From IMG/VR virus record IMGVR_UViG_3300031999_004847, positions 1 through 26,929 of that record: 26,929 nt of DNA. One strand, written 5' to 3'. Positions 1 through 26,929 of this stretch are shown piece by piece. The notes under the pieces are model-generated. The model was not told the DNA's origin and searched no databases. It was given only the letters and a program-made list of their open reading frames with translations. The stretch comes from a virus. Both the position numbers and the translations under genes were made by a program. Position 1 is the stretch's first letter. The number at the start of each line of letters is the position of its first letter.

Positions 1-241
1 TCTGATCCACGACAACTGCGGCCGGGTTGAGGCCGCCCATCTGCTGCACGACAACTGCGGCCGGGTTGAGGCCGCCCATCTGCTGCACGACAACTGCGGC
101 CGGGTTGAGGCCGCCCATCTGATACACGACAACTGCGGCCGGGTTGAGGCCGCTCATCTGATACACGACAACTGCGGCCGGGTTGAGGCCGCTCATCTGC
201 TGCACGACAACTGCGGCCGGGTTGAGGCCGCCTGCCTGGAG
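1..241 (-). repeat. Six tandem 39-bp repeats, open reading frame on minus strand
   Basis: Six consecutive 39-bp units start at 8, 47, 86, 125, 164 and 203. They differ only at the CTG/ATA and CCC/CTC positions and in the last unit. Each unit holds a 6-bp hairpin (GCGGCC...GGCCGC, 7-nt loop). Because 39 is 13 codons, the minus strand stays open and reads QQMGGLNPAAVVV per unit. It is in the same frame as the upstream 97-aa gene after its single TAG. The opposite strand is also open, so coding is not proven. The window begins inside the array, so copy number is unknown. Confidence 0.9.
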
Positions 242-535
242 CTACGTGGCCAGCGTCAGCTCTATGTAGTGCCATGCAGTCCCGGTACTCGCCACCAGGT
301 ACACGTGGGCGCCTGCGCCGGCATCGTTCAGGATGGCCACAAAGCCGCTGCCAACCTGGGCTGGAGTGCCGAAGGCGGTGTCGAGCTGTGCATCAGTGGG
401 GGGGTTGGCTGTGTTGTCGGTCTTGTACTGGATCTCCACGACCTTTCTGGTTAAGGCGGTCAGGTCTGCCTTCTCGATGGGCGTGGGTAGCAGGACGTCG
501 ATCTGTGCGTGGGAGATGCGGCCGTTGTCTGACAA
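242..535 (-). CDS. Small phage structural-type protein, 97 aa, TTG start
   Basis: Function not recognised. The start is a TTG preceded by GGAGGCAACACC, a strong ribosome-binding site with 7-nt spacing; no ATG lies near. The N-terminal half (IDVLLPTPIEKADLTALTRK) looks helical. The C-terminal half (GSGFVAILNDAG, then AHVYLVASTGTAWHYIELTL) is beta-rich, as in small virion proteins. It is the last gene of the late operon inside the window, after the propeller-like gene at 857-2302. It ends in TAG and is followed in the same frame by the 39-bp repeat reading frame. A palindrome overlaps its start codon (525-567). Gene reality is likely, role unknown. Confidence 0.7.
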   Translation of the reverse strand: MSDNGRISHAQIDVLLPTPIEKADLTALTRKVVEIQYKTDNTANPPTDAQLDTAFGTPAQVGSGFVAILNDAGAGAHVYLVASTGTAWHYIELTLAT

Positions 536-567
536 GGTGTTGCCTCCTGGGTAGAGTTGTCTGACAA
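525..567. promoter_or_regulatory. Two identical 11-bp palindromes bracketing a ribosome-binding site
   Basis: The perfect palindrome TTGTCAGACAA occurs at 525-535 and 557-567, 32 bp apart (about three helical turns). The first contains the TTG start codon of the 97-aa gene; the second lies just upstream of its GGAGG. This could be a repressor operator pair or a translational control site. No promoter was identified here. Confidence 0.45.
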
Positions 568-630
568 ATGTGGGTGGGTGCGTTCCTTGTGTCTCTGGCG
601 TCGGGTGCTTGGTCTTCTCTCTTCCCTCCC

Positions 631-652
631 CGAAATCCGAAGGATTTTGTCC
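631..652. repeat. Dispersed 22-nt repeat, copy 1
   Basis: A 22-nt segment with core GAAGGATTTTGTCC and a small AAATCC/GGATTT hairpin. It recurs at 21781-21802 with two differences. In both places it lies next to AGTA-loop hairpins, so it is probably part of the same composite intergenic element. The stem is too weak to call a terminator. Confidence 0.6.
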
Positions 653-656
653 CTTC

Positions 657-838
657 TTCTGTGTGCGGGGAACGATTGTGTGTCGTCAGCCCTGCCGTCT
701 GTGTGCGGGAAGCGGGGCGCGCGGCGCGTACTCGCGCCGAGTTTATTCGCGCCCCGCGTTCGTCTGCGTGCGGGAAGCGCGGCGACTCCCCCTTTATTTC
801 CCCTTATTGTCGCCGCGCGTTCGTCTGTGTGTGGTGAC
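657..838 (-). repeat. Composite hairpin element, copy I
   Basis: This fills the gap between the 97-aa gene and the propeller-like gene. Hairpin B (714-755): outer stem GGGGCGCG/CGCGCCCC, inner stem GGCGCG/CGCGCC with TACT loop (AGTA in the transcript), and a one-sided 9-nt bulge at 739-747. Hairpin A (777-818): a 10-bp stem, GCGCGGCGAC/GTCGCCGCGC, with a 22-nt loop that is A/G-rich on the transcribed strand. The phrase GTCTGTGTGCGGG recurs with small changes near 657, 698, 761 and 824. Hairpin A begins 39 nt after the stop of the 857-2302 gene. Same architecture as 2512-2750 and 15577-15867. Remaining intergenic bases show nothing else. Confidence 0.7.
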
Positions 839-856
839 TTCTGGCAAAGCCGCGCG

Positions 857-2302
857 TCAGTCTATGGAGTAGTCCACGGCTATGTCGAGGATGCGGTGGT
901 CCAGGTTGCTGCCCGAGTCGTCGTCGATGGCCACTCTGACCTGGAGCAGGTAGAAAACCGTGGTGGTTGGGAATGTGATGCTGGGGATCAGCGTGTTACT
1001 CGTGGTCAGGTCGGTCGTCCACGCTGCTGTGTCGTCGATCCTGTGGCTCACAACTACCTTATAGTTGGTCGTGGCGCCGTCCATTAAGACCGTGATCTTG
1101 TTGAGGCGCTTGAGTTGGCCGGGATACTCCATATCCAGGTAGCTGGTGATCACAGATCCGTCTGCCAGGTTGGCGCGGCCTGCGGTCTGGAAACCGTGTG
1201 CTCCTACGTTGCCGGTGAACAGGATCAGGTCGTCGCCGACTGGATGTACGGCTGGCGAGTAGATCGTTGTTTCCTCGGTGACGGTGGGTAAAGCCGGCGT
1301 GAACGTGTCGCCGATCAGGGCATAGACTGTGTGGACGTTGGACGTGTGATTGAAGCTGTGGAGCATCAGGCGATCATTCCACGAGAACAGGTTGAGGTAG
1401 TAGACTGCTGAAAGTCGTAAAGTCGAGATGTGCCTGGCTGTGGATCCGTCGAAGACCCACAGGTCATAGTCATAGTAGGTGACTCCGCCAACGGATCGGC
1501 GGTGACAGCCCGGGATGATGTACAGCCGGTCGTTGTGGGCAGTTGCAACTAAACCGAGTACGCCGGCAGGGTTGCCTGGTGCGGGGATGGTGGCGATCTC
1601 GTGCATGGTCGATGGGCTGTTGTCTGGTACAACGATGGGGTTATTGTCGGGTATGTGATAGATGTGGATTGTGCCGTCCGTTTGCTGTGCGACAAGCGCC
1701 AGGTAGCCGTGGAATCCGCCTGCCCAGATGATGCGTAGTGTGACGATGGGGTCAAGGTAGATTTCGAAGGCGGATCGGGCGGTGTTGGTGCGGAACACAA
1801 CACCGTCATAGTCGATCATGTACATGTGCTCGCCGTAGGGCTTGAGCATCTTGACCCACTGTGTGGTGTAGAACGAGGCGATGGCTGCATCGTAGGCCGT
1901 GCCCCGGTACACTTCGAGGTTATCACCGATGGCCCAGAAGAAGCCTCCCCACCAGGCTATATTGTGGGGCGCGGCACTGGATGCGTTGTTGGGGTCGGTA
2001 TTCAGGTTGATGATAGAGCCTGCTGCCCATGCTGAACTGTATTCCACTATGGCCATGGACGCAGCCTGGTTTGAGCCGACGATCATGGTCTCGCCGGTGC
2101 TTGAATCACGGAAGGCAGCAGTTGGGTCGGTGAAGTTTGTGGGCAGTGCGATCTTGGTGGCCCAAGCGGGAGACCGCTGGAGGGTGCGTCCATCGTGGGT
2201 GAGCATCAAGGCATCGAGGGAGAAGAAGTCACCGGGATCCCGGTGGAGTGTGACACCTGGTCGCTTCCACTGCTGTTGAGTCCACGTCTTACGTGTTGGC
2301 AT
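857..2302 (-). CDS. Beta-propeller-like virion protein (possible tail nozzle), 481 aa
   Basis: Predicted structural protein. The start is ATG with AGGAGAG 5 nt upstream. Repeated blade-like strands carry small polar turns, such as WGGFFWAIGDNLEVYRG, GYLALVAQQTDGTIHIYH and NDRLYIIPG, across roughly residues 40-380. A C-terminal beta domain follows (LKRLNKITVLMDG, YKVVVSHRIDD, LDHRILDIAVDYSI). Together these suggest a beta-propeller plus beta-sandwich. It follows the adaptor-like gene at 2755-4062. In podoviruses, an adaptor ring is followed by a propeller-containing nozzle (T7 gp11/gp12), so that role is possible here. Alternatives are a tail hub or host-binding propeller. A long intergenic block precedes it. 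Confidence 0.75.
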   Translation of the reverse strand: MPTRKTWTQQQWKRPGVTLHRDPGDFFSLDALMLTHDGRTLQRSPAWATKIALPTNFTDPTAAFRDSSTGETMIVGSNQAASMAIVEYSSAWAAGSIINLNTDPNNASSAAPHNIAWWGGFFWAIGDNLEVYRGTAYDAAIASFYTTQWVKMLKPYGEHMYMIDYDGVVFRTNTARSAFEIYLDPIVTLRIIWAGGFHGYLALVAQQTDGTIHIYHIPDNNPIVVPDNSPSTMHEIATIPAPGNPAGVLGLVATAHNDRLYIIPGCHRRSVGGVTYYDYDLWVFDGSTARHISTLRLSAVYYLNLFSWNDRLMLHSFNHTSNVHTVYALIGDTFTPALPTVTEETTIYSPAVHPVGDDLILFTGNVGAHGFQTAGRANLADGSVITSYLDMEYPGQLKRLNKITVLMDGATTNYKVVVSHRIDDTAAWTTDLTTSNTLIPSITFPTTTVFYLLQVRVAIDDDSGSNLDHRILDIAVDYSID

Positions 2303-2427
2303 GGCTCTCCTGTTGTCTATGTCTCATAAGGACCCTTATGAGTCATGGGATGGTGGGCGTGTTATCGCGTGATCGAGTGGACCTGGTGGGACCGTGTGGT
2401 GGCTGGTCCCCTCCCCTACTGTGTCTC

Positions 2428-2460
<33 letters not shown>

Positions 2461-2511
2461 GTGCATCTATCTATCTTTGTCTCTATCTGTGTCTCTCTCC
2501 ATCTCTGTCAG

Positions 2512-2750
2512 AGTTGGAGAGGAAGGGGTATGGGGGTTTAGGAATTAGGATCAAGGTACTGCTGCTGTTGGGGGGGAAGGTGCATGCTCATGCAGATCGC
2601 CGCCGGTGAATACACCGGGTGGAAAATAGCTGGGGTGGGTCAGCGATCCTGGGGCGGGCGCGGCGCGTACTCGCGCCGAGTTTATTCGCCCGCCCCATCC
2701 CCGCGCGGCGAGTTCCCATTTATTTGCCCTTTTTCTCGCCGCGCGTCCTC
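2512..2750 (-). repeat. Composite hairpin element, copy II
   Basis: An intergenic block homologous to 15577-15867. Its left part (about 2512-2602) shares phrases such as GGAATTAGGATC, ACTGCTGCTGTTGGG and the palindrome TGCATGCTCATGCA with copy III. Hairpin B (2651-2696): 10-bp outer stem GGGGCGGGCG/CGCCCGCCCC, inner GGCGCG/CGCGCC with TACT loop, bulge GAGTTTATT at 2678-2686. Hairpin A (2702-2745): 11-bp stem CGCGCGGCGAG/CTCGCCGCGCG with a 22-nt loop. Hairpin A begins about 10 nt after the TAG stop of the adaptor-like gene. Outer stems differ from copy I but still pair. Confidence 0.75.
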
Positions 2751-2754
2751 TCCC

Positions 2755-4062
2755 CTACCATCTGCCTTGCGAGTCCCATCTATCGAGCGTGGGCGCGCTG
2801 GCGATGCCGGACTGGCGTGCAGCCCACTTGCGCGCGATTGCCTGCAGGAGGCGCTCGAACTCCTCGATGCGTGCGGCTGCCCACTCGCGCAGGCGCGTGG
2901 GGGTGCCTCTGCCCTGCTGCTCCTGCTCGCGCTCCTGGGCCGCGAAGCCGGCTGCACCGGTGACGATCACCGTCTCGGCATCCAGCGGGATCGACGTGGC
3001 GCTGGCCCCGTCCAGTCCGGACAGGCTGTGCAGGCGCGTGTACCAGATGCGGACCACGTCGCCGGTCTGTGGCTGGTCGACGTCGTCGATGAACAGGACG
3101 TTGCCCGGCCACGGTTCGAAGCGCCTCCACATTGGCGGGTGCTCCGGGTCGCTGGAGTCATAGTCCCACCAGACACGCATGATCTCCATGCGGTCGGTGA
3201 GGGTGGCGATGCTGATCTCCCTGCCGGTCGAGGTCAGGGTGATCGTGGCGATTGTCTGGTCGGGCGACACCATGGAGTAGCGCTGCAGCGCCCACCTCAG
3301 GGCCTCGTCCAGGTCGTCCAGGTCGTAGGTGGAGGCGTAGCGCTGCCAGGCCGGAGGGCGGAGGGCGATGCCATAGCGGAAGTTCTTGCCCATCTCCTCG
3401 GCCAGGGCCATCAGGTTTTTGACGGTCTGGTCGTCGACGTTCAGCGTTTCGGCGAGCTCGGCGGCGCGGGCCTGGAGCGCATAGTGGCAGGCTCCGGTGA
3501 TGATGTACTGGATGTCCTCGGATGGGATGGTGGTGGCGGTGGCGCTGGCCAGGAGATTGAGCGTATGGGCCTTGGTGTACCAGATGCGGACGACATCCGT
3601 AGTCTGGGGCTGTGACGGATCATCGATGTAGAGGATCGCACCCGGCCAGACCTGGAACTGCCTCCAGTGCGGCGGGTGGTCCGGGGCGGCTGAATCATAG
3701 TCCCACCATACACGCAGCACGCGGATCAGCCCTGTAAGGCTGCTCATGCTGATCTCCCGTCCTGCAGCGGACAGGGTAATGGTGCCGATTGCTGTCGCCG
3801 GGTCCTGGCGGGTGTACTGCTGGATGGCCTGGGTGATCGCCTCGTCCAGGTCGCCTGATGCCCACCTGGTCAGGGCGACGTCTTGGAGCTGGAGGGCAAC
3901 GCGGGCGCGGAGGGTGGTCAACGTCTCGGCGGACGTGGCGACTGGTAGGGCTTCCGTCTCGCCACTGGCGGCCTGGAGCTGTGTGAGCAGGCGCGCGCGG
4001 AGCGAGCTGAGCGTGGCGTTGCTGGCCCCTGACGCTGGGGTGCCGGTTCCTGAGCCTGGCAT
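2755..4062 (-). CDS. Internally duplicated head-tail adaptor-like protein, 435 aa
   Basis: Probable head-tail connector component. The start is ATG with AAAAGGAG 6 nt upstream. The protein contains two homologous halves of about 120 residues (71-192 and 250-373). Each runs DLDEAI or DLDEAL, then a TITL strand, GREIS, MRVWWDYDS or LRVWWDYDS, HPPxWRxFxxWPG, IDDxxQPQTxDVVRIWYT, and a terminal ITGA helix. The N-terminal phrases LRARLLTQLQ and LRARVALQLQD, followed by an acidic helix, match the usual start of phage adaptor proteins (typically 100-200 aa with one copy). Fusion of two adaptor modules in one chain is unusual. The C-terminal 60 residues are charged and helical. Function is inferred. 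Confidence 0.75.
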   Translation of the reverse strand: MPGSGTGTPASGASNATLSSLRARLLTQLQAASGETEALPVATSAETLTTLRARVALQLQDVALTRWASGDLDEAITQAIQQYTRQDPATAIGTITLSAAGREISMSSLTGLIRVLRVWWDYDSAAPDHPPHWRQFQVWPGAILYIDDPSQPQTTDVVRIWYTKAHTLNLLASATATTIPSEDIQYIITGACHYALQARAAELAETLNVDDQTVKNLMALAEEMGKNFRYGIALRPPAWQRYASTYDLDDLDEALRWALQRYSMVSPDQTIATITLTSTGREISIATLTDRMEIMRVWWDYDSSDPEHPPMWRRFEPWPGNVLFIDDVDQPQTGDVVRIWYTRLHSLSGLDGASATSIPLDAETVIVTGAAGFAAQEREQEQQGRGTPTRLREWAAARIEEFERLLQAIARKWAARQSGIASAPTLDRWDSQGRW

Positions 4063-4104
4063 GGGGAGCTCCTTTTATCACGAATCCAATGGGAGCAGGA
4101 AGCG

Positions 4105-4328
4105 GGCTAGGGGTCCGGAGTACTCGACGGTACCCGACGCCCGCGCTGCTTTCCTGGGGGAGCCTGACCCGCGCGCGCTCTTTGCGCGGGGCTGGCTTCC
4201 CCTTCCTTCCTGCTCTTTCCTTGTCCTGGCTGGCGCTAGGGGTCTGGAGTACTCGACAGTCCCCGACGCGCCAGCTTTCCCCCGGGGTGGGCAGACCCGC
4301 GCGCGCTCTTTGCGCGGGGCTGGCCTCC
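4105..4328 (-). repeat. Duplicated hairpin block, period about 128 bp
   Basis: Two copies (about 4105-4200 and 4234-4328) fill the gap between the fibre and adaptor-like genes. Each has an upstream-pairing arm around GGAGTACTCGAC: GGGTCCG/CGGTACCC in copy 1 and GGGGTCTG/CAGTCCCC in copy 2, with near-compensating changes. Each also has a second hairpin, CCCGCGC/GCGCGGG with 9-nt loop, at 4168-4190 and 4296-4318. The GAGTACTC core links it to the 43-bp repeats at 21.85 kb. The block lies in the leader of the adaptor-like gene. Confidence 0.65.
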
Positions 4329-4335
4329 CCGGAGA

Positions 4336-6129
4336 TCACGCGACAACTTCAACGTCAGGGTTGGTAAAGTTCCACCCTGACTTGGCTCTCCAGTAGTAGT
4401 AGGTGCCGGCGTCGAGATAGAAGGTCACTTTGCCGAGGGTGGTGGTGATGCCCGAGGCGATGACGTTCGCGCCTGCGGAGTCAGTGGTGGCCCACACTTG
4501 GGCATCAGCGATCGGCGTCGCATCTACGGATGACGTCAGGGTGTACACCCAGGTGACGGCGCCTGCGCCGGAACTGGCCCCGGCTGTGTCGAGAAGCAGA
4601 TCCAGCCTGCCTCCGTCGTGCCAGTCGGTTTGCAGCTCGTTGGTGTCGGCCAGGATAGCGGCGATCTCGGTGTCGAGATAGCCGGCTATGGTGGAGATCT
4701 CGGTGTCGATCAGGTCGTCCAGCGTGGTCCCGGTATCTTCCAGGATAGCGTCAACGTCGGTCCAGAGCTGCTCGCCGGCTTTGCCTGCGCTTACGTGGCC
4801 GGTCGCGGTCTCGTCCCAGACTGCATCCGCGACCTCGGCGGCGGTCGGCGGTGTGCCGGCTCCGCCTGCGGCATCCAGCAGGAGGTCGAGTCTGCCTCCA
4901 TCGTGCCAGTCGGTCTGTAGCTCGTTGGTGTCGGCCAGAATGGCGTCGATGTCGGTCTCGAGTGTGGTCCCGGTGTCCACGAGGATAGCGGCGGTATCTA
5001 CCTTGACTGCGGCGACATCTGCGGCAACGGTCGCGCCGGCAGGAGCGCCGCCCAGATACTTGCCGAACGTGGAAGCGGTGGTATGGCCACTGGCGAGTTC
5101 ATCCCAGACCTGATCTGCGATCTCGGCGACCGCGTCGGCGGCGAGCTCGGATGCGCCGATGGCGTCGGCTGCTATGGCAGCGGCGTCGATCGCGCCGGCT
5201 GCGAACGTGGCCGCGTCTATGGCTCCGTCTGCGACTGCCGCGGCGTTGATTGCGCCGGCTGCGAAGGTAGCGGCGTCGATGGCTGCGTCTGCGATGGCAG
5301 CAGCGTTGATCGCGCCTGCTGCGAAGGTAGCGGCGTCGATAGCTCCATCGTTGATGCTGGCTGCGGTGATCGCGTTGGCGGCGACTGCCCCGATGCTGGC
5401 GTCGATGCGACCGGAAACCAGAGTGGCAGGGATACGTCCATCGAGGGTCGTGCCGGTGTCTACCAGGATCGCGGCTGTGTCGACCTTGACGGCTGGCAGG
5501 TCGGTATCGTGAATGTCGTTGATGTGGGTATGGACGGCGGCAATGTCGGTGATTGCCGTGCCCACGTCCGTGTGAATGTTGGTGACATCGGCGGATAGTG
5601 TCGCGCCGATGGTTGGTGCTCCGCCGAGGTACAGGCCAAACGTGGTTGCTGCGGTGTGGCCTGCGACGGCCTCATCCCAGACTGCATCCACGAGGACAGT
5701 AGCCTGGTCGTGTACGGCGACTTCGGGCACACCTGCGGTGCCGGCAGCGTGACACGCGGTTCCGATCCACTGCGTGACCGAAACGTCGAGGATGTCTGCA
5801 CCAAAGAGCGAATCCCACACGTTGGCTGGCACAACCATGCATTCTTTCCACACGGGCAACGCTCCGGCCATGTTGATCGCAATGCTCAAGGCTCCGAGTG
5901 TGTTCGTGTCGGTGGTGCTGAGTGGAATGGTATACCATCCGTTATGTGCGGCGTCGTGGACGCCGTGTGTTGTGTCGCCTTTGAGTGTGAACGCGCCGCC
6001 GTTCTTGGAGAGGAGAACCTCTTGCTCTGTGATGTCCAGGGCGATTTCTGCGGTGGCCCCATCCGTTGCGTCCACGAACGGACCCATGACCAGGGTGACG
6101 GCCGTCGATTGTTTGAGCCATACGGTCAT
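4336..6129 (-). CDS. Repetitive tail-fibre-like protein, 597 aa
   Basis: Probable trimeric fibre or appendage protein. The start chosen is ATG at 6129, behind CAGGAGGCCAGC and overlapping the previous stop as ATGA. Residues 1-130 form a beta-rich head (TVTLVMGPF... WYTIPLSTTDT). The middle repeats VWDEA or VWDEL, STFGxYLGGAP, VDTAAILVDTGTTL and AILADTNELQTDWHDGGRL. It also has a strongly periodic Ala/Ile stretch (AIDAATFAAGAINAAAIAD and relatives, near residues 250-340), typical of triple-stranded fibre shafts. The C-terminal 75 residues resemble a carboxypeptidase-regulatory/Ig-like beta domain (PIADAQVWATTD... GTYYYWRAKSG). It sits with lectin-like genes. Exact location on the virion is unknown. 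Confidence 0.8.
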   Translation of the reverse strand: MTVWLKQSTAVTLVMGPFVDATDGATAEIALDITEQEVLLSKNGGAFTLKGDTTHGVHDAAHNGWYTIPLSTTDTNTLGALSIAINMAGALPVWKECMVVPANVWDSLFGADILDVSVTQWIGTACHAAGTAGVPEVAVHDQATVLVDAVWDEAVAGHTAATTFGLYLGGAPTIGATLSADVTNIHTDVGTAITDIAAVHTHINDIHDTDLPAVKVDTAAILVDTGTTLDGRIPATLVSGRIDASIGAVAANAITAASINDGAIDAATFAAGAINAAAIADAAIDAATFAAGAINAAAVADGAIDAATFAAGAIDAAAIAADAIGASELAADAVAEIADQVWDELASGHTTASTFGKYLGGAPAGATVAADVAAVKVDTAAILVDTGTTLETDIDAILADTNELQTDWHDGGRLDLLLDAAGGAGTPPTAAEVADAVWDETATGHVSAGKAGEQLWTDVDAILEDTGTTLDDLIDTEISTIAGYLDTEIAAILADTNELQTDWHDGGRLDLLLDTAGASSGAGAVTWVYTLTSSVDATPIADAQVWATTDSAGANVIASGITTTLGKVTFYLDAGTYYYWRAKSGWNFTNPDVEVVA

Positions 6130-6770
6130 GCTGGCCTCCTGAGTCTGAACTGATGCATGGAGCGTGGCGGTTGGCCGCCAGCAGCGGCGACGGTACCCCC
6201 GCCAAAGTTGTCGAGAAGGGATGTGCTGTCGTCTCCTCCCATTCCGATGTGCCCGGCTGCGGTGTAGGTGGTGTCGGTTCGGGATCCCAGGCTGGCCCAG
6301 GTTCCACCGGTCTTGCGGTAGGCGGCGATGGCGCTGCCGATGGCCTCGATGCCGAGCGAGTCTCCGTTGCTGAAGTCCTGGGAGATGGTGGCGCCTAGCT
6401 GCGTGTTGCTGGCTCCTTCGAGGCGCAGGATATAGGTTTGATCCGTAGCACTGGCGATGTACAGATATTGTACCTGGTATCCATCGAGGGATGATCCTCC
6501 CTCGCTGGCCAGGCGGCAGGACACCCAGTCTTGACAGTAGTCTTGTGGCAGGGTGGGCATATCCGCGTACGCCTCGGAGTTTGGCCCGAAGGTGCTCGCG
6601 TTCCAATAATCGTCGGCAAAAACCGGGGAAACCGACGAGTCGGGGACTGCGACGTTGGAGACAATGGAAAAATCATCGGCACCTGGGTAGATGGGGCTGG
6701 TCCAGCCAGCCCCGAGGTCTCCGTTAGCACGGTTGAAGGCGTCAAGTACGCTGGTGGTCGGGAAGGCCAT
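6126..6770 (-). CDS. Concanavalin A-like (LamG-type) lectin-fold protein, 214 aa
   Basis: Probable glycan-binding virion protein. The N-terminus (FPTTSVLDAFNRANGDLGAGW), the strands YQVQYLYIASATDQTYILRLEG and SLGIEAIGSAIAAYRKTGGTW, and the closing HIGMGG...LLDNFGGGT match the jelly-roll pattern of LamG/concanavalin A-like domains common in phage appendages. The domain spans nearly the whole chain; the last 15 residues are basic (SMHQFRLRRPA). The start is ATG behind a purine-rich GAGAGGGGG. The stop overlaps the fibre gene (ATGA), implying coupled synthesis. Binding target unknown. Confidence 0.75.
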   Translation of the reverse strand: MAFPTTSVLDAFNRANGDLGAGWTSPIYPGADDFSIVSNVAVPDSSVSPVFADDYWNASTFGPNSEAYADMPTLPQDYCQDWVSCRLASEGGSSLDGYQVQYLYIASATDQTYILRLEGASNTQLGATISQDFSNGDSLGIEAIGSAIAAYRKTGGTWASLGSRTDTTYTAAGHIGMGGDDSTSLLDNFGGGTVAAAGGQPPRSMHQFRLRRPA

Positions 6771-6811
6771 GGACCCCCTCTCTTATCCCCCCGTGAACGG
6801 GGGGAGGCAGG

Positions 6812-7303
6812 TCACGATTTCTCCTGGATGTCCTTGTCCACGTCGGCGATGCGGCGACAGGTGACAGGTGGCCCGTCGCAGGTGATGGTATCTGTTTCCT
6901 TGTCGTAGCTGGTGCGCAAGCGGCGGCTGGCGGCGAACTGGAGGACCTGGCCCAGGGTGGACGTGGAGATGTCGGGTCCTAGAGTGGTGCGCATCTCGTC
7001 AGTGGTGTAGCCCATGTCCAGGATGTGATTGACGATCGCCCCGCGTGCGTTGGCGCTGAGGGTGGAGAGGCGATCGGTGAGAACAGTCAGTGGCAGCCGT
7101 GTGTAGAGCGTGGCCAGGGTCGCGAGTGTCTCGTCACTGGCGCGTACCTTGACGACGGCGCGATTGCCTAGTACCTCGCTCTCGGACCAGGCTCCGCCTT
7201 CTCCGTAGATCTGGGGGGTCTGGTCATCTATGGCGACGTACCGGGTGGGTCTCTTTGCGGGAATCCGGCGCTTGTATGGGACGATGAGCCAGGCGATGCT
7301 CAT
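6812..7303 (-). CDS. Unknown late protein, 163 aa
   Basis: Not recognised. The start ATG overlaps the preceding stop (ATGA). The N-terminus (MSIAWLIVPYKRRIPAKRPTRYVAIDDQTPQI) is basic and strand-rich. The middle is helical (SDETLATLATLYTRLPLTVLTDRLSTL) and the C-terminus charged, with two cysteines (ITCDGPPVTCRR). The pattern of a short beta N-terminus followed by helical bundles would suit a tail-assembly or chaperone-like protein, but nothing decides it. Located between the small basic protein gene and the lectin-like gene. Confidence 0.7.
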   Translation of the reverse strand: MSIAWLIVPYKRRIPAKRPTRYVAIDDQTPQIYGEGGAWSESEVLGNRAVVKVRASDETLATLATLYTRLPLTVLTDRLSTLSANARGAIVNHILDMGYTTDEMRTTLGPDISTSTLGQVLQFAASRRLRTSYDKETDTITCDGPPVTCRRIADVDKDIQEKS

Positions 7304-7554
7304 TTGCGTTTCCCCTTTGGCTTTTCAGCGAGAGAGCGCGCGGGTCTGTTTGCCGCGCGCGGCGTTGCCGGCAGATCAGGGGCTGGGGTCTGGGGCTTTG
7401 TGTCATTGCGGCCGGCCAGGTGTGCGGTGATCTCGAGGAGGATCATCTGGAGAAAGTCGGCGTGGTTTTTCTTGCCGTCATAGCCCCAGGTGAGCGAGTC
7501 GGTCTCGCCTTTGTCGGTGGTCAGGTGTACGGTGATGGCTGCGAGATGCCACAT
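7300..7554 (-). CDS. Small basic-tailed late protein, 84 aa
   Basis: Not recognised. I chose ATG at 7554 because AAGGAGA lies 6 nt upstream; a TTG at 7572 has no site. The first 50 residues are compact (WHLAAITVHLTTDKGETDSLTWGYDG, then ADFLQMILLEITAHLAG). The last 30 are Pro/Ala/Arg/Lys-rich and probably disordered, ending KPKGKRK. The start is 1 nt beyond the stop of the two-helix membrane protein at 7556-7744, and the stop overlaps the next gene. Confidence 0.65.
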   Translation of the reverse strand: MWHLAAITVHLTTDKGETDSLTWGYDGKKNHADFLQMILLEITAHLAGRNDTKPQTPAPDLPATPRAANRPARSLAEKPKGKRK

Positions 7555-7555
7555 A

Positions 7556-7744
7556 TCAGGTCTCCTTCTCAAAGAACAGGTACTTGATGAGTGCGGCGAG
7601 TAGCAGGGAGTCGTGGCAGATGGCCAGGGCCAGCATTCCGCACCAGGCGGCGACCTGCCACGGCGTCATGAGCGTGAACCAGCTCAGGCGCGGGTTGATG
7701 GTGATCGACAGCATCCAGAACCCGGCGACCAGGATGAGCGACAT
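7556..7744 (-). CDS. Two-helix membrane protein, 62 aa
   Basis: A small membrane protein with hydrophobic segments at about residues 3-17 (LILVAGFWMLSITI) and 30-57 (VAAWCGMLALAIC ... LLLAALIKYLFF), and charge only at the C-terminus (FEKET). It overlaps the preceding stop by one base (TAATG). Size and topology would allow a holin or spanin-like role, but no lysis enzyme is visible nearby, and a second candidate lies at 13415-13675. Function is not established. Confidence 0.65.
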   Translation of the reverse strand: MSLILVAGFWMLSITINPRLSWFTLMTPWQVAAWCGMLALAICHDSLLLAALIKYLFFEKET

Positions 7745-8214
7745 TAGAGGATCAACGATGCGCTGACGGTGTACGTCGCGCTGTCGGTGTCGCCGTGTGT
7801 GACGGTGACGCGCCAGGTGCGCGGCAACGGGAACCCGGCGACCTGGACGACGTCACCCGATGCTGCGCCTACGCCTGGATACACCAGGTACGAGTGGATC
7901 CCCGTGGTGGTCACGGCGGCGCTGGCAGTCAACAACGCCTCGTACACCGCCCCCATCTTGGCCTCGATGCTGAGCGTCAGTGCGGGTGTGGCTGTGACGG
8001 CGCTGACGTTCAGGGTGACGAGGACGCCTCGGGCGTTGTAGTTGGTCAGGTCGGCGCTGTTGACCGTCGCCGTGCGCGCTGCGCTGGCTAGTGCGGTGAC
8101 CTCGGTGTTGGCCCGCTGCCGGTCGTAGGAGCTGGCGTTGTAGAGTACCGGGACGGCTACGGCGTCTTGTGCGTCGGGTATGACCAGTGTGTCGGCTAGA
8201 GTGAGTCGGGTCAT
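7744..8214 (-). CDS. Beta-rich structural protein, 156 aa
   Basis: Probable virion protein. The start is ATG with GAAAGGACCACC upstream. The sequence is a run of beta strands (RGVLVTLNVSAVTA, ALTLSIEAKMG, VYEALLTASAAV, HSYLVYPGV) ending TWRVTVTHGDTDSATYTVSASLIL. This edge-to-edge sandwich pattern is common in phage decoration or tail-associated proteins. No catalytic motif was seen. It is followed by the two-helix membrane protein with a one-base overlap. Confidence 0.7.
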   Translation of the reverse strand: MTRLTLADTLVIPDAQDAVAVPVLYNASSYDRQRANTEVTALASAARTATVNSADLTNYNARGVLVTLNVSAVTATPALTLSIEAKMGAVYEALLTASAAVTTTGIHSYLVYPGVGAASGDVVQVAGFPLPRTWRVTVTHGDTDSATYTVSASLIL

Positions 8215-8267
8215 GGTGGTCCTTTCGCCCTCCCGCGCGAGCGGGGGTGGCCCCTCCCCGAGGGAGG

Positions 8268-8993
8268 TTATGCAAAATGTCCTCGGATGGCGGAGACATC
8301 TCGGTTGATCTTTGCGACGATGTCCTCGATGGCGATCAGGCGCGTGTCGAGGATCTTGAGCCAGTCATCATTGGGCGTTGGCGTTGGCGTTGGCGTGGGG
8401 ATGGCGTCTGCTGTCAGGTTCACGTCGTCAAAGTAGGCGTCGTTGTGCCTGGCGCGCCACTTGCAGGTGCCTCGCAGATACACGGTGATCTTGTCGGCCA
8501 GGGCGTCGGCGTTCGCGACCAGCTCGAGCCAGGTATCTCCCTTGCGCCAGTTGGGCGTCACATCCTGGCCGATCCACGGGGCCCAGATGACCGTCTTGGC
8601 AAAGGGATCGGTGGCTCCCCATGGGTCGATGCCGATGGTCAGGGCGTAGCTGCCGCCCGACTTGTCGTCGTTCTCGGACCAGAACTGGCCCCAGGCGGAG
8701 AGGGTCAGGTGTGCGCCTTTGGTGCAGGGTACGACTTGGAGCAGGCCGGCGTCGTGCGTGGCGTAGGTCGAAAACCACTTTTCGCCTTGCTTGCCGCCGT
8801 GCAGGCGGAGGGGTTCGGGCTTGAATTCGGGGCGCTTCCAGTAGCCGTCTGCGATCTCGGTGGGCGTGCCGTTCCTCCAGAACGGGATCCAGCCCTTGGG
8901 GCAAGTGAGCTCTGGGATGTTCTCGTAGTTGTAGGTAGTCTCGTCAAGGTGCGGGTTGATCAGGGTCGGTGTGTACACCGGAGTGATCGCCAT
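8268..8993 (-). CDS. Carbohydrate-binding-like appendage protein with PT linker, 241 aa
   Basis: Probable sugar-binding virion protein. The start is ATG at 8993 behind AAGGAGGACATA. Residues 1-190 carry a galactose-binding-domain-like arrangement: AHLTLSAWGQFWSEND, YALTIGIDPWG, DTWLELVANADALADKITVYLRG, YFDDVNLTA. A PTPTPTPTP linker then leads to a short helical tail (LKILDTRLIAIEDIVAKINRDVSAI), suited to oligomerisation. It overlaps the end of the CHAT-like gene by 50 bp. Binding specificity cannot be read. Confidence 0.7.
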   Translation of the reverse strand: MAITPVYTPTLINPHLDETTYNYENIPELTCPKGWIPFWRNGTPTEIADGYWKRPEFKPEPLRLHGGKQGEKWFSTYATHDAGLLQVVPCTKGAHLTLSAWGQFWSENDDKSGGSYALTIGIDPWGATDPFAKTVIWAPWIGQDVTPNWRKGDTWLELVANADALADKITVYLRGTCKWRARHNDAYFDDVNLTADAIPTPTPTPTPNDDWLKILDTRLIAIEDIVAKINRDVSAIRGHFA

Positions 8994-9522
8994 TATGTCC
9001 TCCTTGAAAGAGCTCGAAGCGCAGCGCGTCGGCGATCGCCGGGCGCGCGGTGGATATAAACCGTAGCAGCTTCTTGGCAAAGCGGAAGGAGTTGCGGGGT
9101 GTGAACCCTCTCTCCAGCCAGATACGGATGAACATGCCGAGTGCGTCTGCCCCGTCGATGGTGTTGGCCCGCGCGTAGTTTTGGCCGTCTCCGCCGATGA
9201 CTGCGGCGGGGCCGGTGGCCAGGAGAGCGTTTAGCATCGGGGATCCCGGTGACATGAAGCAGTTGGCGACGAACAGGGTGGATCCTGGCAGGGACACGGT
9301 GCGGATCTGCTCGGCGCTGAGTGCGGTTGTCCAGCGATCTCCATACCAGAACGGTTGTTCTGGCAACCCGTGCAACTTGAAGTACAGAAAGCTGTGGCCA
9401 ACCATCCACGTGGGGCAGAAGGTCTCCACGGTGATCGGTGGCGACAAGAGCGGCTCGCATCCGGCGGCTTTGCGGACGGATTCGCGGAATGTGTGGCAGC
9501 AGAAGGCCCAGGTCTTGAGCAC
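8944..9522 (-). CDS. Caspase/CHAT-like putative peptidase, 192 aa, GTG start
   Basis: Putative clan CD cysteine peptidase domain. The sequence shows a hydrophobic strand followed by His-Gly (FLYFKLHG, His51) and a second strand ending in Cys (LFVANCF, Cys88). Next come a helix (PMLNALLAT), the turn GPAAVIGGDG, and a late helical part with ADALGMFIRIWLERG and SFRFAKK. That order matches the CHAT fold: an HG dyad residue, a Cys after a buried strand, an 'a-GA-avig' turn, then an Al..A helix. The family is usually fused to TPRs in host proteins; here it stands alone in a phage structural operon. The start is GTG; AGAAAGGA lies about 12 nt upstream and a closer GGGGA abuts it. A maturation protease or anti-host role is possible. 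Catalysis unproven. Confidence 0.6.
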   Translation of the reverse strand: MLKTWAFCCHTFRESVRKAAGCEPLLSPPITVETFCPTWMVGHSFLYFKLHGLPEQPFWYGDRWTTALSAEQIRTVSLPGSTLFVANCFMSPGSPMLNALLATGPAAVIGGDGQNYARANTIDGADALGMFIRIWLERGFTPRNSFRFAKKLLRFISTARPAIADALRFELFQGGHNGDHSGVHTDPDQPAP

Positions 9523-9556
9523 TCCCCTACTCTTCCTTTCTACTCCCCCACCGTTG

Positions 9557-9590
9557 GAAAAACTGGGGGCCAGGGCCCGGACTGGCCCCC
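9557..9590 (-). terminator. Intrinsic terminator inside the late operon
   Basis: A 9-bp perfect stem (GGGGGCCAG/CTGGCCCCC, 8-nt loop, 9565-9590). On the minus strand it is followed by AGTTTTTCC, giving a standard stem plus T-run. It lies after the 9629-10216 gene and before the CHAT-like gene, so distal genes depend on read-through or a separate promoter. I could not identify such a promoter. Confidence 0.75.
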
Positions 9591-9628
9591 TCGCTCACGT
9601 TATGCGCACCCGGGTCGCGCAGGGTTGC

Positions 9629-10216
9629 TTAGCTATCAGGCAGCTCGATCAACTGCCACCACTCCGCGCCTGTGTAGATGAGCTCAGCGACATCGTACTG
9701 TGCAAGGCTGAGCTGTGCGCCATCGTGGCTGCGGAGTGCGGTATCTGCGATCAGGACGATGTTGGTGGTCAAGTTGGCTATGGTGAGCATCGTGCCGGTG
9801 ACCATGCCGGTTGTTCCCAGAGTCAGTGTAATCGCGTTGGCCGGGCTGAGGATGTAGCAGTTTGTGGCCGGCGTCAGGGTCTGCGCAGCGGTGGAGGTCT
9901 CGGAGTAGGTGCATGCTCCGTACACCAGTTTCTGTCCGACCAGGTTGCCGCCGTTGTTCACGGCTACGACCGGCGTCGATGCGTCCTGGATCTCCAGGAT
10001 GACGCCAAGTCCCAGCGAGTTGATGACGGCTCCCGGTGTGGCCGTGGCCACGGTGGTCGGTGCGGTGATCACCAGGCCGGTGAAGTGGGTGTACCCCAAG
10101 GCCTCGAGGGGCGGCGCGGGGATGGCCGGGAACTTGACCCCGAACATGGTGGAGATGACTATCAGCATGATGACGATGGCCCAGGCGAGCCACTTGCGAG
10201 TCTTTTCGTCGGTCAT
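9629..10216 (-). CDS. Membrane-anchored or hydrophobic-tipped beta protein, 195 aa
   Basis: Not assigned. The start is ATG behind AGAAAGGACCTACA. Residues 9-27 form one hydrophobic helix (WLAWAIVIMLIVISTMFGV), preceded by charged MTDEKTRK. The remaining 165 residues are beta-rich (TGLVITAPTTVATA, LGVILEIQDAS, AITLTLGTTGMVTGTMLTIANLTTNIVLIAD) and end GAEWWQLIELPDS. This resembles trimeric head or tail domains that display a repetitive beta surface. An N-terminal helix on a virion protein is unusual and may be a membrane anchor. It follows the twin 121-aa proteins and is closed by the terminator at 9557-9590. Confidence 0.65.
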   Translation of the reverse strand: MTDEKTRKWLAWAIVIMLIVISTMFGVKFPAIPAPPLEALGYTHFTGLVITAPTTVATATPGAVINSLGLGVILEIQDASTPVVAVNNGGNLVGQKLVYGACTYSETSTAAQTLTPATNCYILSPANAITLTLGTTGMVTGTMLTIANLTTNIVLIADTALRSHDGAQLSLAQYDVAELIYTGAEWWQLIELPDS

Positions 10217-10379
10217 TGTAGGTCCTTTCTATGCGGGGCGGGCGTACAGGCATTCGCTTGGCCTGCTCGTTTCCGCCCCTATGCTAGCCCTAAAAGGGCG
10301 TGGGATGCTGAGGAGGCGGGTGGCGAGTCCGTCTCCCCTAGTCAGTGCACGGGGGGGGGAGGAACCCCGTGAGTTTTCA

Positions 10380-10395
10380 AAGCCGTACTCGGCTT
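10380..10395 (-). other. AGTA-loop hairpin at a stop codon
   Basis: A 6-bp stem AAGCCG/CGGCTT closed by TACT (AGTA in the transcript). It abuts the stop codon of the 10395-10760 gene, and the minus strand continues into TTTGAAAAC. It shares its loop with hairpins at 714, 2651, 15709 and 21803. It is possibly a weak terminator or 3'-end stabiliser. The rest of 10217-10379 holds only the ribosome-binding site of the next gene and G/C-rich sequence. Confidence 0.5.
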
Positions 10396-10760
10396 CATCC
10401 CTTGGCGAACGTGAGCACGACAGCGGCTGCGGCCATGTGGCTGCCGTGGTCGGTGGTGGTCACGACGACGACGGTTCCATCGGCGATCCGGGGATAGTAT
10501 CTGGTGTGCGTGTTGCCGGCCGTGTCAACAAAGTCGTCGCCGTCGTACTCGGCGGGTACGTCGCTGACGCCAAATGCTGAGCTGGTCAGATACTCGTCGG
10601 TGTCGTCGGTGTCTCCGACGATCAGCGTCCCGGCGTTGGCGGTCGAGTTGTTGGCTGAAACGTGGAGCAGTGTGCAATCGAAAGGCGCTGTCCACCGGAA
10701 GGTATGGTTAGCGGCCAGGGTGCCTTGAACGTAGCACATGATGGTGAAGACGTTTTCCAT
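10395..10760 (-). CDS. Twin capsid-associated protein B, 121 aa
   Basis: Probable head decoration or cement protein. It is a close paralogue of the adjacent gene at 10791-11156: both begin MENxFTIxC, share HTFRW-APFDCTLxHVSANNSTA, DEYLTSSAFG, PAEYDGxDFVDTAG, YYPRI-DGTxVVV, and end LTFAKG. The alternating strands suggest a single beta-sandwich. Position directly after the capsid gene supports a capsid role, as for lambda gpD-like proteins, but no family is recognised. The start is ATG; CAGAAAGGA lies 11 nt upstream. Confidence 0.7.
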   Translation of the reverse strand: MENVFTIMCYVQGTLAANHTFRWTAPFDCTLLHVSANNSTANAGTLIVGDTDDTDEYLTSSAFGVSDVPAEYDGDDFVDTAGNTHTRYYPRIADGTVVVVTTTDHGSHMAAAAVVLTFAKG

Positions 10761-10790
10761 GGTGCGGGTTATCCTTTCTGGGGCGCGTGT

Positions 10791-11156
10791 CTACCCCTTG
10801 GCGAACGTGAGCATGACGGAGGCGGCTGCCATGTGGCTAAGGTGGTCGGCAATGGAGACTACGACGATGGTGCCGTCAACGATGCGCGGGTAGTAGTTTG
10901 TCCAAGTCAGGCCGGCCGTGTCAACAAAGTCATTTCCGTCGTACTCGGCGGGTGTGCCGCTGGTGCCAAATGCCGAGCTTGTCAGATACTCGTCTTTGTC
11001 TGCCGAGTCTCCGATTTCGAGCAGACCGGCATAGGCGGTCGAGTTGTTGGCCGAAACGTGGACGAGTGTGCAATCGAAAGGCGCGATCCATCGGAAGGTA
11101 TGGTCTGCGCCCAGCGTGCCCGTGATGTGGCAGAGAATGGTAAAGATGTTCTCCAT
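10791..11156 (-). CDS. Twin capsid-associated protein A, 121 aa
   Basis: First of two tandem paralogues behind the capsid gene, the same length as its partner at 10395-10760. The start is ATG at 11156 behind CAGAAAGGACCTGGC, a better-placed site than its twin's, so it may be made in larger amount. Differences cluster in the middle (LLEIGDSADK versus TLIVGDTDDT) and in the YYPRI loop, consistent with a duplicated surface protein diverging in exposed loops. A decoration or spike protein is the likely role, inferred from position. Two strong hairpins separate it from the capsid stop. Confidence 0.7.
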   Translation of the reverse strand: MENIFTILCHITGTLGADHTFRWIAPFDCTLVHVSANNSTAYAGLLEIGDSADKDEYLTSSAFGTSGTPAEYDGNDFVDTAGLTWTNYYPRIVDGTIVVVSIADHLSHMAAASVMLTFAKG

Positions 11157-11229
11157 GCCAGGTCCTTTCTGAGACGCCCCACCGGGGCCGTCTCTACGGT
11201 TCCCGCCTGCAGGGTCGCGGGCAGGTAGG

Positions 11230-11297
11230 GCCGGGGCCCCTGTCGGTGGCGGGCGACAGGGCCCCGGCAATCGGGCCAGGGGTGCCCTTGGGGCACC
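11230..11297 (-). other. Two intercistronic hairpins after the capsid gene
   Basis: Hairpin 1 (11230-11268): a 15-bp GC-rich stem with one bulged C, 8-nt loop, arms around GCCGGGGCCC/GGGCCCCGGC. Hairpin 2 (11281-11297): GGTGCCC/GGGCACC with a 3-nt loop. Neither is followed by a T-run on the minus strand. They are better read as mRNA-end protection or attenuation between the capsid and decoration genes than as intrinsic terminators. Confidence 0.6.
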
Positions 11298-11307
11298 AAC
11301 CCGGGGG

Positions 11308-13272
11308 TTAGATGTTGCTCTTGTACAGGCCCCTCCAGTCGACGGGGCCTGTGGCGTAGAAGAAGCGGACCTTGACCGGCATGGTGTCGTTGGAGAACAT
11401 CAGGCCGGCAGTGGGGTCGGCTACGCTGAAGACCTCGGGCTGCCTGCCGTAACGGAAACCGAGCCCGATGCTCGGCCACAGGCGCGGGTCGGCGACGGCT
11501 GCCCAGTTGTTGGCGTTGGTCCACATGTCGATCACGATCACGCGCTCGCGCGCAGCGCGCATGCGGGCATCGTGTGCGTCTCCGGCTGCTTCCGGGTTGT
11601 CGCCGTAGTCGGCGGATCCCGGTATGCCCTCGGTGCCGAGGATCTGCAGGGCGGTCATCTCGAGCTCGTTGGGGACCAGGAGATAACGCGGGGCAGTCAA
11701 CGCGCCCAGTGGCTCGCTGGAGTTGGTCTCTGCTTGCGATCTCATGGCGATGCGGACGGCCTGCCAGGTGGTCCAGGACAGGGCCGTGGTGCCCAGGTTG
11801 CTGTTGGAGCTGTGGAACAGGGCGCGGGTGCTGGAGTCGTTGTAGTAGATGTCGGGGCCGACGCCCGAGCTTTGGGTAAAGATGTTGGAGATGGCCTTGG
11901 ACAGGGTGAGCCATGCGGCCTGCGCGAGTGCGCGAGGGGCGGCTGCCAGGCGGCGGGTATCGTCTTTGTCGATGGCCTCGATGGTGAGGCCCAAGTACCC
12001 GCCTTTCTTGACGAACGTATCGCGCTGCGCGATGTCGTTCCAGGTAAGCTCGGTGTAGGCCGCGCCTTCGGCGACGGTTGGCAGCTCGCCTACTCCGCCC
12101 AGGGTGATCCAGCGGATCTGCTGGAGACTGTTGAAGTCTTCCATGGTGACAATGGGGGTCCACCATTGCGGGTATTGCGCAAACTCGATCATCACCCGCT
12201 TGTTGAGGACGTTGGCCACCATCTGCGCCATGGTGCTGGCGGTGACGTTGGCCAGGTAGACGCGATCGCGCTGGAAGACACCGCTCATCTCATAGTCCCC
12301 GGACAGGATGTGGTACAACTCTCGCAGCCCGGTCAACGGCTGGATGCCGTCTGCCGGCCGTACGCCGGCCAGCATGGCCTCGACTGCGGTCTGGACCTGC
12401 TCGATGCCGGTGCGCCCCAAGTGGAGCGCAGCGCGTGGCGGCGTGCCCATGCCCTGGATGGTCTGGGCTTGCTCGCGCTCTGCCATCTGGGCGGAGAGTG
12501 CGGCGACGGTGGAGGTTGCGGTAGCAATCTGGGTCCGCATGGTGGCCATCTCTTGCTGGAGACTGCTAAGATCGAGAGTGGGTACATTCTCCGGCACCTG
12601 CGGCGGTTGGAGGGTTCCGTTCTCGTCCATTGGAGTCCTTTCTGCCGGGGTTGCCGGCTGGGGGGTCAGCGCTGCGCGGACGTAGCCGCGAGCGCCCGGG
12701 CTATAGACAAAATCCACGCTCTCAACGTGGTGGATCGCTTGTGTGCTGATAGTCCCGCCTTCCTCTTCCTCGCTGAGTGTGTGGTAGAACACGGCGGACA
12801 GGCCGATGGGTGGGGTCTCGCGACCTGCTGCTTTGTCAGCTAGGACCTGGTCGATGACGGTGCGGACAAAGACAGCCGGGCTGCCCGGTTCGGTGTCATA
12901 GAGGCGGATGGTGCCACAGATCGCTTGGAGAACCGGATCGTAATACACGGAGTGCGTGACGCCTACCAGGTTGCGGACCTTTGGTGACTGTCGCTCGCCG
13001 AACAGGCCGAACTCGTCGGGGTGGTCCAGGTAGCAGGCGATGCTCTCGAATAGGGGCGTGGCTGCTTCTAGCACCTGGGGCGGGATCGACCATCTGGATG
13101 GCTGGTTGTCTGCTCGCATCACCGGGCCGGCCTGAATGAAGACACAATCATACTCGCGGCGGTGGTCGGTCTGCGGTGAGGTTTCCTCGTAGGGTTCGAC
13201 GCCTGCGAGTAGTATGATGCCCGGTGCTCGTGTGGGTGTGGCGGTGATGTAGGCCTCTCTTGTCTCGGTCAT
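11308..13272 (-). CDS. Fused prohead protease, scaffold and HK97-type major capsid protein, 654 aa
   Basis: Three modules in one frame. Residues 1-210 look like a maturation protease: CYLDHPDEFG supplies a His, GLSAVFYH a Ser-containing strand, and ESVDFVYSPGARG matches the usual C-terminal box. Residues 215-275 are helical with coiled-coil character (LSSLQQEMATMRTQIATATSTVAALSAQMAEREQA), like a delta/scaffold domain. Residues 290-654 are a major capsid protein (GLRELYHILSGDYEM, QWWTPIVTMEDFNSL, AQAAWLTLSKAISNIFT, VIVIDMWTN). The start chosen is ATG at 13272 behind GGAGGCACACC. An in-frame ATG at 12630 has its own ribosome-binding site. Most phages encode these functions as separate genes. 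Catalytic residues are inferred. Confidence 0.8.
   Translation of the reverse strand: MTETREAYITATPTRAPGIILLAGVEPYEETSPQTDHRREYDCVFIQAGPVMRADNQPSRWSIPPQVLEAATPLFESIACYLDHPDEFGLFGERQSPKVRNLVGVTHSVYYDPVLQAICGTIRLYDTEPGSPAVFVRTVIDQVLADKAAGRETPPIGLSAVFYHTLSEEEEGGTISTQAIHHVESVDFVYSPGARGYVRAALTPQPATPAERTPMDENGTLQPPQVPENVPTLDLSSLQQEMATMRTQIATATSTVAALSAQMAEREQAQTIQGMGTPPRAALHLGRTGIEQVQTAVEAMLAGVRPADGIQPLTGLRELYHILSGDYEMSGVFQRDRVYLANVTASTMAQMVANVLNKRVMIEFAQYPQWWTPIVTMEDFNSLQQIRWITLGGVGELPTVAEGAAYTELTWNDIAQRDTFVKKGGYLGLTIEAIDKDDTRRLAAAPRALAQAAWLTLSKAISNIFTQSSGVGPDIYYNDSSTRALFHSSNSNLGTTALSWTTWQAVRIAMRSQAETNSSEPLGALTAPRYLLVPNELEMTALQILGTEGIPGSADYGDNPEAAGDAHDARMRAARERVIVIDMWTNANNWAAVADPRLWPSIGLGFRYGRQPEVFSVADPTAGLMFSNDTMPVKVRFFYATGPVDWRGLYKSNI
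12628..12643 (-). promoter_or_regulatory. Internal ribosome-binding site and start for capsid protein
   Basis: AGAAAGGA (12636-12643) lies 5 nt upstream of an in-frame ATG at 12630, at the protease-scaffold junction (ERTP-MDENGTL). The same AGAAAGGA serves independent genes at 10216 and 11156. Initiation here would give a 440-aa scaffold-capsid protein in addition to the full 654-aa fusion, much as lambda Nu3 starts in frame within C. Seen in sequence; use not proven. Confidence 0.6.
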
Positions 13273-13415
13273 GGTGTGCCTCCGGTGAGCAGCTTGGTGA
13301 TCAGTAGGATGACGCCGATAGCGACGGCGATAGCAACGCTGTAAAGAATGGCGTTCGTGAAACCGCGACATCCGTTGAGGCCATCGTCATATTCCATGAG
13401 TGGGGTGTTGGGCAT
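13269..13415 (-). CDS. Single-pass membrane peptide, 48 aa
   Basis: A short gene, MPNTPLMEYDDG..., with one hydrophobic helix at residues 21-40 (NAILYSVAIAVAIGVILLIT) and tail KLLTGGTP. Its start overlaps the upstream stop by one base (TAATG) and its TGA overlaps the capsid-gene start (ATGA), so it is embedded in a coupled chain. It directly follows another membrane protein gene; the pair may work together (holin/antiholin or head-assembly anchoring). No family recognised. Confidence 0.65.
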   Translation of the reverse strand: MPNTPLMEYDDGLNGCRGFTNAILYSVAIAVAIGVILLITKLLTGGTP

Positions 13416-13675
13416 TATCGTTTCTCTTTGGCAGGCTCATCTGCTATGTGTGCGAGCAGGTAGGGCGCTGCGCGCTTGGTGGCCCCGTCCTCGTAGGCGA
13501 TGGCGGAGATGACAAAGAGGAAGACGGGCTGCAGGGCGCCTATGAAGAACTTGACGTCGGTTTGCACGCTGATGCTGGTGTACCTGCTGGCGATGAAGAT
13601 GATGGTGGATACAAGGACGTCAAGGATCAGGACCCAGAACTTGCGGCTGCGGAGTAGCAGGCGGATGGGATTCAT
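13415..13675 (-). CDS. Two-helix holin-like membrane protein, 86 aa
   Basis: Basic N-terminus (MNPIRLLLRSRK), hydrophobic helices at about residues 13-30 (FWVLILDVLVSTIIFIAS) and 43-61 (FFIGALQPVFLFVISAIAY), and a charged tail (ADEPAKEKR). This size and layout suit a class II-type holin, and I have an impression of similar phage proteins starting 'SRKFW', but this was not searched. Its position between portal and capsid genes is odd for a lysis gene. It overlaps the portal stop as ATGA. Confidence 0.65.
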   Translation of the reverse strand: MNPIRLLLRSRKFWVLILDVLVSTIIFIASRYTSISVQTDVKFFIGALQPVFLFVISAIAYEDGATKRAAPYLLAHIADEPAKEKR

Positions 13676-15042
13676 TGTGTTGCCTCCTGTGTGGACGTAT
13701 CGGGAGAGGGTACACCCGGTGGTGCCGGCGGCGGCAGGTTGGCGATGATGGCGGTGAGTTGCTCATCGGTGAGGGCCTCGCCGGCGAATTTCATGGTAAG
13801 CTGCAGGGCCGTCTTCTTGTCGATCCAGCCCTGGATGGCCAGGTAGTTGACGGCCTGGGCGATTTGGTTCGCCGCGCTGGCCAGAGAGACGTTATCTGCG
13901 CGCGCGACCTCGGTGACGTTTGCGACAAGCTCAAGGTCCTGGTAGGGGTCAACGTGACGGAGTGCTGCCGCTCGGCGATATGCTGAGCTAGCCAGGTCGA
14001 TGAGTTGGCCACAGAGTGCAGTCTGGCGCTCGGTGAAGAAGCGGGAAGTTGGCTCGCCCATCTCTTTAGCGGTCGAGTAGTTTACTGCCTCGCCTTCTCC
14101 CATATAGTGGAGAGCTACGTTTGTGCCGGTGGCCACAGCCAGGCGGAGGATCTGCCCGTCCGCGCCGGCCTCGTCGGCATTGACCTCCAGGTTGTGCATC
14201 TTGACCTCTTCGCCTGGGCCATGCACGTAGATGCCGGCATCGAGGGGGTCCTGAGTGCGCAACTGCTGGCGCTTCTGCTCCACGATGGTGTCGTCGGCTA
14301 TCTTCAGGTCCATGATACCTTGTCTCGTCCGGATGCGGTTGAGTCGCACCCGGTCCTTGAGCCATTCCTGGTAGCGCAGTGCCCACGGCAGGACGGGGTT
14401 CAAGTCTGCTTCGCCCCGCGTGGCTCCTACGGGGCGATTCACGGCATAGTGGAGCATGACGGGAGGCAGAGCACCTCCGCGTGTGAGCTTGAAGGCGTTG
14501 CGGTGTCCCGGCCCGTTCCACCAGGTGAGCTGCGTCGCGGTGGCGGGTAGCTCGCCATAGCGGGTCTCGATCTCATAGTCGTTGTCTGCGGTCTCGATGG
14601 CCTGGATGCAGGAGGCGGGGATCAGGCGCACGTAGGAGATGCCGTCCAGCCGGTTGGTGTGCAGGGTGACGAACACTTCGCCGGAGCGGGTTAGCTCATC
14701 GCACCATGGGCCGAGGCGCGTATCCATGTGATTCTGGGTATGCGTCCACCAGGTGCGGATCCAGGCGTCGACTTGGGGGTTGGTGCTGGAGATCGAGATG
14801 CCGTTGCCAACGACATACGATCTGACGAGGGTGACAACACGACGGATCAGGAAGTTGCGCTGCCAGGCCTCGAGTGCCTCGTCCAGGTCTACCCGGCGCT
14901 CGCTCCAGGAGCGGTCGAGTGGGCCAGGCTGATGGGATCCCCATCCGGGTGAGTCGTCCACGTGGACGGTGACGGCTGCTGTGGCAGCTGGCTTGGTGGG
15001 TGGGTGTAGGAACGCCTGGAAGCGGTCTCTGAGTGTGGTCAT
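13672..15042 (-). CDS. Phage portal protein, 456 aa
   Basis: Dodecameric head vertex protein through which DNA enters and leaves. The start is ATG at 15042, overlapping the upstream stop (ATGA), with AGGAT nearby. Visible portal features: an N-terminal helical segment (LIRRVVTLVRSYVVGNGISI), wing-like strands (SGEVFVTLHTNRLDGISYVRLIPASCIQAIE), the phrase GEADLNPVLPWALRYQEWLKDRVRLNRIRTRQGI, and a C-terminal helical region after YMGEGEAVNYSTAKEMGEPTSRFF. The last 20 residues are Pro-rich. Length is within the usual 400-550 aa. Position after TerL and before the protease-capsid gene supports the call. Confidence 0.9.
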   Translation of the reverse strand: MTTLRDRFQAFLHPPTKPAATAAVTVHVDDSPGWGSHQPGPLDRSWSERRVDLDEALEAWQRNFLIRRVVTLVRSYVVGNGISISSTNPQVDAWIRTWWTHTQNHMDTRLGPWCDELTRSGEVFVTLHTNRLDGISYVRLIPASCIQAIETADNDYEIETRYGELPATATQLTWWNGPGHRNAFKLTRGGALPPVMLHYAVNRPVGATRGEADLNPVLPWALRYQEWLKDRVRLNRIRTRQGIMDLKIADDTIVEQKRQQLRTQDPLDAGIYVHGPGEEVKMHNLEVNADEAGADGQILRLAVATGTNVALHYMGEGEAVNYSTAKEMGEPTSRFFTERQTALCGQLIDLASSAYRRAAALRHVDPYQDLELVANVTEVARADNVSLASAANQIAQAVNYLAIQGWIDKKTALQLTMKFAGEALTDEQLTAIIANLPPPAPPGVPSPDTSTQEATQ

Positions 15043-15218
15043 TGGATCCTGTGTGCCTTGGGTTTGGCCAGGGTGCAAGCTGCACGGGTTGGGGCAGTAG
15101 GTTGTCCGGACAGGGTGCACCGCATAGCGATCCCTGTGGTGCCCGTGTCGCGTTTCTTGTTCCGGCTTTTGGCGTAATTGCATTCTCCGCAGGTGTTGTG
15201 GTCAGGGACGGATGGCAT
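15039..15218 (-). CDS. Small four-cysteine zinc-binding-type peptide, 59 aa
   Basis: The start ATG at 15218 follows GGAGGACATCCA. The sequence carries CGEC near the N-terminus, then RCTLSG and RAACTL, giving a CxxC ... C ... C spacing that suits a treble-clef or zinc-ribbon site. It is lysine/arginine-rich. The stop overlaps the portal start (ATGA). One of several tiny Cys-rich proteins between TerL and portal; role unknown, perhaps a DNA-binding packaging accessory. Confidence 0.65.
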   Translation of the reverse strand: MPSVPDHNTCGECNYAKSRNKKRDTGTTGIAMRCTLSGQPTAPTRAACTLAKPKAHRIQ

Positions 15219-15552
15219 TGGATGTCCTCCTCTCAAGAGCTGAGAGATTAACCAGGGTAGCAGGGCAGGATAGGCCAGGGAATGGGGATAGGTGACTGGG
15301 TACATCTGCGATGATAGGGCGACTGCCCCACTGGTCGACGTGGTAGTTGTGCAGGTAACCTGCATCTAGCGCCTGTGCAATGAGCGATCCGTGCGGGGTT
15401 GTGAGTAGCATGGTGTCTCCACAGTGGATGGAGTGAGTGGTGTACTGGCTCACATCCACAGCAAGCCAGGGTGTGTTGTGTGTGGAGAAGATCCCTCCAC
15501 AGTACAACGGCTGAAGTGCGAGAGTGTAAACGGTTGCCACTCCTAACACCAT
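15202..15552 (-). CDS. Unknown late protein, 116 aa
   Basis: Not recognised. The start ATG has a textbook AAGGAGGATCTCAG. The body reads TMLLTTPHGSLIAQALDAGYLHNYHVDQWGSRPIIADVP, mixed strand and helix, with several histidines and no catalytic pattern I know. It overlaps the next gene by 17 bp. It is the first gene after the composite hairpin element at 15577-15867, so its translation could be affected by that structure. Confidence 0.6.
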   Translation of the reverse strand: MVLGVATVYTLALQPLYCGGIFSTHNTPWLAVDVSQYTTHSIHCGDTMLLTTPHGSLIAQALDAGYLHNYHVDQWGSRPIIADVPSHLSPFPGLSCPATLVNLSALERRTSNAIRP

Positions 15553-15576
15553 CTGAGATCCTCCTTGGAAAAAATC

Positions 15577-15867
15577 TGTTGGAGGGGTATGGGGTTTTGG
15601 GAATTAGGATCCAGGGACTGCTGCTGTTGGGAGGGAAGGTGCATGCTCATGCAGATCGTCCCTCCGAGAAAAGCTGTGGAACAAAGGTGGGGCTGGGTCG
15701 GTCATCCGGGGCGCGCGCGGCGCGTACTCGCGCCGAGTTTATCCGCGCGCCCTCCTCATCCCCTGGGGCGGGCGCGGCAGCGTTCTGTGCTGCCGAGCTT
15801 TTTCCGCCCGCCCCATGCCCGGGCGGCGGCTCCCCTTTTATTTCCTGTTTATTGCCGCCGCCCGATC
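15577..15867 (-). repeat. Composite hairpin element, copy III
   Basis: Homologous to 2512-2750, sharing GGAATTAGGATC, CTGCTGCTGTTGGG and TGCATGCTCATGCA in its left part. Hairpin B1 (15709-15752): 9-bp outer stem, inner GGCGCG/CGCGCC with TACT loop, bulge GAGTTTATC. Hairpin B2 (15765-15814): 10-bp outer stem GGGGCGGGCG/CGCCCGCCCC, inner stem changed to GGCAGC/GCTGCC with 7-nt loop, bulge GAGCTTTTTC. Hairpin A (15821-15863): 10-bp stem GGGCGGCGGC/GCCGCCGCCC with 23-nt loop. Both strands of every stem change together. It overlaps the 3' part of the 15647-16084 reading frame. Confidence 0.75.
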
Positions 15868-16084
15868 CCTGCTCCAGTGGGACGTCGAGGCCCCATACCT
15901 CCGGTTCGTCGCCGTACAAGATTGTGAGGGTGATTTCAACCCAGGTCTTGTGTCCCGTCGCATCGTGGTGTCGAGCGGCCACGCCTTGCGCATTGTTTTC
16001 AAACCAGGCGGCTATTCCCTTGTGGCATACTGTGCAGCCGCCTTGCATCACTCTGCCCGTCCTTGTCTTTCGTTTGGGAGTCAT
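15647..16084 (-). CDS. C2H2-type small zinc-finger protein with element-derived tail, 145 aa
   Basis: The start ATG overlaps the upstream stop (ATGA); GAGGT lies 9 nt upstream. Residues 1-60 hold CTVCHKG and ARHHDATGHKTW, a Cys2-His pattern like phage C2H2 fingers, then a strand (WVEITLTILYGD). After residue 78 (EQGSGGG) the frame runs straight into composite element copy III, producing a Gly/Pro/Ala/Arg-rich tail unlike the rest. The neighbouring gene ends EEGSGGGEVEIA, so the original stop was probably lost when the element inserted. N-terminal part confident; the tail may be recent and non-functional. Confidence 0.6.
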   Translation of the reverse strand: MTPKRKTRTGRVMQGGCTVCHKGIAAWFENNAQGVAARHHDATGHKTWVEITLTILYGDEPEVWGLDVPLEQGSGGGNKQEIKGEPPPGHGAGGKSSAAQNAAAPAPGDEEGARINSARVRAARAPDDRPSPTFVPQLFSEGRSA

Positions 16085-16257
16085 GCTATCTCTACCTCGC
16101 CGCCGCCCGATCCCTCCTCCAGCGGGACGGCAACGAGATCGAAGAGCGTGCGACACTCCGGGCAGATGGCTCGGTAGTTGTGGGCATGCGCCTCGATGGG
16201 CAGGGCGCAGGCCGGGCAGTAGACGAAACAGGGTATGCAGGTGTGCTGCTCGGTCAT
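16081..16257 (-). CDS. Zinc-ribbon peptide, 58 aa
   Basis: ATG behind CAGGAGGCCAGC, overlapping the upstream stop (ATGA). Cysteines lie as CIPC, CPAC and CPEC with HAHNYRAI between, enough for one zinc ribbon with extra Cys. The end, LFDLVAVPLEEGSGGGEVEIA, parallels the next gene's WGLDVPLEQGSGGG, suggesting the two share a C-terminal segment by duplication. No function assigned; such peptides often bind nucleic acid or regulate late transcription. Confidence 0.7.
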   Translation of the reverse strand: MTEQHTCIPCFVYCPACALPIEAHAHNYRAICPECRTLFDLVAVPLEEGSGGGEVEIA

Positions 16258-16457
16258 GCTGGCCTCCTGGTGTTGTCGCGGACCTGACGGATGAGTGCCA
16301 GGCGCTGCTCCGTGCTGGGCTGCGGGATGGGATGGTGCAGGCAGCGGTCGCAGTATTGTTGTGGCGGCTCGATTGGGATGTGGCAGCGGCGGCAATGCGA
16401 ACAGTGTCGGTCGCGGCGGGTGAATGCTCGATTGTTCACCGGGTTGGGGTTTGCCAT
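16254..16457 (-). CDS. Zinc-ribbon peptide, 67 aa
   Basis: ATG at 16457 behind GGTGGAGGTAAC; its start lies 1 nt beyond the TerL stop. It holds CSHCRRCHIP and YCDRCLHHP, a CxxCxxC...CxxC arrangement for one or two zinc ions, then a helix (TEQRLALIRQVRDNTRR). Highly basic, so nucleic-acid binding is plausible. First of a trio of tiny Cys-rich genes after TerL. Confidence 0.7.
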   Translation of the reverse strand: MANPNPVNNRAFTRRDRHCSHCRRCHIPIEPPQQYCDRCLHHPIPQPSTEQRLALIRQVRDNTRRPA

Positions 16458-16458
16458 G

Positions 16459-17970
16459 TTACCTCCACCTGGCCGCGTCGATGGCGTCCAGCGGGTCAGG
16501 GACTTGGACCACGTCACTGGTTCCGGTGCCGGTCCACCCTTGGGCGTCAATGATGGTGCAGAGCGCCGCCGAGATCAGCATGTCGTCGTGGCCGTGGGAG
16601 ATGATGCCGTCATAGGCAACCGGCTCCCAGACGCCCCACTTCATGGCCTGGCCCGGGCCCGCGCTGCACTCGTACTGACAGTGCTCGAGCTCATACCAAA
16701 ACTGGGCCGTCTCGCTGGCCTGGTCGGGCACGTACTCGCGATAGCGCCCGGTCTCGATGACGCCGACAAAGTTCCATCCGAGGTCGGACTTGACCTTCTG
16801 CGAGAACACGACCGGGATGACCTTTTCCCCGAGGCTGCGGACCAGGAATGATGCCAGGCCCGCCCCGATGCCGGTGGCGTCGATGATGATCCAGATGGGA
16901 TGCCAGGTCGTGGCCAGGCCGACGATGGTCTCGTGCAGCGTGGAGTGGCGGATGCCCATCCAGCGCGCACGGTCGATTGTGCGGTAGACGGGCAGCAGCC
17001 CGGGGCGCGGCTCGATGTCCACGATCGTGAGGGCGGTAGCGTCCTGCTTGCGATTCTCGGATGTCTGGCGGGCGAGGGGATCCCCTGGCGTCTCCGTCTC
17101 GCCGGCAACGTCGATCAGGAAGGCGTAGCGGTGGCCGGCTTCGGGCACCCGCTGGCGCTGGTGATCACCGTGGACCATGGCGCACCTGGCCGGGCTGAAC
17201 AGGCCGCCCTGCGCGTCGATGGTCTCCAGATAGTACTGCGTTTTGATGAGGGGATGCTCTCGGCCGAGGCGCTCGACCTGGTCGTGTACGAACGTTCCGT
17301 ACTGCGGGACCTCAGCGCCCACGGCGTCGGCGTCGTAGGTAAACACCCTGCGCTGGCCGTCCGCAGCCTGCAGCCGGCCCAGGGCGAGGATCACCTGGTT
17401 GAGCATGGTCTGGCTGGTCCAGGCCGTGCCCCAGAAAACGCGCGTCGCGTTGGTCGAGGCAGCCATGGGTGTAAAGTCCTTGTCCCACTTGGCCTGGTCG
17501 ATGTCTTGGGCCTCATCTGCCTCGAGGAGCAGGTCGGCGGTGGCGCCGACGACGTTGGAGGAGGGGTCGGCGGAGAAGAACATCGCGCGTGCTCGGCCCA
17601 ACTCAATGATGTACCCCTCGCGCCTGCGATACTGGCCCTCGTTCCATGGGTTGTTGAGGCGGTCCAGCAGGCGCAGGATGCTATTGATCGTCTGGGGCTT
17701 GAAAGTGGGGCTGGCCTTGACGATCTGCCCGCCTTTGCGCTGAAAAAGGTTCAGCAGGTAGGCCTCGAGTTGACCACTGAGCTCGTTTTTGCCTGCTTGC
17801 CTTGACATCATCACGGCGAAAGTCAGCCCCTTTCCCTCGAGAATGCTAGCCAGGATGGCTTGCGCTGGCTCGAGTTGGTACTTGCGCAGCGGCTTCTTGG
17901 TAACGACCTGGCTGAACGTGTGCATGTCGCTCAGCCAGGCTTTGATGGCCAGTGTGAGCGGTGAGGTCAC
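16459..17970 (-). CDS. terL: Terminase large subunit (ATPase and nuclease), 503 aa
   Basis: DNA-packaging motor. It has a Walker A-like SRQAGKNE at residues 56-63, Walker B at 147-153 (LLLEADEA, acidic pair), and coupling motif region FWGTAW near 179-184. The RNase H-like nuclease has acidic residues Asp287 (FLIDVAG), Asp364 (IIIDATG) and Asp462/463 (HDDML). Length is normal. The start is GTG overlapping the TerS stop (GTGA), so translation is probably coupled. It lies second after the leader ORF behind the late promoter at 18482-18510. The family is certain; whether packaging is cos or headful cannot be judged from the sequence. Confidence 0.95.
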   Translation of the reverse strand: MTSPLTLAIKAWLSDMHTFSQVVTKKPLRKYQLEPAQAILASILEGKGLTFAVMMSRQAGKNELSGQLEAYLLNLFQRKGGQIVKASPTFKPQTINSILRLLDRLNNPWNEGQYRRREGYIIELGRARAMFFSADPSSNVVGATADLLLEADEAQDIDQAKWDKDFTPMAASTNATRVFWGTAWTSQTMLNQVILALGRLQAADGQRRVFTYDADAVGAEVPQYGTFVHDQVERLGREHPLIKTQYYLETIDAQGGLFSPARCAMVHGDHQRQRVPEAGHRYAFLIDVAGETETPGDPLARQTSENRKQDATALTIVDIEPRPGLLPVYRTIDRARWMGIRHSTLHETIVGLATTWHPIWIIIDATGIGAGLASFLVRSLGEKVIPVVFSQKVKSDLGWNFVGVIETGRYREYVPDQASETAQFWYELEHCQYECSAGPGQAMKWGVWEPVAYDGIISHGHDDMLISAALCTIIDAQGWTGTGTSDVVQVPDPLDAIDAARWR

Positions 17971-18377
17971 AGTTCAACACCGATCTCCGCCCCTACCAGG
18001 TCAAGCGCCTCACTGATGGCCGTGGCCAGTGCCGGATTGACGTTTCCGGCGTCCGTGTCCTTTAGCAGGTGCGCCAGGCGGGACACCAGTTGACCCTGCA
18101 GGGTCCCGAGTCGCGCATAGTCGGCGGGCTCCAGGTCGTCCAGGTGGCCGTCGATGTAGGCGGCGAGTTGGTCCAGGCGGCGCGCGAGCTGAGCGGTGAT
18201 GGTCGGCAGGTTGGGTTGCTTCGAGTACGCGCCGTGGGTCTGAGCGTTCTGGTTACCCTGTGGTGCGCCGGCCCTTGATCCGCTTGCGTGAGCTGCGCAC
18301 CTGGGCGGGTCGGTGTGGGCTTGGGCCCAGGCTTTGCAGGGGATCCCTTTGGCGGTGGTTGCCGTGCATCTTTGCAT
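17967..18377 (-). CDS. Terminase small subunit-like protein, 136 aa
   Basis: Probable packaging recognition subunit. ATG behind CTGGAGGCAAACA. The N-terminus has a Cys/His cluster (RCTATTAKGIPCKAW ... RCAAH) that can hold zinc. It is followed by GAPQGNQNAQTHGAYS, a phrase common at the start of terminase small subunits and related phage DNA-binding proteins. The rest is helical (ITAQLARRLDQLAAYIDGHLDDL, RLGTLQGQLVSRLAHLL), as in TerS oligomerisation domains. Directly upstream of TerL with a GTGA overlap. Confidence 0.8.
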   Translation of the reverse strand: MQRCTATTAKGIPCKAWAQAHTDPPRCAAHASGSRAGAPQGNQNAQTHGAYSKQPNLPTITAQLARRLDQLAAYIDGHLDDLEPADYARLGTLQGQLVSRLAHLLKDTDAGNVNPALATAISEALDLVGAEIGVEL

Positions 18378-18462
18378 TGTTTGCCTCCAGGGCTTCGCCC
18401 TGAGGGGCCTCAGCCCGAAGGGTCAGCCAGCGTGCCAGGCGGAAGAGCGTGCGGTAGAACAT
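18253..18462 (-). CDS. Possible leader ORF of late operon, 69 aa
   Basis: First ATG after the late promoter, with AGGAGA 8 nt upstream. MFYRTLFRLARWLTLRAEAPQGEALEANNAK looks protein-like. After residue 28 it runs 125 bp inside TerS in another frame and becomes Arg/Pro-rich. It could be a short leader whose translation couples to TerS. The overlap weakens the call. Confidence 0.4.
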   Translation of the reverse strand: MFYRTLFRLARWLTLRAEAPQGEALEANNAKMHGNHRQRDPLQSLGPSPHRPAQVRSSRKRIKGRRTTG

Positions 18463-18481
18463 CTGTGCGTCTCCTGTTAGT

Positions 18482-18510
18482 ATTGTACCGCGTTCTGTGC
18501 GTTTCGTCAA
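18482..18510 (-). promoter_or_regulatory. Near-consensus sigma70-type late promoter
   Basis: On the minus strand TTGACG (18505-18510), 17-bp spacer, TACAAT (18482-18487): five of six matches in each box at ideal spacing. It lies immediately before the leader ORF and TerS, so it should drive packaging and structural genes using host polymerase. It overlaps the last codons of the 71-aa gene at 18507. Confidence 0.75.
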
Positions 18511-18722
18511 GATTCTGGGGCCGTTTCTGTGACGAGACGCACATCATGCGCCAGTCGTGGCGACCAGTAGGCAGACACTTGCCTGCGATGGAGCGCTACA
18601 CCCCGCCAGTAGGGGCACCGGACATCTGCCAGGTCGCACTCTGGCAGTGGGCATTCGAGGCAGAGTGTGTCCCGCTCTGTCAACTCATTCCCTCTTGGTC
18701 TGTGGCTCGTGTGCTTTTTCAT
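18507..18722 (-). CDS. Cys-rich small protein, 71 aa
   Basis: MKKHTSHRPRGNELTERDTLCLECPLPECD with a following DVRCPYW gives CxxCx4Cx6C, a likely zinc or disulfide knuckle. The remainder is basic (ALHRRQVSAYW). The start ATG lies 21 nt past the replication-gene stop; GGAGG is 16 nt upstream, farther than usual. The Cys-Pro-Leu-Pro-Glu-Cys phrase is familiar from small phage proteins, but I cannot name a function. Confidence 0.6.
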   Translation of the reverse strand: MKKHTSHRPRGNELTERDTLCLECPLPECDLADVRCPYWRGVALHRRQVSAYWSPRLAHDVRLVTETAPES

Positions 18723-18742
18723 TGGCTGGCGCTAGTGGCCTC

Positions 18743-19438
18743 CTAAGGCAGATAGACGATCTCGAGCAGTGGGTTCTTGAAGATCCCGCGCACCGTGCGC
18801 AGGACCATGGGGTCCAGTCGATGTCTGAGCCACTCGCTGCCGTAGGTGTCGCGGCAGTGGATGGTGGCTATGTTTCCTTCCAGGACTAGAGCTGTGCCGG
18901 CGAGCCAGGTATCGAACGCGGTCCTGGTCATTTGCATCTGGAGCTCGCCGAGACACTCAACCCATTTCTGCGTAGTCTCTGGGTTAGTCTCTGGTAACAT
19001 GGGGCCATTTTGGCCCTCTCCATTGGGCCACTCTGTCCCCATCGATGGGGCCAACTTGGCCTGCTCCATGGGGCCATTTTGGCCCCATGGGGGGGCTGTG
19101 AGGGCGTCGGCGCGGGCCTTGACCACGGTGTACCAGTTGGTCTGATCGTACTGGTAGAGGTTGTAGTTGGCGACGAGGAGCAGGTCGCGCGCGCGCAGGC
19201 GGGCGATGATGCGTTTGATGGTCCTGGTGCTCCACCAGGGCATCTGGATTTGCCATGATTTGAGCGTGTTCCAGATCCACCATTGGCCATTGTGGTAGTG
19301 GCGCAGGTCGCGCGCGCGGCGGTAGTGTTCGCACCAGAACCAGCACTGCTGTAGAAAGAGTGCGTCATCCAGCCCGATGGCTATGGCCAGGCTGGGCAGG
19401 ATCAGCATGGGCGGCTCGTCTAGGAGGTTGGAGCTCAT
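18743..19438 (-). CDS. Phage replication initiator: winged-helix domain plus DnaA domain I-like region, 231 aa
   Basis: Residues 10-108 match phage replisome-organizer winged helices: LPSLAIAIGLDDALFLQQCWFW, NGQWWIWNTLKSWQ, MPWWSTRTIKRIIARLRARDLL, then NYNxxxYDxTNWYT. Residues 155-231 resemble DnaA domain I (WVECLGELQMQMTRTAFDTWLAG, IHCRDTYGSEWLRHRL, FKNPLLEIVYL), which recruits helicase in DnaA. The Gly/Pro linker (117-147) is encoded by four 23-bp iterons, as lambda O carries ori within its gene. It probably binds the iterons and loads host helicase. The start ATG overlaps the upstream stop (ATGA); ribosome-binding site weak. Confidence 0.75.
   Translation of the reverse strand: MSSNLLDEPPMLILPSLAIAIGLDDALFLQQCWFWCEHYRRARDLRHYHNGQWWIWNTLKSWQIQMPWWSTRTIKRIIARLRARDLLLVANYNLYQYDQTNWYTVVKARADALTAPPWGQNGPMEQAKLAPSMGTEWPNGEGQNGPMLPETNPETTQKWVECLGELQMQMTRTAFDTWLAGTALVLEGNIATIHCRDTYGSEWLRHRLDPMVLRTVRGIFKNPLLEIVYLP
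18999..19090. repeat. Four 23-bp iterons, probable replication origin
   Basis: Units start at 18999, 19022, 19045 and 19068, each exactly 23 bp, beginning ATGGGGCCA (second unit ATTGGGCCA). Units 1 and 4 contain the dyad GGGCCATTTTGGCCC; units 2 and 3 are degenerate on the right arm. Since 23 is not a multiple of three, the repeats are conserved as DNA, not as peptide repeats. Their place inside the initiator gene is the lambda O/ori arrangement. No marked AT-rich segment was seen beside them. Confidence 0.8.
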
Positions 19439-19701
19439 GATGGTCTGGCCTGGCCGAGGTCCATGTACTGGAGGGTCAGGCCGGCCCAGTTCGCATCAGT
19501 GGCCGTGACTGTCTCATCGATGCGCCCTGTTGCGACGTCACAAAAGCAGGCGAGAAACTCGGGCAGCGTGCGGGGATCTCCGCCCGGACCTGCTGGTCCG
19601 CCGTCTTCCTTCCAGCAGTCCATGATTGCGTGGTACTCGGCTTCGATGGCTGGCGTGATGGGGATGAACTCGTGTTCTGTGCGGTCGTAGATTTCGAGCA
19701 T
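19435..19701 (-). CDS. Small acidic protein upstream of replication initiator, 88 aa
   Basis: I chose ATG at 19701 (CGGAGGCACTAAC upstream) rather than the GTG at 19746, which overlaps the previous stop but has a weaker site. MLEIYDRTEHEFIPITPAIEAEYHAIMDCWKEDGG is acidic and helical; the end (WAGLTLQYMDLGQARPS) overlaps the initiator start. Two Cys in FLACFCDVAT. Not recognised; position suggests a replication accessory. Confidence 0.65.
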   Translation of the reverse strand: MLEIYDRTEHEFIPITPAIEAEYHAIMDCWKEDGGPAGPGGDPRTLPEFLACFCDVATGRIDETVTATDANWAGLTLQYMDLGQARPS

Positions 19702-19742
19702 GTTAGTGCCTCCGTGCGGTGGTCGGATGTACTCATCCGCAC

Positions 19743-19925
19743 TCACCGCCTCTTGTCGGTCTCGGGATCGCGGTAGCGGCGTAGCAGTGCCATGGTCAGC
19801 ACAACGTTCTCCTGGGTGACGATGACGCTGTGCTTCTTCAGGATGGCGTCGACGACTCGCCTGGGGATGTTGTACTGTGCCTTGGCCAGAATGTGGACGG
19901 TATGTTTCCAGTTGGGCGTTGGCAT
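19743..19925 (-). CDS. Small helical protein at head of replication operon, 60 aa
   Basis: ATG at 19925 behind AAAGGAGCAAACA. The sequence is basic and helical (TVHILAKAQYNIPRRVVDAILKKHSVIV, VVLTMALLRRYRDPETDKRR), in the range of small DNA-binding or repressor proteins, but with no clear helix-turn-helix. It is the first gene leftward from the divergent integrase region. Confidence 0.65.
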   Translation of the reverse strand: MPTPNWKHTVHILAKAQYNIPRRVVDAILKKHSVIVTQENVVLTMALLRRYRDPETDKRR

Positions 19926-19948
19926 TGTTTGCTCCTTTGCAGTAGAAT
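19919..19948 (+). promoter_or_regulatory. Putative integrase promoter
   Basis: TTGGCA (19919-19924), 18-bp spacer, TAGAAT (19943-19948): five of six consensus matches in each box. The -35 falls at the start of the divergent 60-aa gene, so the two transcripts may interfere. The leader to the integrase ATG is about 90 nt. Confidence 0.5.
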
Positions 19949-19958
19949 GCATGTGTGG

Positions 19959-19985
19959 CCCGGCCGGGTGTAGGGCCCGGCCGGG
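19959..19985. repeat. Duplicated CCCGGCCGGG palindrome in integrase leader
   Basis: The 10-bp palindrome occurs at 19959-19968 and 19976-19985, 17 bp apart, between the integrase promoter and its ribosome-binding site. It could be a regulator site or form RNA hairpins that damp integrase translation. Confidence 0.55.
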
Positions 19986-20042
19986 TCTTCTGCGGGTGAG
20001 TACCGCGGTGACATCGTTAGCTTTGCCGAGGAGGTGGGAGCG

Positions 20043-20942
20043 ATGTTACTGCGGCTGGTAAGTGACTTTCTTACGGCTCGGCGTGCGGCTGGGTTGTCTT
20101 CTCAAAGTCTGCGTACTTATGGCTGGCATCTCGCGCGGATGGTCGCGTGGCTCCAGGAGCACGACGTTCTGGAGCTGGCGCAGCTGGACCGCGCGCTTTT
20201 GCGTTCCTGGGCAGCGGCGAACCGGGACCACTGGGGGCCGGCAACCTGTCGCTCGGCGATCATGGCTGCGCGGGCGTGGCTCCGTTTCATGTTCGAGGAG
20301 GGAGTGATCACCGTCGAGCTCGTGTCGGCCCTGCGCGTGCCGAAGGTCCCCCAGCGCGTGCAGCGCGTGGTGAATATCGAGGAGATTGGTCAGATGCTCG
20401 CCGCGTGCGATCGGTCGTGCGCTCGCGGCGTGCGGGACTTTGCGCTGCTGAACGTGCTGATCGATACGGGCCTGCGCTGCTCGGAGGTGTGCCGGCTTCT
20501 CGTGCAGGACGTCGACCTGGATCACCGTGTGGCTGTGGTACAGGTCAAGGGGGGCGATCAGGGTTTCGCCTATTTCGGCGACAGCACCGTGGCGGCTGTG
20601 GTGGCGTGGCTGGCGGTGCGCGTGGCCGGGCCTGCTGTGGGCGAATTGTTCGTGAGCGTGGGGGGCCTGACGCCGGGATCCCGGCTGACCTCGCGGGGCC
20701 TGCGGATCGTTGTTCTCCGGTGCGGAGAGCGTGCCGGCATCGGGGGTGTGTGTCCGCATGCGTTCCGGCGCGGGATGGCGACGATCGCGTTGCAGGCCGG
20801 TGCTCCGAGCCGTGTGGTGCAGGTGGCTGGCCGCTGGAGCGACATCCGCATGGTGGAACGGTACTCGCTCAGCTTGCGCGGCGGCGGGATGTATGACCGC
20901 TGGAGTCCTGCCGACCTGGCGAATGGAAAGAACGGCGAGTAG
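20043..20942 (+). CDS. int: Tyrosine recombinase (phage integrase), 299 aa
   Basis: Catalyses site-specific integration and excision. The start is ATG at 20043 with AGGAGGT 7 nt upstream; a GTG at 20034 lies inside that site. The N-terminal SAM-like core-binding domain spans residues about 5-90 (FLTARRAAGLSSQSLRTYGWHLARMVAWL). Catalytic residues: Arg145 (DTGLRCSEV), Lys169 (VKGGDQ), His239-x-x-Arg242 (PHAFRRGM), Trp265 in the usual His/Trp place (AGRWSD), Tyr274 (VERYS). It is one of only two genes I call on the plus strand and reads toward the tRNA-like attachment core 170 bp downstream. Confidence 0.95.
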   Translation: MLLRLVSDFLTARRAAGLSSQSLRTYGWHLARMVAWLQEHDVLELAQLDRALLRSWAAANRDHWGPATCRSAIMAARAWLRFMFEEGVITVELVSALRVPKVPQRVQRVVNIEEIGQMLAACDRSCARGVRDFALLNVLIDTGLRCSEVCRLLVQDVDLDHRVAVVQVKGGDQGFAYFGDSTVAAVVAWLAVRVAGPAVGELFVSVGGLTPGSRLTSRGLRIVVLRCGERAGIGGVCPHAFRRGMATIALQAGAPSRVVQVAGRWSDIRMVERYSLSLRGGGMYDRWSPADLANGKNGE

Positions 20943-20950
20943 TAGGCAAC

Positions 20951-20986
20951 AAAAAGGGCCGTTCGCGTTACGTACGCGAACGGCCC
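20951..20986 (-). terminator. Strong hairpin terminator between integrase and att region
   Basis: A 13-bp perfect stem (GGGCCGTTCGCGT/ACGCGAACGGCCC, 5-nt loop, 20956-20986). On the minus strand TTTTT follows, so it works best for leftward transcripts (from the ribbon-helix-helix gene), protecting the integrase from antisense. On the plus strand no T-run follows. Confidence 0.7.
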
Positions 20987-21037
20987 ATGGTTGTGCGTGG
21001 TAGGACGCCCGATCAACAGGTATTGACGGCCCCGAGG

Positions 21038-21072
21038 CCTTGATCCGTAAACCGACAGTTTACGGTTCAAGG
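21038..21072. repeat. 35-nt inverted repeat beside attachment core
   Basis: CCTTGA-T-CCGTAAAC, 5-nt loop, GTTTACGG-T-TCAAGG: 14 pairs with one T/T mismatch, 39 bp before the tRNA-like core. This is a good candidate for a recombination accessory (Xis/Int arm) site or a hairpin in the integrase transcript. Confidence 0.6.
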
Positions 21073-21110
21073 TGGGATAGCCCGCTGGCGCTCGAAGGTT
21101 GCTGAACCTC

Positions 21111-21149
21111 AACCGGTTGGTTGTAGGTTCGAGTCCTACTCGAGGAGCC
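21111..21149 (+). other. Putative attP core: 3' portion of a tRNA
   Basis: The segment includes a complete T arm, GTAGG-TTCGAGT-CCTAC (21123-21139), acceptor strand TCGAGGA (21140-21146), discriminator G and CC. Upstream of 21111 the match to a tRNA fails: no U33, no matching TCCTCGA 5' strand, no D arm. Hence not a functional tRNA gene. From memory it looks most like tRNA-Asn from about position 37. Tyrosine integrases commonly target tRNA 3' ends, and the integrase lies next door, so this is the likely crossover core. Confidence 0.75.
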
Positions 21150-21206
21150 TGGCGGGGATGCACTACCATGGGCTAGAATCTCGATTGGTAAGGTGCACCT
21201 GCCACC

Positions 21207-21248
21207 GGGGGGCGTTCGCGCTCACGACGCGGGCGCCCTCCTATTTTT
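21207..21248 (+). terminator. Intrinsic terminator downstream of attachment core
   Basis: Outer stem GGGGGGCG/CGCCCTCC (one G-T pair), inner CGCG/CGCG, 7-nt loop, then TATTTTT on the plus strand. It would end rightward transcripts from the integrase region before the leftward ribbon-helix-helix gene. Confidence 0.65.
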
Positions 21249-21251
21249 CGT

Positions 21252-21446
21252 CTAGTGGTCCCGTCGTTGGGCGGCCCAAGTTTCGAGCAGATTGCGGATC
21301 AGCCATGAGATCGGTGTGCCGGTTGTCTTTGTGAAGGTGTCGATCTCGCGCTTGAGCGCCGGCGAGACCCAGGAGCTGATCTTGATCACGCTTGCCTTGT
21401 CCGATTTCTTGGCCAGGACCTGCTGGACGCTGGGGTACTCGTCCAT
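21252..21446 (-). CDS. Ribbon-helix-helix (CopG/Arc-like) regulator, 64 aa
   Basis: ATG at 21446 behind AAGGAGGCACAC. The strand KASVIKISSWVS is followed by a helix (PALKREIDTFTKTTG) and a second helix (PISWLIRNLLETWAAQ), the ribbon-helix-helix layout; the strand inserts in the DNA major groove as a dimer. It probably represses its own promoter or the divergent plus-strand gene, and may take part in the lysis-lysogeny choice, since no classical CI-like repressor is visible in the window. Followed leftward by the terminator at 20951-20986. Confidence 0.8.
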   Translation of the reverse strand: MDEYPSVQQVLAKKSDKASVIKISSWVSPALKREIDTFTKTTGTPISWLIRNLLETWAAQRRDH

Positions 21447-21493
21447 GTGTGCCTCCTTGTGGCAGGGTGTGCCAGTTTGTGCTGGATATCTCC

Positions 21494-21499
21494 ATGATA
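21494..21499 (-). promoter_or_regulatory. Putative -10 box for ribbon-helix-helix gene
   Basis: Minus-strand TATCAT within GTGGTATCATGGA, closely matching the GTGGTATAATGGA context at 23431. No good -35 at 17 bp, so the call rests on the shared extended context and the divergent position. Confidence 0.4.
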
Positions 21500-21561
21500 C
21501 CACATAAAGTCAGTCGTAGCGTATATGACTGGTGAAAGTTTCCCTAGAAATGGAGCGCTCG

Positions 21562-21750
21562 ATGCGTTGTTCCTCCTGCGGTGCTGAGTTCGTCCCGAGG
21601 CGCCCGGGCCATCGGCTCTGCGATGCGTGCTACTGGCGGGGGCGCCGCCTGCAGCGCGTGCATCCACGGCTCGTGTGGCTGGAATACTGGTGGCTGGTGG
21701 CGCTGGTGGTGGGGGCCGTGGTGCTGGCGATCAACCTGGCTGGGCGGTGA
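21562..21750 (+). CDS. Zinc-ribbon membrane peptide, 62 aa
   Basis: MRCSSCGAEFVPRRPGHRLCDACYWRG gives CxxC...CxxC, one zinc ribbon, followed by a basic stretch (RRLQRVHPR) and a single membrane helix (WWLVALVVGAVVLAINLAG). I chose ATG at 21562 because GGAG lies 6 nt upstream; ATG at 21550 or GTG at 21532 are alternatives. Divergent from the ribbon-helix-helix gene. It could be a superinfection-exclusion or lysogeny membrane protein; this is a guess from layout. Confidence 0.6.
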   Translation: MRCSSCGAEFVPRRPGHRLCDACYWRGRRLQRVHPRLVWLEYWWLVALVVGAVVLAINLAGR

Positions 21751-21780
21751 GGGTCTGTTTGGGTTAGGTGTCTTCTTCCC

Positions 21781-21824
21781 CAAAATCTGAAGGATTTTGT
21801 CCGCCGACGTGTACTCACGTCGGC
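21781..21824. repeat. Dispersed 22-nt repeat copy 2 plus TACT-loop hairpin
   Basis: The second copy of the 22-nt repeat (21781-21802) runs directly into a perfect 9-bp hairpin, GCCGACGTG-TACT-CACGTCGGC (21803-21824). The same pairing of repeat and TACT hairpin occurs near 631-755, tying the early and late region elements together. Confidence 0.65.
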
Positions 21825-21842
21825 TCCCCGGGCTGGCACTTT

Positions 21843-22022
21843 CCGCGCGGTGCGGAGTACTCGACGCTCCGCGCTCCCCTCCTCTCCGCGCGGTGCGGAG
21901 TACTCGACGCTCCGCGCCTCCCTCCTCTCCGCGCGGTGCGGAGTACTCGACGCTCCGCGCTCCCCTCCTCTCCGCGCGGTGCGGAGTACTCGACGCTCCG
22001 CGCCTCCCTCCTCTCCGCGCGG
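21843..22022. repeat. 43-bp tandem hairpin repeats, four units plus part
   Basis: Units start at 21843, 21886, 21929 and 21972, with a partial one at 22015. Each contains GCGGAG...CTCCGC with a 9-nt loop including the GAGTACTC palindrome. Spacers alternate between GCTCCCCTCC (units 1, 3) and GCCTCCCTCC (2, 4), so the array probably grew by duplication of an 86-bp pair. Period 43 is not a codon multiple, so it is non-coding. The rest of 21751-22072 shows no gene. Confidence 0.85.
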
Positions 22023-22023
22023 A

Positions 22024-22055
22024 ACAAAAATGCGCCCGGTGGAGGTCCCGGGCGC
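22024..22055 (-). terminator. Early-operon terminator
   Basis: On the minus strand GCGCCCGG-8 nt-CCGGGCGC followed by ATTTTTG. It sits 18 bp after the TAG of the 63-aa gene and closes the leftward early transcript. A near-copy lacking the T-run is at 22360-22383. Confidence 0.8.
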
Positions 22056-22072
22056 GTGGGGTGGTGCGGTCG

Positions 22073-22264
22073 CTAGAATTCCTCTTCCCATGCCTCGATG
22101 ATCGTTTGCGTTCCGTGCGTGTCGCCGCGTTCGAGGCTGGTCTTGTCGCAGTTGGCCAGGTCGTTACCCATGCACTCTGCCATCGCGCCGACGCCTGGGA
22201 AAGAGTCCCTCTCGTACCACGTTTCCTCGCAGCCGCACTTGAGAATCATCCTGTACCCTTTCAC
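22073..22264 (-). CDS. Small Cys-containing early protein, 63 aa, GTG start
   Basis: I chose GTG at 22264 (AGGAGGAACAC upstream); ATG at 22249 is the alternative. MILKCGCEETWYERDSFPGVGAMAECMGNDLANC has four Cys (CGC, C, C), perhaps metal-binding; the C-terminus is acidic (IIEAWEEEF). Not recognised. Last gene before the early terminator. Confidence 0.6.
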   Translation of the reverse strand: MKGYRMILKCGCEETWYERDSFPGVGAMAECMGNDLANCDKTSLERGDTHGTQTIIEAWEEEF

Positions 22265-22275
22265 GTGTTCCTCCT

Positions 22276-22365
22276 CTACCCGGCCTCTCGGTCGGGCTGC
22301 AATGATTCGATCTCGTCTTCCCGAAACCACCAGTAGCCTGTTTCTGTCTTGTGGCCGATGCGCCC
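22276..22365 (-). pseudogene. Fragment resembling C-terminal half of an excisionase/MerR-type HTH
   Basis: The minus-strand reading GRIGHKTETGYWWFREDEIESL followed by QPDREAG and a stop resembles the wing and last helix of excisionase-type helix-turn-helix proteins (GR-I-x6-G-xW-x-F-x-x-x-EIE-x-L). No start codon or first helices exist; upstream lies the hairpin repeat at 22360-22403. Possibly an excisionase truncated by spread of that repeat. Confidence 0.35.
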
Positions 22366-22403
22366 GGTGGAGGTCCCGGGCGCGTGTGTGGGGGTGGTCG
22401 CTA
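22360..22403 (-). repeat. Second copy of terminator-stop module
   Basis: The segment from stop codon TCTAGCGACC through the hairpin GCGCCCGG/CCGGGCGC repeats the sequence at 22032-22076 almost exactly, each copy starting within the stop codon of a different gene. This copy has no T-run and is followed by the excisionase-like fragment. Confidence 0.7.
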
Positions 22404-22616
22404 GAGATACTGTTGTGCGTAGCGCACTTCCCAGGCGTGGATCTCGACTGGATCGGTGTGGCTGTTCCACACGACAGCCACAACCTCGTCGTCTTCCAGA
22501 GCCTCGACCGGTCGCCCGGCGCTGCGCGGTTCCCAGCGTCCGCTCTTGATCCCGCTGCGGGACGCGCATTTGCGGATCTCCAGACTCGCTGTTTTGAGGT
22601 CAAATCCTCTAGGCAT
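22401..22616 (-). CDS. Small early protein, 71 aa
   Basis: ATG behind AAGGAGGAACACA. Basic N-terminal half (MPRGFDLKTASLEIRKCASRSG), acidic middle (VEALEDDEVVAVVW) and hydrophobic C-terminus (VEIHAWEVRYAQQYL). Not recognised. Its stop lies within the duplicated terminator module. Confidence 0.65.
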   Translation of the reverse strand: MPRGFDLKTASLEIRKCASRSGIKSGRWEPRSAGRPVEALEDDEVVAVVWNSHTDPVEIHAWEVRYAQQYL

Positions 22617-22667
22617 TGTGTTCCTCCTTGTGTGAGCCCGGCTTTGGTCGGGTGCCGGGCGACCCGT

Positions 22668-22925
22668 CTAGTTGAGCAACTGAGCCTCAGCTGCCTTCGC
22701 CTCGATCTCAGTTGCGTAGCCACCGTAGACGTGGCCCCCCATCTCGTTGTAGGGGTAGGGAATGCAGCCGCCGCTGCCGCCGCAGGACCCCGAACCCCGC
22801 TGCTTATAGATCATGCAGCTGGGGTCACAGCTTTGCTCGGCGTCGGGCCGAGAGCCACTTTCCTCAATCCAGGTTCGGGACATCCGCCCAGATCCGCTAT
22901 ACGTCTCACCACACACCCAAAACAT
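22668..22925 (-). CDS. Cys/Gly-rich early protein, 85 aa
   Basis: ATG behind GGGAGACGAA. It contains six Cys (MFWVCGETY, SCDPSCMIY, GSCGGSGGCIPY) and a glycine-rich centre, ending in a helix (ATEIEAKAAEAQLL). A compact metal- or disulfide-bound fold is likely. It is preceded by a GGGTCG/CGACCC intercistronic hairpin also found before the 22401-22616 region. No family recognised. Confidence 0.6.
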   Translation of the reverse strand: MFWVCGETYSGSGRMSRTWIEESGSRPDAEQSCDPSCMIYKQRGSGSCGGSGGCIPYPYNEMGGHVYGGYATEIEAKAAEAQLLN

Positions 22926-22974
22926 TTCGTCTCCCTGCCCGGTTTGGGTCGGGATGCCGGGCGACCCGAGTGTG

Positions 22975-23142
22975 CTAGCCTCGCAGAATGACCGCGATCT
23001 CGCGGTCGCTCAACGGTAGATCGTCCGGCTCGTCGGCACGCAACTCGGCGATCTGTCGCTCCAGATCGGCCAGTGAGTATCCTGCCAATTCCTCATCACT
23101 CAGTGCCGGCCCGAACAGCTCGCGCAAAGTGTCTCGGTCCAT
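22975..23142 (-). CDS. Small acidic helical early protein, 55 aa
   Basis: ATG at 23142, spaced 7 nt from GGAGG; the upstream ATG is too close to it. DRDTLRELFGPALSDEELAGYSLADLERQIAELRADEPDDLPLSDREI is almost all helix and strongly acidic, a profile shared by phage DNA-mimic or host-takeover inhibitors, though that is only a profile. Leader shared with the next small gene. Confidence 0.6.
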   Translation of the reverse strand: MDRDTLRELFGPALSDEELAGYSLADLERQIAELRADEPDDLPLSDREIAVILRG

Positions 23143-23190
23143 TGCCATTCCTCCCTGTGCCCGGTGATTGCGGGACGGGCTGCCCGATGC
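23137..23190 (-). repeat. Duplicated 54-bp gene leader, copy 1
   Basis: The first bases of the 55-aa gene and its leader are nearly identical to those of the 53-aa gene at 23364-23417. Both contain a GGGCAGCCCG hairpin and CAGGGAGGAATGGCAATGGA. This suggests gene-module duplication with divergence of the coding part. Confidence 0.75.
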
Positions 23191-23207
23191 TAGATGCTGT
23201 GGTCGTG

Positions 23208-23369
23208 CTAGCTCGCGTAACTGCACGTGCCATCATCTGCCTGCACCACGACTGACACATCGCTCGTCAACTCCACCAACCACCACGTTTCGTGGTCGGT
23301 GATCGTGGCGTCTGGGTTTTCAATCCCGGCGAATTCCTCCGCTAGTTCATGCGCCATTGTCTTGTCCAT
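23208..23369 (-). CDS. Small early protein, 53 aa
   Basis: ATG at 23369 behind GGGAGGAATGGCA. MDKTMAHELAEEFAGIENPDATITDHETWWLVELTSDVSVVVQADDGTCSY: an acidic helix then a three-strand-like part. Not recognised. First gene after the TATAAT promoter at 23431. Confidence 0.6.
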   Translation of the reverse strand: MDKTMAHELAEEFAGIENPDATITDHETWWLVELTSDVSVVVQADDGTCSYAS

Positions 23370-23417
23370 TGCCATTCCTCCCTGTGCCCGGTGATGACGG
23401 GTCGGGCTGCCCGATGC
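23364..23417 (-). repeat. Duplicated 54-bp gene leader, copy 2
   Basis: Partner of 23137-23190; about five differences in 54 bp, mostly in the loop region. It carries the hairpin and ribosome-binding site of the 53-aa gene. Confidence 0.75.
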
Positions 23418-23430
23418 GTGCGTTAATTCC

Positions 23431-23436
23431 ATTATA
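23431..23436 (-). promoter_or_regulatory. Internal early promoter, perfect TATAAT
   Basis: Minus-strand TATAAT within GTGGTATAATGG just upstream of the 53-aa gene. The -35 position (GAGACC at 17 bp) is weak, so an activator or extended contacts may be needed. It would make the small-gene tail (23.4-22.0 kb) separately transcribed. Confidence 0.55.
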
Positions 23437-23441
23437 CCACG

Positions 23442-24176
23442 TTACGGTTGCGGGGTCTCCAGCGCTGCTTGGAGTGCAGTGAGTGCAGCGATCCAACCGC
23501 TGCCGTTCGCGCCTGTGGCTAGATCGTTTACCTGTTTGTGCGAGATGCGGCCTGCTGCGATTGCAGGTCCGGCGAGCTGGTAGAACAGGCTCATTGACAG
23601 ACGCTGTCCCTGCGCGGTGGGTGGCTCGGCGGGCTGCGGCTCTGGCTCCATCGGTGCGCATCCCGCGCCCTCGGGCAGATTCAGCGGCTCATCCGGGAGG
23701 TCCACGCCTGCGAAGGGATCGGCGTCGTCGTCCACCGGCGCGCTCGCGGCTGGTGGCGGCGACTGGGGATCGTCGGGCAGGTCCACGTGGACGCTCTGGC
23801 CGCGGTCGCTGGCCAGGTGGTCCAGGGCGTCGTGGATGTCGCGGAGTTCGCAGAGAATGAGGTTGAGCAGGTCCTCGTTGGCTGTCTCCGGAGAGTGTGC
23901 AGTGCTGGCCAGAGGCTCCAGGCTGGTGACGTCGCGGTATGGGTTGCCGCGTGACGTCTGTTTCTCGCTAACGGTGTATGAGGCCCAGAAGCGCTTATGG
24001 ACCACGATGCCCTTCTCGCTCTGCGGATTGATGTCTACATCGGCGAGCATGGCCAGGTCGAACAGGACCAGGACCGGGAACTGGAGCCGGGTGTCACTGC
24101 TGAACAGTTGTGCCACGATCCGGCCGGCCTTGGTCGTCGCGAACTCGGTTCTGCTGATCATTGTCCTGTCAGTCAT
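23442..24176 (-). CDS. Early protein with acidic linker, 244 aa, possible recombination/ssDNA accessory
   Basis: Not firmly recognised. ATG behind GAAAGGATCCCA. Residues 1-90 are beta-rich (GRIVAQLFSSDTRLQFPVLV, IVVHKRFWASYTVSEK). Residues 95-120 are helical (EDLLNLILCELRDIHDALDHL). About 125-185 is an acidic Pro-rich linker (LPDDPQSPPPAASAPVDDDADP). Residues 190-244 form a small helical domain (SMSLFYQLAGPAIAAGRISHKQVNDLA ... ALTALQAALE). The acidic linker and position beside the SWIM-domain gene recall phage DNA-metabolism cassettes, but no motif proves it. Confidence 0.6.
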   Translation of the reverse strand: MTDRTMISRTEFATTKAGRIVAQLFSSDTRLQFPVLVLFDLAMLADVDINPQSEKGIVVHKRFWASYTVSEKQTSRGNPYRDVTSLEPLASTAHSPETANEDLLNLILCELRDIHDALDHLASDRGQSVHVDLPDDPQSPPPAASAPVDDDADPFAGVDLPDEPLNLPEGAGCAPMEPEPQPAEPPTAQGQRLSMSLFYQLAGPAIAAGRISHKQVNDLATGANGSGWIAALTALQAALETPQP

Positions 24177-24218
24177 TGGGATCCTTTCTGCCGGGATAGG
24201 CTCCCGGCGGGCCTGAGC

Positions 24219-24950
24219 TTAGTCTCTGAACAGCTTGTTGCGGCCACGCGTCTTCGGGTCAGCAGGTAGAGCGTCGTCTGCGGCTTGTCTGCTGTACGTT
24301 TCTTTGCGCCGGCGGATGGCGCCTGCCGGTTCGATCCAGGTGCGGGCCTCGGGTTGGAATCCCCGGCCCTCGAGCCATGCGACTGCGTCGCGGTGACTTG
24401 GCGTTTTCGGCGTGCGGCGCTCGCCATTCTCCACGATCTCCACTAGCTCGCCGTCTCCGTCCAGAATCGGCGATGTAGCTCCGCCAGAGGTGTGAAACCG
24501 GACGAGTAGCTCGATGGTCTCGGGCTGCTGCGCCAGGGACTCGGCCGCCAGGCGCAGGATCGCGAGCTTCTGCCCGAGGTCGGCGGGCAGGGGACGGCAG
24601 AGGTCAGCGGTGATGCGGGCCGCAAGCTGCGCCAGGCCGAGACCGTGCTGCTCGGCCAGCTTGTGCGCATGCTGCTGAGCGAGGATGGTCACGGCGACGG
24701 CTCCCAGGTGCTTGCAGGGAATGACGTCGCGCGCGCGCAGGTGATTCTGGTTCTGGCTGCGGATGAAGTCAGTGCAAGTGCATTGATCCAGAGCTGCGGT
24801 GACCAGGTACGTGATGCTGGCGTTGCTCTGGCTGCGCACTTCCCAGGTGCCGCTGGCCAGGCGGGTCACGGTCTCGGGCGTCTCTGCGATGGCCAGCGCC
24901 TTGGCCTTGCGATTCTCGGACAAACGCTGTACAATCTCTCGTGCGTCCAT
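24219..24950 (-). CDS. SWIM zinc-finger protein, 243 aa
   Basis: ATG at 24950 behind GGGAGACTTTCT; the frame is open further upstream but that part is a shadow of the next gene. The SWIM signature is Cys57-x-Cys59 ... Cys79-x-His81 (CTCTDF ... PCKHLGAVAV), preceded by a strand pair (GTWEVRSQSNASITYLV). SWIM domains bind zinc and DNA or protein partners and occur in recombination and transposase-related proteins. Residues 90-165 are helical; the C-terminal third (HRDAVAWLEGRGFQPEARTWIEPAG, RRRKETYSRQ) looks like a compact alpha/beta piece. A phage recombination or replication role is plausible. Confidence 0.75.
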   Translation of the reverse strand: MDAREIVQRLSENRKAKALAIAETPETVTRLASGTWEVRSQSNASITYLVTAALDQCTCTDFIRSQNQNHLRARDVIPCKHLGAVAVTILAQQHAHKLAEQHGLGLAQLAARITADLCRPLPADLGQKLAILRLAAESLAQQPETIELLVRFHTSGGATSPILDGDGELVEIVENGERRTPKTPSHRDAVAWLEGRGFQPEARTWIEPAGAIRRRKETYSRQAADDALPADPKTRGRNKLFRD

Positions 24951-24976
24951 AGAAAGTCTCCCTTTTCGTGGATGTG

Positions 24977-25006
24977 GCCCGCCAGGCGGTGATGCGCCTG
25001 GCGGGC
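24977..25006 (-). other. 12-bp intercistronic hairpin
   Basis: GCCCGCCAGGCG-6 nt-CGCCTGGCGGGC, perfect, between the SLOG-like stop and the ribosome-binding site of the SWIM gene. No T-run, so more likely an mRNA processing or stabilising hairpin than a terminator. Confidence 0.65.
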
Positions 25007-25014
25007 TGTCTGAT

Positions 25015-25560
25015 CTAGAAGAGCTCTTCCTGCCCGGCCGCCGGCCGGGAGAGGCCGAGGCGCCAGGATCCGGCGAACGGGCCGGCCGCGACCGGCGACC
25101 AGGACCAGCACGGCCAATCCGGCAGGGCCGGGGGACCGGGCGTGCACCAGAAGAGAAAAGCCGGCAGCCCGAGGCCGGCAGCCAGGGCCAACGTCGACCA
25201 TGTGCCCGATGGCGGCATGCCAGACTCCCACTTTCGAGCGGGAAAAATGTAGGCCGGGCACGGACCGCTCGTGAACGCGACGAGCTGACCGGAGGGGACC
25301 AGTGCCCGGACCAGGGCGACGGACCGGGCGGCCAGGGCCTGGCGGGGGGGCAGAGCAGGGAACAGGGACTGGGCGGAGAACACGCGCGCACCGGGGCAGG
25401 ACGCGCGGACCAGGGCATCGGCCCCGGCAGCGCATCCGACGAGGACGGAAGCGCCGCTGACGATGACCTGCTCGACGACGCGGCGGACCAGGGGGGTCCA
25501 GGCTGACGAGAGTGAGCGCGATCCGGAGAATCCGACTACGCTAGCTGTGATCTGCTTCAT
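25015..25560 (-). CDS. SLOG-superfamily Rossmann-like protein, 181 aa
   Basis: The N-terminus VVGFSGSRSL, then GASVLVGCAAGADALVRAS, RSVALVRALVP and the closing SGTWSTLALAAGLGLPAFLFW follow the SLOG/DprA-like nucleotide-binding fold (G-S-R start, GC-x-x-GAD loop, G-T-x-x-x-x-A helix). SLOG domains bind nucleotides or ligands and occur in DNA-processing, cytokinin-activating and nucleotide-signal conflict proteins; no nucleosidase motif is evident. The last 40 residues are Pro/Trp-rich and off the family pattern. ATG behind GAGAAAGGCAAAG. Role in the phage unknown. Confidence 0.7.
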   Translation of the reverse strand: MKQITASVVGFSGSRSLSSAWTPLVRRVVEQVIVSGASVLVGCAAGADALVRASCPGARVFSAQSLFPALPPRQALAARSVALVRALVPSGQLVAFTSGPCPAYIFPARKWESGMPPSGTWSTLALAAGLGLPAFLFWCTPGPPALPDWPCWSWSPVAAGPFAGSWRLGLSRPAAGQEELF

Positions 25561-25574
25561 CTTTGCCTTTCTCT

Positions 25575-26039
25575 TTATGCCCTGTTCGCAAGTCTCCAGT
25601 CAAATTGACCGGGAGGCTCGCGCAGGGCCATGACGAGTCCGACTCTTCGTTCCAGATTTCGGCATACGACGCAGCGTTGTTTTGGCGCTAACAAGAATGT
25701 GAGTGCTCCACGCTTGATCATCGCAGCAAGATAGTCTGCGTTTAGCCAGATATCCGCGTTGTATCCAGTCAAGTGTATCGTGATGTTTCCAAAGCTTCCT
25801 TGTAGCTCTTGTGGAAAACATTCCAGCGTGGCTTCTGCTGCGATCTTTTCCATCACAGCTAACGATCTCTCGCTGCTTGGCGCATCCGGTGTCTGGCGAA
25901 TGCTGTCTGGCAGTGGCTCCCAGAACCCGACAAATCCGTTCGACCAGAACCTGTCCGAGCCGCGCAGGGTGCCTTGGCTCGCGATTGCTGTGTCAGAGAT
26001 GGCCTTTGCCATCTTCCTGATTTGCTTCGCTGTCAACAT
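25575..26039 (-). CDS. Unknown early protein, 154 aa
   Basis: ATG behind GAAAGGAGCAAAG. It starts with a helix (AKQIRKMAKAISDTAIASQ), continues with GSDRFWSNGFVGFWEPLPDS and a longer helix (SERSLAVMEKIAAEATLECF), then strands (GNITIHLTGYNADIWLNADYLAAMIK), and ends with CVVCRNLERR. Base composition is less GC-rich than its neighbours, which may mean recent acquisition. Not recognised. Confidence 0.65.
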   Translation of the reverse strand: MLTAKQIRKMAKAISDTAIASQGTLRGSDRFWSNGFVGFWEPLPDSIRQTPDAPSSERSLAVMEKIAAEATLECFPQELQGSFGNITIHLTGYNADIWLNADYLAAMIKRGALTFLLAPKQRCVVCRNLERRVGLVMALREPPGQFDWRLANRA

Positions 26040-26323
26040 CTTTGCTCCTTTCGCTCAAACGAATGTGTGCGCCCTGCGCGTACCGGGACTGAGACCACGA
26101 ACAGGCCACGGATGCCGGACGACGGCCTGACGCGCGGAGCCGCGCGCGCCGGCAGGCGGGGAGCCCAGGCTGCCGCGACCGAAGCGCAGGCTGCCCACGA
26201 CCCCGAGACCACGGCGACGAACCCCGAGACCGACCGAGCCGAGGGGCGCAGCCAGGCGCCCAGCGCGCCGGCCGGAACCGAGAGCAGAACACGAGCGGCT
26301 GCGGGAATAGAGCGACGAGCCAT
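26033..26323 (-). CDS. Small basic hydrophobic protein at head of early operon, 96 aa
   Basis: ATG at 26323 behind GGAGGTTGGTTCC. MARRSIPAAARVLLSVPAGALGAWLRPSARSV, then GFVAVVSGSWAACASVAAAWA, and a basic C-terminus (FERKEQRC): one or two weak membrane segments. It overlaps the next gene by 7 bp. A competing frame starts at about 26385 (MNQQLDFC..., also with a GGAGG) but is Arg/Pro-rich and overlaps the next gene by 47 bp, so I prefer this one. Moderate certainty. Confidence 0.45.
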   Translation of the reverse strand: MARRSIPAAARVLLSVPAGALGAWLRPSARSVSGFVAVVSGSWAACASVAAAWAPRLPARAAPRVRPSSGIRGLFVVSVPVRAGRTHSFERKEQRC

Positions 26324-26672
26324 GGAACCAACCTCCGGCCGGGACCAGCCCGGTCCAAACAAAAATCTAGCTGCTGATTCATTCCAGGCCCTCCCCGTGT
26401 CGCCTGGCGAACGTGCCCAACTACCCCACGAACCCGAAAAAAACACGCCCTCCGCAGATGCGCCAACCATCGCTGGTGACCATCTGGAGTTATTCGGACC
26501 TGAACCGACAGACTCTGTATGCCTTAAGCATCCGCCCCCCCGGCCGCACCCCGGTGAGCCATTGCGACTCCGGCTTTCCGACGCTCCGTCGATCCGTTGG
26601 TCTGTGTTTTCCTGTTAAGCTGTGGGGCCGACCCCGAAACCCGGAGAGCGAGCGCCCCAACCCACCCGAACT
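26324..26672 (-). other. Long untranslated leader, no gene seen
   Basis: About 350 nt between the promoter at 26679 and the first credible start codon. Short reading frames exist on both strands but none has both a ribosome-binding site and protein-like composition. I see no riboswitch or terminator that I can name. Confidence 0.5.
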
Positions 26673-26674
26673 AA

Positions 26675-26708
26675 CACCAGTGTAACACAGGTGCGGTATC
26701 AAACACAA
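26675..26708 (-). promoter_or_regulatory. Early promoter with operator-like dyad over the -10
   Basis: Minus strand: TTGTGT (26703-26708), 18-bp spacer, TACACT (26679-26684). A 19-bp imperfect dyad, CACC-A-GTGT-A-ACAC-A-GGTG (26675-26693), covers the -10 box, where a bound repressor would block polymerase. No repressor gene is clearly matched; the ribbon-helix-helix protein is one candidate. Confidence 0.55.
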
Positions 26709-26725
26709 TACGCCATTTGCCCCAA

Positions 26726-26769
26726 TCGTGCTACCTCAGTGTGACCTTAGTGTTACCTGGACGTTACCT
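26726..26769. repeat. Four 11-bp direct repeats upstream of early promoter
   Basis: TCGTGCTACCT, CAGTGTGACCT, TAGTGTTACCT and GGACGTTACCT lie end to end (26726, 26737, 26748, 26759), consensus GTGTTACCT. The 11-bp period is about one helical turn, so all sites face the same side, beginning 18 bp upstream of the -35. Direct 11-bp repeats are the layout used by OmpR/PhoB-family activators; phage arm-type sites are another option. Confidence 0.7.
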
Positions 26770-26825
26770 CGGCGCAGTGGCCAGGAGCCGCCGCAGCCGC
26801 CGCAGCGCGCCCACGGCTGCCCCCA

Positions 26826-26929
26826 GCGCGCCCTGGTCGGCCCCGACCTGCGTGCCCGCAGCGCGCCCTGCGCGCCCTGCGCGCCCTGGTCGGCCCCGAC
26901 CTGCGTGCCCGCAGCGCGCCCTGCGCGCC
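26826..26929. repeat. 53-bp GC-rich tandem repeat at window end
   Basis: CCCTGGTCGGCCCCGACC recurs at 26831 and 26884 (period 53 bp) with CGCAGCGCGCCCTGC between; the window stops within copy 2. It contains the dyad GGTCGGCCCCGACC. Fifty-three is not a codon multiple, so it is non-coding. Probably why the contig ends here. Confidence 0.8.

Follow-up and report, generated by a model that had tools for sequence, protein, structure and literature searches.

A predicted phage replication origin of iterons and a 12-mer array within the initiator gene

Our analysis points toward a theta-type replication origin that the phage carries inside its own initiator gene, after the manner of lambda and pSK41, and we put the probability of this reading, together with the mechanism proposed below, at about 0.85. 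The window, that is, the whole stretch of DNA analyzed (26,929 nucleotides), is a fragment, an incomplete virus record (IMGVR_UViG_3300031999_004847), and hence, further origins elsewhere are possible. What was established here is the anatomy of the DNA, selection at the DNA level, the conservation of two elements (iterons and a 12-mer array) throughout a family of relatives, and two domain folds.

Iterons and a 12-mer array in the initiator gene

The initiator (O-like or DnaD-like; 231 amino acids) is encoded at positions 18743 to 19438 on the minus strand and overlaps an upstream open reading frame (ORF) (19435 to 19746, minus strand) with no Pfam or PHROG match. Downstream and in the same direction lie the genes for the small terminase subunit (17967 to 18377, minus strand; PHROG 9231, 9e-6) and the large terminase subunit, TerL (16459 to 17970, minus strand; PF17289, 6.8e-7). 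The phage is judged to be temperate from its tyrosine integrase (20034 to 20942, plus strand; PF00589, 1.6e-27). Pfam and PHROG recognized no helicase or helicase loader among the ORFs tested from this fragmentary record, no tRNA was present in the window, and no near phage record for the window was found. In a search with the TerL of the window, the initiator was kept by only one close relative, an IMG/VR contig (L004), and the nearest TerL relatives (e.g., L296) are without the initiator gene altogether. By this comparison, the replication module has been exchanged. Positions 1 to 5506 of L296 hold a similar tyrosine integrase and both terminase subunits in the same order, the initiator being absent.

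The four repeats with a 23-bp period that had been predicted in the linker of the initiator (18999 to 19090) were confirmed, and their spacing is exactly 23/23/23. In the direction of transcription, iteron 1 (19068 to 19090; palindrome GGCCAAAATGGCC) is followed by iteron 2 (19045 to 19067; GGCCAAGTTGGCC), iteron 3 (19022 to 19044; GGACAGAGTGGCC), and iteron 4 (18999 to 19021; GGCCAAAATGGCC), all on the minus strand. Each has an imperfect palindrome at its center, GGCCAAAATGGCC-like when read on the coding (minus) strand. The copies are similar, not identical (65 to 80% over 46-bp units), and TRF found 70% matches at period 23 and 81% at period 46. The pattern TGGGGCCANNNTGGCCCC gave 10 matches on both strands, compared to a shuffle mean of 2.4, and all 8 good ones lie in the iteron region. 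With the protein held constant, the observed lag-23 score of 24.4 was reached by none of 5000 synonymous-codon shuffles (by 21 of 5000 if any lag from 15 to 60 was allowed). Furthermore, translation passes through the iterons in all three frames and yields peptides that do not resemble one another (GQNGPM, KLAPSM, EWPNG, and QNGPM). Both observations support the claim that selection acts on the repeats as DNA. In L004, the initiator gene is 98% identical and the iterons are identical; all 14 differences from the window lie outside the iterons, being too few and too clustered to prove constraint. GC skew, suggested as a check, keeps its sign around 19 kb; it speaks neither for nor against the origin and is uninformative as an origin test.

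Directly after the last iteron, and adjoining iteron 4, lies an element that the original prediction had overlooked, an array of 11/12-bp tandem units CAGAGANTACTA. It reads TAC-CAGAGACTAACC-CAGAGACTACG-CAGAAA (18965 to 18996, minus strand; units of 12 and 11 bp plus a partial one), and the coding strand just downstream of iteron 4 is TACCAGAGACTAACCCAGAGACTACGCAGA (18996 to 18967). The exact CAGAGANTANNNCAGAGANTA match at 18973 to 18993 had no counterpart in shuffles, two array units arose in only 3 of 5000 synonymous shuffles of the window gene, and the duplex stability of the array is among the lowest ~2% of all 36-bp stretches in the window. We infer that the array may be an origin-opening or helicase-entry element; we prefer for the 12-mers a single-strand or unwinding role like that of the RK2 13-mers. 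A pure DnaA-trio reading (complement 3'-[G/A]AT-GAT-5' once per unit) was rejected, as it covers only half of each unit.

The window contains further tandem repeats: a 43-bp unit at 21842 to 22022 (4.2 copies, 95% matches), a 39-bp unit at one end of the record (1 to 232; 5.9 copies, 95%), and a 53-bp unit at the other end (26800 to 26929; 2.4 copies, 92%). Repeats of 30/60 bp at 5153 to 5346, in a long ORF (4336 to 6606, minus strand), encode ADGAIDAATFAAGAINAAA-type peptide repeats and, unlike the 23-bp iterons, have a period that is a multiple of three.

Two domains of the initiator

The N-terminal winged-helix domain (19088 to 19417, minus strand; residues ~8 to 117), the predicted iteron-binding part, was modeled by AlphaFold with a pLDDT mostly of 91 to 98. 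The top four structures in VIA-align were RepA_N initiators (4pql, Z 10.5; 4pt7, 10.2; 5kbj, 9.7; 4pta, 9.5), with PLE RepA (Z 8.3) and the DnaD N-terminal domain (2v79, Z 7.5) in lower rows, at a scale on which winged helices generally score Z 7 to 8. Foldseek alone was not significant (E of 0.05). The model thus gives a strong lead toward a winged helix of the RepA_N/DnaD type. At the level of sequence, a profile search of the window ORFs matched residues 1 to 158 to PHROG 6493 (1.9e-29), and there was a distant O-like match (phrog_678, 2.1e-4); Pfam found neither the RepA_N domain PF06970 nor, at an E of ≤1, Phage_rep_O (PF04492). The N terminus had been taken for a replisome organizer, and this holds with respect to PHROG 6493; the lambda O (Phage_rep_O) family itself found no support, the nearest fold being RepA_N/DnaD.

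The C-terminal domain (18746 to 18982, minus strand; residues ~153 to 231) resembles DnaA domain I. Pfam DnaA_N was below threshold for the window protein (0.0026) and above it for the homologs L020 and L078, and phmmer aligned the protein with domain I of Bacillus subtilis DnaA (4tps) at 0.00036. The assignment made originally was upheld by the fold: a model of 84 amino acids (pLDDT 83) matched 4tps_D with an E of 3.5e-5 and a TM of 0.76 to 0.80, followed by 2e0g and, more weakly, by 2jmp and 2wp0. In the 231-amino-acid protein, Pfam matched neither the AAA+ domain III nor the DNA-binding domain IV of DnaA, nor the DnaD-like C terminus DnaB_2.

This C terminus belongs to a variable slot. Among 67 members of the family that were scanned, DnaB_2 was found in 17, Phg_2220_C in 11, and DnaA_N in 6, the last including the window and its 98% identical twin, which leaves four other members. 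As far as the predicted domains go, the N-domain of the family is fixed, the linker encodes the putative origin, and the C termini can be exchanged. The clostridial members L106 and L130 have an extra stretch of ~150 amino acids before DnaA domain I. We considered whether a phage helicase is absent from DnaA_N members and present in DnaD members, and dropped this as not discriminating, since 22 of 25 DnaB_2 members were likewise without one in the available part of their downstream flanks (tblastn).

In domain I of Escherichia coli DnaA, a tryptophan serves dimerization and Glu21 contacts DnaB (PMC5448010). The position of the dimerization tryptophan W6 is W159 in the initiator, that of F46 is Tyr, and that of Glu21 is Ala174. 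Because of Ala174, direct binding to DnaB in the manner of E. coli is uncertain. It is imaginable that the domain does not recruit a helicase but sequesters or redirects host DnaA, by domain-I dimerization or through DnaA regulators, as the retained W159 together with the alanine would allow. However, the glutamate is missing at this position from B. subtilis DnaA as well, and the same slot holds DnaB_2 or Phg_2220_C in relatives, consistent with recruitment of the replisome; we regard an action on host DnaA as possible, if somewhat unlikely, and keep to helicase recruitment as the presumed function.

Conservation of both elements among relatives

The family comprises 137 non-redundant members (<80% identity; tblastn and pattern scans), mostly on contigs of Bacillota but also of Pseudomonadota, Bacteroidota, and Chloroflexota. 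Over the 60 codons after the N-domain, self-similarity in the 137 members rose to a sharp peak at lags 22 and 23, and again at the multiples 44 to 46. The mean lag-22/23 scores were 10.3/9.5 in the linker, compared to 3.9/3.8 for the N-domain and 4.8/4.9 after synonymous shuffling, and 98 of 137 members beat synonymous shuffling at a P of ≤0.05 (82 at ≤0.01). Neither the N-domain of these genes nor their synonymous shuffles have such a peak; hence, the family as a whole is characterized by embedded repeats. The iteron sequences are lineage specific, yet they have in common a CAAAATG-type core and complementary flanks. Relatives that kept the peptide and not the DNA repeats would have spoken against a DNA-level function, and the opposite was seen: the periodicity is kept, and sequence and peptide vary.

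The array is present in 113 of the 137 relatives, far above synonymous shuffles, and 85 have both iterons and array. Its family consensus is TACCAGAGAcTACTACAGAGAcTACtacAgAgAatA. The pattern CAGAGANTA[CA] gave 176 hits in the linker region of the 137 genes, compared to 10.4 in synonymous shuffles, and 0.02 per kb outside the linker of the same genes; at least two hits were found in 57 genes, compared to a maximum of 1 in synonymous shuffles. With a slightly looser unit pattern, the units are mostly spaced by 12 (72 cases) or 11 bp (16 cases). Glutamate codons in the linker region are 247 GAG and 51 GAA, compared to 866 GAG and 1532 GAA elsewhere. The units change reading frame in 18 genes; in L168, for example, three near-identical 11-bp units encode RDY, PETT, and QRK. 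Unit copies spaced by 11 bp cross two or three frames in L168, L145, and L198 (TRDYTETT, PETT, QRK). A weight matrix exceeded 15 bits in 107 of 137 genes and in 37 after synonymous shuffling, a less clean test, since family members have the encoded peptide in common as well.

The 21-bp pattern CAGAGANTACTACAGAGANTA recurs in viral contigs, with matches at no fewer than 120 places. Of the loci inspected, 80 of 80 lie inside an open frame, and 61 are homologous to the family by BLAST; the other 19 ORFs had no BLAST match to it, several being shortened pieces. Eight further array-bearing initiators (four of these 19, L433, and three fetched records) all match O-like or DnaD-like PHROGs that cross-hit the family, and with several of the 19 fragmentary, we do not claim that unrelated initiators carry 12-mers independently. 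Most of the further loci looked at have 21- to 23-bp repeats of their own upstream of the array.

The few plasmid matches to the 12-mers lie in phage-type replication proteins, in prophage-like regions, or in stretches without a listed gene. On the Bacillus plasmid pBSG3 (L493, 700 to 860), the array and adjoining ~23-bp repeats are outside the annotated genes of an incomplete gene table, and a plus-strand ORF reads the array in another frame (LQRLLQRL). The segment and the initiator gene of Bacillus phage PM1 share 79% identity. The same type of segment, with iterons and a CAGAGATTACTA array and no listed gene, occurs on pEA19 (L498) and several 8.4-kb plasmids of B. velezensis; plasmids of the pBSG3 type are small and mobilizable. 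Possibly, the plasmid segment is a stolen phage origin, at which a helper phage would replicate the plasmid, or a remnant.

The array sequence (17-mers) appeared in no paper found in our search, most of the subscription literature lying outside it. With somewhat less than even confidence, we suggest that the array is a general, previously undescribed element for origin opening or for helicase/primase loading in initiator genes of phages and prophages of several phyla. Its sequence stays fixed amid diverging iterons, N-domains, and C-domains, which would suggest that it is read as single-stranded DNA, either by a host factor that is conserved or by a conserved face of the initiator.

Alternatively, CAGAGANTACTA could mark a recombination boundary, a short conserved DNA at which phages swap partner domains in frame. 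Indeed, its position is precisely the junction of the iteron-encoding linker with the variable C termini (DnaB_2, Phg_2220_C, DnaA_N), and all 80 of 80 exact two-unit copies are in one codon phase, a constraint that would be superfluous for a pure DNA site; for this reason, ancestry or in-frame module exchange has shaped the array as well. However, the array is kept across hosts even where the proteins around it are down to about 30% identity, it consists of tandem 11/12-bp units that switch frame in 18 genes, and a copy is found outside annotated genes on a plasmid, so that we consider a mere exchange site unlikely. Even less probable, by a wide measure, is that the repeats are autoregulatory operators that block transcription of their own gene, with the true origin at some other place. 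If the initiator bound a cluster of palindromes inside its gene, transcription could meet a roadblock there, but the pairing of iterons with a separate 12-bp array of low stability in the 85 members, the match of the layout to the tested origins of lambda and pSK41, and the persistence of the pair outside annotated genes on pBSG3 argue for an origin, with which autoregulation is not mutually exclusive. Finally, a merely repetitive, disordered protein linker, suggested by its predicted disorder (pLDDT ~50), has next to no chance given the period of 23, the three frames, and the unlike peptides; a peptide-level repeat is refuted by these frame results and by synonymous shuffling of the window and the family.

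Model of the origin and relation to known systems

In our model of an in-gene origin, the N-terminal winged helix would bind the four palindromic iterons, probably as dimers, at a spacing of 23 bp that corresponds to about two helical turns, and assemble with them into a nucleoprotein complex, after the example of lambda O and pSK41 Rep. This complex would strain and open the adjoining weak segment with its CAGAGANTACTA-type repeats, and the opened segment would take up a protein bound to single strands and the helicase. The DnaA-domain-I C terminus may contact the helicase, either host DnaB directly or with host DnaA or partners of DnaA in between; in relatives, DnaD-like or Phg_2220_C C termini would have this task. 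Binding, melting, and recruitment, and the strand or protein that reads the 12-mers, are the steps that we infer.

Origins within initiator genes are textbook knowledge from lambda and RepA_N plasmids. The lambda-O layout proposed originally, with in-gene iterons between the DNA-binding and the partner domain, is borne out: lambda O likewise has an N-terminal DNA-binding and a C-terminal partner-binding half, and ori-lambda has four palindromic iterons of ~18 to 23 bp in midgene, followed by a weak, AT-rich segment (PMC7466680). The annotated lambda iterons occupy the same position in the gene (18 bp, spacing 20/24/23, core TCAAAACGA), and both iteron cores include CAAAA. However, the window initiator has no Phage_rep_O match, the iteron sequence is not the same, the C terminus is DnaA domain I where that of lambda O binds P, and the weak segment of lambda has no clear CAGAGA array (score −5.3).

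The RepA_N initiators (pSK41, pTZ2162; PLE RepA) are the best structural matches of the N-domain. They share four central Rep boxes, inverted repeats centered on A tracts, and interchangeable C termini (PMC5703833, PMC7145576); in pSK41, the four boxes bound by Rep lie in the center of rep, where the ori-encoded linker is dispensable as protein (PMC5703833), and RepA_N iterons are inverted repeats that converge on a poly-A tract (PMC7145576). Their C-terminal domain, however, is DnaD-like and binds DnaG, whereas the window protein has DnaA domain I and no PF06970. Also related are the "DnaD-like helicase loader" initiators of PHROG 6493 (e.g., Staphylococcus phage P954 gp20, Bacillus phage vB_BhaS-171), with a homologous N-domain (about 40% identity), the same in-gene 22/23-bp repeats, and the same 12-mers; they differ in the C terminus, which is DnaB_2 or Phg_2220_C in place of DnaA_N. 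Plasmid initiators of the HTH_36 plus DnaA_N type (Paenibacillus, Terribacillus; PHROG 26369) also join a DNA-binding N-domain to a C-terminal DnaA domain I, but the N-domain is another one, and the four loci checked had no 12-mer array. The 13-mers of RK2 oriV and oriC, which are DNA unwinding elements, are likewise short tandem direct repeats beside initiator sites, and one strand of the RK2 13-mers is bound sequence-specifically by the Rep protein (PMC4081077). In contrast, the 12-mers of type CAGAGANTACTA are only moderately AT rich, lie within coding sequence, and are near-invariant across host phyla.

The fusion with a DnaA domain, originally thought to be new, thus turned out to be rare and not unique: there are four other members, and DnaA_N fusions are, by their domain annotation, already known from the plasmid initiators. 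Two things appear to be new: a near-invariant array of 12-mers, taken as an origin element of the whole family, and the combination of a RepA_N/DnaD-type N-domain with DnaA domain I.

In-gene origins in the style of lambda and pSK41 would be the rule in a very large and mostly unannotated family of phage initiators, and the 22/23-bp iterons together with the CAGAGA 12-mers would give an exact signature for locating phage origins in metagenomes. The version with DnaA domain I may offer a natural minimal system for asking whether this domain alone, without the AAA+ and DNA-binding domains, is enough to deliver a helicase.
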